Below are positions 1-64,000 of a DNA stretch of 64,000 nt, piece after piece. Below the pieces are notes generated by a model. That model saw only the letters and a list, made by a program, of their open reading frames with translations, was not told the DNA's origin and did not search any database. Position 1 is the first letter of the stretch. Each line of letters opens with the position of its first letter. Source of the stretch: Microbacterium sp. MYb45 (GTDB taxonomy: Bacteria; Actinomycetota; Actinomycetes; Actinomycetales; Microbacteriaceae); assembly GCF_002979655.1 (NCBI RefSeq), contig NZ_PCPG01000013.1, positions 1 to 64,000 on the forward strand, read 5' to 3'. Made by a program: the position numbers and the translations under genes.

Positions 1-32
1 AGGACGGGGGCGAGGCGGTGGGTGTCGGTCAC
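1..32 (-). CDS. Possible start of a further gene of the transporter operon (runs off the window)
   Basis: On the minus strand a GTG codon overlaps the stop of the preceding ATPase gene in the GTGA arrangement used repeatedly in this operon, and ten codons stay open to the window edge (V/M-T-D-T-H-R-L-A-P-V). The position suggests one more operon member, but ten codons cannot identify a product and could be chance. Confidence 0.3.
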   Translation of the reverse strand, partial: MTDTHRLAPV

Positions 33-814
33 GATGAGAGCTCCTGGAACAGTTGACGCGAATAGGGATGGCGGGGGAGGTCGTAGAACACGTCGGTCGG
101 CGCGTGCTCGACGATCTCGCCGGCGCGCATCACCGCCACGTGATGGGAGATGTACCGCACGGCAGCGAGGTCGTGCGAGATGAACAGCGCAGCGAAGCCG
201 TGCTCGGCCTGCAGGTCCTGGATGAGGTTGAGGATCTGTGCCTGCACCGAGACGTCGAGCGCGCTGACCGCTTCGTCGAACACGATGAACGCCGGATGGG
301 TCACGAGTGCCCGCGCGACGCTCACGCGCTGCAGCTGACCGCCGGACAGCTGGTGCGGTCGGCGGGCGGCGAAGGATGCGGGGAGTCCGACCCGGTCGAG
401 CATGGCGAGGGCGCGTTGCTCGACCTCGGCGCTGCGACGCTCATGCACGAGGACGGGTTCGAGGACCGAGGAGAGCACCGTGGATCGGGGATCCAGCGCC
501 CAGCGCGGATGCTGGAGGACGGCCTGCATCCGGCCGGCGCGGGACCGCAGGCTGCGCGCGAGCGGTGCGCCCTGGAAGCGCACGCTCCCGGAGTCGGGGC
601 GTTGCAGGCCGAGCACCACGGTGCCCGTGGTCGTCTTCCCGGAGCCCGATTCGCCGACGAGGCCGAGGGTCTCTCCCGGCCCCACCGAGAAGGAGACGTG
701 CGACATGGCCCTGACCTCACGGCGCCCTGCTCCGAAGCCGGAGGTGAAGGCGACGTTGACATCGTCGAGCTCGATGACGGGCGCGGGTGCGGGTACGGCG
801 TCGGCGGCGCTCAT
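29..814 (-). CDS. Oligopeptide/dipeptide-type ABC transporter ATP-binding protein (DppF/OppF-like)
   Basis: Cytoplasmic ATPase that powers the importer encoded just upstream. The 261-residue protein has Walker A (GESGSGKTTT, around residues 54-63), the ABC signature LSGGQLQRVSVARA, Walker B FIVFDEAVSALD and the switch histidine in FISHD. The start is the ATG that overlaps the stop of the partner ATPase gene (ATGA), which gives a normal family N-terminus; the frame is open further upstream, but that extension lacks homology-like content. It is the last complete gene of the operon amine oxidase, binding protein, permease, permease, ATPase, ATPase. Family membership is seen directly. The substrate, peptide or amine, is inferred only from the neighbours. 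Confidence 0.9.
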   Translation of the reverse strand: MSAADAVPAPAPVIELDDVNVAFTSGFGAGRREVRAMSHVSFSVGPGETLGLVGESGSGKTTTGTVVLGLQRPDSGSVRFQGAPLARSLRSRAGRMQAVLQHPRWALDPRSTVLSSVLEPVLVHERRSAEVEQRALAMLDRVGLPASFAARRPHQLSGGQLQRVSVARALVTHPAFIVFDEAVSALDVSVQAQILNLIQDLQAEHGFAALFISHDLAAVRYISHHVAVMRAGEIVEHAPTDVFYDLPRHPYSRQLFQELSS

Positions 815-1806
815 GCGGAGACCTCTTCCTCGGGCAGCAGGCGCGCCCGGCGGTCGGCGTCGACGAGCTCGGCCGTACGGATGCACAGGCTGTGCCGTGG
901 TGACACCGGTTCGGGGCGGATCACGTCGCACGCGTCGATGCGGTGTGCGCAGCGCGCGGCGAAGGCGCAGCCCTCGGACTCGCCGTGCAACACGGGCGGG
1001 GAGCCGGGGATGCTCGACAGGCGCTCGCCGCGTCGGGCCCGGGAAGGATCGGTGGCGGCCAGGGCGCGGGCGTAGGGGTGGACGGGGCTGCCGAGCACCG
1101 CCGCTGCGGGTCCGCGTTCCACCACGCGACCCGCATACATCACGGCCACCTCGTCACACCAGCGGGCGACGGCGGGGAGGTCGTGGCTCAGCCAGAGGAT
1201 CGTCGTCCCCTGCTCTCGCGCCTGCGTGAACAGCAGCCGGATCACCTCCTCGCGCACCTGGCTGTCGAGGGCGGCGGTGGGCTCGTCGGCGATCAGCAGC
1301 TTCGGTCGACGGCACATGGCCATCGCGATCGCCACGCGCTGCGCCATCCCGCCGGAGATCTGGTGGGGGAAGAGCCGCGCCACTCGGGCGGGATCCGTGA
1401 TGCGCATCGATTCCAGCAGCTCGATCTGGCGCGGCAGGGAGCCGTCGTCGCCGACGGATCGGAGCACGAGCTTCAGCTGCGCGCCGATCCGCATCGTCGG
1501 GTCGAGCGAGCCGATCGGGTCCTGTGCGATGTAGGCCAGGGTGTCGCGGCGATAGGTGCGCAGCGCCTCGTGCCCGAGTCCGAGCACATCGATCCCGTCG
1601 ACCTCGAGTTCACCACGCACGATGTGCGCCGATCGGGGCTGCAGCCGGCCGATGACCGCGGCCAGGGTGGACTTGCCCGATCCGGACTCGCCGACGATCG
1701 CGACGGAGCTGCCGGCGGCGACGTCGAGATCGACGCCGTCGAGGGCGCGGACGGTCGTGGCTCCGGTGAACTCCAGAGCCAGGTCACTGATGCGTACAGC
1801 GGTCAT
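811..1806 (-). CDS. Oligopeptide/dipeptide-type ABC transporter ATP-binding protein (DppD/OppD-like)
   Basis: Second ATPase of the importer, 331 residues. Visible motifs are Walker A (GESGSGKST, near residue 40), the signature ISGGMAQRVAIAMA, Walker B LLIADEPTAALD and the H-loop WLSHD. The C-terminal region carries the cysteine-containing oligo_HPY-type segment GCAFAARCAHRIDAC that is typical of DppD/OppD proteins. The ATG chosen overlaps the upstream permease stop by four bases (ATGA), and its own stop overlaps the next ATPase start in the same way, so the genes are probably translationally coupled. Two different ATPases are normal for the Dpp/Opp family. Confidence 0.92.
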   Translation of the reverse strand: MTAVRISDLALEFTGATTVRALDGVDLDVAAGSSVAIVGESGSGKSTLAAVIGRLQPRSAHIVRGELEVDGIDVLGLGHEALRTYRRDTLAYIAQDPIGSLDPTMRIGAQLKLVLRSVGDDGSLPRQIELLESMRITDPARVARLFPHQISGGMAQRVAIAMAMCRRPKLLIADEPTAALDSQVREEVIRLLFTQAREQGTTILWLSHDLPAVARWCDEVAVMYAGRVVERGPAAAVLGSPVHPYARALAATDPSRARRGERLSSIPGSPPVLHGESEGCAFAARCAHRIDACDVIRPEPVSPRHSLCIRTAELVDADRRARLLPEEEVSA

Positions 1807-2687
1807 CGGAGGGACCTCGTCTCTCGCGGTTCGAATCGGTCGCGGAGGCCGTCGCCGATGATGTTGATGCACAGGATGGAGACGACCAGCACGACGCCGG
1901 GGATGATGACGAGCTGCGGAGCCTGGGTCATGTAGAGCATGCCCTGCTGGATGAGCAGGCCGAGGGAGGCCTCCGGCACCTGCACGCCGAATCCGAGGAA
2001 GCTCAGCCCGCCCTCGACGAGGATCGCGACGGAGAGGGCGTAGCTCGCCTGCACCGCGATCGTGCCGGAGATGTTCGGCAGGAGTCGGCGGGCGAAGATC
2101 ACCGGTGTGCGAACGCCGCTGATGCGCGCCGACACGATGAAATCCCGCTCGGCGACCGCGCGCGTCGCGATGCGGACCACCCGGGTCATGAGGGGGATCG
2201 TGATGACGACGATGCTGATGATCGCCGCCGGTCGTCCAGGGCCGAGGAGCGCCGAGACGAGGATGGCGAGCACGAGCGCGGGGAAGGCGTAGAGGACGTC
2301 GGCGACGCGCATGACCGCTTCGTTGACCGCTCCGCCGTAGTAGCCCGCGAGCATTCCGAGGAGGGTGCTCACCACCGCGGAGCAGAGCACCGCGACGATG
2401 GAGACCACGAGCGTCGTCGCGGTGCCCTGGAACAGCCGCGGTAGCAGGGAGCGGCCGAGGTTGTCGGTGCCGAGCGGGGCGAGGGCGGACGGGCCCTCGA
2501 GGCGGCCGGCCACGGTGGCATCCGTGGAGCCGGTCAGTCCGGTGAGCACCGCGAACACGGTGACGACGACGATGACGCCCAGCACGATGACGGCGGTGCG
2601 CAGGACCGCGTCGCTGCGGCGCCACGCGCCCCTGGACGCTTCTCCGGCGGCGCGGATGCGGTGCGTGGCCGTGGGGGCGATGGTCAT
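1803..2687 (-). CDS. ABC transporter permease (DppC/OppC-like)
   Basis: Inner-membrane subunit of the importer, 294 residues. It has a cytoplasmic N-terminus, a first membrane helix at about residues 28-50 (LRTAVIVLGVIVVVTVFAVL), a periplasmic-facing segment containing the DNLGRSLLPRL motif typical of DppC proteins, and five further hydrophobic helices. The permease EAA loop is at about residues 195-215 (SARISGVRTPVIFARRLLPN). It overlaps both neighbours by four bases. The protein is a standard length for the family with no sign of damage. Confidence 0.92.
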   Translation of the reverse strand: MTIAPTATHRIRAAGEASRGAWRRSDAVLRTAVIVLGVIVVVTVFAVLTGLTGSTDATVAGRLEGPSALAPLGTDNLGRSLLPRLFQGTATTLVVSIVAVLCSAVVSTLLGMLAGYYGGAVNEAVMRVADVLYAFPALVLAILVSALLGPGRPAAIISIVVITIPLMTRVVRIATRAVAERDFIVSARISGVRTPVIFARRLLPNISGTIAVQASYALSVAILVEGGLSFLGFGVQVPEASLGLLIQQGMLYMTQAPQLVIIPGVVLVVSILCINIIGDGLRDRFEPRETRSLR

Positions 2688-3649
2688 CGGCGGCTCCCTC
2701 CGGTGAGGCGCAGGCGGGGATCCAGCGCGTTGGCGATGAGGTCGACGAGCAGGCTCGCGACGATGAAGACGATGGCGGCGAGCAGCACCGCGCTCTGCAC
2801 GATCGCGTAGTCGCGTCTGCCGAGGGCGGTCTGCAGGTACGAGCCCATGCCCGGGATGTCGAACACGAACTCGACGATGACCGTTCCGCCGAGCAGGACG
2901 GCGACGAGCGCGCCCACGATCGTGAGGATCGGCGCTGCCGCGTTGCGCAGCACGTGGTGGCGGACGATGAAACTTGGCGTCTCGCCGCGTGCCACCGCCG
3001 CCTGCACGTGCGGTTCGACGAGAACGTTCATGACCGCATCCCGGGTGTTCCGTGCGACCACGGCCACGCAGCCCACGGCGAGCACGGTCACCGGGAGCAC
3101 GAGCGCGCCGAAGAATCGCGCGGGGTCGACGGCGAACGGGGCGAACCGCCCGACCGAGACCCCGAGTCCCAGTGTCGACACGGCGAAGACGACGAGTCCG
3201 GCGAGCAGGAACTCCGGAATGCTGATGCCGAGTGCGCTGACGATGCGGCCGATCGCTCCGGCCGATCCCTCGGAGCGGAGCGCGGCGAAGAAGCCGAGGG
3301 GGATCCCCACGAGCAGAGTCACCACGATCGTCAGCAGCGCGATCGTCGCGGTGACGGGCAGGCGAGCGCCGAACTCCTCCGACACCGAGACATTCGACAC
3401 GAACGAGTAGCCGAGGTCACCGGTGAAGACGCCGAAGAGCCACCGGAAGTACTGTGCGACCACCGGATCATCGAGCCCGGATGCGGCCACCGCCTGGGCC
3501 CGCTGCGCCTCGGTGGCGAGCGGACCCAGGACGAGGTCGATGTAGTCTCCCGGCATCAGACGGACCGACGCGAAGATCAGCACCGAGACGACGACCAGCG
3601 TCAGCAGTGCGGCGCCGATGCGCCGGAGGGACCACAGAGCGACGGCCAT
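2684..3649 (-). CDS. ABC transporter permease (DppB/OppB-like)
   Basis: Partner membrane subunit, 321 residues, six predicted helices. The N-terminal segment RRIGAALLTLVVVSVLIFA followed by RLMPGD is the classic DppB/OppB opening, and the large extracytoplasmic loop after helix 1 (about residues 30-95) is also family-typical. The EAA-type coupling loop lies near residues 215-235 (ARGETPSFIVRHHVLRNA). It starts one base after the stop of the binding-protein gene and overlaps DppC by four bases. The order SBP-B-C-D-F matches complete Dpp/Opp operons. Confidence 0.92.
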   Translation of the reverse strand: MAVALWSLRRIGAALLTLVVVSVLIFASVRLMPGDYIDLVLGPLATEAQRAQAVAASGLDDPVVAQYFRWLFGVFTGDLGYSFVSNVSVSEEFGARLPVTATIALLTIVVTLLVGIPLGFFAALRSEGSAGAIGRIVSALGISIPEFLLAGLVVFAVSTLGLGVSVGRFAPFAVDPARFFGALVLPVTVLAVGCVAVVARNTRDAVMNVLVEPHVQAAVARGETPSFIVRHHVLRNAAAPILTIVGALVAVLLGGTVIVEFVFDIPGMGSYLQTALGRRDYAIVQSAVLLAAIVFIVASLLVDLIANALDPRLRLTGGSRR

Positions 3650-3650
3650 G

Positions 3651-5261
3651 TCAGTTGGCGCGGAACTCGGTGATGTAGCGGAGGAAGTCGCCGTAGCCCT
3701 CGTCGCTGCTGAGCGTCGGGGAGAGCGACTCGGTGTTCCACCCGATCGTGGAGGGGCGCAGGACCAGTGGAACCATCTCGCTCTGCTCGTCGGCGAGTGC
3801 GCACAGGTCCTGGAAGACGGCAGCGCGGTCCTCGCCCGGCGCGGTGGTGTACCCGTCGGAGATGAGGGTGTCGAGCTCGTCGCTCCCCTTCATGAAGACC
3901 GCCGAGAATCCGGCGACCTCGGGGTTCCACCAGGTCGTCACCATCGCCGGGTCCGCGTAGCCGGCGAACCAGCTGAGCGCGAGGTCGAAGTCGGCCGGGC
4001 TGCCGTACACCTGGTCGGAGTACGTGGCGTAGTCGACCTGCTGGATCTCGACCTTCACGCCGATCTCCGCGAGGTTCTGCTGCATCACCTGCGCGATCTG
4101 CGCGAGCACCGGCTCATCCGTGTACACGACGAGATCGAGTTCGAGTCCGCCGACCCCGTCGATCACGGCCTTCGCCGCGGCGACGTCGCGCTCTGCCGAC
4201 GGCAGGTCCGCCGCCGTGCAGGAATCCGGCAGGCCGGCGGGGGTGACCCCGGTCGCCGCCGTCGCTCCGCCGAAGGCGAGCTCGTTGATCGCGTCACGGT
4301 CGATGGCGGTGTTGATCGCGAAGCGCACCTTCTGATCCTGCAGCGCCTCGTCTCCGGTCAGGGAGTTGATCATCAGGTAGTGGAAGTCGGTGTTCCGCTG
4401 CCCGACCACCGTGACGTCTGCGGCATTCGCGAGGAGCTCGGCGGAGTCGATGGAGTTCAGCACGGCGAAGTCGGCCGATCCGTCGCGGAGGGCTGCGGCA
4501 CGGGTCGCCTCGTCGCCGACGATGTCGATCGTGAGGGTCGAGAAGCCCAGCGCATCGGCATCCGGGTGGTGGGTGTTCGGCTCGAACGTCCACTCCTCGT
4601 CCTGACGGTGCGCGGTCACGACGAGCGGCCCCGTTCCGACCATCTCGGTCGTGATGTCGATCTCGCCGGCCTCGATCTCGGCCATGGGCAGGATCGCGGC
4701 CGGAGTGTTGGCGAGTGCCGCGAGGAACGGGGCGTACGGGCTGGAGAGGGTGACCGTGACCTCGAGGTCTCCGGTCTCCTCGATCGAGGCGATCGGGCCG
4801 AGCTGGCCCGTCCACGTGGTCGGGGTGTCGACCAGGCGCTGCAGGCTTCCGACGACGTCCGCCGCGGTCATCGGACGGCCGTTCGAGAACACGGCGTCGT
4901 CGGCCAGTGTGAAGACGTACTCCGTGTCGCTCGGGGTCTCCCACGAGGTGGCGAGTTTCGGGGCGACGTCGAGGTTCTCGTCGATCGTGGTGAGCGTCTC
5001 GTATGAGAGACCTTCGAGCATCCAGGACCGCGCCGTGGCGGCCCCTTGCGGGTCGAGGCCGCTGGCTTCGGCGGTGTCGTAGTCGACCTGGACCACGAGG
5101 TCGCCGCCGGCGTCGAACCCCTCGTCGGCGACGGCGAGGAAGCCGGGCGCCACCTCGTCCTGGGTCGGTTCGGCGTCGGGGGATGCGCCGGCGGCGCATC
5201 CGGTGAGGGTGAGGATCGCGACGGTGGCGGCGGCCACTCCCGCTCGAGCTGCTGTGTGCAT
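3651..5261 (-). CDS. ABC transporter substrate-binding lipoprotein, peptide/nickel family (SBP_bac_5)
   Basis: Captures the substrate outside the membrane and delivers it to the permeases. The 536-residue protein has a lipoprotein signal peptide (hydrophobic run at residues 8-19, lipobox LTGC with Cys22 as the lipidated residue) and the fold pattern of cluster C binding proteins: ARSWMLEGLSYETLTTID near residue 85, LADDAVFSNGRPMTAADV near residue 130 and the C-terminal ALSWFAGYADP. The ATG at 5261 has a good ribosome site (GAAGGGA) and begins exactly at the signal peptide. It lies 37 bases downstream of the amine oxidase stop with no visible terminator, so the two are probably cotranscribed. 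The ligand cannot be read from sequence; an amine or small peptide is the contextual guess. Confidence 0.92.
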   Translation of the reverse strand: MHTAARAGVAAATVAILTLTGCAAGASPDAEPTQDEVAPGFLAVADEGFDAGGDLVVQVDYDTAEASGLDPQGAATARSWMLEGLSYETLTTIDENLDVAPKLATSWETPSDTEYVFTLADDAVFSNGRPMTAADVVGSLQRLVDTPTTWTGQLGPIASIEETGDLEVTVTLSSPYAPFLAALANTPAAILPMAEIEAGEIDITTEMVGTGPLVVTAHRQDEEWTFEPNTHHPDADALGFSTLTIDIVGDEATRAAALRDGSADFAVLNSIDSAELLANAADVTVVGQRNTDFHYLMINSLTGDEALQDQKVRFAINTAIDRDAINELAFGGATAATGVTPAGLPDSCTAADLPSAERDVAAAKAVIDGVGGLELDLVVYTDEPVLAQIAQVMQQNLAEIGVKVEIQQVDYATYSDQVYGSPADFDLALSWFAGYADPAMVTTWWNPEVAGFSAVFMKGSDELDTLISDGYTTAPGEDRAAVFQDLCALADEQSEMVPLVLRPSTIGWNTESLSPTLSSDEGYGDFLRYITEFRAN

Positions 5262-5298
5262 GTCGGTGTTTCCCTTCGGGATGTCGGACGACGCCGGG

Positions 5299-7326
5299 TC
5301 AGGCGTCGTGCGACGACGGGCGGACAGAGAGGTGATGCAGATGGTGCTCGGGTGGTGCATCGCCGACGCCGGCGTGATCGCAGGCGCATGCGCGGGGGGA
5401 GACCGGGACGTCGAGGGTCGGGTTCCGGTCGAAGAAGTCGTGGGGCTTCAGCGTGAACCCGCAGGAGTCGACCGGCATGATCGGCCAGTCCTCCGTGCGC
5501 GGGAAGTGGGTGAGGCCGAACGTGTGCCAGAGCACCAGGTCGGCGCCGTCGAGGGAGGCGTCGTCGGCGACGAAGGCGGGGAGGCCCTGCTCCGGCGCGG
5601 ACTGGTTGACGACATCGCCGGCGGGGTAGCGCTCGTCCGGGTCGTAGGCCGTGACCCAGAGGTCGGCGGTCGCGAAGCGCGCACGCGAGGCGATGACCGA
5701 CTCGGGCTGCGCGAGGAGCACGGGCTTGCTCTCGGGCGTCAGGACGTAGGAGGTGGGGCGGCCGAGTCGGTTGGTCGCCGTCGCGCTGCTCACCCGCCAC
5801 GTCCGGTCGACCCGCGCGTCGGCTCGTCGTCGGCCGTCGAGCTCGCTGCGCAGACGCGTCTTCGTGAAGCCGATCGCGCTGCCGTGGAGGTTGTCGTCGT
5901 CGACGGGGAGGGCGCGCACGTCGACCTCGTCGATCACGGCGGGACCGTCGTCGACCGCCATGTCGAGTCGGGCGCAGAACAGGTGCTGGTGGTACGGGGC
6001 GGCGAGGCCGGGGGCGAGCTCGCTCGCGAACCTGCTGGTGCGCTCGTCGTAGGCGGCCGTGAACACCAGCCCGGTGGCCTTCGCCTCGAACTCGATCTTG
6101 CCGTCGAGGTAGAGGTACCAGTAGAAGCCGTAGTCGTAATTGCCCACCGTGACGAAGAACGAGATCACGAGTCGGCGCTGACGGCGGACGTCGCTCGATC
6201 CGGTGAACTGCTCGGTGTGCTTCCAGAGCACCCCGGCGTCCTCCTCGTGGATGCAGATCACGTTCGGCAGGACCTTCACGTCGCCGCGGGCATCGGCGAT
6301 CGGGACGTCGAGGTAGGTGATGTCGCCCACGCAGTCGCAGCCGAGCTCCAGCGAGTTCGCGAGCCGGCCGAGCAGGTACTCGCCGGTGTCGAAGTAGTTC
6401 TGCCAGAATCGCACCGGCCCGGGGTCGCCGTATGGCACGAGCATCTCGGCGATCGACGCGCGGTGCACGATCGGCCGGACGCGTCCATCGTCTTCGAAGC
6501 CGATGCCGTGGAGGATCAGTCCCTCGCGCATGTCGTAGCCGATGCGCAGCGACCACTTCTCCCAGGAGATCACGTCCCCGTCGAAGGAGAAGCTCGGGCC
6601 CTCGGGTTGCGTGATGACGATGGGCTTCTGGGTGGTCCGCTCCGGACCGAAGGTGCCGGGCACGTGGTAGTCGCCGGTCTCCTGGGGGATGGGCATGACC
6701 CCCACATCGATGACGTCGACGACGGTGCGGCTCGCGACGTCCACATAGGCGACCAGTCCGTCGATGGGGTGTGCCCAAGGCATGGTCTGCGGGGTGGGCT
6801 GATGATGACCGAGCACGCGCGCGAGTCGCCGACCGCTCTCTCCTTCGATCGGGAAGCGGCCGGCCGAGAGCCCGGCCAACGCGACGGTGCTCGGGTCGTC
6901 GATGCCGCGGGCGGCGAGGGCGGTGGCCCAGCGCTCGTCGGCGCCGATCAGCTCGCGGATGATCGCGTGCTCCTCCTGGAGCAGCGGCACCTGGCCGTCG
7001 CGCTCCGGGTCGATGTCGACGTCCGCCGCGAGCTCGCCGGTGCCGATGTCGACCGAGATCGCGCGGGCGCGCCCGGTGTCGGTGTCGAGGAGCTGCACCC
7101 GGGCCCGGCGGGGGACGTGTCCTCCGGCCGCGACCTCGGCCCGGTTCGGCTCGTCGAGTCCGACGTACGCGATCCGGTGCGCCTCGTCCAGCGCGCCGTG
7201 GGCCCGCAGCGTCTCGGCGACGCGCTGCAGCTCGCCCGCCGAGAGCGTCGCGTACGGCGCACCGGACTCGTCGCCGAGTGAGCGCGAGCGCGAGGTGTGG
7301 TCGGACGGGGAACAGCTGCAGTTCAT
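5299..7326 (-). CDS. Copper-containing primary amine oxidase
   Basis: Oxidises a primary amine to the aldehyde with release of ammonia and hydrogen peroxide, using copper and topaquinone. The 675-residue length fits the bacterial family (Arthrobacter enzymes are about 640-680). The topaquinone motif T-x-x-N-Y-D-Y is intact (T393 to Y399; Y397 is the cofactor precursor). The catalytic base is D313 in YFDTGEY. Copper ligands are H446 and H448 (YHQHLF), with the third in LTHFPRTEDW near residue 610. The ATG at 7326 has a GGAG ribosome site. It heads the operon that continues into the ABC importer, which suggests uptake coupled to oxidation. There is no obvious signal peptide, so a cytoplasmic enzyme is likely. 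Substrate specificity (tyramine, phenethylamine, histamine, diamines) is not predictable from these motifs. Confidence 0.96.
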   Translation of the reverse strand: MNCSCSPSDHTSRSRSLGDESGAPYATLSAGELQRVAETLRAHGALDEAHRIAYVGLDEPNRAEVAAGGHVPRRARVQLLDTDTGRARAISVDIGTGELAADVDIDPERDGQVPLLQEEHAIIRELIGADERWATALAARGIDDPSTVALAGLSAGRFPIEGESGRRLARVLGHHQPTPQTMPWAHPIDGLVAYVDVASRTVVDVIDVGVMPIPQETGDYHVPGTFGPERTTQKPIVITQPEGPSFSFDGDVISWEKWSLRIGYDMREGLILHGIGFEDDGRVRPIVHRASIAEMLVPYGDPGPVRFWQNYFDTGEYLLGRLANSLELGCDCVGDITYLDVPIADARGDVKVLPNVICIHEEDAGVLWKHTEQFTGSSDVRRQRRLVISFFVTVGNYDYGFYWYLYLDGKIEFEAKATGLVFTAAYDERTSRFASELAPGLAAPYHQHLFCARLDMAVDDGPAVIDEVDVRALPVDDDNLHGSAIGFTKTRLRSELDGRRRADARVDRTWRVSSATATNRLGRPTSYVLTPESKPVLLAQPESVIASRARFATADLWVTAYDPDERYPAGDVVNQSAPEQGLPAFVADDASLDGADLVLWHTFGLTHFPRTEDWPIMPVDSCGFTLKPHDFFDRNPTLDVPVSPRACACDHAGVGDAPPEHHLHHLSVRPSSHDA

Positions 7327-7363
7327 GGAGTCTCCATCGGATGTCGGTTCGGGAACGCCTGTG

Positions 7364-7381
7364 TGCCGGAACGTTCCGGCA
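7364..7381. promoter_or_regulatory. 18-bp perfect palindrome, candidate LacI-type operator
   Basis: TGCCGGAACGTTCCGGCA is self-complementary over all 18 bases and has the central CG of LacI/GalR operators. It lies between the amine oxidase start and its predicted -10 element, that is, at about the start of transcription, and upstream of the divergent LacI-type gene. It is the obvious site for that regulator. Binding is inferred. Confidence 0.75.
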
Positions 7382-7383
7382 AA

Positions 7384-7411
7384 AGTATGCGATGAACGTG
7401 TTACAGCGCAA
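7384..7411 (-). promoter_or_regulatory. Predicted promoter of the amine oxidase-importer operon
   Basis: On the minus strand TTGCGC (7411-7406) and CATACT (7389-7384) are separated by 16 bases, a plausible -35/-10 pair. The palindrome at 7364-7381 follows immediately, so a bound repressor would block initiation. Confidence 0.5.
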
Positions 7412-7467
7412 GACCCGAACTGTTTCGAGTGGATTACGGCTCGCTGCGTGTGGTTAGACTCGGCCGC

Positions 7468-8487
7468 ATGCAAGAGCCACGGCGCGCCCGATTGATCGAC
7501 GTCGCACGGCGCGCAGGGGTCGGCAAGACCACCGCGTCCGATGCGCTGAGCGGCGGCGGTCGTGTCTCTCCGGCCACGCGCGAGGCGGTCCTGGCGGCGG
7601 CGGCCGAACTCGGCTATTCCGTGAACACGGCTGCCCGGCACCTCCGCGGCGGCAGCATCGGCACGATCGGGATCGTGCTTCCCGAGGTCGTCTCCCGCTC
7701 GTCGTACTACATGGCGTTCACGTTCGGCATCGTCACGAGCGCGGCCGCCCACGACATCGACGTGACCATCGTCAGCCCCTCCGTGTCGTCCGGACGATCG
7801 CGACCGATCCGCGCCGACGGGCTCATCATCGGAGACCCGCTGTCAGGGGATCCCGGTCTGCCCTCGCTCATGGGATCGGGGATCCCGGTGGTCACGCAGG
7901 AGCATCTGCCCGAAGACGTCGCGGGTACGCCGGCCGGCGTGGTCTGGTCCTCCCACGAAGCCGGGATGCTGCGGCTGTTCGATGAGATCGACGTCACCGG
8001 CGCGCGGCATCCCGCCCTGCTCGTCGCCCCGGATGCGACGGACTGGTCGCGTCAGCTCGTCTCGGGATATCGCGCGGGTTGTGCGGCGCGCGGCCTCGAA
8101 CCGGTCATCGCTCCCGTGTCGTTCGAGGCGTCATGGCCCGCGGTACGTGCGGCTACCGAGCGCGTACTGCAGACGCACCCCGAGACCGACGTGATCATCT
8201 GCGGTCCGGACTCGAGTGCGATCGAGGTCGCTGCCGTCCTCGGCCGACAGGGGCGCACGATCGGCGAGGACATCACGGTCGTCTCCTGCGTGGACCACCC
8301 CTCGCTGCCGTTCCTGACCCCCTCGATCACCTCGATCGACCTTCGTCCGCGCGACTCGGGCGTCGCCTGTGCGGAGCTGCTCATCGATCTGCTCGAGGGG
8401 CGGGCCGAGCCCGGAACGGACGTGGAGTTCCCGATCGCGGTCGTCGCGCGGGACTCCACCGCGCATCCGCTGCGGGTGCGCGCATGA
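7468..8487 (+). CDS. LacI-family transcriptional regulator
   Basis: The 339-residue protein has an N-terminal LacI helix-turn-helix (residues 6-50: RLIDVARRAGVGKTTASDAL, then ELGYSVNTAARHLRGG) and a periplasmic-binding-protein-like sensor domain (about residues 60-335) ending with the LacI-typical S-I-D-L-R-P-R-D region. It is divergent from the amine oxidase operon and overlaps the CoA-transferase gene by four bases, so it probably controls both. The ATG at 7468 is preceded at seven bases by TAGACT (7455-7460) and by no Shine-Dalgarno sequence, indicating a leaderless message; this decides the start over the longer open frame. The helix-turn-helix is somewhat divergent (G-K-T-T-A-S-D rather than S-x-x-T-V-S-R). 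The inducer is unknown. Confidence 0.9.
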   Translation: MQEPRRARLIDVARRAGVGKTTASDALSGGGRVSPATREAVLAAAAELGYSVNTAARHLRGGSIGTIGIVLPEVVSRSSYYMAFTFGIVTSAAAHDIDVTIVSPSVSSGRSRPIRADGLIIGDPLSGDPGLPSLMGSGIPVVTQEHLPEDVAGTPAGVVWSSHEAGMLRLFDEIDVTGARHPALLVAPDATDWSRQLVSGYRAGCAARGLEPVIAPVSFEASWPAVRAATERVLQTHPETDVIICGPDSSAIEVAAVLGRQGRTIGEDITVVSCVDHPSLPFLTPSITSIDLRPRDSGVACAELLIDLLEGRAEPGTDVEFPIAVVARDSTAHPLRVRA

Positions 8488-9635
8488 CCGCGCCCCTCGA
8501 CGGCATCGTCGTCGCAGACTTCTCCCGCGTGCTCGCCGGCCCGCTGGCGACCATGACGCTGGCCGACCTGGGTGCACGGGTGATCAAGGTCGAGCGACCG
8601 GAGACCGGTGATGACACGCGTGCGTGGGGACCCCCGTATGCCGAATCCGGCATGACCACGTACTTCGAGTCGGCGAACCGGGGCAAGGAGTCGGTCACGC
8701 TCGACCTCACCGACCCGGCCGATCGGGACAGAGCGCTCGAGCTCATCGCGCGTAGCGACGTGGTGATCGAGAACTTCCGGCCGGGGCTGTTCTCCCGGCT
8801 CGGCTTCGACTGGGAGAACCTCTCCGCAGCCCACCCCGGACTCATCTCCGTGTCGGTCAGCGGGTTCGGTCTCGGCGCGGGTGCGGAGCTCCCCGGCTAC
8901 GACTTCGTGGCACAGGCGGTCGGCGGGCTCATGCACATCACGGGCGAGCCGGACGGCCAGGCGATGAAGGCCGGCGTCGCCCTCGTCGATGTGCTCACCG
9001 GCAAGGACGCGGTGATCGGCATCCTCGCCGCGCTGCGCCGCCGCGAGTTGACCGGACGCGGTTCGAGGGTCGAGGTGAACCTGCTCTCCAGCCTGCAGGC
9101 CGCGCTCGTCAACCAGGTGTCCGCCCATCTCGGAGCCGGCACGGAGCCGGGCAGGCTCGGGAACAGGCACCCGTCGATCGCCCCGTACGAGTCGCTGCGG
9201 TGCGCGGATGCGCCGATCGCGGTCGCGTGCGGGAACGACGCCCAGTTCGCGAAGATGGTCGCGGAACTCGGACGTCGGGAACTCGCCGCCGATGAGCGCT
9301 TCCGCCGTAACCCCGACCGGGTCGCGAACCGCGACGCACTGGTGGGCGAGCTGGAGGCGGCGCTGATCGGCGACACCGCGGCGGCCTGGGCGGAGCGTCT
9401 GAACCGCATCGGCGTCGCGGCCGGAGTGGTGAACAGCGTGGGGGAGGGCATCGCTCTCGCCGAACGCCTGGGCCTCGACCCCGTCCGCGACAGCGTGGGG
9501 GATGACGGTCGGCGGTCGCGCCAGATTCGATCCCCGCTCACGTGGATCCCCGAGGTTCCGGTGACGGTGGCCGCCCCGCCCCGTCTCGGGGAGCACGACG
9601 AACGCGTGCGCGCCTGGCTCGACGAACCCGCCTAG
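8484..9635 (+). CDS. Class III (CaiB/BaiF/Frc) CoA-transferase, candidate succinyl-CoA:glutarate CoA-transferase
   Basis: Moves CoA between carboxylic acids. The 383-residue protein shows the family opening PLDGIVVADFSRVLAGPLATM, the RPETGDDTR segment, the NRGKESV motif and the catalytic aspartate in VALVDVLTGKDA (about residue 168). It overlaps the regulator gene (ATGA) and converges on the PucR gene, the two stop codons sharing CTAG. With glutaryl-CoA dehydrogenase and an aminotransferase/semialdehyde dehydrogenase pair nearby, activation of glutarate by succinyl-CoA (SUGCT-type role) is the most economical function. The family is certain. The acyl acceptor is inferred, and other dicarboxylates or carnitine-like acids remain possible. 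Confidence 0.85.
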   Translation: MTAPLDGIVVADFSRVLAGPLATMTLADLGARVIKVERPETGDDTRAWGPPYAESGMTTYFESANRGKESVTLDLTDPADRDRALELIARSDVVIENFRPGLFSRLGFDWENLSAAHPGLISVSVSGFGLGAGAELPGYDFVAQAVGGLMHITGEPDGQAMKAGVALVDVLTGKDAVIGILAALRRRELTGRGSRVEVNLLSSLQAALVNQVSAHLGAGTEPGRLGNRHPSIAPYESLRCADAPIAVACGNDAQFAKMVAELGRRELAADERFRRNPDRVANRDALVGELEAALIGDTAAAWAERLNRIGVAAGVVNSVGEGIALAERLGLDPVRDSVGDDGRRSRQIRSPLTWIPEVPVTVAAPPRLGEHDERVRAWLDEPA

Positions 9636-10981
9636 ACCGCGTGATCCCGCAGAGCGAGCCAGAGTTCGGCGGCGACGTCCGGGTCGTCCAGCGAGACGTC
9701 GAGGAGCCGCTCGGCCGCCGTGATGCGCGGCCGCACGGTGTTGCGGTGCACGCCGAGCTCACGCGCGGTCCGCTCGGCCTGCTGACGGTTTCGCAGATAC
9801 GAGATCACGGTGCGCTGCAGGATCGGATCCGTGTCGGCGAGCGTGGCAGCCCAGCGGGTGGCCCTCGATTCGGACTCGATCACCAGCGCGGCCCCCGGCG
9901 CGCTCCGGTGCAGGGCGAGCGCTCGGGCGGCGGCGGCCGGAACATCCTCGAGCGCGACGGGAGCGCTGAGCACGCCGGTGCTCGCCCGGATCTCGGCGTC
10001 GGGGTCCACATCGGCGGGCACGAGACCGACCTGCACACCCGCTTGCTCGACCGCGAATCCCGTCATGGCCTCGACACCGACGAGCACGCGGAACTCGAGC
10101 GGCAGCGTGAGATCGGCGACCGCGGCCAGAGCCCGCGCGGCCGTGGCATCACCGCGGAGCGCGAGCGCCGTGAACCACCCTCCGGCGTCCGGCGTCGTAT
10201 TCGCCCGCACGGTGAGGAGTCGCAGGAGAGCGGTGGCCGTGAGCGCGAGCTGGCGGTCGGCGTTCGCCAGCGGCCTGCCGGCTCCGAGCGCCAGTGCACC
10301 GCGGGTGCGCTCGCCATCGGTGACGGCGTGGGCCATCACGACCGAACCCTGTGACACGAACGACGCGGCCTCGACGCCGGAGCGCAGGAGCGATCTCTCG
10401 ACATCCGCCCGCACCGTCGGCAGCAGTCCCGCCAACGACGCAGGATGCAGCGTCCCGCCCGATGCTCCGGGATCGAAGGGCAGCCACGCCACCCACCCGC
10501 CGATCGCCTGGGCCATCTGGCGGACGATGCCGGCGATCGGATCGGCGGCCGTCGCGGCCTGCACCAACCGCGTGTGCGCGTGGGCGGTGCGCAGCGCCTC
10601 ATCGTGACCGCTGCGTCCGGTGATCGACCAGAACGCCCGGGACACATCGAGGAACGGTGCGCCGTCCGGCACCGCGAACACCGGGATCCCCAGCCGGCGG
10701 CAGCGTTCGACGAGGACCGCGGGCGCATCGTCCCAGCCCTCGCCGAGCCCGATCCCGATCGCCCCGATGCCCTGCGCCTCGAGTCTGTCGACGTAGGTGT
10801 CGACCGGCCTGCCGTGCAGCGGGATACCGGTGGTGAGCAGCAGCTCGCCGCCCTCCAGGTAGCGGCCGGGGTCGTCGAGCTCCGACACGTGCACGCCGGT
10901 GATGGTCCGCGCCGCATCGAACGGAGCGAGCGGACGCAGAGCGGTGCCGGCCGTGCGTACGAGTTCGCCGAGGGAGACCAT
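9632..10981 (-). CDS. PucR-family transcriptional regulator
   Basis: The 449-residue protein has an N-terminal PucR domain (residues 1-110, with ELLLTTGIPLHG), a middle GGDEF-like region and a C-terminal PucR helix-turn-helix (QQAERTARELGVHRNTVRPR, about residues 412-431). Regulators of this class commonly control adjacent purine, gamma-aminobutyrate or amino-acid catabolic operons in Actinobacteria. It diverges from the aminotransferase operon across 89 bases, which makes that operon its likely target. The ATG at 10981 is preferred because residues from there match the domain start; a start 12 codons earlier is possible. Confidence 0.88.
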   Translation of the reverse strand: MVSLGELVRTAGTALRPLAPFDAARTITGVHVSELDDPGRYLEGGELLLTTGIPLHGRPVDTYVDRLEAQGIGAIGIGLGEGWDDAPAVLVERCRRLGIPVFAVPDGAPFLDVSRAFWSITGRSGHDEALRTAHAHTRLVQAATAADPIAGIVRQMAQAIGGWVAWLPFDPGASGGTLHPASLAGLLPTVRADVERSLLRSGVEAASFVSQGSVVMAHAVTDGERTRGALALGAGRPLANADRQLALTATALLRLLTVRANTTPDAGGWFTALALRGDATAARALAAVADLTLPLEFRVLVGVEAMTGFAVEQAGVQVGLVPADVDPDAEIRASTGVLSAPVALEDVPAAAARALALHRSAPGAALVIESESRATRWAATLADTDPILQRTVISYLRNRQQAERTARELGVHRNTVRPRITAAERLLDVSLDDPDVAAELWLALRDHAV

Positions 10982-10989
10982 GCATCCAG

Positions 10990-11004
10990 TGTGCGTGATG
11001 CACA
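10990..11004. promoter_or_regulatory. Candidate PucR operator in the divergent promoter region
   Basis: TGTGC and GCACA form a 5-5-5 inverted repeat just upstream of the PucR start and about 70 bases upstream of the aminotransferase start. Position and symmetry suggest a regulator site; one short palindrome is weak evidence. Confidence 0.35.
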
Positions 11005-11070
11005 GCGCTTCCGACAAGACTGGGCGAAGTGTTCACCCGCGGTAGTCCTGCACCTTCTAGCGTCGTCCGC

Positions 11071-12396
11071 ATGACGACAGTTCCACTCCTGCGCACCGAG
11101 ATCCCCGGACCGCGGTCGCGCGAGCTCCACGCCCAGCGCGAAGCCGCGGTCGCCGCCGGCTTCGGCATCACCCTCCCGGTCTTCATCGCGCGAGCCGGCA
11201 CCTCGACACTCGAGGACGTCGACGGGAACACTCTGATCGATCTGGCGTCCGGCATCGCCGTGACCAGCGTGGGGGCGGCGAATCCGCAGGTGCGGGCCAA
11301 CGTCGCCGCGCAGCTCGAGCTCTTCACCCACACCTGCTTCATGGTGACCGAGTACGAGGGCTTCGTGCGCGTCGCCGAGTGGCTCAACGAGCACACCCCC
11401 GGCGACTTCGAGAAGCGCACGGCACTTTTCAGCACCGGCGCCGAGGCAGTGGAGAACGCCGTGAAGATCGCGCGCGCCCACACCGGTCGCCCCGCCGTGC
11501 TCGTGATCGACGAGGCCTACCACGGGCGCTCGCTCCTCACGATGGCGATGACGGCCAAAGAGCACCCGTACAAGACCTCGTTCGGCCCGTTCCCCGATGC
11601 CGTGGTGCGCGCACCCAACGCGAACCCGCTGCGCGGAGAGGGGGCCGAGTCCGCGCTCGCCGAGGTCGAACGCCTCATCGTCGAGCACGGCCGCGAGTAC
11701 TTCGCCGCCCTGGTCGTCGAACCGATCCAGGGCGAGGGCGGCTTCGTCGTCCCCGCCCCGGGTTTCCTCCGGGGGCTCCGCCGTATCGCGGACGAGTACG
11801 GGATCGTCCTCGTCGTCGACGAGATCCAGTCCGGTCTCGGCCGCACCGGCCGACTGTTCGCGAGCGAGCATGAAGGCGTGGCCGGAGACATCACGCTGAC
11901 CGCCAAGGCACTCGGCGGCGGGTTGCCGCTGAGCGCGGTGACCGGTCGCTCGGACATCATGGATGCCGCGCACCCCGGCGGGCTCGGCGGCACCTATGCG
12001 GGCAACCCCTTGGCTTGCGCAGCCGCCCTCGCGGTGTTCGACGTGCTGGACGAGCCGGGCCTCCTGACGCGGGTCGTCGGCATCGAGCAGACCATCCGCC
12101 GGCACCTCGAACCGCTGCTCACCGAGATCGATGCCGTCGCCGAGGTCCGCGGACGCGGCGCCATGATGGCCGTCGAGTTCGCCGACCCGGGCACCCTCGC
12201 CCCGCGGTCGGACCTCGCGCAGCGGATCGCGGCGGCCTGCCATGCGGCGGGCGTCCTGGCGCTCACGTGCGGCACCCACGGCAACGTCATCCGACTGCTG
12301 CCGCCCCTCGTGATCGAAGAGCCTGTCCTGAACGCGGGCCTCGAGATCCTCGTCGCGTCCATCCGTTCCGTCGCCGCCGAGGAGGCCGCCGCATGA
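11071..12396 (+). CDS. gabT: Class III aminotransferase, 4-aminobutyrate/5-aminovalerate type
   Basis: PLP enzyme that transfers the omega-amino group of 4-aminobutyrate or 5-aminovalerate to 2-oxoglutarate, giving the semialdehyde. The 441-residue length is normal for GabT. Motifs are FSTGAEAVENAVKIAR (about 127-142), EAYHGRS, VVEPIQGEGGF, the aspartate in VVDEIQSGLGRTG and the PLP lysine in LTAKALGGGLPLSAV (about 275). The ATG at 11071 lies seven bases after TAGCGT with no Shine-Dalgarno sequence, so the transcript is probably leaderless. It overlaps the glutaryl-CoA dehydrogenase gene by four bases; that partner favours the C5 substrate over 4-aminobutyrate. The motif set fits both. Confidence 0.9.
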   Translation: MTTVPLLRTEIPGPRSRELHAQREAAVAAGFGITLPVFIARAGTSTLEDVDGNTLIDLASGIAVTSVGAANPQVRANVAAQLELFTHTCFMVTEYEGFVRVAEWLNEHTPGDFEKRTALFSTGAEAVENAVKIARAHTGRPAVLVIDEAYHGRSLLTMAMTAKEHPYKTSFGPFPDAVVRAPNANPLRGEGAESALAEVERLIVEHGREYFAALVVEPIQGEGGFVVPAPGFLRGLRRIADEYGIVLVVDEIQSGLGRTGRLFASEHEGVAGDITLTAKALGGGLPLSAVTGRSDIMDAAHPGGLGGTYAGNPLACAAALAVFDVLDEPGLLTRVVGIEQTIRRHLEPLLTEIDAVAEVRGRGAMMAVEFADPGTLAPRSDLAQRIAAACHAAGVLALTCGTHGNVIRLLPPLVIEEPVLNAGLEILVASIRSVAAEEAAA

Positions 12397-13574
12397 GCAC
12401 CGTTCCCGATCTGCTCGACTTCGACGAGCTGCTGAGCGACGAGGAGCGGGCGACCCGCGACCGCGTGCGGGCCTTCGTCGACGAGAGAGTGCGTCCGCAC
12501 ATCGCCGACTGGTACGACCGAGCCGTCTTCCCGACGGAGCTCGTCCCGGAGCTCGCCGAGCTCGGAGTGCTGGGCATGCACCTGGACGGATACGGCTGTG
12601 GCGGTCGCAGCGCCGTCGAATACGGGCTCGCGGCCCTGGAGCTCGAGGCGGGGGACTCGGGGCTCCGCACCTTCGTCTCGGTGCAGGGCTCCCTCGCCAT
12701 GAGCGCGATCCACAAGCACGGCAGCGAGGCGCAGAAGCAGGAGTGGCTGCCCCGGATGGCGCGGGGCGAGGTCATCGGCTGCTTCGGCCTCACCGAACCG
12801 AACTCCGGCTCGGACCCGTCGAGCATGACGACGTTCGCACGACGCGACGGCGACGGCTGGGTGCTCAACGGCGCCAAGCGCTGGATCGGTCTCGCCTCGA
12901 TCGCGCAGATCGCGATCATCTGGGCGCAGACCGACGAGGGGGTGCGCGGGTTCCTCGTCCCGACGGACTCTGACGGGTTCGTGGCGACCCCCATCGCCCC
13001 GAAGCTGTCGATGCGGGCCTCGATCCAGTGCGACATCACGCTGACCGATGTGCGGCTTCCCGCCGACGCCCAGCTGCCCGAGGCCAGAGGGCTGCGCGCC
13101 CCCTTCTCGTGCCTGAACGAGGCGCGCTACGGGATCGGCTGGGGCGTGATCGGCGCCGCCCGCGACAGCTACGCCACGGCGCTGTCGTATTCGCAGACGC
13201 GCATCCAGTTCGGGCAGCCGATCGGGGCGTTCCAGCTCACCCAGCAGAAGCTCGTCGACATGGCCGTCGAGATCGAGAAGGCGCAGCTCGTCGCGTTGCG
13301 GCTCGGTCGTCTGAAGGATGCCGGCAGGCTGCAACCGCACCAGATCTCCGTCGCCAAGCTCAGCAACACGCGTGCGGCGATCGCGATCGCCCGCGAGGCG
13401 AGGACGATCCTCGGCGGCAACGGGATCTCGGGCGACTACTCGCCGCTGCGCCACGCGGCGAACCTCGAATCGGTGCGCACGTACGAGGGCACCGACGAGG
13501 TCCACACGCTCGTCCTCGGCGCCCACATCACCGGCTTCTCCGCCTTCCGCAGCACCGCCCCCGAGGGAGCATGA
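12393..13574 (+). CDS. gcdH: Glutaryl-CoA dehydrogenase
   Basis: FAD enzyme converting glutaryl-CoA to crotonyl-CoA and CO2. The 393-residue protein carries the specific glutaryl-CoA dehydrogenase signature CFGLTEPNSGSDPSSM (130-145), not just the general acyl-CoA dehydrogenase pattern. It also has R92 in SGLRTFVSVQGSL, the position that binds the distal carboxylate in the human enzyme, and the catalytic glutamate E365 in TYEGTDEVHTLVLG. The C-terminal GRLKDAGRLQPHQISVAKL and LGGNGISGDYSPLRHA also match the subfamily. It is coupled by four-base overlaps to the aminotransferase and the aldehyde dehydrogenase. This gene is the strongest evidence that the operon handles a five-carbon dicarboxylate. 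Confidence 0.95.
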   Translation: MSTVPDLLDFDELLSDEERATRDRVRAFVDERVRPHIADWYDRAVFPTELVPELAELGVLGMHLDGYGCGGRSAVEYGLAALELEAGDSGLRTFVSVQGSLAMSAIHKHGSEAQKQEWLPRMARGEVIGCFGLTEPNSGSDPSSMTTFARRDGDGWVLNGAKRWIGLASIAQIAIIWAQTDEGVRGFLVPTDSDGFVATPIAPKLSMRASIQCDITLTDVRLPADAQLPEARGLRAPFSCLNEARYGIGWGVIGAARDSYATALSYSQTRIQFGQPIGAFQLTQQKLVDMAVEIEKAQLVALRLGRLKDAGRLQPHQISVAKLSNTRAAIAIAREARTILGGNGISGDYSPLRHAANLESVRTYEGTDEVHTLVLGAHITGFSAFRSTAPEGA

Positions 13575-15025
13575 TGACCACCACATTCGAGATCCGGCAC
13601 TTCATCGACGGCGCATGGGTGGAGGGCTCGGGTGACCAGCTCATCGACGTGAATCCGAGCCGCCCAGGCGACGTCGTCGGCGAGGGCCCGGGCGCGTCCG
13701 ATGCGGATGTCGACCGCGCCTACGCGGCCGCTCGGGCCGCGTTCGACGGGTGGCGCCGCACCCCCGCGCGCTCGCGCGCCGCCATCCTGCTGCGGGCGGC
13801 CGACATCATCGAGGCCCACCGTGACGAGTGGGGACGTCAGCTCGCGCGCGAGGAGGGCAAGACGCTCGTCGAGGCGATCGCCGAGACCGGTCACGCCGCC
13901 AACATCCTGCGTTTCCATGCGCAGGAGGTCGAACGGCAGAGCGGCGGCCTGTTCGAGTCGCCGAGCCCGGGGGAGCGCATCCTCGTGATCCGCCGTCCGG
14001 TCGGCGTGATCGGGGCGATCACCCCCTTCAATTTCCCAATCTCCATCCCCGCGTGGAAGCTCGCCCCGGCCCTCGTCTGGGGGAACACGGTGGTCTGGAA
14101 GCCTGCGACCTTCGTCCCCGTGCTGGCGATGCGCTTCGCCGAGGCGCTCGAGCAGGCCGGGCTCCCGCACGGCGTGCTGAACCTCGTGAACGGCACCGCC
14201 GCCGTCGGGGAGGCGATCGTGGCGCACCCGGAGGTGGATGCCGTGACGTTCACCGGGTCCACGAAGGTCGGGCGCAGCATCGCGGCGCAGCTCGCGGCCC
14301 GCGGCATTCCCTTCCAGGGAGAGCTCGGCGGCAAGAACGCGGCTCTGGTCCTGGAAGACGCCGACCTCGACGTGGCGGTGGAGCAGGTGGCGCTCGGAGC
14401 GTTCCGTGCGGCCGGTCAGAAGTGCACGGCGACCTCGCGTGTGATCGTGCACGAGGCCGTGGCCGATGAGTTCCTGCGGCGACTCGCGATCCGTACCGCG
14501 CAGATGGTCGTGGGCGACGCGCAGGACGAGAAGGTGGAGGTGGGGCCGGTGGTGGATGCCGGCGCCCGGGACCGCGTGGCTGCCGCCCTCGTCCGCGCCC
14601 GTTCCTCCGCGAAGGCGGTCGTCGCCCCTGAGCCGTATTCCGACGGCGCGCTCGCCGAGGGGTACTTCCTCCCGCCGTCCATCTTCGAGCTCGACGAGGA
14701 GGACCCGGGTGAGCTGTGGACCGAAGAGCTGTTCGGTCCGGTGGTCGGGGTCCGACGGGTCTCGTCCACCGCTGACGGCATCGCGCTCGTGAACGACAGC
14801 GAGTACGGGCTCTCCACCGCCGTCTTCACGACGGGGCTGGCGGCCGCACTCACCGCGATCGAGGACATCCGTGTCGGGGTCGTCCACGTGAACTCGGCTT
14901 CGGCCGGCGCCGATCTGCACGTCCCCTTCGGTGGCAGCGGATCGAGCGCGCTCGGCCCCAAGGAGCAGGGCGCGGCGGCCAGAGAGTTCTTCACGGAGAC
15001 GGCGACGGTCTACCTCCGCGGCTGA
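13571..15025 (+). CDS. Aldehyde dehydrogenase, candidate glutarate/succinate semialdehyde dehydrogenase
   Basis: NAD(P)-dependent oxidation of a semialdehyde to the acid. The 484-residue protein has N154 (TPFNFP), the general base E251 (ELGGKN) and catalytic C285 in GQKCTATSR, a context typical of the ketoglutaric/succinic semialdehyde dehydrogenase branch. It starts at ATGATG overlapping the glutaryl-CoA dehydrogenase stop; either ATG could be used. As the third gene of the operon it would oxidise the aldehyde made by the aminotransferase, or an aldehyde derived from the amine oxidase product. The exact aldehyde is inferred from neighbours. Confidence 0.9.
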
Positions 15026-15108
15026 GCGCCGGCAGCCCCGCCGGGGCCCGCCACAGCGATGTCCGATTTCCGCCAGTCGAGGTCGGTGGTGCGTGGCAGG
15101 GTGGAGGC

Positions 15109-16629
15109 ATGAGCTTCCCCGTGATCGACTTCGACGAGCGCTACCGTGCCATCAGCGCGCGCGACACCCGCTTCGACGGGCAGTTCGTGACGGCCGTGCG
15201 CTCGACCGGGATCTACTGCCGTCCGAGCTGCCCTGCACGCACGCCCAACCCGCAGAACGTGACGTTCTATCCGACGAGCGCGGCCGCACACGAGGCCGGG
15301 TACCGCGCCTGCAAGCGCTGCCTCCCCGAAGCCGCCCCCGGGTCTCCGGCATGGGACATCCGCGGTGACGTCGCGGCCAGGGCCATGCGCCTCATCTCCG
15401 ACGGCGTCGTCGAGCGCGAGGGGGTGCCGGGGCTCGCCGCGCGTCTCGGGTATTCCAGCCGGCACCTCACCCGTCTGCTGACGACCGAACTCGGTGCCGG
15501 GCCCCTCGCCCTCGCCAGGGCGCATCGTGCGCACACGGCGCGGATGCTGCTCGTCGGCACGGACATGCCGATCTCCGACGTGGCCTTCTCGGCCGGCTTC
15601 GCCAGCATCCGCCAGTGCAATGACACGATCCGCGAGGTGTTCGGGCTCACCCCCGGTGAGCTCCGGGCGCGTCGACGCCTGCCGGCCTCCGCGGTTCCCG
15701 GTGCGATCGACCTCGTCCTGCCGTACCGCGGTCCGCTCGACGCGAGCGGCATCTTCACGTGGATGGCGGCACGCGCCGTACCCGGGGTCGAAGAGACCAC
15801 GGCGTCGTCGTTCTCCCGGCATCTGCGGATGGCCGGCGGTCCCGCCTGGTTCGAGGTGAGTCAGGATGCGTCGGAACGCCTGCACCTGCGGGCTCGAGTC
15901 GCGCGCCTCGGCGATCTGGCCCCGCTGGTCGCGACCGTGCGGCGCATCTTCGACCTGGACGCCGACCCGCTGGCGATCGACGAGGCGCTCTCCACTCACC
16001 CCGAGCTCGCGCCGCTCGTCGCCCGCACGCCCGGTATCCGCGTCCCCGGTTCCGCGGACGCGCACGAGATGCTCATCCGCGCCATGGTCGGGCAGCAGAT
16101 CACCGTGGTCGCCGCCCGCACGGCGCTCACCGCGCTCACGGAGGCACTGGGGGAGCGTACGCAACAGGGGCTGCTCTTCCCGACGATGACCGCTATCGCC
16201 GAACAGGGCGCCGAAGTGCTTCGGGGCCCTGCTGCGCGCATCCGCGCGATCACCGGTGCGGCCGCAGCCCTCGCCGACGGCTCGCTGACCCTGACGGTCG
16301 GCGATGACGGTGGCGAGCAGCGCGCGGCCCTCCTCGCCATGCCGGGCATCGGACCGTGGACGGCCGATTACGTGCGCATGCGGGTGCTCGGCGACCCCGA
16401 CATCCTGCTCCCCGGCGACGTCGCGCTGCGTGCGGGAGCTGCGGCCTCCGGACTCCCGGGAGAGGCCCGGCCGCTCACGGCCTGGGCGGAACGCACCGCC
16501 CCCTGGCGCAGCTACCTGAGCGCGCATCTCTGGCGCGCCGCCCCGGTGCGACCGGCAGGGCCCCGGCGCGCGGCATCCACTGCCCGCGCTGCCACCACAG
16601 CTGACACGACATCGAAGGAGACCTCATGA
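15109..16629 (+). CDS. alkA: Ada-type regulator fused to 3-methyladenine DNA glycosylase (Ada-AlkA fusion)
   Basis: Adaptive response to DNA alkylation. The 506-residue protein contains an Ada N-terminal zinc and methyl-phosphotriester domain (residues 5-77; C37, C41, C68, C71 in YCRPSC and CKRC), an AraC helix-turn-helix (about 85-190, [11 protein letters not shown] and [17 protein letters not shown]), an AlkA N-terminal domain (about 200-310) and an HhH-GPD glycosylase ([15 protein letters not shown]; the catalytic aspartate lies in LLPGDVAL). C37 would accept a methyl group and switch on transcription. Such fusions are known in Actinobacteria, including Mycobacterium AlkA. The next gene, Ogt, overlaps by four bases, completing an alkylation-repair pair. 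No upstream Ada box was identified. Confidence 0.95.
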
Positions 16630-17123
16630 CCGCTCTCATCCAGACCATCGAGACCCCGGACGGGGCCTTCACGATCCTCGCCGACGAGCGCCAGCGGGTG
16701 CTGTCGTCGGGGTGGACCTCCGACGTCGAGGCGATCCTTGAGCGACTGTCTCCGGCGAACCGCCCCGAGGAGCTCCGCGAGGCGAAGACAGAAGCCGCCG
16801 ACGCCGCACTGGCCTTCTACGCGGGCGACCTGTCGGCGATCGACGCGGTCACGGTGAAGCAGTCGGGCACCGTGCTGCAGCTTGCCGGATGGTCGGCGCT
16901 GCGGGCGATCGAACCCGGCGCCCCGCTCACCTACACCGGCTTCGCGGCGCGGCTCGGCAATCCGAACGCCGTGCGCGCGGCCGCCTCGATCTGTGCGCGG
17001 AACGCCCCGGCGCTGTTCGTGCCGTGCCACCGCGTGCTGCGCACCGACGGCAGCCTCGGCGGCTTCGCCTGGGGGCTGGACGTGAAGGAGAGCCTGCTCG
17101 CGCGCGAGGGCATCGCCGCCTGA
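16626..17123 (+). CDS. ogt: Methylated-DNA-protein-cysteine methyltransferase
   Basis: Removes methyl groups from O6-methylguanine by suicide transfer to its own cysteine. The 165-residue protein has the active-site motif PCHRV with C134, preceded by the helix that inserts into DNA ([22 protein letters not shown], about 101-122) and followed by the [14 protein letters not shown] helix. It overlaps the Ada-AlkA gene as ATGA and also has a good AAGGAG ribosome site. Full length; no missing residues. Confidence 0.96.
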
Positions 17124-17234
17124 ACGCCCTCTCCTCGCCGCGCTGCCCACCCCCGGCGGCGCGGCGTCGGCGTGCCGGAAGGCGGGCTGATCACGGATTG
17201 CCGCGAAAGACGCCGAACAAATCGGGAATGCGTC

Positions 17235-17264
17235 TTGTGTTCAGCTGGTTCACAGCAATAGGCT
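17235..17264 (+). promoter_or_regulatory. Predicted promoter of the ABC-exporter leader transcript
   Basis: TTGTGT (17235-17240) and TAGGCT (17259-17264) are separated by 18 bases. Transcription from about 17271 would give a leader of roughly 210 nt before the first exporter gene, long enough for the short peptide and hairpin described below. Confidence 0.5.
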
Positions 17265-17316
17265 GGTGGGCTGTCGCGCCGACCGGACGACACAGCCGAG
17301 CCCTGAGGAGGACACC

Positions 17317-17382
17317 ATGACCACGATCGCCACCGCGCGGATCGCAGCTCTCGGCTCGACCCCGGCGCGCCCGCTCTCCTAG
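17317..17382 (+). CDS. Short leader peptide (21 codons) upstream of the exporter
   Basis: ATG at 17317 is preceded by a strong Shine-Dalgarno sequence (GAGGAG, spacing 6) and opens a 21-codon frame ending in TAG: M-T-T-I-A-T-A-R-I-A-A-L-G-S-T-P-A-R-P-L-S. It lies between a predicted promoter and an attenuator-like hairpin, 102 bases before the first exporter gene. The stop codon sits inside a small hairpin (GCTCT/AGAGC, 17373-17385). Peptides in this position before drug exporters often sense ribosome inhibition. That role here is inferred; the reading frame and ribosome site are seen directly. Confidence 0.6.
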   Translation: MTTIATARIAALGSTPARPLS

Positions 17383-17404
17383 AGCCACTCCGCCCCTTCT
17401 GCAC

Positions 17405-17440
17405 CGGATGCCGGACTCTGTGAGTCCGCTCTCGCATCCG
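17405..17440 (+). terminator. Attenuator-like hairpin in the exporter leader
   Basis: CGGATGC (17405-17411) pairs with GCATCCG (17434-17440). Directly inside, CGGACTC (17412-17418) pairs with GAGTCCG (17422-17428) around a TGT loop, leaving only CTCTC (17429-17433) bulged. Fourteen pairs this close together are unlikely by chance. There is no U-run, so termination would have to be of the U-less type; alternatively the bulged CTCTC could pair with the GAGAG before the exporter start codon. Confidence 0.6.
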
Positions 17441-17484
17441 TCCCCTTCCGCAACCGCATTCCATACGAAACTCGTCTGAGAGAC

Positions 17485-19416
17485 ATGTCTTCCTCGCCTT
17501 CCGCGCAGAATCCCCCGCCTTCGTCCACCCTTTCCACTCCGGCCGCACTGTGGCGGCTGAAGCCGTTCGTGAAGCCCGTCATCTGGCGGCTCGCCGGCGG
17601 TGCTGCCAGCGCGCTCATCGCGGCCATCATCGCCCTGATGATCCCGATCGTCCTCGAGCAGATCATCAGCGGACCGGTCCGCTCCGGTAACTTCACCGCG
17701 ATCGTCTGGGGTGCCCTCGCCGTCTTCGCGCTGGGCCTCGGCGAGGCGCTGATGGTCTGGCTGCGTCGTCAGTTCGTGCTCAACCCCTCGACCGAGGTCG
17801 AGTACAAGATGCGCACCGAGCTGTATTCGCGCCTGCAGACGCTGCCGGTGTCCTTCCACGACAGGTGGGGCTCCGGTCAGCTGCTCAGCCGCATGATGCA
17901 GGACATCGGCCTCATCCGCCGCTGGCTGGCCTTCGGGCTCGTGCTGCTCGTCGTCAACGTGCTCACCATCATCATCGGATCGGTGCTGCTGTTCCGCTGG
18001 CACTGGCTGCTCGGCACGATCTTTCTGGTCACGGCGATCCCGCTGTGGATCCGCGGCTACCTCTTCGAGAAGCGCTACGGCGCGCTCACCCGCCGCAGCC
18101 AGGACCAGGCCGGCGACCTCGCGACCAGCGTCGAGGAGAGCGTGCACGGCATCCGCGTGCTGAAGGCTTTCGGCCGCGGCAAGCACGCGCTCAGCCGCTT
18201 CAGCCGCCAGGCCGAGACGCTGCGCGAGACCGAGATGAGCAAGGCCGGTGCGATCGCGTCGATCTGGTTCTGGCTCGACATGATGCCGCAGATCGCGTTC
18301 GGCCTCAGCCTGATGTCGGGCATCTGGCTGATCTCGCAGGGGCAGATCGACGAGGCACAGCTGTTCGCGTTCTTCGCGATGGCCGTGGTGCTCCGCTGGC
18401 CCATCGAGTCGATCGGCTTCCTGTTCTCGTTCATGCTCGACGCCCGCACGGCGACCGACCGCGTGTTCGACATCTTCTCCGAGACCAACACCATCACGGA
18501 CCCGGAGAACCCCGTGCACATCGAGAACCCGCGCGGCGAGCTCGCGTTCGTGGACGCCCACTTCCGGTATCAGGACGCCGGTGCGCACGAGCGCGATCTG
18601 CTCGACGGCATCGATCTGGTCCTCCGCCCCGGCGAGACCATGGCGCTGGTCGGTCTCACCGGCAGCGGCAAGACCACGCTCACGACGCTGCCCACCCGCC
18701 TGTATGACGTGACGGGCGGCAAGGTCACGCTCGACGGCGTCTATGTGCGCGATCTTCCGCTGTCCGAACTGCGTCAGCACATCGCGATGGCGTTCGAAGA
18801 CGCGACGCTGTTCTCGGCGACCGTGCGCGAGAACGTGCTGCTCGGCCGTGCCGACCTCGACGTGCACAGCGAAGAGGGGGAGCGCGTGCTCCGGGAAGCG
18901 CTCGACGTCGCGCAGGCGTCGTTCGTGGACTCGCTGCCCGACGGCGTCGAGACCGTGATCGGCGAGGAGGGGCTCAGCCTCTCCGGTGGGCAGCGTCAGC
19001 GGCTCGCCCTCGCCCGCGCGGTGGCGGCGGCGCCGAAGGTGCTCGTGCTCGACGACCCGCTCTCGGCGCTCGACGTCGACACCGAGGCGCTCGTCGAAGA
19101 GGCACTGCGGCATGTTCTCGCCGAGACGACGGCTCTGATCGTGGCGCACCGTCCCTCGACCGTCGCGCTCGCCGACCGCGTCGCGCTGCTCGAAGCCGGC
19201 CGCGTGACCGCGGTGGGCACCCACTCCGAGCTGCTGAAGACGAGTCGGCACTACCGCCACGTGATCTCCAGCCTGGAGGCCGAGGAGGCGGCGCGGACCG
19301 GGGCGATCCCGATCATCCGCGACGAACAGCTCGAGGTCGAAGACGAGGTCCGTGAGGGCCGCAGAGCCGAGGCCGCCGACGAAGACCCGATCACCGAGAA
19401 GGAGGTGCAGCGATGA
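17485..19416 (+). CDS. ABC exporter half-transporter, degenerate-site subunit of a heterodimer
   Basis: Membrane and ATPase domains in one 643-residue chain: six helices in residues 30-310, ATPase from about 350. Walker A is GLTGSGKTT (near 390) and the signature is canonical ([14 protein letters not shown]). Walker B ends in DDPLSALD (VLVLDDPLS), so the catalytic glutamate is replaced by aspartate. This is the hallmark of the non-hydrolysing site in heterodimeric exporters such as TM287/288, BmrCD and LmrCD. The C-terminal tail (600-643) is acidic. It overlaps the partner gene by four bases. Drug or peptide export is inferred from family and leader architecture. Confidence 0.93.
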
Positions 19417-21227
19417 GCTCCGCCATCACCGGAACCCAGGACGAGGATCGTTCCGAGTACACCCGCGAGGAGAGCAGGGAGATCCGTCGTCGGTCTCTCC
19501 GGCTGCTCGGATCGCTGGTGCGCCCGCTGAAGCCGCAGATCGTGCTGGCCGCCGCGGTACTGATCATCTCGACCGCTCTGCAGGTCGCCGGTCCCATCCT
19601 GATCAGCATCGGCCTCGACCGTGCGCTGCCTGCAGCCATCGACCAGGCCGACTGGATGCCGACCTTCATGATCGGCGGCATCTACTTGGCCGCCGGCATC
19701 CTGGCCGCCGTGATGATCGCCTGGTACGTCATCATCGCCGCCAAGCTGACGCAGGCCGTGCTGCTCGATCTGCGCAAGCGGATCTTCCTGCACACCCAGC
19801 GGCTGAGCCTGGAGTTCCACGAGTCGTACACGTCGGGTCGCATCATCTCGCGCCAGACGAGTGACCTCGATTCCATCAAGGAGCTCCTCGACGGAGGTCT
19901 GAACGAGCTCGTCTCGGGCGTGCTCTTCGGACTCTTCACCTTCATCGCCCTGTGCCTCTGGGACTGGCAGTCCGGCCTGATCCTCGCGATCGGCGGTGTG
20001 CCGCTGTTCTTCCTGATGAAGTGGTTCTACTCGCGTTCGCAGCTGGTCTATCGCGAGTCGCGTGTGATCAGCGCGAAGGTGATCGTCCAGTTCGTCGAGA
20101 CGATGACCGGCATCCGCGCCGTGAAGGCGTTCCGCAAGGAGCCGCGCAACGACAAGGCATTCCAGGAGATCGCGGGAGAGTACCGCGATGTGAACCGCCG
20201 CTCGATGCTGCTGTTCGGCACGTTCGAGCCCGGTCTCATGGGCGTCGCCGCGCTGGTGCTCGGCATCGTCGTGCTGTGGGGCGGCATCCGCGTGTCCGAG
20301 GGCGCGCTCACCGTGGGTGTGCTGCTGTCGGCGGTCCTGTACGTGCGCAACTTCTTCGCTCCGATGCAGGAGATCGCGATGTTCCTGAACTCCTACCAGT
20401 CGGCCACGGCCGCGCTGGAGAAGGTGTCGGGCGTGCTCGAAGAGGTGCCGACCGTTCCGGATCCCGAGAAGCCGGTCGACCTGTGGGAATCCCGCGGCCA
20501 CATCCGGTTCGACGAGGTGACCTTCGGCTACAACGGCGAGAAGACGATCCTCCCGAACTTCTCGCTCGACATCCCCGCCGGTGAGACGATCGCCCTGGTG
20601 GGCACGACCGGTGCGGGCAAGTCCACGCTGGCCAAGCTCATCTCGCGGTTCTATGACCCCTCCCAGGGACGGGTCACTCTCGACGACGTCGACCTGCGCT
20701 CGCTGCACCCGAAGGACCTCCGCCGCGCGATCGTCATGGTCACGCAGGAGGCCTACCTGTTCAGTGGCACCGTCGCCGACAACATCGCCCTCGGCAAGCC
20801 GGATGCGTCGCTCGACGAGATCAGGGCCGCCGCGCGTGCGGTGGGAGCGGACGAGTTCATCTCGTCGCTGCCCGACGGCTACGGCACCGACGTGAACAAG
20901 CGCGGTGGACGGGTCTCGGCCGGTCAGCGTCAGCTCATCTCGTTCGCCAGGGCGTTCCTCGCGGACCCCGCGGTGCTGATTCTCGACGAGGCCACGGCAT
21001 CGCTCGACATCCCGTCGGAGCGGTTGATCCAGGATGCGCTGCAGACCCTGCTCAAGGACCGCACCGCGATCATCATCGCGCACCGCTTGTCGACGGTCGC
21101 GATCGCGGACCGGGTGCTGGTGATGGAGCACGGGCAGATCATCGAGGACGACACTCCGGCCGCGCTCATCGGCGGTACCGGCAAGTTCGCCCAGCTGCAT
21201 GCGGCTTGGCAGGAGACACTGGTCTGA
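19413..21227 (+). CDS. ABC exporter half-transporter, catalytic-site subunit of the heterodimer
   Basis: The 604-residue partner has six membrane helices (about residues 35-320) and an ATPase domain with Walker [10 protein letters not shown] (near 395), a normal Walker B with catalytic glutamate ([11 protein letters not shown]) and the H-loop IIIAHRLST. Its signature is [14 protein letters not shown] rather than LSGGQ. Because each ATP site is built from one subunit's Walker motifs and the other's signature, the Asp substitution in the first subunit and the weak signature here fall in the same composite site. The other site is fully canonical. This is the expected asymmetric exporter. Confidence 0.94.
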
Positions 21228-21348
21228 TGATGCCGATCACCTCACCTCTGCGGGCGCGGGACCTCCCCGTGCTCGCAGGGGTGGGGATCGGCTTCGGGAG
21301 TGCGGCACGGGGGATCCGTCCGTCGCCGCGCCTGGGTAGCATCGAATC

Positions 21349-22164
21349 ATGGACCCCTTGCTGCTCGCCGCCGAGTGGTGGTGGATCGCGCCGACCGCCG
21401 TCGCTGCGGGAACGGCCGGTGCGATCGGTCTGCGTCGCCGGAGCAGCACGATGAGCGGGCGTCGGCTCGAGGTCGATGCGGCGCGCCACGACCTCAGGAC
21501 GGCGCAGCGGATCGCGTCCGAGCGACGCATCGCCCTGAAGATCGCCCGTGCCGATCTGGCTCGCGTGACCGCGGAGCGCGCAGCGCAACGCGCGACAGCG
21601 GAACAGGTGGCCGGAGCGCGGCGCATGCTCAAGGAACGGGAGCGCGACGCCAAGGCGGCCTCGGCCGACGTGCGTGCCCGTCAGGTGCGTCTGAACGCCG
21701 CACGCGCGGCGATACCGGCGTCCTCCGAGCCCGGCCCCGTGGAACGGCTGCATGCCACGCACGACGCCGTGACGGTCCGGTGGATGCGGTACGAGACCGA
21801 CCCCGCGCTCCAGATCGCCTATCCCGCGATGACCGATGTCAAGCTCCCCGCCACGGCGGCGTACCTGCGGGCAGCCGGACACGCGGCCGAGATGCGGCGC
21901 GCGGTCTCCGGCAAGACCACACCCGCCGACTTCGCGGCCTACCGAGACGCGGTCGCCGAGCTCGAGCGCGCCTTCGAGGCCGCCGAGCACGCGGCGAGGG
22001 TCCAGGCCGGCGAGGCCCCGCCGAACGCGGCGTGGCAGGACGCGGCCCAGGACATGCTCAGCCGTTCCGCCGAGGCGATCGACCGTGCTGCCGGTGCGGC
22101 GGCATCCGCCATCGCCGCCTGGACCAACCGGAAGAAGCCCGGCAAGCCGGACGACCGCCCCTGA
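21349..22164 (+). CDS. Uncharacterised coiled-coil protein with an N-terminal membrane segment
   Basis: Unrecognised 271-residue protein. Residues 8-27 (AEWWWIAPTAVAAGTAGAIG) form one hydrophobic segment. Residues 45-125 are rich in Ala, Arg, Glu and Gln with heptad character and probably form a coiled coil. Residues 130-270 are Ala-rich with a conserved-looking stretch RWMRYETDPALQIAYPAMTD. There is no enzyme motif. TAGCAT at 21337-21342 stands six bases before the ATG without a ribosome site, indicating a leaderless message and supporting this start. It is a single gene between the exporter and the convergent glycosidase operon. Confidence 0.75.
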   Translation: MDPLLLAAEWWWIAPTAVAAGTAGAIGLRRRSSTMSGRRLEVDAARHDLRTAQRIASERRIALKIARADLARVTAERAAQRATAEQVAGARRMLKERERDAKAASADVRARQVRLNAARAAIPASSEPGPVERLHATHDAVTVRWMRYETDPALQIAYPAMTDVKLPATAAYLRAAGHAAEMRRAVSGKTTPADFAAYRDAVAELERAFEAAEHAARVQAGEAPPNAAWQDAAQDMLSRSAEAIDRAAGAAASAIAAWTNRKKPGKPDDRP

Positions 22165-22193
22165 CGGCCGCCCGGCGAAGCCCGGATGTGCGG

Positions 22194-23633
22194 TCAGGCC
22201 TCCACGGTCCGGGTGCGGATGAGTTCCCGGTACCAGAGGCCGGAGTCCTTCACGGTGCGTGCCAGGTCGTCGAAGTCGACCCGGACGATGCCGAAGCGCT
22301 TGGCGTAGCCGTACCCCCACTCGAAGTTGTCGAGCAGCGACCACACGAAATACCCGCGCAGGTCCACACCGCGCTCGATCGCCCGGTGTGCGGCGGTGAA
22401 GTGCCGGCGCAGGTAGTCGGTGCGCTCGACGTCATGCACCCCACCGTCCTCGGTCACCTCGTCTTCGAACGCGGCGCCGTTCTCGGTGACCATGAGCGCC
22501 TGCTCGGGGAACTGCTCGGAGAGTGACACCAGCAGCTCCTCCAGTCCCTCCGGAGCGATGTTCCAGCCCATGGCGGTGTAGGGACCGGGCTGCTCGACGA
22601 ACTCGACCAGCTGGTCGCTGCCGGGCCAGGCCGTTCCGCCCGCGGCGCCCTTGTGGCCGTCGTTCTGCTGCTTCGGCGAGACGCCGTCCCAGAGGCGCAC
22701 GGTCGCGGTCGAGTAGTAGTTCACACCGAGCACGTCAATCGGCTGGGCGATCGTGGCGAGGTCGCCCTCCTGCACGAAGTTCCAGTCGGTGACCGATGCG
22801 GTGTCCTCGAGGAGATCGGCCGGGTATTCGCCGCGCAACATCGGGCCGGTGAACGCGCGGTTGGCGAGGGCGTCGATCCTGCGCATCGCCTCCGCGGCCC
22901 CGTCGCCGTGCCCGCGGAGCACGTGGAAGTTCAGGGTGACCGAGTAGTCCGGGTCGCCGGTGGAGGTCGCGCGAAGCGCCTGCACCGCGCGACCGTGGGC
23001 GAGGTTCAGGTGGTGCACGGCAGACAGCGCCGATTCCGGTTCGTGCCGTCCGGGTGCGTGGCCGCCCTGGCCGTAGCCGAGGTAGGCCGAGCACCACGGC
23101 TCGTTCAGTGTCGTCCAGGTGTGCACGCGGTCGCCCAGGGCCGCACCCATGATCTCGGCATAGCGCTCGAAGGCGTCGGTGGTCGCCCGCGACGTCCAAC
23201 CACCGGCATCCTCGAGATACTGCGGGAGGTCCCAGTGGTAGAGCGTCGCCACCGGCCGGATTCCGCGTTCGAGCAGCCCGTCGACCAGGCGCGAGTAGAA
23301 GTCGATCCCGGCCTGATTCACCGCGCCCGATGCGGTGGGGACGATGCGCGGCCAGGCGATCGAGAACCGGTAGGCCTCGAGCCCGAGGTCGGACATCAGA
23401 TCGAGGTCCTCGTCCACACGGTGGTAGTGATCGCACGCGACGTCGCCGGTGTCGCCGTTCCAGACCCGACCCGGTGTCTTGCTGAAGGTGTCCCAGATCG
23501 AGGGGGTGCGCCCGTCCTCGGCCGCGGCTCCCTCGATCTGATAGGAGGCGGTGGCCGACCCGAACGTGAAGTCCTCGGGGAACACGAGTCCGGAGCCGCG
23601 GTAGTCGTCGCGGGGCGTGAGCAGGCTGGTCAT
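22194..23633 (-). CDS. Glycoside hydrolase family 1 beta-glucosidase
   Basis: Hydrolyses terminal beta-glucosides (cellobiose-like or aryl glucosides). The 479-residue protein has the acid/base E178 in TLNEPW, the nucleophile E384 in MVTENGAAF, and the family N-terminal F[13 protein letters not shown] at residues 22-35. No signal peptide, so it acts on imported oligosaccharides. It is the last gene of the importer operon and overlaps the alpha-xylosidase gene by four bases. Beta-glucosidase plus alpha-xylosidase fits stepwise breakdown of xyloglucan oligosaccharides; other beta-glycosides are possible. Confidence 0.95.
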
Positions 23634-25864
23634 GCGGTGATCTCCTCGAGGTCGACGGTGTAGTCCTCGGCGCGTCCATCCGGGTCCGTGACGGTGACCG
23701 TGGCGCTGCCGGCGCCGCCGGGGAAGACCCGGAGCCGCAGTCCGTCATGGTAGTCGTAGTCCGGGCGGTCGACCCGGGCGCCCCAGGGGAGCGCCGTGCC
23801 CGGCCGTACGTACAGCGGCAGCGAGTCGAACCCGTGCTTCTCGCGCCGCCAGCCGCCGCCCGTGACGGTCTCGCCCGTCAGCAACGAGGTCCATTCGCCG
23901 GCGGGGAGGTAGAACTCGACCTCTCCGTCTTCGGTGAACACCGGGGCGACGAGCAGGTCGGACCCCAGCATGTACTGCCGGTCGAGGTAGGCGGTCGCCG
24001 GATCCTCGGGGAACTCCAGCACCATCGGCCGCATCAGCGGCACCCCCGTCGCCGCGGCATCCAGCCCCTGCTGGTACAGGTACGGCATCAGGCGCATCTT
24101 GAGGTGCGTGAACTGCCGCGTCACCTCCACGGCCTCCTCGTCGAACGCCCACGGCACCCGGTACGAGCTCGAGCCGTGGAAGCGCGAGTGCGACCCCAGC
24201 AGCCCGAATGCCGTCCAGCGCTTGAAGACACCGGCATCCGGCATGCCTTCGAACCCGCCGATGTCGTGGCTCCAGAACGCGAACCCCGAGAGCGCGAGCG
24301 ACAGGCCTCCGCGCAGCGTCTCGGCCATCGACGTGTAGGTCGAGGTGGAGTCGCCGCCCCAGTGCACCGGCATGGTCTGGCCGCCGGCGCTCGCGGACCG
24401 GGCGAACAGCACGGCGTCGCCCTCGCCGCGTGTCTCGGTGAGAACGTCGAACACCGCGCGGTTGTACAGGTCGGTGTAGAGGTTGTGCATGCGCTCGGGG
24501 TCTGCGCCGTCGGCCCACACCACATCCGTGGGGATGCGCTCGCCGAAGTCGGTCTTGAAGCAGTCGACGCCCTGCGCGACGAGGCCCCGCAGCTTCGACT
24601 GGTACCAGGCGGTGGCGTCGGGGTTCGTGAAGTCGACGAGCCCCATACCGGCCTGCCAGAGGTCCCACTGCCACACCGAGCCGTCGGCGCGCTTCACCAG
24701 GAATCCCTGATCGGCGGCTTCCTGGAACAGGGGGGAGCGCTGGGCGATGTAGGGGTTGATCCACACGCAGACCCGCAGATCCTTGTCGTGCAGGCGTCCG
24801 AGCATCCCCTCGGGGTCGGGGAAGACCCGCGGATCCCACTCGAAGTCGCACCACTGGAACTCGCGCATCCAGAAGCAGTCGAAGTGGAAGACCGACACCG
24901 GCAGCTCGCGCGCGGACATCTCGTCGATGAAGGAGTTCACGGTCTGCTCGTCGTAGTCGGTCGTGAAGCTGGTCGACAGCCACAGCCCGTAGGACCAGGC
25001 GGGGACGACGGGCGGGCGACCGGTGAGAGCCGTGTAGCGACCGAGCACGTCCTTCGGAGTCGGACCCGCGATCACGAAGTACTCGAGCACCTCGCCGGAC
25101 ACCGAGAACTGCACGCGCTCCACGGATTCCGAGCCGATCTCGTAGGAGACGTGGCCCGGGTCGTTCACGAGCACGCCGTAGCCGCGGTCCGAGAGGTGGA
25201 ACGGGACGTTCTTGTAGGCCTGCTCGCTGGAGGTGCCGCCGTCCGCGTTCCAGATCTCCACGGTCTGGCCGTTCTTGACCAGCGGTCCGAAGCGCTCGCC
25301 GAGTCCGTAGACGTGCTCTCCGACGCCGAGGTCGAGCTGCTCGTGGACGTAGGCGGATGCGCGGGGAGCTGCGCCGCCCTGCCGTCCGTTGCCGACGATC
25401 CCGCGATCGACCTGGGCATCGTCCGCCAGCCGCACGTAGCCCTGCGCCTTGTGGCCGCTGCCGGTCACCCGGCGTCCGTCGACCTCGAACGAGAGGTCCC
25501 ACGGCTCGCCGGGGGTGATGCGCGCGACCAGGGATCCGGCGTCCAGCACACCGCCGTGGTCGCCGACGGAGATCGAGGCCGTTCCCGTTCCCGCGCCGGG
25601 CAGTGAGAAGCCTCCCTGCCGACGTCCGCCGGCGTGATGCGCGATGCGTACGCGGATGACGCCCTCCGCGGGGGAGGAGAGGGTGGTGGTGAGCACGGGG
25701 CGGTTGAGGGTGTCGCCGCGTTTCGCGATGACCATCGTGGGTGCGGTGATGACGATGCCGGTCCCGTCCGGCGTCTCGTCGGTCTCGGCGATGTCGTACG
25801 CCTCCTGCGCATAGAGCGCGGTGACCCCGGGACGCAGCTGCCAGAACCCGTCGGTGAACTTCAT
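23630..25864 (-). CDS. yicI: Glycoside hydrolase family 31 alpha-xylosidase (YicI type)
   Basis: Removes alpha-1,6-linked xylose from the non-reducing end of xyloglucan oligosaccharides. The 744-residue protein has the YicI-specific nucleophile region [12 protein letters not shown] (D439), the acid/base D505 in [10 protein letters not shown], the aglycone-binding [11 protein letters not shown] stretch (328-338) and the N-terminal beta-sandwich. YicI of E. coli is 772 residues. The start overlaps the permease stop by one base (TAATG). No signal peptide: an intracellular enzyme. Assignment to the alpha-xylosidase branch rests on the FGERIP motif and is strong. Confidence 0.95.
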
Positions 25865-26751
25865 TACTTGACTGCTCCTGCGGTGATGCCCCGGGTGAGG
25901 GTGCGTTGGAAGATGAGGAAGAAGATGAGCGTCGGGATGATGCCCAGCAGCGCCGAGGCGCTCGTGGTGGTGACGTCCATCAGGCGGTCGCCCTGGAGCA
26001 CGCTGATGGCGACGGGAACCGTCTGATTCGCATTCGAGGCGAGGAACGTCAGCGGGATGAGGAACTCGTTCCACGTCCAGATGAAGAAGAAGATCAGCAG
26101 GACCGAGAGCGTGGGACGGCTGATCGGGAAGATCACTCGCCACAGGATCTGCCAGCGGCTCGCACCGTCGAGCGACGCGGCCTCCAGCACCTCCTTGGGG
26201 AACGTGCCGTAGACGGACGAGAGCAGGTAGGTGCCGAACGCCGCTTGGATGACGGTGAAGACGATGATGACCGACCACACGTTGTCGTACAGTCCGACGG
26301 ACTTGAACATGTAGTACAGCGGGTAGAGCAGAGCCTCCTGCGGCAGCAGGTTGGCCATCAGGAACAGCAGCACGATCCACGAGCGACCGCGCACGCGCCC
26401 GATGCCGATCGCGAAGGCGTTGAGCATCGAGATGACGACCGCGAGCACCGACACGATCCCGGCGATGAAGATCGAGTTCCAGACCTTCTCCGGGAAGTTC
26501 ACCCGCTCCCAGAAGGTGATGATGCCGCCGAAGTCGAGCGACTCGGGGAGGGCGAGGGGGCCGGAGGTGGCGTAGTCGACGGGCGACTTGAACGAGTTCA
26601 CGAGCACCAGATAGGACGGCGCGATGACGAGCAGTGCGCCGACGATGACGAGTGCCAGCAGCAGCCAGTCGATCGGTCGCTTCTTGGTCATGCCGCCGCG
26701 CGGGCGCGTCTTGGCGGGCTTCCCGGTGACGATGGCGGTGGTGGCGTGCAT
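25864..26751 (-). CDS. Sugar ABC transporter permease (MalG-like)
   Basis: The 295-residue protein has six helices, beginning with residues 27-50 (DWLLLALVIVGALLVIAPSYLVLV). The EAA loop LEAASLDGASRWQILWRVIFP is at about 190-210. The C-terminus contains the family motif F-x-x-x-Q-R-T-L-T-R-G-I-T-A-G-A-V-K. Its ATG overlaps the upstream permease stop (TGATG) and its stop overlaps the alpha-xylosidase start. It forms the membrane channel with the next protein. No ATPase gene is present in the cluster, so a shared MsiK-type ATPase encoded elsewhere is likely, as in many actinobacterial sugar importers. Confidence 0.93.
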   Translation of the reverse strand: MHATTAIVTGKPAKTRPRGGMTKKRPIDWLLLALVIVGALLVIAPSYLVLVNSFKSPVDYATSGPLALPESLDFGGIITFWERVNFPEKVWNSIFIAGIVSVLAVVISMLNAFAIGIGRVRGRSWIVLLFLMANLLPQEALLYPLYYMFKSVGLYDNVWSVIIVFTVIQAAFGTYLLSSVYGTFPKEVLEAASLDGASRWQILWRVIFPISRPTLSVLLIFFFIWTWNEFLIPLTFLASNANQTVPVAISVLQGDRLMDVTTTSASALLGIIPTLIFFLIFQRTLTRGITAGAVK

Positions 26752-27716
26752 CACAGACCCGCCCTTTCCTTGCGCTCGAGGGAGTTCTGGACGCGGATGA
26801 AGATGATCGACACGATCACCACGACGATGGTCAACACCGTCGCGATCGTGGCGCCGTAGCCGACGTTCCGCTTCGTGAAGAACTCCTGGTAGGCGTAGTA
26901 CGCGGGCACCAGGGTGGCACCGGCAGGGCCGCCGCGGGTGATGATGTAGACCGGACCGAACACCTTGAGTGCGGCGATCGTGCAGGTCAGGGTGACGACG
27001 AAGATCTCGGGGCGGATGATGCTCATCGTGATCGCCGAGAACCGCTGGAACCAGTTCGCGCCATCGAGCTCCGCGGCCTCGTACAGCTCGGGGTCGACGC
27101 GCTGGAGCGCGGCCATGAAGACCACGACGGGGTAGCCGAGCTGCACCCACACCATGACCACCATGAGCACGATGAGCGCCGACGGCATCTGACCGAGCCA
27201 GTCGTAGGCGGGCAGGCCGAACCACCCGAGCATCTGGTTGAGGGCGCCGTCGCTGCCGGGGCGTACGATCCAGCCGATCACGATGCCGGCGACGGCGATC
27301 GGGAGGATCTGCGGGAGGTAGTACGTGGCCCGGAGGAAGCTGCCGACCTTGCCGCCGAACTTGCGTCCGACGACGTCGAACAGGAGCGCGGCGACGATCA
27401 GGCCGACGATCGTGGGTACCACGACCATCGCGATGATCATCCACACCGAGTTCGTGAACGAGGTCCAGAAGTCGTCGTCGGTGAGGATCTCCTGCCAGTT
27501 CTCGAGCCCGATGAACTCCGGTGTGCGCACCCCCTTCCACTTGGTGAACGTCAGGTACACGTTCCAGATGAGCGGGACGATCACGACGACGAGCAGGAGC
27601 ACGAAGCCGGGGAGCAGGTAGATCCAGTAGGCCCCGGTCCCACCGCGGCGCTGCGGGATCGACGGCTGTTCGGGCGGCAGCTTCGTGCGGCCCTCGCGGC
27701 GGGTGGCGAGTGACAT
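26751..27716 (-). CDS. Sugar ABC transporter permease (MalF-like)
   Basis: The 321-residue partner permease. The N-terminal cytoplasmic arm (1-30) is followed by helix 1 (YWIYLLPGFVLLLVVVIVP). The sequence TFTKWKGVRTPEFIGLENWQEI is typical of MalF-like proteins, and the EAA loop YEAAELDGANWFQRFSAITM lies near residue 225. Two in-frame ATGs occur. The second, at 27716, has GGAG at a proper six-base distance, whereas the first (27722) abuts it, so the second is preferred. An 11-bp hairpin separates this gene from the binding-protein gene. Confidence 0.92.
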   Translation of the reverse strand: MSLATRREGRTKLPPEQPSIPQRRGGTGAYWIYLLPGFVLLLVVVIVPLIWNVYLTFTKWKGVRTPEFIGLENWQEILTDDDFWTSFTNSVWMIIAMVVVPTIVGLIVAALLFDVVGRKFGGKVGSFLRATYYLPQILPIAVAGIVIGWIVRPGSDGALNQMLGWFGLPAYDWLGQMPSALIVLMVVMVWVQLGYPVVVFMAALQRVDPELYEAAELDGANWFQRFSAITMSIIRPEIFVVTLTCTIAALKVFGPVYIITRGGPAGATLVPAYYAYQEFFTKRNVGYGATIATVLTIVVVIVSIIFIRVQNSLERKERAGL

Positions 27717-27733
27717 GTTCATCTCCAGGAGGT

Positions 27734-27767
27734 GCGGGGGCGGCGTCCGTGCGGATGCCGCCCCCGC
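27734..27767 (-). terminator. Intercistronic hairpin between binding protein and permeases
   Basis: GCGGGGGCGGC (27734-27744) and GCCGCCCCCGC (27757-27767) are perfectly complementary over 11 bases, with a further TCCG/CGGA inside. It lies between the abundant binding-protein gene and the permeases, where partial termination or 3-prime-end protection commonly gives more binding protein than permease. No U-tract. Confidence 0.7.
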
Positions 27768-27774
27768 GGGTCGA

Positions 27775-29082
27775 TCAACGGAAGTCGGCGGTGCCTTCGT
27801 CGTACTGCTCGCCGAGGTTCTTGTTCGTGGTCTCGACGTCCTGCACGCCGGTGACGAGGCCCTGCAGCTCCTGCACGATCACGTCGTAGAAGCCGGGCGC
27901 GGGCCAGTCCGGGTAGAACGAGAGGCCGTCGGCGTCGAGGACCCCGTTGAACGTCTCGATGAGGGCCGCGCTCTTCTCGTCGGTGATGTCGGCGGTGTCC
28001 GCCGCGACGGGGAGACCGCCGTTGTTGCCGATGATCGCCTGGATCTCCGGGCGCATCGTGATGTCGATGAACTCGTAGGCGAGGTCTTTGTTGGACGCGT
28101 TCTCGGGAACGACCCAGAGGTTGCCCGAGGAGCCGAGCGAGAGGTCCGCTCCGGGGAACGCGGCCATCGACCAGTCGAAGCCGGTGGCCTCGGCGACGAA
28201 GCGACCGAACCACCACGAGCCCGAGACGAAGATCGGCGACGAGCCGTTGATGAACGAGACGCCGGCGTCTTCGGCCTTGACCGACGAGACATCGGAGGCG
28301 ATGTAGCCCTTGTCGACGTACTCCTTCAGGGTCTCCGTCGCCGACGTGACCTCGGGACCCTGCCAGTCGACGGGCTCCTTGTAGAGCTGGTAGTCATCGA
28401 CGAAGCCGCGGTCGGCCTCGAGCAGCGCGAGCTGATACCAGAGTTGTCCCAGCGGGTACTCGGCGCCGGCTTCCGCGAGCGGCGTGACGCCCTGGGCGAC
28501 GAAGGCGTCGAGCACGTCGACGAACTCCTCGTACGTGGTGGGAATCTCCAGCCCTGCTGCGGCGAAGGCATCCTCGTTGTAGTAGACGCCGACGAACTCG
28601 CCGTAGTTCGGAACGCCGAACCAGGTGTCACCGCCCATCACGCCGTCTTCCGAGTACTTGGCGGTGGTCTGCAGCGACGGCGCCAGCTTCTCGTCCCATC
28701 CGTACTCCTCGACCGCGTCGGAGATGTCGGCGATCAGGCCGGTGGAGGCGAGGAAGCCTGCCGTCGCGTTGCCCTTGTTGAACTCCATGAGGTCGGGCGC
28801 GGCGTCGGTGTCGAGCACCTGGCTCGCCGTCTTCTGGATCTGCTCGAAGGACTTCTCCTCGAACTCGACCTTCGCTCCGGTCTCCTTCTCGAAGATCTTG
28901 ATGGACTCGGCCCAGGCCTTGCCCATCGCACTGTCGGCGCCCTCGTAGTGCCAGAGCTTGAGGGTCTGACCGTCGCCGCCCTCGTCGCCTGAACCGGCTG
29001 TACAGCCGCTCAGCGCGATGCCGGTCGTCGTGAGCGCGGCCACCAGGGCCAGCGCCTTCGTCCTGCGGGTGCTGCGTGCCAT
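27775..29082 (-). CDS. Sugar ABC transporter substrate-binding lipoprotein (family 1)
   Basis: Extracellular sugar-binding lipoprotein of 435 residues. The signal peptide (residues 1-25) ends in the lipobox ALSGC (Cys26). The mature part shows the family 1 pattern: TLKLWHYEGADSAMGKAWAESI, FEKETGAKVEFEE, and the C-terminal YPDWPAPGFYDVI. ATG at 29082 has AAAGGAG at a good distance and starts the signal peptide. It is the first gene of the operon binding protein, permeases, alpha-xylosidase, beta-glucosidase. A candidate LacI operator lies 80 bases upstream. The ligand is likely an alpha-xylosylated or beta-linked oligosaccharide, judged from the enzymes. Confidence 0.94.
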   Translation of the reverse strand: MARSTRRTKALALVAALTTTGIALSGCTAGSGDEGGDGQTLKLWHYEGADSAMGKAWAESIKIFEKETGAKVEFEEKSFEQIQKTASQVLDTDAAPDLMEFNKGNATAGFLASTGLIADISDAVEEYGWDEKLAPSLQTTAKYSEDGVMGGDTWFGVPNYGEFVGVYYNEDAFAAAGLEIPTTYEEFVDVLDAFVAQGVTPLAEAGAEYPLGQLWYQLALLEADRGFVDDYQLYKEPVDWQGPEVTSATETLKEYVDKGYIASDVSSVKAEDAGVSFINGSSPIFVSGSWWFGRFVAEATGFDWSMAAFPGADLSLGSSGNLWVVPENASNKDLAYEFIDITMRPEIQAIIGNNGGLPVAADTADITDEKSAALIETFNGVLDADGLSFYPDWPAPGFYDVIVQELQGLVTGVQDVETTNKNLGEQYDEGTADFR

Positions 29083-29161
29083 CGTCGGCACTCCTTTCTC
29101 AATGGCCCCATGGGCCGGACACTTCACTGGGTCGGATTGTTCAGTTGTGGGCACGGCATCG

Positions 29162-29175
29162 TCGAAGCGTTTCGA
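29162..29175. promoter_or_regulatory. Candidate LacI operator upstream of the sugar importer operon
   Basis: TCGAAGCGTTTCGA is palindromic except for one position and matches the LacI-family consensus with central CG. The same element recurs upstream of the LacI gene (30259-30272), which makes both more credible. Confidence 0.7.
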
Positions 29176-29210
29176 TCGCGAACATGCCGGCGAGAGGGTG
29201 AGGAGGGTGG

Positions 29211-30224
29211 TCAGTCCTGGGCGGGGGAGACGGAGCCGACCGAGCGGTACTCGGGCGGGATGAGGTGGATCTCCGCGGGCGCGAGCGGGTCGTCCAGACG
29301 GCGGATGGCCAAGTCGACCGCGATTACGCAGGATCGCTGCGGCACCAGCGGGATCGTGTCGACGGGCACCGGCAGTGCCGAGGTGTCGAAAGATGCGGCA
29401 GCGGAGACCACCGAGACGTCGTCGCCGACCCGCAGTCCGTGTTCGGCGAGCACGGACAGCAGCACCTGGTGCACGTCGTCGACGGCGTGCACGATGAACG
29501 CGCGGTCTCCGCGGGCGAGCGCGGCCTCCGCGGACGCGCGCACGGTGACCGCATCCGTCACCGCCGCACCCGAGGGGGACCAGTCGAGAGTGACGCCACG
29601 GGCGGCGGCCTGCTCCTGCGCGCCCCGGAGCAGGCGTCGGGGGAAGTTCGACTTGCGGTACGAGACCTCGGTCTGCCCGAGCAGGGCGATGCGTCGGTGG
29701 CCCGCGTCGGCGAGACGGTCGACGGCCAGCTGGCCGGCCGCCTCGAAGTCGAGGTCGACGCAGGTCAGGCCGTCGCGGTCGTCGGGCAGGCCGATGAAGA
29801 TCGTGGGCGTGCCGACCGAGCGGGCGATGGGGACGCGCTCGTCATCGGGGGCGACGTCGAGCACCAGGATCGCGTCGACGAGGTTGCTCGCCGCCACGCG
29901 GTTCATCCCCTCGGACGCCTGCTCGTCAGTGAGGAGGAGGATGTCGAAGCCCTGTCGCCGGGCGGCGACCGCGGTCGCGAGCACGAAGGCCATGTGGGTG
30001 GGCGCGTGCGTGTCGGCGCGCAGCGGCTCGGTCAGGGCGAAGATGTGGGTGCGCCGACCGGCCAGCATGCGCGCGCCGGCATCGGGCTCGTAGCCGAGGG
30101 CCTCCACGGCATCCTCGATGCGCATCCGGGTCTTCTCCGAGACCGGGCGCTTGCCGCTGAGAGCGTAGGAGACCGTGCTGATCGACACACCGGCGGCGCG
30201 TGCCACCTCATGGATCGTCGTCAT
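29211..30224 (-). CDS. LacI-family regulator of the sugar importer/glycosidase operon
   Basis: The 337-residue protein has a canonical helix-turn-helix (TTIHEVARAAGVSISTVSYAL, residues 2-22, and hinge helix around GYEPDAGARMLAG) and the sugar-sensing domain (60-330). It lies directly upstream of the importer operon on the same strand. The GAAGCG-type palindrome occurs before both this gene and the binding-protein gene, so autoregulation plus operon repression is the simple model. The inducer would be an imported sugar. Full length. Confidence 0.92.
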   Translation of the reverse strand: MTTIHEVARAAGVSISTVSYALSGKRPVSEKTRMRIEDAVEALGYEPDAGARMLAGRRTHIFALTEPLRADTHAPTHMAFVLATAVAARRQGFDILLLTDEQASEGMNRVAASNLVDAILVLDVAPDDERVPIARSVGTPTIFIGLPDDRDGLTCVDLDFEAAGQLAVDRLADAGHRRIALLGQTEVSYRKSNFPRRLLRGAQEQAAARGVTLDWSPSGAAVTDAVTVRASAEAALARGDRAFIVHAVDDVHQVLLSVLAEHGLRVGDDVSVVSAAASFDTSALPVPVDTIPLVPQRSCVIAVDLAIRRLDDPLAPAEIHLIPPEYRSVGSVSPAQD

Positions 30225-30258
30225 CGGGACTCCATTGTCATCGTGCGGGAAGCAATCG

Positions 30259-30272
30259 TCGAAGCGCTTCGC
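30259..30272. promoter_or_regulatory. Candidate LacI operator upstream of its own gene
   Basis: TCGAAGCGCTTCGC contains the perfect palindrome CGAAGCGCTTCG (30260-30271) and shares TCGAAGCG with the site at 29162-29175. A TATCAT -10-like element on the minus strand lies just upstream of it. Confidence 0.7.
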
Positions 30273-30389
30273 TCACGCTTCTCCAGCGATGATAGACACG
30301 ACCCGTCGCCCTGCGCAAGCCTTTTGTGGTCATGCGCAACAAATACGCTTCCGCAACCGTGGGAGCGATCCCGCGGTCTAGGGCGACGA

Positions 30390-30418
30390 GGTCTCGATGG
30401 GGGAGGGGATTCGAGACC
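30390..30418 (-). terminator. Terminator-like hairpin after the GNAT gene
   Basis: GGTCTCGA (30390-30397) pairs with TCGAGACC (30411-30418) around a 13-base purine/pyrimidine loop, 11 bases downstream of the acetyltransferase stop. No U-run follows. Confidence 0.5.
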
Positions 30419-30429
30419 CCGCCGCCGGC

Positions 30430-30888
30430 CTAGGACGTGACGCGGATCTCGGCGATGACCTCGCCGTACGCGGTCTCGCCGACAGGCGTGAAGCCGACGC
30501 GGTGGAAGAAGGTCTCGGGCCCGCCCTCGCCGGCCTCGTAGATGACGTTGACGTGGTCGACGTCGCGCGCCTTGGCCTCTTCGACCAGCGCCTCGACGGC
30601 GAAGCGGCCGACGCCGCGACCCTGATCGTCGGCGTCGACGTTGATGCGCCACAGCACGGAGCGGAAATGCTCCTCCGGTGCTTCGGGATCGAAGTTCGCG
30701 CTGACGAAGCCGACGACCTCGTTGCGGTCGAGGATCACCCGCTGCCAGGAGGTCTGCGGGTTGATGACTGTGGCTGCGATCCCGTACGAGACGGGAGCGA
30801 GGAACTGCTCCTGTCCGGGCTTGAGCGACAGGTTGTTCACGGCGACGATCGTCGCAGCGGAGAGTTCGACCATGCGCAGTTCGGACAT
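30430..30888 (-). CDS. GNAT-family N-acetyltransferase
   Basis: The 152-residue single-domain acetyltransferase shows the acetyl-CoA binding motif DQGRGVGRFAV (about residues 87-97), the preceding beta strand LWRINVDADD and the beta-bulge region HVNVIYEAGEGGPETFFHRVGF. The overall layout resembles small-molecule (polyamine or antibiotic) acetyltransferases, but the substrate is not deducible. TAGCCT on the minus strand (30900-30895) stands six bases before the ATG with no ribosome site, so a leaderless transcript is likely. It diverges from the isocitrate dehydrogenase gene. Confidence 0.88.
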   Translation of the reverse strand: MSELRMVELSAATIVAVNNLSLKPGQEQFLAPVSYGIAATVINPQTSWQRVILDRNEVVGFVSANFDPEAPEEHFRSVLWRINVDADDQGRGVGRFAVEALVEEAKARDVDHVNVIYEAGEGGPETFFHRVGFTPVGETAYGEVIAEIRVTS

Positions 30889-31064
30889 GGACCCAGGCTA
30901 ACCCCTCGGGCCGGAACCGACACGTCTCGGTCGAACATTTCGTCCAGAACTGGCCGATCGTCACCACTCGCCGGACGTCGGTGAGAGGCCGGGGCAACGG
31001 GCCCGAAGCCACTCAGGTATCTTGGTATCGAGACAAATAGACCACAAGAGCGGAGAACCTCCCG

Positions 31065-33284
31065 GTGACCGACGAAGCCATCATCTACACCCACACAGAC
31101 GAGGCGCCGGCACTGGCCACCGCCTCGTTCCTGCCGATCATCCAGGCCTACACGGGTCAGGCGGGCATCGACTTCGAGACCCGCGACATCTCGCTGGCAG
31201 GCCGCATCCTGGCCGCCTTCCCGCAGAAGCTCACGCCGGAGCAGCAGGTGGGCGACGCGCTCGCCGAGCTGGGCGGCCTGGCCACGCTCCCCGAGGCGAA
31301 CATCATCAAGCTGCCGAACATCTCGGCATCGATCCCCCAGCTCAAGGGCGCCATCGCGGAACTGCAGAAGCAGGGCTACGACATCCCCGACTTCCCGGAC
31401 GAGCCGTCGTCGCTCGAAGAGAAGGACGTGCGCGCGCGCTACGACCGCATCAAGGGCTCCGCCGTGAACCCGGTGCTGCGCGAGGGCAACAGCGACCGCC
31501 GTGCGCCTCTCGCCGTGAAGAACTACGCGAAGAAGCACCCGCACCGCAACAAGCCGTTCGCCGCGGGATCGAAGACGCGCGTCGCCACCCTGGGGCACGA
31601 CGACTTCAAGCACAACGAGCGCTCCTGGGTCGCTGCCCACGACGACGTGCTGAGCTTCCGGCACACGGCCGAAGACGGAACGGTCACCGTGCTGAAGGAG
31701 GGCCTCAAGGTCTTGCCGCGCGAGATCATCGACGCGACCTTCCTCTCCGCCAAGGAGCTGGATGCCTTCCTCGCCGAGACGCTGAAGACAGCCGCGGCCG
31801 ACGACGTGCTGTACTCGGTGCACCTCAAGGCGACCATGATGAAGGTCAGCGACCCCATCATCTTCGGGCACGTCGTGAAGGCGTTCTTCGCCGACGTGTT
31901 CGCGCAGTACGGCGACAAGCTCGCCGCGGCAGGACTCAGCGCGAACGACGGGCTCGGCTCGATCCTCGCGGGGCTCGCGAACGTGGCGGGTGGCGACGAG
32001 ATCGCCGCCGCCTTCGACAAGGCGATCGCCGAGGGGCCGCGCCTGTCGTACGTGAACTCGGACAAGGGCACGACGAACCTGCACGTGCCGAGCGACGTGA
32101 TCGTCGACGCATCGATGCCCGCGCTCGTCCGCAACGGTGGAAAGCTCTGGGGCAAGGACGGGGAAGAGGCTGACACCCTCGCGGTGATCCCCGACTCCTC
32201 GTACGCGAGCGTCTACCAGGCCGTGATCGACGACGTGATCGCGAACGGTCCGCTCGACCCGGCGACGATCGGCACGGTTCCCAACGTGGGGCTCATGGCG
32301 CAGGCCGCCGAGGAGTACGGCAGCCACGACAAGACGTTCGAGATCGCCGCAGACGGCATCGTCCAGGTGCTCGACAGCGAGGGCACGGTGCTCATCGAGC
32401 ACACGGTCGGCAAGGGCGACATCTGGCGCGCGACGCAGACCAAGCACATCCCTGTCATGGACTGGGTCAAGCTCGCGGTCACCCGTGCACGCGCGACCGG
32501 CGACCCCGCCGTTTTCTGGCTCGACGCGAACCGCTCGCACGACGCCCAGATCATCGCCAAGGTGCACCAGGGCCTCGCGACGCTCGACACCAAGGGCCTC
32601 ACGATCACGATCCTCGCGCCCGAGGAGGCGACGCGCTACACGCTCGCCCGCATGCGTCACGGGCTCGACACGATCTCGGTCACCGGCAACGTGCTGCGCG
32701 ACTACCTCACCGATCTGTTCCCGATCCTCGAGGTCGGCACGAGCGCCAAGATGCTCTCGATCGTGCCGCTGCTCGCGGGCGGCGGTCTCTTCGAGACCGG
32801 CGCCGGGGGCTCCGCACCGAAGCACGTGCAGCAGCTGGTCGAGGAGAACTACCTGCGGTGGGACTCCCTCGGCGAGTTCTTCGCGCTGGCCGCATCGCTC
32901 GAGCACTTCGCCGACCGCACGGGCAACGAGAAGGCCCGCGTGCTGGCCGAGACGCTGGACGCCGCGACCGGCACCTTCCTCGAGGAGGACCGCTCCCCGG
33001 GCCGCGCGCTGGGCACCATCGACAACCGCGGCAGCCACTTCTACCTGGGCCTGTACTGGGCTCAGGAGCTGGCGAAGCAGTCGAAGGACGCCGAGCTCGC
33101 AGCGGCGTTCGCCCCCATCGCCGCGACGCTCGCCGAGAACGAGGAGAAGATCGTCTCCGAGCTCAACGCGGTGCAGGGCAAGCCGGTGGAGATCGGCGGC
33201 TACTACCGTCCCGACGAGGATCTCGTCGCCGCGGTCATGCGTCCGTCCGCCACGCTGAACGGCATCGTCGACGCACTGCGCTGA
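31065..33284 (+). CDS. icd: NADP-dependent isocitrate dehydrogenase, monomeric type
   Basis: Oxidative decarboxylation of isocitrate to 2-oxoglutarate in the TCA cycle. The 739-residue length and sequence ([20 protein letters not shown] at the N-terminus, [34 protein letters not shown] around residue 130, [17 protein letters not shown] near 255, [12 protein letters not shown] near 485) identify the monomeric class, common in Actinobacteria and distinct from the 45-kDa dimeric enzyme. The start is GTG at 31065, the first codon of the conserved N-terminus. The gene stands alone and is closed by a strong terminator. Confidence 0.97.
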
Positions 33285-33291
33285 CACACGA

Positions 33292-33325
33292 GAAGGGGGT
33301 GGATGCTTCGGCATCCACCCCCTTC
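33292..33325. terminator. Strong hairpin terminator between icd and the L,D-transpeptidase gene
   Basis: GAAGGGGGTGGATGC (33292-33306) pairs perfectly with GCATCCACCCCCTTC (33311-33325) around a TTCG tetraloop, followed by TTC. The genes on both sides converge on it, so it can serve both strands. Confidence 0.93.
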
Positions 33326-33347
33326 TTCATGTCCGCGGGAGAGCGGT

Positions 33348-34838
33348 TCAGTAGTAGACCGAGACCTCGAGGCCGACCGGCGACCAGTCGTAGACGTACT
33401 TGGCGAGATCGATCGGGAGGTTCACGCAGCCGTGGCTCATCCGCTGGCCGAAGTTGTTGTGCCAGTAGGTGCCGTGGAAGCCGATGTTCGGCGCGAACCA
33501 GGTGATCCAGGGGACGTCTTCGGTGCAGTAGGGCGCGCCCTCGTAGCAGCCCATGTCCTGGATGGCCGTGTGCGCGAACACCTTGAAGTTGCCGGCCGGG
33601 GTCAGCGTGCCGGGCAACCCGGTCGACACCGCCCAGGACTGCACGACCTCGTTGTTCTGGAACAGGTAGGCGCGCTGCGAGCTCAGGTTGATCTCGATGC
33701 GGCGGAACAGGTTGACCGTCTCGAAAGCGGTCTCGCCCACGGTGAGCTTGTAGACCCCGTCGCCGGCGGCGAGCTGCTGAGCGAACTGCTCGGCGATGCC
33801 CGACGTGTCGCCGACGGCGCGGCCCACGACGCCCTCCTGCTCGGCCCGCAACACGGTGCCGGCGGAGTCGACGATGTTCGTGGCGTTGACCGGCGCCCGG
33901 TCGACGAGACCCGGAAGCGTGTCGACGGTGGCCTGGATGGCCTGGGCGTCGGCTTCGATGCGCAGCTGGCCGTCTTCGTCGACCACGGTCAGCCAGGTGG
34001 CTGCGACCGCGGGCTTGACCGGCACGGTGCGTTCGTCGCCGACGTAGAAGCCGATCGTCCCGAGCATCGTGTTCAGCTCGGTGGCGGTGGCGGTGGCGTC
34101 GTCGTCGGAGACGGCAGGCAGGGCCTCAGCAGGACCGCCGGGGTATTCGAGAGACGTCTTCCCCGCGGCCACCGCATCGGTGAAGGCGGCGGTGAGATCG
34201 CCGAGGTCGATTCCGGTGCCGGGCTCCGAGGCCGTGACGATGTACTTACCGCCGGCGGGGTCGAATGCGACACCGGCATCCACCGGGTCTTGGAAGCTCG
34301 ACGGCACGGCGCTGCGCAGCGCCGCGGAGGCCATCTCCGCATCGAGGGCGATGTCGGCGGGAACCGGATCGCCCATCCACATGCCGAGGTTCCACAGCGG
34401 TCGGGCGGCGAAGGCGGCATCGGCGAGAGCGGTCGCATCGAGGGACGCGCCGAGGTCGGCGCCGGTCAGGACCGCGTCATCTCCGTCGCCGGTGAGCGTG
34501 ACCTCGGTCTCGGCGAGATGCGTGCTGATCGCTTCGGCCGCGGCGCCCGGTGTCATCCATCCGACCGGGATTCCGGCGACGGTGGTTCCCGGTGCGATGA
34601 GTACCAGCGAGGCTGCTCCCGCGCCCAGGGCGACGACGCCGAGTCCGAGCCCGATCCAGAGGCCGAGGCGGCGCTTCTTGGGGGCCGGTTCGACGGGGGC
34701 CCACGCCAACGGCTGTTCGCCGGTGGTGGGCGGGACGGCGTCGGTGGCCGAGTCCCGCGGCGTGAGTACGGCGGTGGGCGTGGCGTCGTCGCCGTGCGCC
34801 TCGGCTGCTGCGCCCGGCGCAGAAATCAGATCGGTCAC
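33348..34838 (-). CDS. Membrane-anchored L,D-transpeptidase (YkuD domain with PG-binding_4 domains)
   Basis: Forms 3-3 peptidoglycan cross-links or attaches proteins to the wall. With the chosen start the protein has 496 residues: a cytoplasmic tail, one membrane helix (about 60-82, LGLWIGLGLGVVALGAGAASL), two peptidoglycan-binding-like repeats (about 90-340) and a C-terminal YkuD catalytic domain (about 365-496) with H-x-x-Y-W-H-N and the S-H-G-C-V-N-L motif (H469, C471). GTG at 34838 is preferred because GGGGGG lies eight bases upstream; the frame is open further, but the earliest possible codon is a TTG with no ribosome site. GTG at 34847 is an alternative. Confidence 0.9.
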   Translation of the reverse strand: MTDLISAPGAAAEAHGDDATPTAVLTPRDSATDAVPPTTGEQPLAWAPVEPAPKKRRLGLWIGLGLGVVALGAGAASLVLIAPGTTVAGIPVGWMTPGAAAEAISTHLAETEVTLTGDGDDAVLTGADLGASLDATALADAAFAARPLWNLGMWMGDPVPADIALDAEMASAALRSAVPSSFQDPVDAGVAFDPAGGKYIVTASEPGTGIDLGDLTAAFTDAVAAGKTSLEYPGGPAEALPAVSDDDATATATELNTMLGTIGFYVGDERTVPVKPAVAATWLTVVDEDGQLRIEADAQAIQATVDTLPGLVDRAPVNATNIVDSAGTVLRAEQEGVVGRAVGDTSGIAEQFAQQLAAGDGVYKLTVGETAFETVNLFRRIEINLSSQRAYLFQNNEVVQSWAVSTGLPGTLTPAGNFKVFAHTAIQDMGCYEGAPYCTEDVPWITWFAPNIGFHGTYWHNNFGQRMSHGCVNLPIDLAKYVYDWSPVGLEVSVYY

Positions 34839-34942
34839 GAACTTCACCCCCCGGATCTCAAACGTGTCCTGAGGTCCAATGGTACGGGATGGGAGGTAAC
34901 GGGGAGGCAACGGTCCGTGATATCGTCCCTCCCCGCGCCAGG

Positions 34943-35347
34943 TCAGTCGACGATGGCGATGCCGTCGATCTCGACGAGCATCTCCTCGCGGGGGAGACCG
35001 GTGAAGACGGTGGTGCGCGACGGGAGGACTCCGCTGGGGGTGTTCGCGGTCACGAAGGCGCCGTAGGCATCGTTCATGATCGGGAAGTCCTCGCGCTTGG
35101 TGAGGTACACGCGCAGCATGACGACGTCGTCGAACGTCGCGCCCGATGCCTCGACGATCGCCTTGACGTTCTCGAGGGTGCGAGTGGTCTGCGCGGCCAC
35201 GTCGCCGGGGAAGAGGTACTCGTTCGTCTGCGGGTCGACCGGGCCCTGGCCGGACACCTGGACGAACGGGCCCTTGCGGATCCCCTGCGAGAAGGTGTGC
35301 GCGGGAGCGGGGGCGGCATCGGTGGAAACTCGGATCTTCGCGGTCAT
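34943..35347 (-). CDS. ridA: RidA family reactive enamine/imine deaminase
   Basis: Hydrolyses reactive enamine/imine intermediates released by PLP-dependent dehydratases. The 134-residue protein has the RidA core: FSQGIRKGPFVQVSGQGPVDP, LENVKAIVEASGATFDDVV and the active-site arginine in LPSRTTVFTGLP (about 108). It diverges from a D-serine dehydratase-like PLP enzyme only 26 bases away, a sensible partner because that reaction yields aminoacrylate-type intermediates. TAGGCT on the minus strand stands seven bases before the ATG, without a ribosome site. Confidence 0.92.
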   Translation of the reverse strand: MTAKIRVSTDAAPAPAHTFSQGIRKGPFVQVSGQGPVDPQTNEYLFPGDVAAQTTRTLENVKAIVEASGATFDDVVMLRVYLTKREDFPIMNDAYGAFVTANTPSGVLPSRTTVFTGLPREEMLVEIDGIAIVD

Positions 35348-35354
35348 GCCGTCC

Positions 35355-35367
35355 AGCCTAGTAGCCT
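35355..35367. promoter_or_regulatory. Abutting divergent -10 elements of ridA and the D-serine dehydratase-like gene
   Basis: On the minus strand TAGGCT (35360-35355) and on the plus strand TAGCCT (35362-35367) are one base apart, each six or seven bases from its ATG. Both genes appear leaderless, and each promoter's -35 region lies inside the other gene's -10/start region, so polymerase can hardly occupy both at once. Confidence 0.6.
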
Positions 35368-35373
35368 TGTTAG

Positions 35374-36591
35374 ATGCCTCTACAAATTCCGGATCCCGTT
35401 CTCGGCGCCTGGACGAAGGGCTTCCCGGCGCATGCTGCGGGACTCCGACTCTCGGAGGTCGCGGGCGCCGATCTGCGCCTCTCCGACCTGGTCACTCCGG
35501 TGCTCACGGTGCATGAGGGCGCACTCGCGCACAACGAGGGGACCGTCTTCGCATGGGCGCGGGAGCAGGGGGTGCTGCTCGCGCCCCACGGCAAGACCAC
35601 GATGGCGCCGGCCCTCTGGCAGCGGCTCCTCGATGCGGGCGCGTGGGGCATCTCGGTCGCGACACCGTGGCAGGCCGAGGTCGCCGTCGACGCCGGTGTC
35701 CCGACGGTGCTGATCGCCAATGGCGTCACGGATGCCGCGGCGGTGCGCCGCCTGAGCGCACTGCTCGCCGCCGATGACGGGCTGCGGGTGCTGTGCTGGG
35801 CGGATTCCCTCGCCGGCGTCGCGATCCTGGCGGACGGGATGCGCGGTGCTGAGCGGCCGCTCGACGTGCTCGTCGAGCTCGGCGGCGCGCAGGGCCGCAC
35901 CGGCGCCCGCAGCGTGGAGGAGGGCGAGCGGATCGCGCAGGCGATCTCGGAGGCTCCCGGGCTGCGACTCGCCGGTGTCGCCGGGTACGAAGGTCCGTTC
36001 GGGCCGGATCGCAGCGACGCTTCCGTCGCGGCCGTCGACGCGTATCTCCGGACGATCGTCGAGCTGCACACGCGCCTGGTGTACCCCGCGGACATCCGCC
36101 CTGTGCTCAGTGCGGGCGGCAGCTCGTTCCCCGATCGGGCTGCCACGGTACTCGCGCCCCAGGGCGCGGAGGCCGACGTCGTCCTGCGGTCGGGTGCCTT
36201 CCAGATCCACGACGACGGGTTCTACTCCCGCATGTCGCCGTTCGGCCCGTTGACCGGAACCGCGCCACTTCGTTCGGCGATGCACGCCTGGTCGCGTGTC
36301 GTCTCGCAGCCGGAAGAGGGCCTCGCCCTGTTGGATGCGGGCCGTCGCGACGTGCCGTTCGATCTCGATCTGCCGGTCCCGCAGTCGGTCGACGGTGAGA
36401 TCACGGCGCTCAACGATCAGCATGCGTTCCTGCGGCTCGCGGACGGCGCTTCGGCGGGGGTCGGCGACGTGGTGCGTCTGGGCCTCTCGCACCCGTGCAC
36501 GGCGTTCGACAAGTGGCGGGTGGTCGCCGTGATCGACGATCCCGACGCGGATGACCCGCGCGTGATCGGGGCGGTCGCGACATGCTTCTGA
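35374..36591 (+). CDS. D-serine dehydratase-like / D-threonine aldolase-like PLP enzyme (alanine-racemase fold)
   Basis: Fold-III PLP enzyme acting on a D-amino acid (D-serine to pyruvate and ammonia, or D-threonine cleavage). The 405-residue protein has the PLP lysine K74 in LLAPHGKTTMAP, the N-terminal racemase-type barrel (40-270) and a C-terminal domain with GLSHPCTAFDKW, whose His and Cys match the zinc site of DSD1-type dehydratases. Its last ten bases overlap the start of the next gene. RidA diverges from it and a D-aminoacylase-type protein follows, so D-amino-acid catabolism is a coherent context. The exact substrate is open. Confidence 0.85.
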   Translation: MPLQIPDPVLGAWTKGFPAHAAGLRLSEVAGADLRLSDLVTPVLTVHEGALAHNEGTVFAWAREQGVLLAPHGKTTMAPALWQRLLDAGAWGISVATPWQAEVAVDAGVPTVLIANGVTDAAAVRRLSALLAADDGLRVLCWADSLAGVAILADGMRGAERPLDVLVELGGAQGRTGARSVEEGERIAQAISEAPGLRLAGVAGYEGPFGPDRSDASVAAVDAYLRTIVELHTRLVYPADIRPVLSAGGSSFPDRAATVLAPQGAEADVVLRSGAFQIHDDGFYSRMSPFGPLTGTAPLRSAMHAWSRVVSQPEEGLALLDAGRRDVPFDLDLPVPQSVDGEITALNDQHAFLRLADGASAGVGDVVRLGLSHPCTAFDKWRVVAVIDDPDADDPRVIGAVATCF

Positions 36592-39500
36592 GTGCGGAGA
36601 AGGCGGCGGCCGACCTGGTGCGGGTCTACCGCGGAGCGACAGTCGTCGACGGGACGGGGGCGGCGCGCTACGTGGCCGACGTCGCCGTCGAGGGTGCCCG
36701 GGTGGCCGCGGTGCTGACGAGCGAGGCGGCGGAGAGCCTCGAGCTTCCGGATGGCGCGACGGAGATCGATGCGGCCGGCCTGGTGCTGGCCCCGGGATTC
36801 ATCGACATGCACGCGCACAGCGACCTCGCCGTGCTGAGCGGCGCTGCCCACGAAGCGAAGATCCGGCAGGGGGTCACCACCGAAGTGCTCGGTCAGGACG
36901 GCCTCGGCTACGCCCCGTTGGACGACCGCGCGGCCGCCGTCATCCCCGGCCAGATCGCCGGGTGGAACGGGATGCCGGCCGAGGTGCCGTGGCGGACCGT
37001 GGACGACCTGCTCGCCGCGATCGATGCCGCGACGGTGGCGAACGCGGCGGTCCTCGTGCCGCAGGGGAACCTGAGGATGATGGTCGTCGGGCACGAGAAC
37101 CGTCCGGCCACAGCCGCCGAGATCGCTGCGATGGCCGATCTGCTCGGCGCGGCGTTGGATTCCGGTGCGTTCGGGATGTCGAGCGGCCTCACCTATACGC
37201 CGGGGATGTACGCCGACACGGCGGAGCTCGAGGCACTGTGCCGCGTGGTCGCGGAGCGTGGTGGCTACTGGGCGCCGCACACCCGCAGCTACGGCGGGGG
37301 AGCGCTCGACGCCTACCGGGAGGCGCTCGATATCGGCCGTCGCACCGGGTGTCCCGTCCACCTCACCCACGCCACAATGAACTTCACCCCGAACCGGGGG
37401 CGGGCAGCGGAGCTTCTCACCCTGATCGACGAGGCCATCGCGGATGGCGTCGACGTGACCCTGGACACCTATCCCTATCTGCCGGGAGCCACCACGCTCG
37501 CTGCCCTGCTGCCGAGCAGGCTCGCCGCGACGGGCGACCTGTTGCGTGCCGTCGCCGAGCTCGACGCGGCCGGTCGGGAGGCGGTCCGCGTGGAGCTCGA
37601 GGAGGTCGGCTGTGACGGCTTCCACGGCGAGAGGGCCGACTGGACGCAGATCCAGATCTCCGGCACGGCCCATCCTGACCTGGTCGACCTGGTCGGTCGG
37701 ACGGTCGCCGAGATCGCCGAGACCACGGGGCGTCGAGCCGTCGATGTCGTGCTCGACACGATCATCGCCGATGCCGGGGCCACCGGCATCCTGATGCACA
37801 TCGGCGATGAGGAGAACGTCCGCGCGATCATGCGCCACCCGCAGCACACCGGCGGAAGCGACGGCATCCTGATCGGTGCGCGGCCGCACCCCCGTGGCCG
37901 GGGCACGTTCCCGCGCTATTTCGGACACTACGTGCGCGAGCTCGGCATCCTCACGCTGGAGGAGGCGGTTCAGCACCTGGCGGGTACACCGGCCAGACGG
38001 CTGGGCCTCGACCGCGACGATGCTCCGCGCGGTGTGATCCGCTCCGGCGCGACCGCCGACCTGGTGCTCTTCGATCCCGAGACCATCGCCGCCGGCGCGA
38101 CCTTCGACGAGCCGTTCACCCCACCGCTCGGCATCGTCGAGGTGCTGGTCGGCGGAGTGCCCGTGGTCTCCGACGGCGAGCCCACCGGTGCCACGCCGGG
38201 GCGGGCGCTGCGGATGCCGCCGGTGGCCCATCGAGCCACGGTGCCGCGCATCGACGCACGCATCGACCCGCTGGCAACAGGTTTCGCTTGGTCGGACGAG
38301 ACACCCGTGCTCGCCACCGCGGAGCTCGCCACCGTTGCGGGCCGGCTGGGTGGAGTCGGTCGCGACGACGGACGGCCGGGCATCCGCCTCGTGGTCGATG
38401 AGACGCTCGGCGCCGATGCCGCAGCGGCGGGTCGCATCGCACCGGAGGCGTTCCGCGTGAGTGTGAGCGCCTCGGGCATCGAGGTCCGGGGTGCGAGTCC
38501 TGCCGGCGTGTACCGGGGTGCCACGGTGCTGCGGCAGCTCCGTGACCCGGACGGAGCGACGACGCCGATTCCGGCCGGAGTCTGGGAGGGAGCGCCCGCC
38601 TATGCGTGGCGAGGCGCGATGCTCGACGTCGCACGTCACTTCCGGACCGTGGAAGAGGTCCGTCGTCTCATCGACCAGCTCGCGGATCACCATCTCAACG
38701 TCCTGCACCTGCATCTCTCGGATGACCAGGGCTGGCGGTTCGAGGTGCCGGGCTTCCCCCGCCTCACCGAGATCGGTGCCCGTCGCGCAGCGACGCAGCG
38801 CGGCCACGGTCCGCTCGCGACTGTCGAGCCCGGCGTCCATGAGGGCTTCTACACGACCGCCGAGTTGCGTGATCTCGTGAGGTACGCCGCCGAACGCTTC
38901 GTCACGCTCGTCCCGGAGGTCGAACTCCCCGGTCACGTGCAGGCCGCGCTCGCCGCCTATCCCGAGCTCGGGAACACCGACGTCGGCGACCCGGTCGAGT
39001 CGCCGTGGGAGCGGTTCGGCGTGAACCCGCGCACGCTCGCGCCCACCGAGGCCTCGCTGGCCTTCGGGCGCGCGGCCATCGACGCGCTGTGCGACGTGTT
39101 CGACTCGGAGTGGATCGGCATCGGCGGTGACGAGGTCCCGGTGACCGAGTGGGCGCAGAGCGCCGCGGCCGCCGCGCGTATGCAGGAGCTCGGACTCGCC
39201 ACCGCGCACGACGTGCAGCCGTGGTTCACGGCCCATTTCGTCGCTCACGTACGCGCCAGAGGTCGCACGGCGCTGGCGTGGGACGAGGTGCTCGAGGGTG
39301 ACGTGCCCGACGGCGTCCGGATTCTCGCATGGCGTGGCCCGGTCGCGATGCGCGCGGCTCTCTCGCGGGGCATCGAGGTCGTGGCCTGCCCCGACCTCGA
39401 GGCGTACCTCGACTACCCGCAGTCCGAATCCGCGGAGGAGCCCATCAGGGTCGGCCCGCCACTGACGATCGAGCGGGCGTACACCCTGCGCGTCGAGGAC

Positions 39501-39845
39501 GGAGCCGTCGGCGGTCAGGCCAACGTCTGGAGCGAGCATCTGCCCACCCGTGATCGGGTCGACTTCGCGATGTTCCCTCGTCTGTCGGCGATCGCCGAGC
39601 GGCTTTGGGAGGGTGGTGACCCGGCACCGTTTGCGGACTTCGGTCGACGTCTGCCGACGCAGCTGCGCCGTCTCCGCGCGGCGGGGGTGCGGTATCGTCC
39701 ACTGGACGGACCTGCACCCGATCAGCGTCGCCCCGGAGTGCCCGGCAAACCACTCACGGTCGAGGCACGCGAGCGCATCGTCGCCGGTCTGGTGACGCGG
39801 CTTCTCGAGCGTTCGAAGGACACCTCCGCCGAGCTTCGAAAGTAA
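36582..39845 (+). CDS. Fusion of an N-acyl-D-amino-acid deacylase-type amidohydrolase and a GH20 beta-N-acetylhexosaminidase
   Basis: A single 1087-codon frame with two complete enzymes. Residues 15-545 form a D-aminoacylase-family amidohydrolase: metal-site H77 and H79 (DMHAHSD), H233 (PHTRSYG), H263 (LTHATM) and D427 (GGSDGI). The metal-bridging Cys of classical D-aminoacylases is replaced by Asp (LGQDGLGYAP, D106). Residues 570-668 look like a GH20 N-terminal domain and 670-1015 the GH20 barrel with HLSDDQGW (711-718) and the catalytic pair D850-E851 (GIGGDE). There is no signal peptide, so imported substrates are expected. ATG at 36582 overlaps the previous gene by ten bases. Neighbours (D-amino-acid enzyme, ROK repressor, kinase, NagB) suggest salvage of an amino sugar linked to a D-amino-acyl group. 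Both activities are inferred from motifs. Confidence 0.9.
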   Translation: MLLSAEKAAADLVRVYRGATVVDGTGAARYVADVAVEGARVAAVLTSEAAESLELPDGATEIDAAGLVLAPGFIDMHAHSDLAVLSGAAHEAKIRQGVTTEVLGQDGLGYAPLDDRAAAVIPGQIAGWNGMPAEVPWRTVDDLLAAIDAATVANAAVLVPQGNLRMMVVGHENRPATAAEIAAMADLLGAALDSGAFGMSSGLTYTPGMYADTAELEALCRVVAERGGYWAPHTRSYGGGALDAYREALDIGRRTGCPVHLTHATMNFTPNRGRAAELLTLIDEAIADGVDVTLDTYPYLPGATTLAALLPSRLAATGDLLRAVAELDAAGREAVRVELEEVGCDGFHGERADWTQIQISGTAHPDLVDLVGRTVAEIAETTGRRAVDVVLDTIIADAGATGILMHIGDEENVRAIMRHPQHTGGSDGILIGARPHPRGRGTFPRYFGHYVRELGILTLEEAVQHLAGTPARRLGLDRDDAPRGVIRSGATADLVLFDPETIAAGATFDEPFTPPLGIVEVLVGGVPVVSDGEPTGATPGRALRMPPVAHRATVPRIDARIDPLATGFAWSDETPVLATAELATVAGRLGGVGRDDGRPGIRLVVDETLGADAAAAGRIAPEAFRVSVSASGIEVRGASPAGVYRGATVLRQLRDPDGATTPIPAGVWEGAPAYAWRGAMLDVARHFRTVEEVRRLIDQLADHHLNVLHLHLSDDQGWRFEVPGFPRLTEIGARRAATQRGHGPLATVEPGVHEGFYTTAELRDLVRYAAERFVTLVPEVELPGHVQAALAAYPELGNTDVGDPVESPWERFGVNPRTLAPTEASLAFGRAAIDALCDVFDSEWIGIGGDEVPVTEWAQSAAAAARMQELGLATAHDVQPWFTAHFVAHVRARGRTALAWDEVLEGDVPDGVRILAWRGPVAMRAALSRGIEVVACPDLEAYLDYPQSESAEEPIRVGPPLTIERAYTLRVEDGAVGGQANVWSEHLPTRDRVDFAMFPRLSAIAERLWEGGDPAPFADFGRRLPTQLRRLRAAGVRYRPLDGPAPDQRRPGVPGKPLTVEARERIVAGLVTRLLERSKDTSAELRK

Positions 39846-39898
39846 TGTAACGTTTCGGTAACCCTCCTCGCGCGACCGCGGGGAGAGGTTGCACAAAT

Positions 39899-39923
39899 TT
39901 TGTTCGTAAGGTCTACTAACAAA
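39899..39923. promoter_or_regulatory. Candidate ROK operator overlapping the regulator promoter
   Basis: TTTGTTCGTA (39899-39908) and TACTAACAAA (39914-39923) form an inverted repeat with nine of ten positions matching and a five-base spacer. TTGCAC (39889-39894) and TCTACT (39912-39917) are a plausible -35/-10 pair at 17 bases, so the operator covers the -10. The ATG follows at 39925 with no ribosome site, implying a leaderless, self-repressed message. Confidence 0.7.
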
Positions 39924-39924
39924 C

Positions 39925-41112
39925 ATGTCCGTTTCGGATGAACAGCGTCCCGCGCCGCCGGTAGAGTACCTCGGCGCGAACACGCATGCCTTCGGCCCGG
40001 GGCGCCACCTGCGCTCGCGCGCGAAAGTGCTTCCCGAGCATGCACGCGGCCACAACCGTGCACTCGTGCTGCAGACGCTGTATCACGCCGGTGCGATGAG
40101 TCGTGCGGATCTCTCGCGAGAGACCGGGCTGACCCGAGTCACGATCTCCGACCTGGTCGCCGAATTCATCGCCGACGGCATCGTCATCGAGATGGGCGTC
40201 CGCGAGGCCGTAGGTCCGGGCAAGCCGCCCATCCTGATCGACATCGACCGTGTCGGCCACCAGATCCTCGGCCTCGATCTCTCGGGTCCCAGCGCTTTCA
40301 CCGGCGCGGTGCTGAGCCTCGACGGCGACGTGCTCGAACGGCGTGAGGTGCCGCGGCCGGACTCGCCCGACGGCGAAGCGGCGTACGCGGCCCTGCACGA
40401 GCTCGCCAAGACTCTGGTCGCCGCTTCCACGCAGCCGCTGCTCGGCGTCGGCATCGGAACTCCCGGTGTCGTGCGGCCCGATGGACTCGTCCTCAGCTCG
40501 CCGAACCTCGGCTGGACGAACTTCCCGCTCGAGGCGAAGCTCGGCATCGACCTGGATCTGCCCGTCCTCGCCAGGAACGACGCCAACGCGGCGGTGCTCG
40601 CCGAATACACGTTCGGGGACGCGAAGGCCGACTTCATGCTGATCAAGATCGGCAAGGGCGTCGGTGCCGGGCTCATCACCGGCAGCCAGCCGCTGCTGGG
40701 CAGCCGCTTCGCGGCGGGGGAGATCGGGCACGTCGTCGTCGGCACCGACGGCGGTCCCCGATGCGCCTGCGGCAAGGACGGCTGTCTCGAAGCGTGGCTG
40801 AGCGTCAGCCGCCTGCGTGCGGCGCTGGAGTCCGAACCCGACGCTCGCGACGAGATCCTGCGCGACGCCGGAACGCGGATGGCGATCGCCGTCGCTCCGA
40901 TCGTCGCTGCTCTCGATCTCTCCGAGGTCGTGCTCTCCGGCCCCGCAGATCTGCTCGACGGCATCCTGATCGATGCCGCGATCGAGACGCTGCACGCCCG
41001 CACGCTCGAGGGCGTGTTCGAGGACGTAGTCGTGCGCCGGACCCACCAGGAGGACATCGTCCTGCGCGGCGCCGCCGTCATGGTGCTCTCCGGCCAGTTG
41101 GGCGTGTCGTGA
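39925..41112 (+). CDS. ROK-family transcriptional repressor (NagC/Mlc-like)
   Basis: The 395-residue protein has an N-terminal winged helix (about 40-95, HNRALVLQTLYHAGAMSRADLSRETGLTRVTISDLV) followed by a ROK sugar-binding domain (about 110-390) with G-V-G-I-G-T-P-G-V-V, the GEIGH motif and the zinc-type C-A-C-G-K-D-G-C-L-E cluster (about 286-296). It probably senses N-acetylglucosamine or its 6-phosphate and controls this amino-sugar cluster. The inverted repeat overlapping its promoter suggests autoregulation. It is followed after 43 bases by a ROK kinase gene. Confidence 0.92.
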   Translation: MSVSDEQRPAPPVEYLGANTHAFGPGRHLRSRAKVLPEHARGHNRALVLQTLYHAGAMSRADLSRETGLTRVTISDLVAEFIADGIVIEMGVREAVGPGKPPILIDIDRVGHQILGLDLSGPSAFTGAVLSLDGDVLERREVPRPDSPDGEAAYAALHELAKTLVAASTQPLLGVGIGTPGVVRPDGLVLSSPNLGWTNFPLEAKLGIDLDLPVLARNDANAAVLAEYTFGDAKADFMLIKIGKGVGAGLITGSQPLLGSRFAAGEIGHVVVGTDGGPRCACGKDGCLEAWLSVSRLRAALESEPDARDEILRDAGTRMAIAVAPIVAALDLSEVVLSGPADLLDGILIDAAIETLHARTLEGVFEDVVVRRTHQEDIVLRGAAVMVLSGQLGVS

Positions 41113-41155
41113 CGCTCCCCTTCGCCACCGCGGAGACCGCGGGGAGCAGCATCCG

Positions 41156-42121
41156 ATGAGTGATGCGCGTGCTGCCGACCCCGCCGGTCGGCGGATTCGA
41201 GTGGGCCTGGACGTCGGCGGTACCAAGATCGACGCCGTGGCTGTAGACCCTTCCGGGGAGATCATCGGCCGACTCCGCCGGGTCACCGGCTGGGGAGACG
41301 ATGCCGTCGTCGAGAGCATCGTGACGGCTGTCAGCGGGCTCGCCGATGACGTCGGATTGTCGCTGTCGGACATCGGCTCCGTCGGAATCGGCATCCCCGG
41401 GCTGGTCGACGCCGACGCCGGCCGCGTCGATCATGCGGTCAACCTCGGCGTGGAATCCCTCGATCTCGCCGACCGTGCCGAACAGGCGCTCGGCATGCCG
41501 TTCCGTGTGGAGAACGATGTGAAGGCGGCCGCACTCGGTGCGGCGGCCCTGAGCGGGGTTACCGGGTCGATGGCATATCTCAACCTCGGCACCGGCGTCG
41601 CCGCCGGCATCGTGATCGACGGCCGCATCTGGCGCGGGGCCCGTGGCACAGCCGGGGAAGTGGGGCACCTCTCGGTCGATCCGAAGGGACGCCTGTGCGG
41701 ATGCGGTCAGCACGGCTGCGTCGAGACGTTCTGCGGCGGCGGAGCGCTCGCCAAGGCCTGGGGTCGCCCGGGCGCGCTGCCGATCAGAGACATCTTCGAC
41801 GCCGCGGACGCCGGCGATCCGCTCGCTCTCGCGCTCCGAGAGGACCTGTTCCACGGCGCTGCCGCCGCCGTTCGTGTGCTCGTGCTCTCGGCCGACGTCG
41901 AGACCGTCGTCATCGGAGGAGGACTCACGGCTCTCGGCGACCGCCTGGAGGCCGGCGTGCGTGCGGCGCTGCATGCCGGCGCCGACGCGTCGCCGTTCAT
42001 GCGGTCCCTCCGCCTGGATGAGAGAATCGAACTGCTTCCGGCCGGGTCTCCCGCTGCCGCTTTCGGCGCCGCACTGGTCGGCGCATCCATCACCGAGAAG
42101 GAGATCGTCCCGCATGGCTGA
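41156..42121 (+). CDS. ROK-family sugar kinase, candidate N-acetylglucosamine kinase
   Basis: Phosphorylates an imported (amino) sugar at C6. The 321-residue protein has the ATP-binding D-V-G-G-T-K-I (20-26), the catalytic aspartate in VENDVKAAALG (about 122), the sugar-binding glutamate and histidine in GEVGHLSVDP and the zinc cluster CGCGQHGCVE. It lacks the DNA-binding domain of the preceding ROK protein. The gene overlaps nagB by eight bases, so the product is probably GlcNAc-6-phosphate or glucosamine-6-phosphate feeding NagA and NagB. Glucose kinase activity cannot be excluded. Confidence 0.88.
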   Translation: MSDARAADPAGRRIRVGLDVGGTKIDAVAVDPSGEIIGRLRRVTGWGDDAVVESIVTAVSGLADDVGLSLSDIGSVGIGIPGLVDADAGRVDHAVNLGVESLDLADRAEQALGMPFRVENDVKAAALGAAALSGVTGSMAYLNLGTGVAAGIVIDGRIWRGARGTAGEVGHLSVDPKGRLCGCGQHGCVETFCGGGALAKAWGRPGALPIRDIFDAADAGDPLALALREDLFHGAAAAVRVLVLSADVETVVIGGGLTALGDRLEAGVRAALHAGADASPFMRSLRLDERIELLPAGSPAAAFGAALVGASITEKEIVPHG

Positions 42122-42893
42122 GGTCGTCATCGTCGAGAATGCCGAGGCCGCAGGCGCCTTGGTCGCCACCGAGATCGTCGAGCTGATCGAACGCCGGGCG
42201 GATGCGGTGCTGGGGCTGGCGACCGGATCCACTCCGCTTCCCGTGTACCAGGCGCTGCGCACGCAGCTCGCGGGTCGCGACGTCTCGCAGGTGCGCGGCT
42301 TCGCGCTCGATGAGTACGTCGGCATCGACCCGTCGCACCCGGAGAGCTACCGCTCCGTGATCACGCGCGAGGTCGTCGAACCACTCGGTCTCGACCCGCA
42401 GCGCATCCACGTTCCCAACGGCGCTCTCGCGACGATCCAGCACGCCGGCGACGACTACGAGGTCGCCATCGATGCGGCCGGTGGGGTCGACCTGCAGATC
42501 CTCGGGATCGGTACCGACGGACACATCGGCTTCAACGAGCCGGGGTCGTCCTTCGCGTCGCGCACCCGGGTGAAGACGCTCACGGAGCAGACCCGCGAGG
42601 ACAACGCGCGCTTCTTCGACTCCATCGACGACGTGCCGATGCACTGCATCACGCAGGGGCTCGGCACCATCCTGAAGGCGCGGCACCTGGTGCTGCTCGC
42701 TTTCGGCGAAGGCAAGGCCGAGGCCGTGGCCGGCGCCGTCGAGGGACCGCTCACCGCGCTCCTTCCGGGCTCCGCCATCCAGCTGCACCCGCATGCGACG
42801 ATCGTCGTCGATGAGGCTGCGGCATCGCGTCTCGCTCTTGCCGACTACTACCGCTACACGTTCGCGAACAAGCCGGCCTGGCAGGGCATCTGA
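42114..42893 (+). CDS. nagB: Glucosamine-6-phosphate deaminase
   Basis: Converts glucosamine-6-phosphate to fructose-6-phosphate and ammonia. The 259-residue protein shows LATGSTPLPVYQAL (phosphate loop, 35-48), the catalytic aspartate in ALDEYVG (about 63), and GIGTDGHIGFNEP with the catalytic histidine (about 138). Length is normal (266 in E. coli). ATG at 42114 has GAGAAGGAG upstream and overlaps the kinase stop by eight bases. With the distant nagA (minus strand, 5 kb away) it completes GlcNAc breakdown. Confidence 0.97.
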   Translation: MAEVVIVENAEAAGALVATEIVELIERRADAVLGLATGSTPLPVYQALRTQLAGRDVSQVRGFALDEYVGIDPSHPESYRSVITREVVEPLGLDPQRIHVPNGALATIQHAGDDYEVAIDAAGGVDLQILGIGTDGHIGFNEPGSSFASRTRVKTLTEQTREDNARFFDSIDDVPMHCITQGLGTILKARHLVLLAFGEGKAEAVAGAVEGPLTALLPGSAIQLHPHATIVVDEAAASRLALADYYRYTFANKPAWQGI

Positions 42894-42909
42894 CGCCTGC
42901 CCGGCGCGT

Positions 42910-43317
42910 TCAGCCCGCCAGCGCGGGCCAGGCGATGGGCAGCAGGTGCTCGACGCTCAGGGGCGCCAGGGGGAGTGTCGCGACGTCTGCCGGCGTGATC
43001 CAACGCAGTTCGGCGAGCTCCGCCTGGACCGTGACGGCTCCGGGGTCGACGGATGTCGCGAAGGCCGCAGCGACGACACGGTGCCCCGGTTCGTTCGCGG
43101 CCGCGGAGATGAAGGTCCCGAGCGGGTGAAGCTCACTCTCGTCGAGCGTGAGTCCCAACTCTTCCTGGAGCTCGCGGATCAGAGTCTGCACCGCGGATTC
43201 GCCCGGCTCGGGCTTGCCTCCCGGCTGCATGAACCGCGTGGTGCCCTGCTTGCGGACGACCAGCACCCGGCCTTCGGCATCGACGATCACGGCCGCGCTC
43301 ACATGGATGTCAGGCAT
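42910..43317 (-). CDS. NUDIX hydrolase
   Basis: The 135-residue protein has an intact Nudix box G-x5-E-x7-R-E-x2-E-E-x-G (GGKPEPGESAVQTLIRELQE through EELGL, about residues 33-55), which binds the metal-diphosphate. Small stand-alone Nudix enzymes of this type hydrolyse nucleoside diphosphate derivatives, often oxidised nucleotides; the substrate is not predictable. ATG at 43317 overlaps the stop of the upstream oxidase gene by eight bases. It is the last gene of the sigma-YrdB-oxidase-Nudix string and converges with nagB. Confidence 0.92.
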   Translation of the reverse strand: MPDIHVSAAVIVDAEGRVLVVRKQGTTRFMQPGGKPEPGESAVQTLIRELQEELGLTLDESELHPLGTFISAAANEPGHRVVAAAFATSVDPGAVTVQAELAELRWITPADVATLPLAPLSVEHLLPIAWPALAG

Positions 43318-44674
43318 CGGGGCTGAACACCTTTCCCGGGTTGAGGATGCCGAGGGGATCGAACACCGCGGCGATCTGCCGTTGCAGCTGCCACTGGTCG
43401 TCACCGAGCTCTTCGGCGAGCCAGCGGCGCTTCAGCACGCCGATGCCGTGCTCTCCGGTCAGGGTCCCGCCGAGGCGGATCGCCGCGCGGAACAGCTCGT
43501 CCGCCGCGACCCACACCTCGGGCGGCACGTCCGGACCTTCGAAGAGGAAGTTGGGGTGCAGATTGCCGTCGCCGGCGTGCGCCACCGTCGGGATGGTGAG
43601 CGCGTGCTCGCGTTCGATGCGCGCGATCTCGTCGAACATGGCGGGCATCGCGCTGCGCGGCACGGAGACGTCCTCGATGAGCGTCGTGCCCAGCGACGCC
43701 ATCGCCGCGTGCATCGATCGGCGGATCGCGAGCAGCTGTTCGCCCTCCGCGCGATCGTGCGAGACCACAGTGACCCCGCCGTGGGAACGGAGGATCTCCG
43801 CGATGGCGTCGGCCTCGGCACGGGCGGCGGGTCCGTCGGTCTGGATGGTGAGCTGGGCCGCCCCCGGCGTCGGGGCGACGAGACCGAGGAGCGCGTGCAC
43901 GGCGGTGAGGCTCGCGGCATCCATCAGCTCCATGATCGCCGGTTGCACCCCGGCGGCGGTGACAGCGGCAGAAGCGGAGGCTGCGGCGCGCACGCCGGGG
44001 AAGGTGGCGACGACCGTGCACGTCTCTCCGGGCACGAGCCTGCGCAGCTTGAGGGTCGCTCCCACCACGACACCCAGCGTGCCTTCGGAGCCGACGACCA
44101 GCGCGGTGAGGTCGAGGCCGGTGACGCCTTTGACGCTCCGGTGACCGAGGTGCAGAAGCCGTCCGTCCGCGAGCACGAGGTCGACGCCCAGCACGGCATC
44201 GCGGACGACGCCGTATTTTGCGCAGAGCAGTCCGCCGGCACCGGTGGCGATGTTGCCGCCCACCGTCGAGATGTCGCGGCTGGCCGGGTCGGGCGCCCAC
44301 CACAGGCCGTGCCGCGCGAGCTCCGTGTTGAGGTCGGCGTTCAGGATGCCGGGTTCGACGACCGCGAGCAGATCGTCTGGTCGCACCTCGCGGATCGCGG
44401 TCATCCGCCGCAGGGACAGCACGATCTCGCCACTGCCGGCGTTGGCGGCACCGGCGAGTCCGGTGCCGGCACCGCGGACGACGACGGGGGTGCGCGTGGC
44501 CGTCGCGATGCGCATGGTCTGCTGGACGTGCTCGACCCGTTCCGCGTGGACTACGGCGATCGGGCGTCCGGCGGCGGCATGACCGGAGCGATCCGCTCTG
44601 GCCTGCTCGAGAACCGCCTCGTCGGTGTCGACGAGCGCGCCGAGCGACTCCTTCAGGAGTGTCAGGACACTCAT
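43310..44674 (-). CDS. FAD-linked oxidase, GlcD/D-lactate dehydrogenase-like
   Basis: Oxidises a 2-hydroxy acid such as glycolate or D-lactate. The 454-residue protein has the FAD-binding PCMH motif VVVRGAGTGLAGAANAGSGE (about 64-83), SRDISTVGGNIATGAGGL, and the C-terminal FAD-oxidase domain with VAHAGDGNLHPNF and G-E-H-G-I-G, the catalytic-site region of GlcD and D-lactate dehydrogenases. Near an amino-sugar salvage locus, D-lactate derived from N-acetylmuramic acid is an attractive substrate, but no MurNAc-6-phosphate etherase is visible in the window, so this remains speculation. Confidence 0.88.
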   Translation of the reverse strand: MSVLTLLKESLGALVDTDEAVLEQARADRSGHAAAGRPIAVVHAERVEHVQQTMRIATATRTPVVVRGAGTGLAGAANAGSGEIVLSLRRMTAIREVRPDDLLAVVEPGILNADLNTELARHGLWWAPDPASRDISTVGGNIATGAGGLLCAKYGVVRDAVLGVDLVLADGRLLHLGHRSVKGVTGLDLTALVVGSEGTLGVVVGATLKLRRLVPGETCTVVATFPGVRAAASASAAVTAAGVQPAIMELMDAASLTAVHALLGLVAPTPGAAQLTIQTDGPAARAEADAIAEILRSHGGVTVVSHDRAEGEQLLAIRRSMHAAMASLGTTLIEDVSVPRSAMPAMFDEIARIEREHALTIPTVAHAGDGNLHPNFLFEGPDVPPEVWVAADELFRAAIRLGGTLTGEHGIGVLKRRWLAEELGDDQWQLQRQIAAVFDPLGILNPGKVFSPDA

Positions 44675-44696
44675 GGCCGCGCGCTCGACGGCAGGG

Positions 44697-45068
44697 TCAC
44701 GACAGGGCGCGCCGACCGCTGAGGACGCCCGCGACGACGGCCACCAGGGCGAACGCGGTGCCGATCAGCGCCTGGCCCATCGACCACCAGGCGATCGTGA
44801 CGCCGACGTAGATCAGCAGCTCCACGGCGGCGCGGAGGAACGGGTGCACGCGCAGTACCGGGCGCGGAGACAGGAAGAGCGCCCAGACGAGGATCACGAG
44901 CACCGGCGCACCGATACCGAGGATGACGTTCCAGGGGAGGTCCCAGCTGGCGAAGCCCCACAGGGCGAGAGAGGCGACCGCAGCGACCAGGACGACGGTG
45001 CGGACGACGTCGAGAGCGGAGATGGTCGGGCGCTCGACGCCGGGGACGGGTGCGGGATCCGAGGACAT
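44697..45068 (-). CDS. YrdB-like small membrane protein (DUF2568 type)
   Basis: The 123-residue protein has four hydrophobic segments (about 22-42, 47-67, 78-97, 100-118) and resembles the YrdB/DUF2568 family in layout (FASWDLPWNVILGIGAPVL, WWSMGQALIGTAFAL). No catalytic motif; function unknown. TAGACT on the minus strand (45080-45075) stands six bases before the ATG, so the gene can be leaderless from its own promoter; the TAG of that element is also the stop codon of the sigma-factor gene. Confidence 0.8.
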   Translation of the reverse strand: MSSDPAPVPGVERPTISALDVVRTVVLVAAVASLALWGFASWDLPWNVILGIGAPVLVILVWALFLSPRPVLRVHPFLRAAVELLIYVGVTIAWWSMGQALIGTAFALVAVVAGVLSGRRALS

Positions 45069-45077
45069 GCACCCAGT

Positions 45078-47197
<2,120 letters not shown>

Positions 47198-47324
47198 ATC
47201 ATTCTCTCGCGAATCTCCCAGCTAAGCCACCCTTCCCTGCGGATTCTGAACAGATATACGGGATCCCGCCAGGCCGACGGGGAGCCCACGGCCCGCGGGA
47301 GCACGGCGGCACGAACTTTTTTCC

Positions 47325-47383
47325 GAAGTCGCGTAATGAACCCGAGGGGTCGCCGTCTCATCCCATAGAGACAGCCGTACGAA
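47325..47383 (+). repeat. Repeat core, copy 1 (promoter/operator candidate)
   Basis: This 59-base element is the same length as copy 2. Shared blocks are GAAGTCGCGTAATGAA and CCGTCTCATCCCATAGAGAC with GCCGTACGAA. It contains the imperfect palindrome GTCTC/GAGAC. It stands immediately 5-prime of three hairpins on the plus strand. An A/T-rich CATAGAG near its right end could be a -10 region; no good -35 is recognisable. Confidence 0.75.
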
Positions 47384-47523
47384 CTCCACCGGGGGGCGGA
47401 GTTCAGGTGCTGGTGTGAAGGACATGCACCGGTCGGGCGGGTCGGGATCCTCGGGGGAGGAGAGCCCGGCCCCCCAGCTCTGCACACGAGGAAGAGACCG
47501 CCGATCTGGGGACCGGCGGCCTC
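47381..47523 (+). ncRNA. Candidate structured small RNA, unit 1
   Basis: Three hairpins in order: (a) GAACTCC 47381-47387 with GGAGTTC 47398-47404, loop ACCGGGGGGC; (b) CCTC 47449-47452 with GAGG 47457-47460, loop GGGG, plus an outer GGG/CCC; (c) CCGCCG 47498-47503 with CGGCGG 47514-47519, loop ATCTGGGGAC, extended by GAG/CTC. All are kept in unit 2 with pair-preserving changes. No convincing protein frame spans both units with a start codon and ribosome site. Transcription is not proven. Confidence 0.5.
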
Positions 47524-47571
47524 CCGCGTGGATCGGTCCTCGGACCGGGGTGGCTTTCCGAAGATTTTCGA

Positions 47572-47630
47572 GAAGTCGCGTAATGAATCGGTGGGGATGC
47601 CGTCTCATCCCATAGAGACAGCCGTACGAA
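47572..47630 (+). repeat. Repeat core, copy 2 (promoter/operator candidate)
   Basis: Direct repeat of the 47325-47383 core, 247 bases downstream, same length and the same conserved blocks; the 12-base spacer between the blocks is diverged, which suggests the blocks are under constraint. Confidence 0.75.
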
Positions 47631-47744
47631 TTCCTCCGGGGGGCGGGATTCAGGCAGCGGTCGGTCGGGATCCTCGGGGGAGGAGAGCCCGGCCACCGGC
47701 TCTGAGAGGGGAACGGGGCCGTCGATCTGGGGACCGGCGGCCCC
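47628..47744 (+). ncRNA. Candidate structured small RNA, unit 2
   Basis: Hairpin (a) GAATTCC 47628-47634 with GGGATTC 47645-47651; compared with unit 1, a C-G pair has become U-A (47631/47648) and a U-A pair has become U-G. Hairpin (b) is identical to unit 1. Hairpin (c) is GGGGCCGTCG 47715-47724 with CGGCGGCCCC 47735-47744; an A-U pair of unit 1 is G-C here and one C-G is U-G. The wobble pairs work only for a plus-strand RNA. Unit 2 is 24 bases shorter between hairpins a and b. Confidence 0.5.
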
Positions 47745-47805
47745 CCACCCGAACCTGAACGACCGGAGAGCGCAGGGTTGCGCGTCGCGCGATGCTCTGC
47801 TGCCT

Positions 47806-48978
47806 CTAGGCGTGCAGCCGTGGTCCTGACCACACTCGTGCGACGCGCAGCTCGGCATCCAGCAGTACGGCATCTCCGAGCATCCCGACCCGGAGCCCGC
47901 CGAGTTCGGTGGAGCGGCCGATCGCCCGCGCCGGCGTCTCGGTGAGGGCCCGCACGGCTTCAGCGACGTCCACGCCGGCGGCCACCGTGCGTCGCAGCGC
48001 GACATCCTGAGTGAGGGTCGACCCGGCGATCGAACCGGTGTCGTCGGTTCGGGCGACGCCGTTCTCGACCGTGACGCTCACCGCTCCGAGGTCGTAGTGG
48101 CCGTCGGCGCTTCCGGCCGCGGCCATGGCGTCGGTGATGAGAGCCACTCGGCCCGGGGCGGAATCGAACACGAGCTTGATGACGTGCGGGTCGAGGTGCA
48201 CGTTGTCGGCGATCGCCTCCAGCACCACACGATGATCTGCGGCGGCCGCGAGTACCGGTCCGGGAGCGCGATGGTGGATGCCGGGCATGGCATTGAACGC
48301 GTGGGTGAGGATCGACGCGCCGGCCTCGAATGCGGCGACCGCCATCGCCGCGTCGGCATCGGTGTGTCCCACGGCTGCCGCGGATCCGGCGGCCACGATC
48401 TGCCGGATCGCGTCGAGTCCGCCCGGAAGCTCCGGCGCGATCGTCACCTGCCGGACCGTGCCGCGGCCCGCGTCGAGCAGACGCGCGACGTCGGCCGCAA
48501 CCGGGTGGCGCAGAAGCGCGGGCTCGTGCGCGCCGTGGTGGCCCGGGTCGAGGAAGGGTCCTTCGAGGTGCGAACCGAGGATGTCCGCGTCGGTCTCGGT
48601 CAGGTCGGCGATCGCGGCGACGTTGCGCGCGAGCGCGTCGATCGACGCCGTCACGAGCGACACGACCGCCCGGGTGGTGCCGTGCGCGCGATGCAGACCG
48701 CGCCCGGTGCGGATCGCCTCCACCCCGTCGTCGAACGATGCACCGGCACCGCCGTGTCCATGGATGTCGATGAACCCCGGGGTGAACAGGGCGCCGGGTC
48801 CGGCATCCGCCGCGGCGTCGACGACCTCATCGGCGGGCGACCAGTCGGCGCCGGTGCCGCGAGCCGTGACGGCGCCGTTCTCGATGCGGACCCAGCCGTC
48901 TTCGGTGATCTCGCCGCGATCGACGATCCTGGCCGAATGGACGACCAGTGAACCGGTCGCGGAGGAGTGGGTGCTCAA
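47806..48978 (-). CDS. nagA: N-acetylglucosamine-6-phosphate deacetylase
   Basis: Hydrolyses GlcNAc-6-phosphate to glucosamine-6-phosphate and acetate, the step before NagB. The 390-residue amidohydrolase has TPGFIDIHGHGG (metal H-x-H, about 65-76), the metal glutamate in SHLEGPFLDP (about 137), GHTDAD, THAFNAM and the catalytic aspartate in LITDAMAAAG (about 283). The start appears to be TTG overlapping the stop of the upstream GH20 gene (TTGA); no ATG fits the N-terminus. It is cotranscribed with that hexosaminidase. Confidence 0.94.
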   Translation of the reverse strand: MSTHSSATGSLVVHSARIVDRGEITEDGWVRIENGAVTARGTGADWSPADEVVDAAADAGPGALFTPGFIDIHGHGGAGASFDDGVEAIRTGRGLHRAHGTTRAVVSLVTASIDALARNVAAIADLTETDADILGSHLEGPFLDPGHHGAHEPALLRHPVAADVARLLDAGRGTVRQVTIAPELPGGLDAIRQIVAAGSAAAVGHTDADAAMAVAAFEAGASILTHAFNAMPGIHHRAPGPVLAAAADHRVVLEAIADNVHLDPHVIKLVFDSAPGRVALITDAMAAAGSADGHYDLGAVSVTVENGVARTDDTGSIAGSTLTQDVALRRTVAAGVDVAEAVRALTETPARAIGRSTELGGLRVGMLGDAVLLDAELRVARVWSGPRLHA

Positions 48979-50486
48979 CGTTCGCTCCAGGGGATCTCGT
49001 CTGCGGGGTGGAAATCGACCCCCTCAGCCTTCCACAGCGGGGCGAGCGCTCCGACCCGCTCGCGGAAGGACTCCCACACCCGCTCGGGAGCGTGCTGCGG
49101 CGACCATGCCACCTCCGCCTGGGCGGCCACGCGGGGGAAGACCAGTTGCTCGACGTCGCCGAGTGTGCGCGTGGTCTCGGACCACAGCGGCGCTTCGACG
49201 CCGAGGATCGCGGCATCCGGCACGTCGAGGACCGCGGTCGGCTCCCACTCGTAGGCGGAGCGGACGTCGATGATCGCGGCCCAGGTGAGTCCCAGGGGGA
49301 AGTCCTCGGTGTACTTCATGTCGAGGTAGGTGACGTCGGCCGCGGACATGATCAGTGCGCCGCCGCGCTCGACGAAGTGCGCGGCCTCTTCCGCATGGGC
49401 GCCCTCCGGGGTCGTCTTGCCCCAGTACTGCCCGACCGTACCCTCGGCGATGTTCGCCGCCGATCCCATCTCATGCCAGGCGACCGGTGTCTTGCCCGCG
49501 TCGACCACGATCGCGGTGGCGCGCTCGGCGAACAGGTCGAAGTCCGCCTGGGGCGTGCCGAGCGACTCGTCGCCGCCGATGTGGATGTACGGACCGGGTG
49601 TCATCTCGGCCAGCTCACGGACGACGTCGCGCACGAAGTCGTACGTGCGCTCCTCGTGGATGCGCACGCTGGAGTGTCCGACGCCCCAGCCCAGGTAGCT
49701 CTCGCCGGCGACCGGCAGCGCCTGGCCGAGGCGTTCCGAATCCGCGATCAGGTTGTCGTTCATGACCGGCTCCTCGACGAGCTCCGGGTAGGCGACGCCG
49801 ATCGCGTGCGTGTGACCGGGGAGGTCGATCTCGGGGATCACGATCATGTGCCGGGATGCGGCGTACGCGACGATCTCCCGGTAGTCGTCCTTCGTGTAGA
49901 AGCCGCCAGGGTCGCCGTTCGCCGACGTGCCGGCCGACAGCTCCGTGAGTCGCGGCCAGGAGTCGATGTGCACACGCCACCCCTGGTCGTCGCTGAGGTG
50001 GAGGTGCAGATGGTTGAGTTTGAGTGCGCTCGTGCTGTCGATGAACTTCTTGACGTCGTCGACGCCGAAGAAGTGCCGGGCCACGTCGAGCATCACGCCG
50101 CGCCGGGCGAAGCGGGGGGAGTCGGCGATGTCGGCGCCGAGGAGCGCCCAGCCGGAGTCGTCCTGCCGGAGCAGTTGCAGCAGTGTCTGCACGCCGTAGA
50201 AGAGGCCGGCCTCATCGGCGCCGACGACGACGGCCCGCTCACCGATCTCGAGCGTGTAGGCCTCCGGCGCCGACGAATTCGGGTCGACGAACAGCTCGAT
50301 CTCGGCGGGGGCCCCGTCGGCGACGGAGAGGCGGATGCCGGTGCGGCGCTCCACCGCGTCGATCAGTTGGGCGGCGGCGGGGGAGGAGCCGAGCACGCGC
50401 GTCGTCGCGGTGACGGGCATCCGCCCTTCTCGTGCGGCGGCGGAGACGGGCACGGGCACGAGAGGAAGGGGATGAGGAAGGACCAT
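48975..50486 (-). CDS. Glycoside hydrolase family 20 beta-N-acetylhexosaminidase
   Basis: Releases terminal GlcNAc/GalNAc from chitin- or peptidoglycan-type oligosaccharides by substrate-assisted catalysis. The 503-residue protein has an N-terminal GH20b domain (about 20-122) and the barrel from 125 with HLHLSDDQGWR (161-171) and the catalytic pair D306-E307 (HIGGDES). No signal peptide is seen, so it probably acts inside the cell. ATG at 50486 is chosen; the open frame has only a TTG two codons earlier. It precedes nagA with a four-base overlap and is the second GH20 domain in the window after the fusion protein. Confidence 0.95.
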   Translation of the reverse strand: MVLPHPLPLVPVPVSAAAREGRMPVTATTRVLGSSPAAAQLIDAVERRTGIRLSVADGAPAEIELFVDPNSSAPEAYTLEIGERAVVVGADEAGLFYGVQTLLQLLRQDDSGWALLGADIADSPRFARRGVMLDVARHFFGVDDVKKFIDSTSALKLNHLHLHLSDDQGWRVHIDSWPRLTELSAGTSANGDPGGFYTKDDYREIVAYAASRHMIVIPEIDLPGHTHAIGVAYPELVEEPVMNDNLIADSERLGQALPVAGESYLGWGVGHSSVRIHEERTYDFVRDVVRELAEMTPGPYIHIGGDESLGTPQADFDLFAERATAIVVDAGKTPVAWHEMGSAANIAEGTVGQYWGKTTPEGAHAEEAAHFVERGGALIMSAADVTYLDMKYTEDFPLGLTWAAIIDVRSAYEWEPTAVLDVPDAAILGVEAPLWSETTRTLGDVEQLVFPRVAAQAEVAWSPQHAPERVWESFRERVGALAPLWKAEGVDFHPADEIPWSER

Positions 50487-50530
50487 GAACAAAACCTACC
50501 TGCCGCGGCCCCTCAACGGAACGGGGAATC

Positions 50531-50540
50531 GAATCGATTC
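50531..50540. promoter_or_regulatory. Short palindrome upstream of the GH20-nagA operon
   Basis: GAATCGATTC is a perfect 10-bp palindrome 45 bases upstream of the hexosaminidase start, with a further GATTC on the minus strand beside it. It could be an operator; it does not resemble the ROK site at 39899-39923. Confidence 0.25.
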
Positions 50541-50598
50541 TGTGGTGGGGTGGCCATGTCTCCGCGTTCGCCGCCTCGGGCATCCGCTATGCTCGTAA

Positions 50599-50673
50599 CC
50601 GTCGCGACTGGCGTCTGGGTGGACTACCACCGGGGAGCGACTGACCACGGAATTCGACCGCGCGCCTGGGCCG
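50599..50673 (+). promoter_or_regulatory. ZTP riboswitch (pfl motif) of glyA-folD
   Basis: The leader contains the conserved order of the pfl/ZTP aptamer: CGCGACTGGCG (50603-50613), a stem GGTGGACTACCACC, the GGGGAGCG block (50632-50639) and the 3-prime signature CGCGCCTGGGC (50661-50671). ZTP riboswitches sense ZTP/ZMP, a sign of low 10-formyl-tetrahydrofolate, and characteristically precede glyA and folD, exactly the genes here. TATGCT at 50589-50594 is a likely -10. The expression platform may involve the ribosome site AAAGGAG at 50703-50709. Confidence 0.85.
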
Positions 50674-50718
50674 ATAGGAACACCCCTTTCGAATCCGTCG
50701 TCAAAGGAGCATGTCACC

Positions 50719-51993
50719 ATGACCGACCGTTACTTCAACGCCCCGCTCGCCGAGGTCGACCCCGAGATCGCACAGGTCCTCGACCGTGAGCTGAAGCGTC
50801 AGCAGACCTTCCTCGAGATGATCGCCTCGGAGAACTTCGTTCCCGTCTCGATCCTGCAGTCGCAGGGTTCCGTGCTCACGAACAAGTACGCCGAGGGATA
50901 CCCCGGCCGCCGCTACTACGGTGGCTGCGAAGAGGTCGACGTCGCGGAGTCCCTCGCGATCGAGCGGGCGAAGAGCCTTTTCGGCGCCGAGTTCGCGAAC
51001 GTGCAGCCGCACTCCGGCGCGTCGGCGAACGCCGCGGTCCTGCACGCGATCGCCCGCCCCGGCGACACCCTGCTCGGTCTGTCGCTCGACCAGGGCGGCC
51101 ACCTCACGCACGGCATGAAGATCAACTTCTCCGGCCGGCTCTACGACATCGTCGCGTACGGTGTCGACCCCGAGACCTCGACCATCGACATGGCGGAGGT
51201 CCGCCGCCTCGCGATCGAGCACAAGCCCAAGGTCATCATCGCCGGCTGGTCGGCCTACCCGCGCACCATGGACTTCGCGGCTTTCCGCGAGATCGCCGAT
51301 GAGGTCGGCGCGCTGCTCTGGGTGGACATGGCGCACTTCGCCGGTCTGGTCGCCGCGGGTCTGCACCCGAACCCGGTTCCGCACGCCCACGTCGTCTCCT
51401 CGACCGTGCACAAGACCATCGGTGGCCCGCGCTCGGGCTTCATCCTCACGAACGACGCCGAGCTCGCCAAGAAGATCAACACCGCGGTCTTCCCGGGCCA
51501 GCAGGGCGGACCGTTGATGCACGTGATCGCCGCCAAGGCGACCGCGTTCAAGCTCGCCGGCACCCCGGAATTCAAGGAGCGCCAGGAGCGCGTGCTGCGC
51601 GGAGCGAAGCTCATCGCCGAGCGCCTTTCGCAGCAGGACGTGAAGGATGCCGGCATCGCGGTGCGCTCGGGCGGCACCGACGTGCACCTGGTGCTGGTCG
51701 ACCTGCGCGACGCCGAGATCGACGGCAAGCAGGCGGAAGACCTGCTGCACGACATCCACATCACCGTGAACCGCAACGCCGTTCCGAACGACCCGCGTCC
51801 GCCGATGGTGACCTCGGGTCTGCGCGTCGGCACGCCGGCGCTCGCGACCCGCGGCTTCGGTGACGCCGAGTTCACCGAGGTCGCCGACATCATCGCCCTC
51901 GCGCTGCTCCCGGGTGCGGATGTGGAGTCGCTGCGCGCCCGCGTCGACGCCCTGGCCGCCGCGTTCCCCCTCTACCCGGACCTGCAGCAGTGA
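50719..51993 (+). CDS. glyA: Serine hydroxymethyltransferase
   Basis: Interconverts serine and glycine with transfer of the C1 unit to tetrahydrofolate. The 424-residue protein is a standard Gly[20 protein letters not shown] (35-53), the PLP lysine K232 in [14 protein letters not shown], and [14 protein letters not shown] (201-214). A clear AAAGGAG site precedes the ATG. It is controlled by the ZTP riboswitch and overlaps folD by four bases. Confidence 0.98.
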
Positions 51994-52868
51994 CGGCGAA
52001 GATCCTCGACGGGAAGGCGGCTTCCGCCGCGATCCGTGCCGAACTCACGGAACGCGTCGCGGCGCTGAAGGAGCGGGGCGTCACCCCGGGCATCGCGACG
52101 GTGCTCGTGGGTGCAGACCCGGCATCGCAGCTGTACGTCGGCATGAAGCATCGGCAGTCCGAGGCGATCGGGATGAACTCGATCCAGCGCGAGCTGCCGG
52201 CGGATGCGACGCAGGCCGAGGTCGAGGCACTGATCGACGAGCTCAACGCCGACCCCGCGTGCCACGGCTACATCGTGCAGCTGCCGCTGCCGAAGCACCT
52301 CGACACCGACGCCATCCTCGAGCGGATCGATCCGGCGAAGGATGCCGACGGACTGCACCCGACCAACCTCGGCCGACTGGTGCTGAACGTCAACGGTCCG
52401 ATCCACACGCCGCTGCCCTGCACGCCGCGCGGCGTGATCGAGCTGCTGCTGCGCAACGACTACGACCTCAAGGGCAAGCACGTGGTCGTGGTCGGGCGCG
52501 GCGTCACCATCGGCCGTTCCATCGGGCTGCTGCTCACTCGCCGCGACCTCAACGCGACGGTCACGCTGACGCACACCGGCACCGTCGACATGCCGCGGTA
52601 CCTGCGTGAGGCGGACGTGATCGTGGCTGCGGCCGGCGTCAAGCACCTGATCCGCGCCGAGGACGTCAAGCCCGGTGCCGCCGTGCTCGACGTCGGCGTG
52701 ACGCGCGAGACGCACCCGGAGACCGGCAAGAGCCTGGTCTTCGGTGACGTCGCCCCCGGCGTCGCGGATGTCGCTGGTTACATCTCGCCGAACCCCGGCG
52801 GTGTGGGGCCGATGACGGTCGCCCTGCTCATGACGAATGTCGTCGAGGCCGCCGAGCGGGTCGTGTAG
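51990..52868 (+). CDS. folD: Bifunctional methylenetetrahydrofolate dehydrogenase/methenyltetrahydrofolate cyclohydrolase
   Basis: Produces 10-formyl-tetrahydrofolate from the methylene form. The 292-residue protein has the catalytic Y49 and K53 ([16 protein letters not shown]), the [13 protein letters not shown] signature (89-101), PCTPRGV, and the NADP-binding [17 protein letters not shown] (164-180; the usual G-R-S is G-R-G here). GTG at 51990 overlaps the glyA stop (GTGA). It completes the riboswitch-controlled C1 operon and is closed by a perfect-stem terminator. Confidence 0.96.
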
Positions 52869-52890
52869 CCGCCGGTCGCCGCAGATACGC

Positions 52891-52929
52891 ACGATGTCGC
52901 AGGAATCCGTGAGATTCCTGCGACATCGT
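52891..52929. terminator. Terminator after folD
   Basis: A 17-base arm starting ACGATGTCGC (52891-52907) pairs perfectly with GATTCCTGCGACATCGT (52913-52929) around CGTGA, followed by CGTTTGA. The next gene converges on it, so it may serve both directions. Confidence 0.9.
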
Positions 52930-52953
52930 CGTTTGACTGCGAGGTGAGGCCGG

Positions 52954-53520
52954 TCAGCCGAGTTCGTCGAGCATCCGTCGCTGCTCGGGCGTGAGCCCGT
53001 CGTTGAGCTCGTCGCGGGCCGCGGTCGTCTCGGGGGACTCGGGTGCGGCCGTCGTGGAGGCCGTCGCGGGTGCGGACTTCGAGCGTCCGCCCGTCACCCG
53101 CGCCTGCACGGAGTCGTAGATCTCCGCGGCCTTGGCCCGCATCCGGTCGTCGATCTGGTCGTAGATCATCCAGCCGAACAGCAGGGCGAGCGGCGGCAGC
53201 ACGAACGCCCAGAAACCCGAGGCGCGCACGCCGCTCAGCCACACCGTGAGCACCCAGACGATGAGCTCGACGAGGTAGACGAGCACGTACTGGACGATCT
53301 TCTCGCCGGTCTTGGTGCGCTCCGCGGCCGACTTCGCGGCGGACTTGCGGAAGGCACCGGCGATCAGCGGCTTCACGAAGAGTGCCGCAAGGGTCAGGAT
53401 GACCGATGCCCACAGGGCATTGAACCCGACGGAGACGCCGGGCAGCAGCAGACCGATCAGGAGCAGCACCGCGACGTTGAACACGTAGAGCGCGGCGAAC
53501 CGGACGATTCCGTTCTTCAT
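52954..53520 (-). CDS. Uncharacterised multi-pass membrane protein
   Basis: The 188-residue protein has four hydrophobic segments: about 5-27 (IVRFAALYVFNVAVLLLIGLL), 32-52, 75-96 (IVQYVLVYLVELIVWVLTVW) and 102-120. A hydrophilic C-terminal tail (125-188) is rich in Ala, Ser, Thr and Glu and ends in the helix LTPEQRRMLDELG. It is holin-like in size but has no known family motif that I recognise. It converges with folD and is transcribed with or after the next gene. Confidence 0.8.
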   Translation of the reverse strand: MKNGIVRFAALYVFNVAVLLLIGLLLPGVSVGFNALWASVILTLAALFVKPLIAGAFRKSAAKSAAERTKTGEKIVQYVLVYLVELIVWVLTVWLSGVRASGFWAFVLPPLALLFGWMIYDQIDDRMRAKAAEIYDSVQARVTGGRSKSAPATASTTAAPESPETTAARDELNDGLTPEQRRMLDELG

Positions 53521-53577
53521 GCGACCAGAATCCCACAGATCGCGGTGACGCGGATGCGGAGCGGCCGCCCCGCGCGG

Positions 53578-54297
53578 TCAGCCCTGTGGGTGCAGCGTGC
53601 TCTCGATGCCGCTGATGCGGGCCTGCTCGTCGAAGCGGAACGTCGCCGTGCCGGTGGTGTCCGACACGGACGCGCCCGAGAAGGCCTCGTCGGTCCAGGT
53701 CAGGGTCCAGCCGGCGAGTCGGGCGAGGTCCCAGACCGCGGTGCGGGCGTCGGGCAGGTCTGCTCCGGCGAGCACACGGGGGAGGGCGACGACCGCGTCG
53801 GCGACGGTGAGCGGTGCGAGCGGTGCGTCGAGCAGGAACACCGCGCGGGTGCCGTTGCCGACGGGCGCGGAGTAGTACGGGGAGCGTCCGGTCAGCTCGA
53901 CGGCGACGCCGCCGATGGTGTGCGCCGCCTGCGCGATCCAGTCGTCGTCGCCCGCGCCCTCGGGGAACGGCACTTCCGAGTTCGTCAACTCCGCGATGCC
54001 GTGCTCGGCGCCGTATGCGTGCAGCTGAGCGGCGACGCCCTGCGGGTCCCCGTTGGGGTGCGCCCAGGCCCACAGCAGCGAACGGGGTCCTGGCGCGATC
54101 GTCGCGATCAGATGCGCGCGGGCGACGAGCTGCCTCGAGGGGTCGTCGTTCGCCGTGAAGGTGAGCGTGCCGGCGGCCATGTCCGCGTCCCAGCGGTGCT
54201 CACCGAGCGCGTCGGCGGCGGCGGAGAGGGCTTCCTGTCGGAGTGCGACGAAGAGGGCGGCACGGTCGGCGAGGGGCTGGAGCGCGGCGAAGGTCAT
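53578..54297 (-). CDS. Uncharacterised protein resembling the DUF6882 family
   Basis: A soluble 239-residue protein without signal or membrane segments. Recognisable features are the N-terminal helix LADRAALFVALRQEAL, FTANDDPSRQLVARAHLIATI, and LLWAWAHPN (about 75-83), a pattern I associate with DUF6882 proteins of Actinobacteria. The C-terminal half ends in a beta-rich section (GTATFRFDEQARISGIEST). Function unknown. GAGACT six bases before the ATG may be a leaderless -10. Confidence 0.7.
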   Translation of the reverse strand: MTFAALQPLADRAALFVALRQEALSAAADALGEHRWDADMAAGTLTFTANDDPSRQLVARAHLIATIAPGPRSLLWAWAHPNGDPQGVAAQLHAYGAEHGIAELTNSEVPFPEGAGDDDWIAQAAHTIGGVAVELTGRSPYYSAPVGNGTRAVFLLDAPLAPLTVADAVVALPRVLAGADLPDARTAVWDLARLAGWTLTWTDEAFSGASVSDTTGTATFRFDEQARISGIESTLHPQG

Positions 54298-54359
54298 GCC
54301 GACAGTCTCGCCGGAAATGCTATGAATCCGCTAGCTCGCACACCGTTCGTGTGAGCGGC

Positions 54360-55160
54360 TCAGTAGCTGGCGCGCGCCGCCCCGTCCGCGGCGATGAATC
54401 GCGCCGCCAGCGCCTCGGATGCGCGGGCCAGCAGGGCGACATCCGCACCCACGGCCACGAAGTCCGCGCCCGCGGCGAGGTAGGCATCAGCGGCGGCGGG
54501 GTCGAACGCGTTCACGCCGACGGCCTTGCCCGCGGCCTTGACCGCGGCGAACACCTTCTCGACGGAGGCCGTCACATCGGGATGCGTCTGCTGACCGAGG
54601 AGTCCCATCGATGCCGACAGGTCGGACGGTCCGACGAAGACGGCATCCACGCCGTCGATCGCGGCGATGTCGGCGGCGGCCTCGACCCCTGCAGCCGTCT
54701 CGATCTGCACGGTCAGCGAGACGTGCTGCGCGGACTCCTGCAGATACCGATCGACGCGGTTCCACCGGGCGCTGCGGGCCAGGGCGCTTCCCACTCCGCG
54801 TACGCCCTCCGGCGGGTAGCGGGTGGCGGCCACGGCGGCGCGGGCCTCATCGGCTGAGGAGACCATCGGGACGATAAGATTCTGCGCCCCGAGATCGAGG
54901 ATCTGCTTGATCGCGACCGTGTCGTTCGACGGCACGCGCACGAGCGGGGCGATCGGATAGGCGGCGACGGCCTGCAGCTGCTGCAGCACGGAGTCGAGCG
55001 TGTTCGCCGAGTGCTCCATGTCGATCAGCAGCCAGTCGAGCCCGGACCCTGCAGCGACCTCCGCGAGAAGCGGGCTGCCGGAGCAGACCCACATGCCCAC
55101 GAACGGGTGATCGGAGTCCGCGAGCTGTTCGCGGAAGGAGGGGTCTAGACGAAGCGGCAT
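54360..55160 (-). CDS. hpaI: 4-hydroxy-2-oxoheptanedioate aldolase
   Basis: Last step of homoprotocatechuate breakdown: cleaves 4-hydroxy-2-oxoheptanedioate to pyruvate and succinic semialdehyde. The 266-residue class II metal-dependent aldolase has H50 (LLIDMEHS), R75 (LVRVPSND), metal ligands E154 (VQIETAAGVE) and D180 (FVGPSDLSASMG). ATG at 55160 overlaps the end of hpaH by 16 bases. It is the last gene of the hpa operon. Confidence 0.95.
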   Translation of the reverse strand: MPLRLDPSFREQLADSDHPFVGMWVCSGSPLLAEVAAGSGLDWLLIDMEHSANTLDSVLQQLQAVAAYPIAPLVRVPSNDTVAIKQILDLGAQNLIVPMVSSADEARAAVAATRYPPEGVRGVGSALARSARWNRVDRYLQESAQHVSLTVQIETAAGVEAAADIAAIDGVDAVFVGPSDLSASMGLLGQQTHPDVTASVEKVFAAVKAAGKAVGVNAFDPAAADAYLAAGADFVAVGADVALLARASEALAARFIAADGAARASY

Positions 55161-55930
55161 GCGATTGTTCCCATCGGTCCGTAATCGCACAGCACTTCAT
55201 CGCCACGCGACACCCACATCGGGCGCGTGAACGATCCTGCCAGGATGATCTCGCCTGCTTCGAGACGCGCGCCGTGCTGATGGAACTTGTTCGCGAGCCA
55301 GGCCACGCCGGTGGCCGGATGGCCGAGCACTCCGGCGGCGACGCCGGTCTCCTCGATCTCGCCGTTGCGGGACAGGACGCCCGGTACCCAGCGCAGGTCG
55401 ATCTCATCGGGGCGCTTGTGGACCGTGCCGAGCACCATCGCCCCGTACGCGGCGTTGTCGCTGATCGTGTCGACGATCGTCCGACCCTCCAGCTCGATGT
55501 GCGAGTTGAGCACCTCGAGGGCCGGCACGGCATAGTCGATCGCCGCGAGGGCGTCTTCGAGAGTGCAGTCGGGGCCTTCCAGTGGGCTCTTCAGCACGAA
55601 GGCCAGCTCGACCTCGATGCGCACGTTCGAGAAGTGGTCCACCGGGATCTCGGCGCCGGACTCGTAGACCGTGTCGTCGAACATCACGCCGTAGTCCGGC
55701 TCGGTGATGCCCGTCGCCTGCTGCATCGCCTTGGACGTCAGCCCGATCTTGCGTCCGACGAGCCGACGACCCGCCGCGAGGTTCTGGTCGCGCCAGACCC
55801 CCTGGATCGCATACGAGTCCTCGACCGTCGCCTCCGGGTACCGTGCGGTGATGCGCGGGATCACGCTGTGCGTGCGATCGGCTTCGGCGAGCTCCGCCGC
55901 GATCGCCGAGATGGTCTCGTCTGACAGCAT
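55145..55930 (-). CDS. hpaH: 2-oxo-hept-4-ene-1,7-dioate hydratase
   Basis: Adds water to 2-oxohept-4-enedioate before the aldolase step. The 261-residue protein shows the hydratase/decarboxylase (FAH-like) fold motifs: [13 protein letters not shown] with K61, [10 protein letters not shown] (79-88) and the metal-binding pair E106 and E108 in [10 protein letters not shown]. It overlaps hpaI and is ten bases after hpaD. Length and motifs are those of HpaH rather than the catechol-pathway DmpE, though the two are close. Confidence 0.93.
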
Positions 55931-55939
55931 CGGTGCCTC

Positions 55940-57103
55940 CTAGAGCTGGTGGCCGAGCTTGTACTCGCCCTGCTTGTACTCGGGCATGTCCTTGTCGTCC
56001 TCGGCGCGGGTGTACGAGAAGCCGTCGGCGCCGATGGTCACCGCCATCTCGCTGGAGTCGGTGCGGGCGACGACCGGCTGTGGGTTGCCGTCGAGGTCGA
56101 GCACGAGCGAGGCATCCGTGTACCAGGACGGGACGACGGGGTTCCCCCACCAGTCGCGGCGCTGGTTGTCGTGCACGTCCCAGGTGACGACCGGGTTGTC
56201 GGGGTCGCCCGTGTAGTAGTCCTGCGTGTACACCTCGACGCGGTGTCCGTCGGGGTCGCGCAGGTACAGGTAGAACGCGTTCGAGACGCCGTGGCGGCCG
56301 GGGCCGCGCTCGATCGCATCGGAGCGGCGGAGCGCGCCGAGCTTGTCGCAGATCGCGAGGATGTTGTGCTTCTCGTGCGTCGCGAAGCACACGTGGTGCA
56401 TGCGGGGCCCGTCGCCGCCGGTCATGGCGGTGTCGTGCACGGTGGGCTTGCGGCGCATCCACGCGGCGTAGACGGTGCCCTCCTCGTCCTGGATGTCTTC
56501 CGTGACCCGGAATCCGAGGTCCTGCATGAAGCCGACCGCGCGCGGCACGTCGGGGGTGACCTGGTTGAAGTGGTCGAGACGCACCAATTCGCCCGGGATA
56601 TGGAGGTCATAGCGCCACGACATCCGCTCGACGTGCTCGGTGGCGTAGAAGAACTCGTACGGGAAGCCGAGCGGATCGACCACGCGCACGGAGTCGCCGA
56701 TGCCCTTGACGAAGCCGTTCTCGTTCCGACGCACGTCGCAGCCGAGCTCCGTGTAGAACTCGACGGCGCGGTCGAGGTCTTCGGGCGTGCGGACCCGGTA
56801 GGAGAAGGCGGCGACCGCGGCGATCGGTCCCTTGCGCAGCACGAGGTTGTGATGGATGAACTCCTCCGTCGAACGCAGGTAGAGCGCCTCGTCGTCTTCT
56901 GCTGTCACGTAGAGACCCAGCACGTCGACGTAGAACTGACGGGAGGCCGCGAGGTCGGTGACCACGAGCTCCATGTACGCGCAGCGGAGGATGTCCGGCG
57001 GCGTGCTCTTCGGTGTCGCCACGGGGTTCTCCGAGTGGATCGGCGCCTCCTGGGAGACGTAGAAGCCGGAGGAGGTCAGGGTCATGTCTTCGCGGTGTGT
57101 CAT
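55940..57103 (-). CDS. hpaD: 3,4-dihydroxyphenylacetate (homoprotocatechuate) 2,3-dioxygenase
   Basis: Extradiol ring cleavage to 5-carboxymethyl-2-hydroxymuconate semialdehyde. The 387-residue, two-domain vicinal-oxygen-chelate enzyme has metal ligands H178 (RLDHFNQV), H237 (MHHVCFATHEKHNIL) and E290 (HRVEVYTQDYYTGD), and the C-terminal WWGNPVVPSWYTDASLVLD segment of actinobacterial homoprotocatechuate dioxygenases (Brevibacterium/Arthrobacter type). The first ATG (57103) has AAGGA at seven bases and is preferred over the one six codons later. Confidence 0.96.
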   Translation of the reverse strand: MTHREDMTLTSSGFYVSQEAPIHSENPVATPKSTPPDILRCAYMELVVTDLAASRQFYVDVLGLYVTAEDDEALYLRSTEEFIHHNLVLRKGPIAAVAAFSYRVRTPEDLDRAVEFYTELGCDVRRNENGFVKGIGDSVRVVDPLGFPYEFFYATEHVERMSWRYDLHIPGELVRLDHFNQVTPDVPRAVGFMQDLGFRVTEDIQDEEGTVYAAWMRRKPTVHDTAMTGGDGPRMHHVCFATHEKHNILAICDKLGALRRSDAIERGPGRHGVSNAFYLYLRDPDGHRVEVYTQDYYTGDPDNPVVTWDVHDNQRRDWWGNPVVPSWYTDASLVLDLDGNPQPVVARTDSSEMAVTIGADGFSYTRAEDDKDMPEYKQGEYKLGHQL

Positions 57104-57136
57104 GTCAGCGTCCTTGCGTGATCGGGCAGACGGGTT

Positions 57137-58633
57137 TCAGTTCTTGCCGAAGGTCGGGTTGTGGGCACCGCCGAGCGTGATGTGCACGCTCTGCTGGTCG
57201 GTGTAGAAGTCGATCGAGCGGTACCCGCCCTCATGACCGAGGCCCGAGGCCTTCACACCGCCGAACGGAGTGCGCAGGTCGCGCACGTTGTTGCTGTTCA
57301 GCCACACCATGCCGGCCTCGACCGACTGCGCGAAGTTGTGTGCGCGCTTGAGGTCGTTGGTCCAGATGTAGGCGGCGAGCCCGTACTTGGTGTTGTTCGC
57401 GAGGGACAGCGCCTCCTCGTCGGAGTCGAACGGCGTGATCGCGACGACCGGGCCGAAGATCTCCTCCTGGAAGATCCGGGCGTCGGAGGAGACGTCGGCG
57501 AACACGGTCGGTGCGACGAAGTTGCCCTCGTCGAAGCCCTCGGGGCGACCGCCGCCGGCGACCAGACGTCCTTCCGTCTTGCCGATCTCGACGTAGCTCA
57601 TCACCTTCTCGTAGTGCTCGGGGTGCACGAGCGCGCCGACCTCGGTGGCCGGATCGTGCGGGTAGCCGACCTTGACGCGCTTCGCCTGCGCCGCGTAGCG
57701 CTCGACGAACTCCTCGTAGATCGAACGCTCGACGAGGATGCGCGATCCGGCCGTGCAGCGCTCGCCGTTGAGGGAGAAGACGCCGAAGATCGTGGCATCG
57801 ACCGCGGCTTCGAGATCGGCATCGGCGAAGACGACGGCGGGGGACTTGCCGCCGAGCTCCATCGACAGGCCCTTGAGGAAGGGCGCGGCGTTGCCGAAGA
57901 TCAGCTGGCCGGTCGAACTCTCGCCCGTGAAGGAGATGAGCGGCACGTCGGGGTGCTTCACGAGAGCGTCGCCCGCGTCTTCGCCGAGGCCGTTCACGAG
58001 GTTGAAGACACCCTGGGGGAGACCTGCCTCTTCGAAGATGCCGGCCCAGAGCGAGGCCGAGAGCGGCGTGAATTCGGCGGGCTTGAGCACGACCGTGTTG
58101 CCGGTCGCCAGTGCGGGGCCGAGCTTCCAGGACTCGAGCATGAAGGGGGTGTTCCACGGGGTGATGAGCCCGGCGACGCCGATCGGCTTGCGGTTGACGT
58201 AGTTCATCTGGCGCCCGGGCACCTTGAAGGCGTCGTCGGACTGCGCGACGATCAGGTCGGCGAAGAAGCGGAAGTTCTCCGCGGCACGGCGGGCCTGACC
58301 GAGCGCCTGCGTGATCGGAAGACCGGAGTCGTAGGACTCGAGCTCAGCGAGGCGCGCGTCGCGGGACTCGACGAGGTCGGCGATGCGGTGCAGCACGCGC
58401 GAGCGCTCGCGGGGGAGCATCCGCGGCCAGGGTCCTTCATCGAAGGCGCGCTTGGCGGCGGCGACGGCGAGCGCGATATCGGCCTTCTTGCCGGCGGCGG
58501 CCGTCGTGTAGGTCTGGTTGGTGACCGGGTCGAGCACGTCGAAGGTGTCGCCGTCGACGGAATCGACGAACGCGCCGTCGATGTAGTGCTGGATGTGGTC
58601 GGGGAGGTCGGCGGGGATGCGCGAATCGGTCAT
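57137..58633 (-). CDS. hpaE: 5-carboxymethyl-2-hydroxymuconate semialdehyde dehydrogenase
   Basis: Oxidises the ring-cleavage semialdehyde to 5-carboxymethyl-2-hydroxymuconate with NAD. The 498-residue aldehyde dehydrogenase has N161 (TPWNTP), general base E259 (MELGGKSP) and catalytic C293 (NGERCTAGSR), with the HpaE-like C-terminus NVRDLRTPFGGVKASGLGHEGG. ATG overlaps the GntR stop (ATGA). Position between the regulator and hpaD supports the assignment. Confidence 0.95.
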   Translation of the reverse strand: MTDSRIPADLPDHIQHYIDGAFVDSVDGDTFDVLDPVTNQTYTTAAAGKKADIALAVAAAKRAFDEGPWPRMLPRERSRVLHRIADLVESRDARLAELESYDSGLPITQALGQARRAAENFRFFADLIVAQSDDAFKVPGRQMNYVNRKPIGVAGLITPWNTPFMLESWKLGPALATGNTVVLKPAEFTPLSASLWAGIFEEAGLPQGVFNLVNGLGEDAGDALVKHPDVPLISFTGESSTGQLIFGNAAPFLKGLSMELGGKSPAVVFADADLEAAVDATIFGVFSLNGERCTAGSRILVERSIYEEFVERYAAQAKRVKVGYPHDPATEVGALVHPEHYEKVMSYVEIGKTEGRLVAGGGRPEGFDEGNFVAPTVFADVSSDARIFQEEIFGPVVAITPFDSDEEALSLANNTKYGLAAYIWTNDLKRAHNFAQSVEAGMVWLNSNNVRDLRTPFGGVKASGLGHEGGYRSIDFYTDQQSVHITLGGAHNPTFGKN

Positions 58634-59313
58634 GAGTGTTCTCCGGTCGTCTGGGCGGAACGGGTGTGCAGGGCGTCGAGGAACGCGTCCATCGTGCGCC
58701 AGCGGTGGTTGCGGGCGGCGAGTTCGATCTCGAGCGGGTCGGCGCCCGCGCGGATGAGCTCGAGGATCTGGGTGTGCTCCTCGACAGAGTGCTGGGCGCG
58801 TCCGGGGACCGACGCGAAGGTCGTGTCGCGGATGCCGGAGAGCCGAGACCAGCCGCGGTGCACCAGATCGAGCAGATGAGGGTTGGGGCACGGCTCGAAC
58901 AGCACCGAGTGGAACTGGCGGTTGAGCTCGGTGAAGGCGTGGGCGTCGAGGTGGTCGAGCATCTGCGCCATGCGCTCGTTGATGCGGGCGGCCTCTTCGA
59001 GGGCCGACTCGTCGAGCAGGGGAGCGGAGAGCGCGGTGGCGCACCCCTCGACGAGGCCGAGCGTCTGCATCGTGTGTGCGTATTCGCTCTCGTCGACCAG
59101 GGTCACCCGCGCTCCGACATTGCGCTCGAACGTGACGAGCCCTTCGGCTTCGAGGCGGCGGATCGCCTCGCGCACGGGGACGACGCTCATCTTGAGGTCT
59201 TCGGCGATCGAGCCCAGCACCAGCCGGTAGCCGGGGCTGAACATGTGTCCCGTGATGCGCGAGCGGATCCATTCGTACGCGACCTCGGACTTGCTGGCCG
59301 TCGTCATCGTCAT
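58630..59313 (-). CDS. GntR-family regulator (FadR/FCD subfamily)
   Basis: The 227-residue protein has an N-terminal winged helix (SEVAYEWIRSRITG, SVVPVREAIRRLEAEGLV, about 9-65) and a C-terminal all-helical FCD sensor domain (75-215) with metal-type residues in ELNRQFHSVLF and VEEHTQILE. It is embedded in the hpa operon between the FAH/RraA fusion and hpaE, with four-base overlaps on both sides, and is therefore the likely hpa repressor, sensing an aromatic or carboxylate intermediate. Confidence 0.92.
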   Translation of the reverse strand: MTMTTASKSEVAYEWIRSRITGHMFSPGYRLVLGSIAEDLKMSVVPVREAIRRLEAEGLVTFERNVGARVTLVDESEYAHTMQTLGLVEGCATALSAPLLDESALEEAARINERMAQMLDHLDAHAFTELNRQFHSVLFEPCPNPHLLDLVHRGWSRLSGIRDTTFASVPGRAQHSVEEHTQILELIRAGADPLEIELAARNHRWRTMDAFLDALHTRSAQTTGEHS

Positions 59314-60830
59314 CGGGTGCTCCGATGGGCTGTGGCCTCCTCATAGCGGGCACGCCACTCGGCGTTGAGCGGGAACAGGCCGTCGACCGGGTGACCGGCG
59401 GCGACCTGCTCGGCGATCCAGGCGTCTTCGACCTCCTGCGCCACGGCGTCGGCCGCGACCTCGGCCGCCAGGGACGGCGGGATGACGATCACGCCGTCAC
59501 CGTCGCCGACGATGATGTCGCCGGGCTGCACGGTCGCGCCGCCGCAGGAGATGGTGACGTCCACGTCCCACGGCACGTGCTTGCGGCCGAGGACCGAGGG
59601 GTGCGCGCCCTGCGAGAACACGGGGAGTCCGATCTCGGCGACCGCGTCGAAGTCACGGACCCCGCCGTCGGTCACGACGCCGGCAGCGCCGCGGGCCTTC
59701 GCGCGAAGGGCGAGGATGTCGCCCAGCGTGCCCGTGGTGGCGTCGCCGCGGGCCTCGATCACGATGATCTCGCCGTCATCCACGGCGTCGAACGCCCGCT
59801 TCTGGGCGTTGTACCCGCCGCCGTGGGCCTTGAACAGGTCTTCGCGGAACGGCACGAACCGCAGGGTCTTCGCGGTGCCGACGATCTTGCTGCCGGGGAT
59901 GTTCACCGACACCCCGTCGATGAAGCAGGAGTGGTGTCCGCGCTTGCGGAGCTGGGCGGAGAGCCCCGCCGTCGGAGCTTCGAGGAGCAGGGCTCGCAGT
60001 TCGGGGGAGAGGCGTGAAGGGTCAGGAATCGCCGCGTCGGCAGGGGCGGGCGCGGCATTCTGCGACCCCTCACCGGTGGGGGGTGCGAGCCCGGCAGCCT
60101 CGGCCGAGCCCCACGCCTCGGTGCGCTGCAGGTCGTCGACGGCGGGAAGTGAGCCGAGGTCGCCGTCGAACGGGACATCGCCCTGGGTCACGGTGGTGAC
60201 CAGACGGCCGGAGGTCGGTGCGCCGGGAGCATCGGGAGCATCCACCTCGACCTCGACGACGTCGCCGGGGACGATGACCGAGGAGCCGGCAGGGGTGCCC
60301 GTGAGGATCACATCGCCCGGTTCGAGCGTGAAGTGCTGGGAGAGGTCGGCGACGAGTTGCGCGAGCGGGAAGATGAGCCCGGCCGTGGTGTCGTCCTGGC
60401 GGAGTTCGCCGTTGACCCAGGCGCGCACGCGGAGAGCCGCGGGGTCGACGGTGCGGGCATCGATCAGCTCGGGGCCGAGAGGGGTGTAGCCGTCGCCGCC
60501 CTTGGAGCGGACGTTCGAGCCCTTGTCGTTCGCGCGGAGGTCGTACAGTCCGAGATCGTTCGACGCGGTGAGCCACCCCACATGCGCCCAGGCCTCGTCG
60601 AGCGAGACGCGGCGGGCTGCCGTGCCGATCACGAGGGCGATCTCTCCCTCGAAGGCGAGCAGCTCGGTGCCGGCGGGGCGTTCGACCGAACCGCCCGAGA
60701 CGCCGACGGAGCTGGCCGGCTTGAAGAAATAGGAGGGGGAAGCGGGACGCCGGCCGCGTTGATCGGCGCGGGAGGCATAGCTCAAATGAATCGCGATGAT
60801 CTTGCCGGGGCGGTCGATGGTATCCGTCAC
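59310..60830 (-). CDS. HpaG-like FAH-family isomerase/decarboxylase fused to an RraA-like aldolase/decarboxylase domain
   Basis: A 506-residue two-enzyme fusion. Residues 1-220 are a fumarylacetoacetate-hydrolase-family domain: E61 and E63 (FEGEIALVIG), NDLGLYDLR and LTGTPAGSSVIVPGD (177-190), as in HpaG isomerase/decarboxylases. A linker (221-268) leads to an RraA-like domain (270-485) with GDILALRAKARGAAGVVTDG (370-389) and the G-V-R-D signature used by 4-hydroxy-4-methyl-2-oxoglutarate aldolases. The start is GTG at 60830 with GAGG upstream. In E. coli HpaG is a tandem of two FAH domains; here the second is replaced. A role as isomerase plus decarboxylase of the homoprotocatechuate pathway is inferred. 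Confidence 0.88.
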   Translation of the reverse strand: MTDTIDRPGKIIAIHLSYASRADQRGRRPASPSYFFKPASSVGVSGGSVERPAGTELLAFEGEIALVIGTAARRVSLDEAWAHVGWLTASNDLGLYDLRANDKGSNVRSKGGDGYTPLGPELIDARTVDPAALRVRAWVNGELRQDDTTAGLIFPLAQLVADLSQHFTLEPGDVILTGTPAGSSVIVPGDVVEVEVDAPDAPGAPTSGRLVTTVTQGDVPFDGDLGSLPAVDDLQRTEAWGSAEAAGLAPPTGEGSQNAAPAPADAAIPDPSRLSPELRALLLEAPTAGLSAQLRKRGHHSCFIDGVSVNIPGSKIVGTAKTLRFVPFREDLFKAHGGGYNAQKRAFDAVDDGEIIVIEARGDATTGTLGDILALRAKARGAAGVVTDGGVRDFDAVAEIGLPVFSQGAHPSVLGRKHVPWDVDVTISCGGATVQPGDIIVGDGDGVIVIPPSLAAEVAADAVAQEVEDAWIAEQVAAGHPVDGLFPLNAEWRARYEEATAHRSTR

Positions 60831-60891
60831 GGGGCGCCTCCTCGCGCTCGTCTGCGTGGTCGTGCAGGACGCCTTGTGCGTCGTATTCGAA

Positions 60892-60903
60892 ATCATATAT
60901 CAT
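60892..60903. promoter_or_regulatory. A/T-rich element between the hpa operon and the transporter (promoter or GntR site)
   Basis: ATCATATATCAT with a central palindromic ATATAT is the only strongly A/T-rich stretch in the 155-base divergent region. It could hold -10 sequences or a FadR-type operator. Confidence 0.4.
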
Positions 60904-60950
60904 CGGTTCACCCCTCGGCAAGCACTCCGGATCCGCATCCGCTGCACGCC

Positions 60951-60966
60951 GTGACAATGCGGTCAC
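60951..60966. promoter_or_regulatory. Inverted repeat upstream of the MHS transporter gene
   Basis: GTGAC (60951-60955) and GTCAC (60962-60966) flank AATGCG, ending seven bases before the AAAGGAG ribosome site. A regulator site or a small hairpin is possible. Confidence 0.35.
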
Positions 60967-60985
60967 AACCAAAGGAGACACCCCC

Positions 60986-62365
60986 ATGAGCGGGCAGTCA
61001 CAGGATGGGTTCACACCCACCGGAACCATCGCGACAGCGGCCGATCGGCGCCGCGTCGTGTTCGCCACCGTCGTCGGCACCACGGTCGAGTGGTACGACT
61101 TCTTCATCTACGCCACGGCCGTCGGACTCGTGTTCGGCCAGCTGTTCTTCGAGCCGCTCGGTGCGGACAGTGCACTCATCGCCTTCGCCACCGTCGGCGT
61201 GAGCTTCCTCTTCCGCCCGCTCGGCGCGTTCCTCGCCGGACACTACGGCGACAAGCTCGGACGCAAGACCGTGCTCATGTGGACGCTGATCCTGATGGGT
61301 GCGGCGACCGCCCTCATCGGCCTGCTCCCGACATACGAGACGATCGGCATCATGGCGCCGATCCTGCTGGTGCTCCTGCGCATCATCCAGGGCATCTCGG
61401 CCGGTGGCGAGTGGGGCGGCGCCGTGCTGATGGCGGTCGAGCACGCTCCGCGCAAGAAGCGCGGCATCTTCGGGGCTTCGCCGCAGATCGGCGTTCCCCT
61501 CGGCCTGCTGCTCGCCTCCGGTGTGATGGCGCTGATGACGGCGATCGCCCCCGGTGACCAGTTCGCGATCTGGGGCTGGCGTGTGCCGTTCCTCCTCAGC
61601 GTGGTGCTGATCCTCGTTGGCTACTACGTACGCCGCAAGGTTGAGGAGAGCCCGGTCTTCACCGAGCTCGCCGCGCGCAAGGAGAAGGCGCGGATGCCGA
61701 TCGCACAGCTGTTCCGTAAGCACTCGCTGCTCGTGATCGTCGCGGCGCTCGTGTTCGCGGGCAACAATGCGGTGGGCTACATGACCACGGGCGGGTACAT
61801 CCAGGGTTACGCGACCAACCCCGACGGGCCGATCGGCCTCGAGCGCGGTCCGGTGCTCTGGGCTGTCGCCGGCTCCGCGGTCACGTGGCTGCTCACCACG
61901 CTGCTCGCGGGCTGGGTCTCCGATCGGATCGGCCGCCGCTCGACGTACCTCATCGGCTGGGTGCTGCAGCTGGTCGGAGTCTTCACGCTGTTCCCCCTCG
62001 TGAACACCGGTGAGATCGGACTCCTGTTCGCCGGCCTCGCGATCCTGACGATCGGTCTCGGTTTCACCTACGGGCCGCAGGCGGCGCTCTACACCGAGCT
62101 ATTCCCGGCGAGCATCCGCTTCTCGGGCGTCTCGATCTCGTACGCGATCGGAGCGATCGCCGGCGGCGCGTTCGCTCCGTTGATCGCGACGGCCATCGTG
62201 AGCAAGACGGGGTCGACGGCAGGCGTCACCTGGTACCTGGCCGGCATGACGGTCCTGGGGCTGGTCGCGACGCTCCTGCTGCGTGACCGCTCCGGCATCC
62301 CGCTCGGCCCGGATCACGAGGATGAGCAGTCGGCCAGCCCGATCCGTGGGCTCGCGAAGGCCTGA
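60986..62365 (+). CDS. MFS transporter, metabolite:H+ symporter (MHS) family
   Basis: Probable uptake system for the aromatic acid degraded by the hpa enzymes. The 459-residue protein has 12 predicted helices, the MHS opening VVGTTVEWYDFFIYATA (residues 29-45), the MFS loop motif GHYGDKLGRKT (about 85-95) and ISAGGEWGGAVLMAVEHAP, typical of the MHS/shikimate-proline branch. The start has AAAGGAG. It diverges from the hpa operon across a shared promoter region. Substrate (hydroxyphenylacetate or homoprotocatechuate) is inferred. Confidence 0.93.
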   Translation: MSGQSQDGFTPTGTIATAADRRRVVFATVVGTTVEWYDFFIYATAVGLVFGQLFFEPLGADSALIAFATVGVSFLFRPLGAFLAGHYGDKLGRKTVLMWTLILMGAATALIGLLPTYETIGIMAPILLVLLRIIQGISAGGEWGGAVLMAVEHAPRKKRGIFGASPQIGVPLGLLLASGVMALMTAIAPGDQFAIWGWRVPFLLSVVLILVGYYVRRKVEESPVFTELAARKEKARMPIAQLFRKHSLLVIVAALVFAGNNAVGYMTTGGYIQGYATNPDGPIGLERGPVLWAVAGSAVTWLLTTLLAGWVSDRIGRRSTYLIGWVLQLVGVFTLFPLVNTGEIGLLFAGLAILTIGLGFTYGPQAALYTELFPASIRFSGVSISYAIGAIAGGAFAPLIATAIVSKTGSTAGVTWYLAGMTVLGLVATLLLRDRSGIPLGPDHEDEQSASPIRGLAKA

Positions 62366-62385
62366 ACAGGCACGCGGAATCCGAT

Positions 62386-62419
62386 CGAGAGCGTGCGCCC
62401 CGGTGGGCGCACGCTCTCG
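62386..62419. terminator. Terminator between the transporter and the IclR gene
   Basis: CGAGAGCGTGCGCCC (62386-62400 with the C at 62386) pairs perfectly with GGGCGCACGCTCTCG (62405-62419) around CGGT, followed by TCGTTCC. Convergent genes flank it. Confidence 0.9.
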
Positions 62420-62453
62420 TCGTTCCGCCCTCGCCCTCGCCTCGACCGGGTCG

Positions 62454-63164
62454 TCAGCCGTCGAGCGCCTCGCGGATGACGGCGGCCGAGCGGTGCAGTC
62501 GTGCGGCGATCTGGGCGTCGTCGAGATCCGTCGCGACATGCACCACGGCGATCGCGGCCAGGCGCTGACTCCGCAGGACCAGCGGCACGGCGACGGATTG
62601 CACGGTGGGGATGACCTCGTCATGGCTGGTGGCGTAACCGCGGAGCTTCGTCGCCGCCACGTCCGCGGGCAATGACGCGGGCGCTTCGGCGGGCCATTCG
62701 GTGCTCGGCAGCTGAGCGAGAATCGCTTTGCCCGGGGCGCCGACGGTGATCGGATGCCGGGCGCCGGGGCGCTGGGCGACGCTCGCGACGGCATGCCGCG
62801 GTTCGACGCTGGCCAGCGTGATGCACTCGGCCCCGTCGAGCACGGCGAGGAAGCACGTCATCCCGAGCTCGTTGGCGATCGCGGTGAGTTCGGGGAGTGC
62901 TTCGGCCTGCAGATCGTGCGCGACGCCGGCCGCGAGTGCCGCCATCCGTGCGCCGAGGCTCACCGCCCCGGCCGCGTCCCGCGTGACGAGGCCGTGGTCC
63001 TCGAGCGTGCGCAGCAGGCGGTAGGCGATCGAGCGATGCACGCCGAGACGGGTCGCGATCTCGTCGATCGTGAGGGGGCCGCGGGCGTCGGAGAGGACTT
63101 CGAGGATGCGGATGCCGCGGCTCAGCGTCTGCGATGCGGGGGAGGTGCTCGGGGTCTCGGACAT
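62454..63164 (-). CDS. IclR-family transcriptional regulator
   Basis: The 236-residue protein has an N-terminal winged helix (SRGIRILEVLSDARGPLTID, LGVHRSIAYRLLRTLEDHGLV, about 15-62) and the IclR effector domain (75-235) with PGKAILAQLP. It diverges from a flavin aromatic hydroxylase gene across 145 bases that contain two matching inverted repeats, so it most likely controls that hydroxylase, and perhaps itself. IclR proteins often act as aromatic-responsive activators or repressors. Confidence 0.93.
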   Translation of the reverse strand: MSETPSTSPASQTLSRGIRILEVLSDARGPLTIDEIATRLGVHRSIAYRLLRTLEDHGLVTRDAAGAVSLGARMAALAAGVAHDLQAEALPELTAIANELGMTCFLAVLDGAECITLASVEPRHAVASVAQRPGARHPITVGAPGKAILAQLPSTEWPAEAPASLPADVAATKLRGYATSHDEVIPTVQSVAVPLVLRSQRLAAIAVVHVATDLDDAQIAARLHRSAAVIREALDG

Positions 63165-63206
63165 GCGTGCGCTCCCTTGCGGTCACCGGCGCGGCGGTTT
63201 AGGCTG

Positions 63207-63223
63207 TGTTCAATAGTAGAACA
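63207..63223. promoter_or_regulatory. IclR operator candidate 1
   Basis: TGTTCAATAGTAGAACA: arms TGTTC and GAACA with a seven-base spacer. Same arms and spacing as site 2. Confidence 0.7.
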
Positions 63224-63226
63224 GTG

Positions 63227-63243
63227 TGTTCGAATATAGAACA
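63227..63243. promoter_or_regulatory. IclR operator candidate 2
   Basis: TGTTCGAATATAGAACA: arms TGTTC and GAACA, extendable to seven bases each (TGTGTTC/GAACACA). Its centre is 20 bases from that of site 1, close to two helical turns, as expected for cooperative binding on one DNA face. Confidence 0.7.
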
Positions 63244-63309
63244 CACACCCCCCGAGCGCAAGACCCGAAGCGCAGGACCGACGAAGAAGTCCGGAAGGAA
63301 TCGACGACG

Positions 63310-64000
63310 ATGCAGTTCCACCACCACGGCTACGTCTCCGCAGACCCGCGCGTGCAGGACGCCGCCGGCGTCGGGCTCGACCGGCCGACCGACCTCCCCG
63401 ATGAGATCGACGTGCTGATCGTCGGTTCCGGGCCGGCCGGGATGCTCCTCGCCGCCCAGATGTCGCAGTACCCCGGCATCTCCACCCGCATCATCGAGAA
63501 GCGCGACGGCCGCCTCCCGTTGGGACAGGCCGACGGGATCCAGCCGCGCAGTGTCGAGACCTTCCAGGCGTTCGGATTCGCCGAGCGGATCATCGCCGAG
63601 GCCTACAACATCGGCTGGATGAACTTCTGGGGCCCGAACCCCGACAAGCGCGACGAGATCGTCCGCACCTCGCGCACCGCCGACTACGCGTACGACATCT
63701 GCGAGTTCCCGCACCTGATCGTGAACCAGGCGCGCGTGCTGGACTACTTCGCCGAGGCGGCCGCGAACGGCCCCGGCCGCATCGCCCCCGACTACGGAGT
63801 CGAGTTCGTGGGGCTCACCGTGCACGAGGAAGGCGAGTACCCGGTCGAGGTCCGCATCCGCTACGTCGCGGGGGAGCGCGCAGGGGAGGAGCGGACGATC
63901 CGCACCAAGTTCGTCGCCGGGTGCGACGGCGCCCGCAGCGGCGTGCGACAGGCGATCGGGCGCACGCACGTCGGTGCCTCGGCCGCGCACGCATGGGGCG
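63310..64000 (+). CDS. FAD-dependent aromatic monooxygenase (phenol 2-monooxygenase / 3-hydroxybenzoate 4-monooxygenase type), 3-prime end outside the window
   Basis: Hydroxylates a phenolic ring using FAD and NADPH. The 230 visible residues have the FAD-binding VLIVGSGPAGMLLAAQMS (about 36-53), the substrate/FAD region RLPLGQADGIQPRSVETFQA (about 67-86) and the second FAD motif FVAGCDGARSGVRQAIG (about 203-219). The N-terminal QFHHHGYVSADPR is typical of the phenol hydroxylase-like subgroup of about 600 residues. It is cut by the window edge, so roughly two thirds is missing. It would feed a dihydroxylated aromatic into a ring-cleavage route; no HpaBC is visible. Confidence 0.9.
   Translation, partial: MQFHHHGYVSADPRVQDAAGVGLDRPTDLPDEIDVLIVGSGPAGMLLAAQMSQYPGISTRIIEKRDGRLPLGQADGIQPRSVETFQAFGFAERIIAEAYNIGWMNFWGPNPDKRDEIVRTSRTADYAYDICEFPHLIVNQARVLDYFAEAAANGPGRIAPDYGVEFVGLTVHEEGEYPVEVRIRYVAGERAGEERTIRTKFVAGCDGARSGVRQAIGRTHVGASAAHAWG

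Follow-up and report, generated by a model that had tools for sequence, protein, structure and literature searches.

6C RNA (Rfam RF01066) is a widespread small RNA of actinobacteria, mycobacteria included, and its hallmark is a pair of hairpins with loops of about six C. Other bacterial RNAs serve as decoys. CsrB, CsrC, RsmY and RsmZ carry repeated hairpins with a conserved GGA tip, a motif that recurs in the leaders of their targets, and SroC is a sponge RNA that titrates a small RNA through base pairing. The mycobacterial RNA B11 we take to be 6C RNA. The C-loops of B11 from M. abscessus repress a leader with six G, with compensatory mutations (PMC10470900), and a C-rich loop of M. marinum B11 acts likewise (PMC12395582). 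The literature searched, with most subscription papers outside that scope, describes no antagonist of 6C RNA. ECF48, ECF52 and ECF53 fusions are thought to be tethered to the membrane through the anti-sigma portion that they contain (PMC8999054; PMC5826349).

Here we analysed a window of 64,000 nucleotides from Microbacterium sp. MYb45, in which a gene for an ECF sigma/anti-sigma fusion lies next to two tandem RNA units (Table 1). Like 6C RNA, the units are multi-hairpin actinobacterial small RNAs with homopolymer loops as the putative functional end. They differ from it in that their loops are GGGG, so they lack the 6C hallmark, and in that they are predicted to be read from an ECF-type promoter. 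Because the loops are G rather than C, we regard the units as a candidate partner of 6C RNA and not as members of its family. They also resemble the CsrB-type decoys, with repeated hairpins, one tip motif and the same motif in the leaders of putative targets. However, the tips are GGGG here and GGA there, many genomes bearing the RNA lack CsrA, and the partner of the unit RNAs is probably an RNA, unlike the CsrA of the CsrB-type decoys. As with SroC-type sponges, they are proposed to titrate a small RNA to which they base-pair, accessible complementarity being found for the loops only. In contrast to such sponges, they are genes of their own behind ECF-type promoters, with repeated hairpin loops and a proposed kissing interaction instead of linear pairing.

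The sigma fusion and the two tandem units

Sigma region 4 of the fusion protein falls just below the Pfam cut-off, and by eye the zinc finger is followed by hydrophobic (membrane) segments and then by an extension of DPV repeats. Tandem repeats of 18/27 bp at 45669-45825 (6.8 copies at 92%) encode this DPVDPV linker, and among the matches listed the open frame of the fusion ranges from about 430 to 1163 aa. In its ECF domain, zinc finger, hydrophobic segment and proline-containing extension the protein resembles ECF52 (SCO4117 of Streptomyces coelicolor). However, Pfam at E <= 0.001 gave the sigma regions and zf-HC2 alone, with no carbohydrate-binding domain (that of SCO4117 was called with SMART), and the promoter described below, CGCGTrATGA-N14-CrTCTC, differs from the putative motif published for SCO4117, CSGYN-17bp-SRHA. 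For these two reasons we did not file the fusion as ECF52. Among the best 80 of 143 sigma-protein loci, 75 were from Microbacterium, M. oxydans being the closest among them.

The gene-free stretch between the sigma gene and nagA measures about 680 bp, in line with the initial annotation of this DNA, and a repeat search recovered the two direct copies, offset by 247 bp, that it had described. The core copies (47312-47407 and 47559-47654) are 85% identical at this offset, the second hairpin copies (47440-47474 and 47663-47697) 97% identical at an offset of 223, and the third (47498-47525 and 47719-47746) 93% identical at 221. That no described RNA family fits the units agrees with Rfam, which at family cut-offs gave no match to either unit or across the region. 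Its sole match in the window was a ZMP/ZTP riboswitch (50594-50678, plus strand, 51.8 bits) immediately 5' of a glyA-like gene at 50719-51993. Between 47000 and 47900 we found no standard sigma-70 promoter; the single consensus match to an intrinsic terminator with a T-run in that interval lies at 47088, with none 3' of the units. T-run terminators were seen by eye 3' of the units in some relatives (L136, L163). Directly 3' of the last RNA unit, at 47757-47860, many relatives share a conserved GACCGGAGAGCGCAGAGCTGCGCGTCG-like element that adjoins the nagA stop and is perhaps a bidirectional terminator.

Table 1. Features of the sigma/RNA locus and the 6C-like RNA of the same genome
Feature	Coordinates	Strand	Evidence and details
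ECF sigma factor fused to zinc-finger anti-sigma, 682 aa	45078..47126	-	Pfam Sigma70_r2 and zf-HC2 above cut-off; TIGR02937
Sigma-gene promoter, predicted autoregulated	47163..47197	-	GAAGTCGCGTGATGA-N14-CATCTC; repeat search, exact pattern match; counterpart in 85/120 distinct sigma-upstream regions
RNA unit 1 promoter	47325..47359	+	GAAGTCGCGTAATGA-N14-CGTCTC
RNA unit 1	47364..47535	+	R2 model match, 154 bits, E 2.3e-28 (training-set member); alignment A1; inferred start near 47364-47366; four hairpins, last ending near 47523
Unit 1 hairpin a	47382..47403	+	GGGG loop 47391-47394; fold
Unit 1 hairpin b	47410..47432	+	Loop GAAGGA, GGGG there in many relatives; no counterpart in unit 2
Unit 1 hairpin c	47439..47472	+	Tip CUC-GGGG-GAG, loop 47453-47456; fold
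Unit 1 hairpin d	47494..47523	+	Tip CUGGGGA, UGGG unpaired in fold
RNA unit 2 promoter	47572..47606	+	Exact pattern match
RNA unit 2	47611..47756	+	R2 model match, 125 bits, E 1.7e-22 (training-set member); three GGGG hairpins, last ending near 47744
Unit 2 hairpin a	47629..47650	+	Loop 47638-47641; fold
Unit 2 hairpin c	47663..47694	+	Loop 47676-47679; fold
Unit 2 hairpin d	47715..47744	+	Tip CUGGGGA; fold
nagA	47806..48978	-	TIGR00221, 220.4 bits, just below cut-off 225.65; convergent to units
6C-like RNA (L456)	G000:C24:91685-91820		R1 model, 87.8 bits, E 2.5e-17

A promoter shared by the RNA units and the sigma gene

An inverted-repeat search showed that the first block of the core recurs on the minus strand at 47197-47183, 5' of the sigma-factor gene. 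The three copies have the consensus GAAGTCGCGTrATGA, 14 free bases and CrTCTC, after which the core continues into the RNA start. The 59-bp core of the initial annotation is therefore conserved between the copies as claimed, but is mostly promoter rather than RNA. Fixed spacing between two blocks is a mark of ECF promoters, and the RNA starts were placed by the position that transcription presumably takes relative to the promoter. Because the core is mostly promoter, each unit is predicted to be an RNA of 135-165 nt switched on by the adjoining ECF sigma factor.

In the genome of MYb45 the exact pattern TCGCGTrATGA-N14-CrTCTC occurs at three sites, all at the sigma/RNA locus; allowing up to three mismatches gives 32 sites, compared with 18 when the pattern is reversed. 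Across the genus the exact pattern was present in 86 of 247 genomes and its reversed control in 0. Its occurrence followed that of the sigma gene, with 84 of 178 sigma-positive genomes (protein match at E <= 1e-30, more distant homologues included) against 2 of 69 sigma-negative ones (G109 and G163; Fisher p 6e-13). Among 120 distinct sigma-upstream regions, a plus-strand promoter was found in 109, a minus-strand promoter in 85 and both in 81, with 0 of 120 in the reversed-sequence control. The spacer is 14 nt long in 108/109 plus-strand and 80/85 minus-strand promoters, and its sequence drifts. The plus form was absent from 245 genomes of other Microbacteriaceae genera, in which the reversed control matched once, and in a set of 249 Microbacteriaceae genomes it was present in three, all Microbacterium. 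Among the genomes searched, the promoter was thus found only in Microbacterium. From these sequences we infer an autoregulated ECF promoter pair, in which the sigma gene and its putative targets are preceded by the same two-block motif at constant spacing, and transcription of the units by the neighbouring sigma factor is very probable.

Structure, conservation and spread of the RNA units

The computed folds of hairpins a, c and d in both units, six in all, agree with the structures given in the initial annotation and place GGGG inside or across the loop. The pair changes on which it rested are present in the sequence: C-G at 47384/47401 against U-A at 47631/47648 in hairpin a, and A-U at 47495/47522 against G-C at 47716/47743 in the hairpin that it labelled c. 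Its count of three hairpins holds for unit 2, but unit 1 has a fourth, hairpin b. Two copies alone are weak evidence for structure, because the z-scores of single hairpins are modest (-0.55 to -2.66).

We therefore rely on a wider alignment of homologues. From 119 units chosen by promoter, 61 were kept for G-run motifs at the expected places, and 47 of these form alignment A1, 14 odd or very similar units having been left out by eye; since the motif filter preceded the alignment, the invariance of the Gs in A1 is partly by construction. RNAalifold predicted 42 pairs in A1, 24 of them with changes on both sides, which bears out the proposal of a functional RNA with covarying pairs, and several G-U pairs in the alignment fit the plus strand alone, as had been claimed for the wobbles. 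Pairing was retained in 94.8% of cells (shuffled mean 87.5%, sd 0.4), double changes occurred in 148 cells (41.9 when shuffled) and the covariation score was 0.304 (0.171 when shuffled; 0/500 shuffles as high). When the partners were slid, pairing fell to 44-60%, a control that is partly circular because the structure was derived from the same sequences. Related sequences without structure may also beat shuffles, but in our judgement the margin in double changes is too large for relatedness of that kind. This wider alignment settles the question of structure. It also contains a short, near-invariant stem in which the 5' GAG of the RNA pairs with a CUC 3' of hairpin c.

The tips were counted in 118 of the 119 promoter-chosen units, with the motif filter not applied and a tip scored when GGG lay within the loop and GGGG within the loop extended by two bases at either end. 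GGGG-loop hairpins averaged 2.72 per RNA, whereas the mean over 354 dinucleotide shuffles was 0.25, and they made up 67% of hairpins against 7.5%; only three units had none. Stems therefore drift while GGGG tips stay.

A covariance-model search had been suggested as a check, and model R2 detected the unit RNA in 84 of the 247 genomes of the genus, including 82 that are sigma-positive; its seed sequences match by construction, and it misses GGGG-hairpin units that are more diverged. The matches listed number roughly 100, of which about a dozen lie away from the sigma locus. A coding origin of the units was rejected: stops fall within 150 nt in 31, 49 and 69 of 117 units in the three frames, so that no frame is open in all units, although most are open in frame 1, and units differ in length by entire hairpins. 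Two genomes from other families gave weak DNA matches of 27-30 nt (E 4e-4 and 8e-4), which we attribute to chance. Taken as a whole, it is nearly certain that the units are a structured RNA under a promoter common to the neighbouring sigma gene.

6C RNA as a candidate partner

With a strict filter, RF01066 matched 9 of 149 genus genomes, two of them above the cut-off of 47 bits. Its best match in the MYb45 genome scored 28.3 bits at a place other than the locus in Table 1, which was not listed. Common to the nine matches are a block upstream and a second hairpin with T-rich sequence after it. Since RF01066 misses the copy in MYb45, we built a genus model, R1, from these nine, upstream block included, and it found a 6C-like RNA in 214 of 247 genus genomes. 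The MYb45 copy folds into two hairpins with C-rich loops, GAUUCCCCCAAUC and CAUUCCCCCCGUG, whose C runs are unpaired, and in the loops UUCCCCCAA and UUCCCCCCG the C runs are unpaired with probability 1.0. In both RNA units the same probability applies to all four Gs in each loop of hairpins a and c, and to three loop Gs in hairpin d. The suggestion that the G-rich loops could pair with C-rich targets thus fits, with the C-loops of 6C RNA as candidate partner; the contrast with 6C RNA drawn in the initial annotation is likely to be the key, because 6C RNA is the best candidate.

Isolated unit tips pair with 6C loops at -9 to -16 kcal/mol, compared with about -6 for an AAGGAGG control, although the tips of a and c also reach about -10 with the anti-SD tail, which counts against the specificity of this pairing. 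Whole-RNA duplex energies, which ignore folding, were not significant: 96 and 77 of 300 shuffles were as low for unit 1 with 6C RNA, and 45 and 16 of 300 for unit 2. Unit loops and 6C loops are both near-invariant, so covariation between them cannot be shown. Co-occurrence tests little, because 6C RNA is near-universal in the genus; at the strict filter, 6 of the 84 RNA-bearing genomes had no 6C match. On the basis of the accessible complementary 6C loops, the pairing energies of the tips and the repression by B11 through its C-loops, we propose that the units may be a sigma-controlled decoy of 6C RNA, a proposal on which we are evenly divided.

Distant promoters and CUGGGGA ribosome sites

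We inspected 20 of about 28 distant exact promoter sites among the matches listed, sorting them by eye. Two precede further GGGG-hairpin RNAs (L203 in G188 and L210 in G172). Five precede genes for exported proteins with GGGG in the leader or near the start codon (L200, L206, L212, L213 and L214), the leader of L200 reading GUCU-GGGG-AGACC-AUG. Seven lie in front of genes that are small or leaderless and lack the GGGG motif (L195, L198, L201, L202, L204, L207 and L209), and six have no clear assignment (L196, L197, L199, L205, L208 and L211). The apparently leaderless genes at L198, L202, L204 and L207, from several species, seemingly encode one family of small ALDLSIDEE-type proteins. In the MYb45 genome, a promoter with one to two mismatches (G000:C1:514630) precedes the gene for a Big_8-domain protein with the ribosome site ACUGGGGAACACC-GUG.

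The pattern CTGGGGA-N2-9-rTG occurs at 86 sites in this genome, modestly more often than its reversed control (50 sites). All 86 were inspected: 40 passed a coding filter and 10, with a spacing of 4-9, were judged real gene starts, likely intragenic or antisense sites having been dropped by eye and fifteen regions first chosen by eye. Eight of the 10 encode exported or surface proteins, compared with 1 of 10 for GAGGAGA sites (p 0.005), a baseline for which we took 30 of the 149 sites, the first in order and all from a single contig; ten passed, including two doubtful ones. With four paralogues collapsed, the count is 5 of 7 (p 0.03). Since selection was partly by eye, we treat this association with export as a lead and not as proof. 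The exported group comprises three tandem proteins with sub-threshold beta-propeller matches, a related LamG/PKD protein, and lipoprotein-like, LAVTG sortase-type, Big_8 and twin-arginine-like proteins, export of the last (L368) being called by eye; a cytidylyltransferase and one cytosolic protein are the non-exported members. The leaders of the three tandem genes (G000:C25, L260) resemble one another, and every one contains a CUGGGGA ribosome site. Of eight CUGGGGA leaders inspected in MYb45, only one has an ECF promoter, a point against the model below, and several have additional GGGG runs, some in hairpins. In isolation, CUGGGGA sites pair with 6C loops at about -10 to -15 kcal/mol, and with the anti-SD at -5.5 to -7.8 kcal/mol.

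Proposed mechanism and alternatives

The tandem promoters, the recurrence of the locus across many species of the genus, the ECF-type core and CUGGGGA in the leaders of exported proteins were missed by the initial annotation. With them, the following circuit can be drawn. The membrane-tethered ECF sigma gene, divergent from the units, would supply a sigma factor that transcribes its own gene and both RNAs, each from its own promoter. An extracytoplasmic signal would free the sigma domain, so that unit RNAs accumulate; their GGGG tips would engage the 6C-type small RNA through kissing contacts with its UUCCCCC loops and so titrate it, and messages with CUGGGGA ribosome sites, largely for exported and cell-surface proteins, would be freed from 6C RNA. 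Recognition of the promoters by the sigma factor, transcription of the units, binding to 6C RNA and the direction of the effect are all inferred steps of this model. In its fullest form, the tandem G-loop RNAs driven by the tethered ECF factor would be a dedicated 6C antagonist. By mimicking the CUGGGGA leaders found on messages for surface proteins, they would couple an external signal to a regulon of such proteins controlled at translation, and in some species the sigma factor would also transcribe such leaders directly. This fuller version is tentative, and we lean slightly against its holding in every part.

A protein could take the place of 6C RNA. The units might be decoys for an unknown protein that binds GGGG-tipped hairpins, in the manner of CsrB or RsmZ and CsrA, with CUGGGGA-hairpin leaders as its targets. 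Variable hairpin number combined with a single conserved tip is a CsrB-like design, some leaders have GGGG hairpins, and the MYb45 genome encodes CsrA (G000:C2:102483-102635). However, CsrA, the one candidate protein checked, is present in just 23 of 99 genus genomes and absent from several RNA-bearing genomes, G005, G014 and G034 among them, which rules out titration of CsrA as the general function. We consider a protein decoy unlikely, though a serious rival.

It is more doubtful still that the units act in trans independently of 6C RNA, as antisense to C-rich sites in messages or on the anti-SD tail of the ribosome. Their G-rich loops are accessible, and energies of -10.2 and -10.7 kcal/mol were computed for pairing between the 16S anti-SD tail and the tips of hairpins a and c, but an AAGGAGG site is computed to bind that tail far better (-15.6 kcal/mol) and the leaders with the common motif are G-rich rather than C-rich.

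An intra- or intermolecular G-quadruplex of the tips, sensing ions or stabilizing the RNA, is very improbable: one RNA may hold up to four GGGG runs in hairpin tips, but unit 2 is limited to three such tips, and a stable stem closes each of them. We give equally little credence to a terminator or antisense device for nagA, which is convergent to the units in 113 of 119 loci but has no match at the other six, and similar promoters and GGGG-hairpin units stand elsewhere in G188 and G172.

Discussion

This locus adds a structured RNA family without an Rfam match, together with a promoter motif for the fused sigma factor. If the 6C decoy model is true, a natural G-loop decoy gives 6C RNA a regulator, through a kissing-loop circuit. 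It would also explain why the exact promoter of the tethered ECF factor drives, in its own genome, only the sigma gene itself and non-coding RNA. An outside signal could then retune the proteins of the cell surface through titration of 6C RNA.
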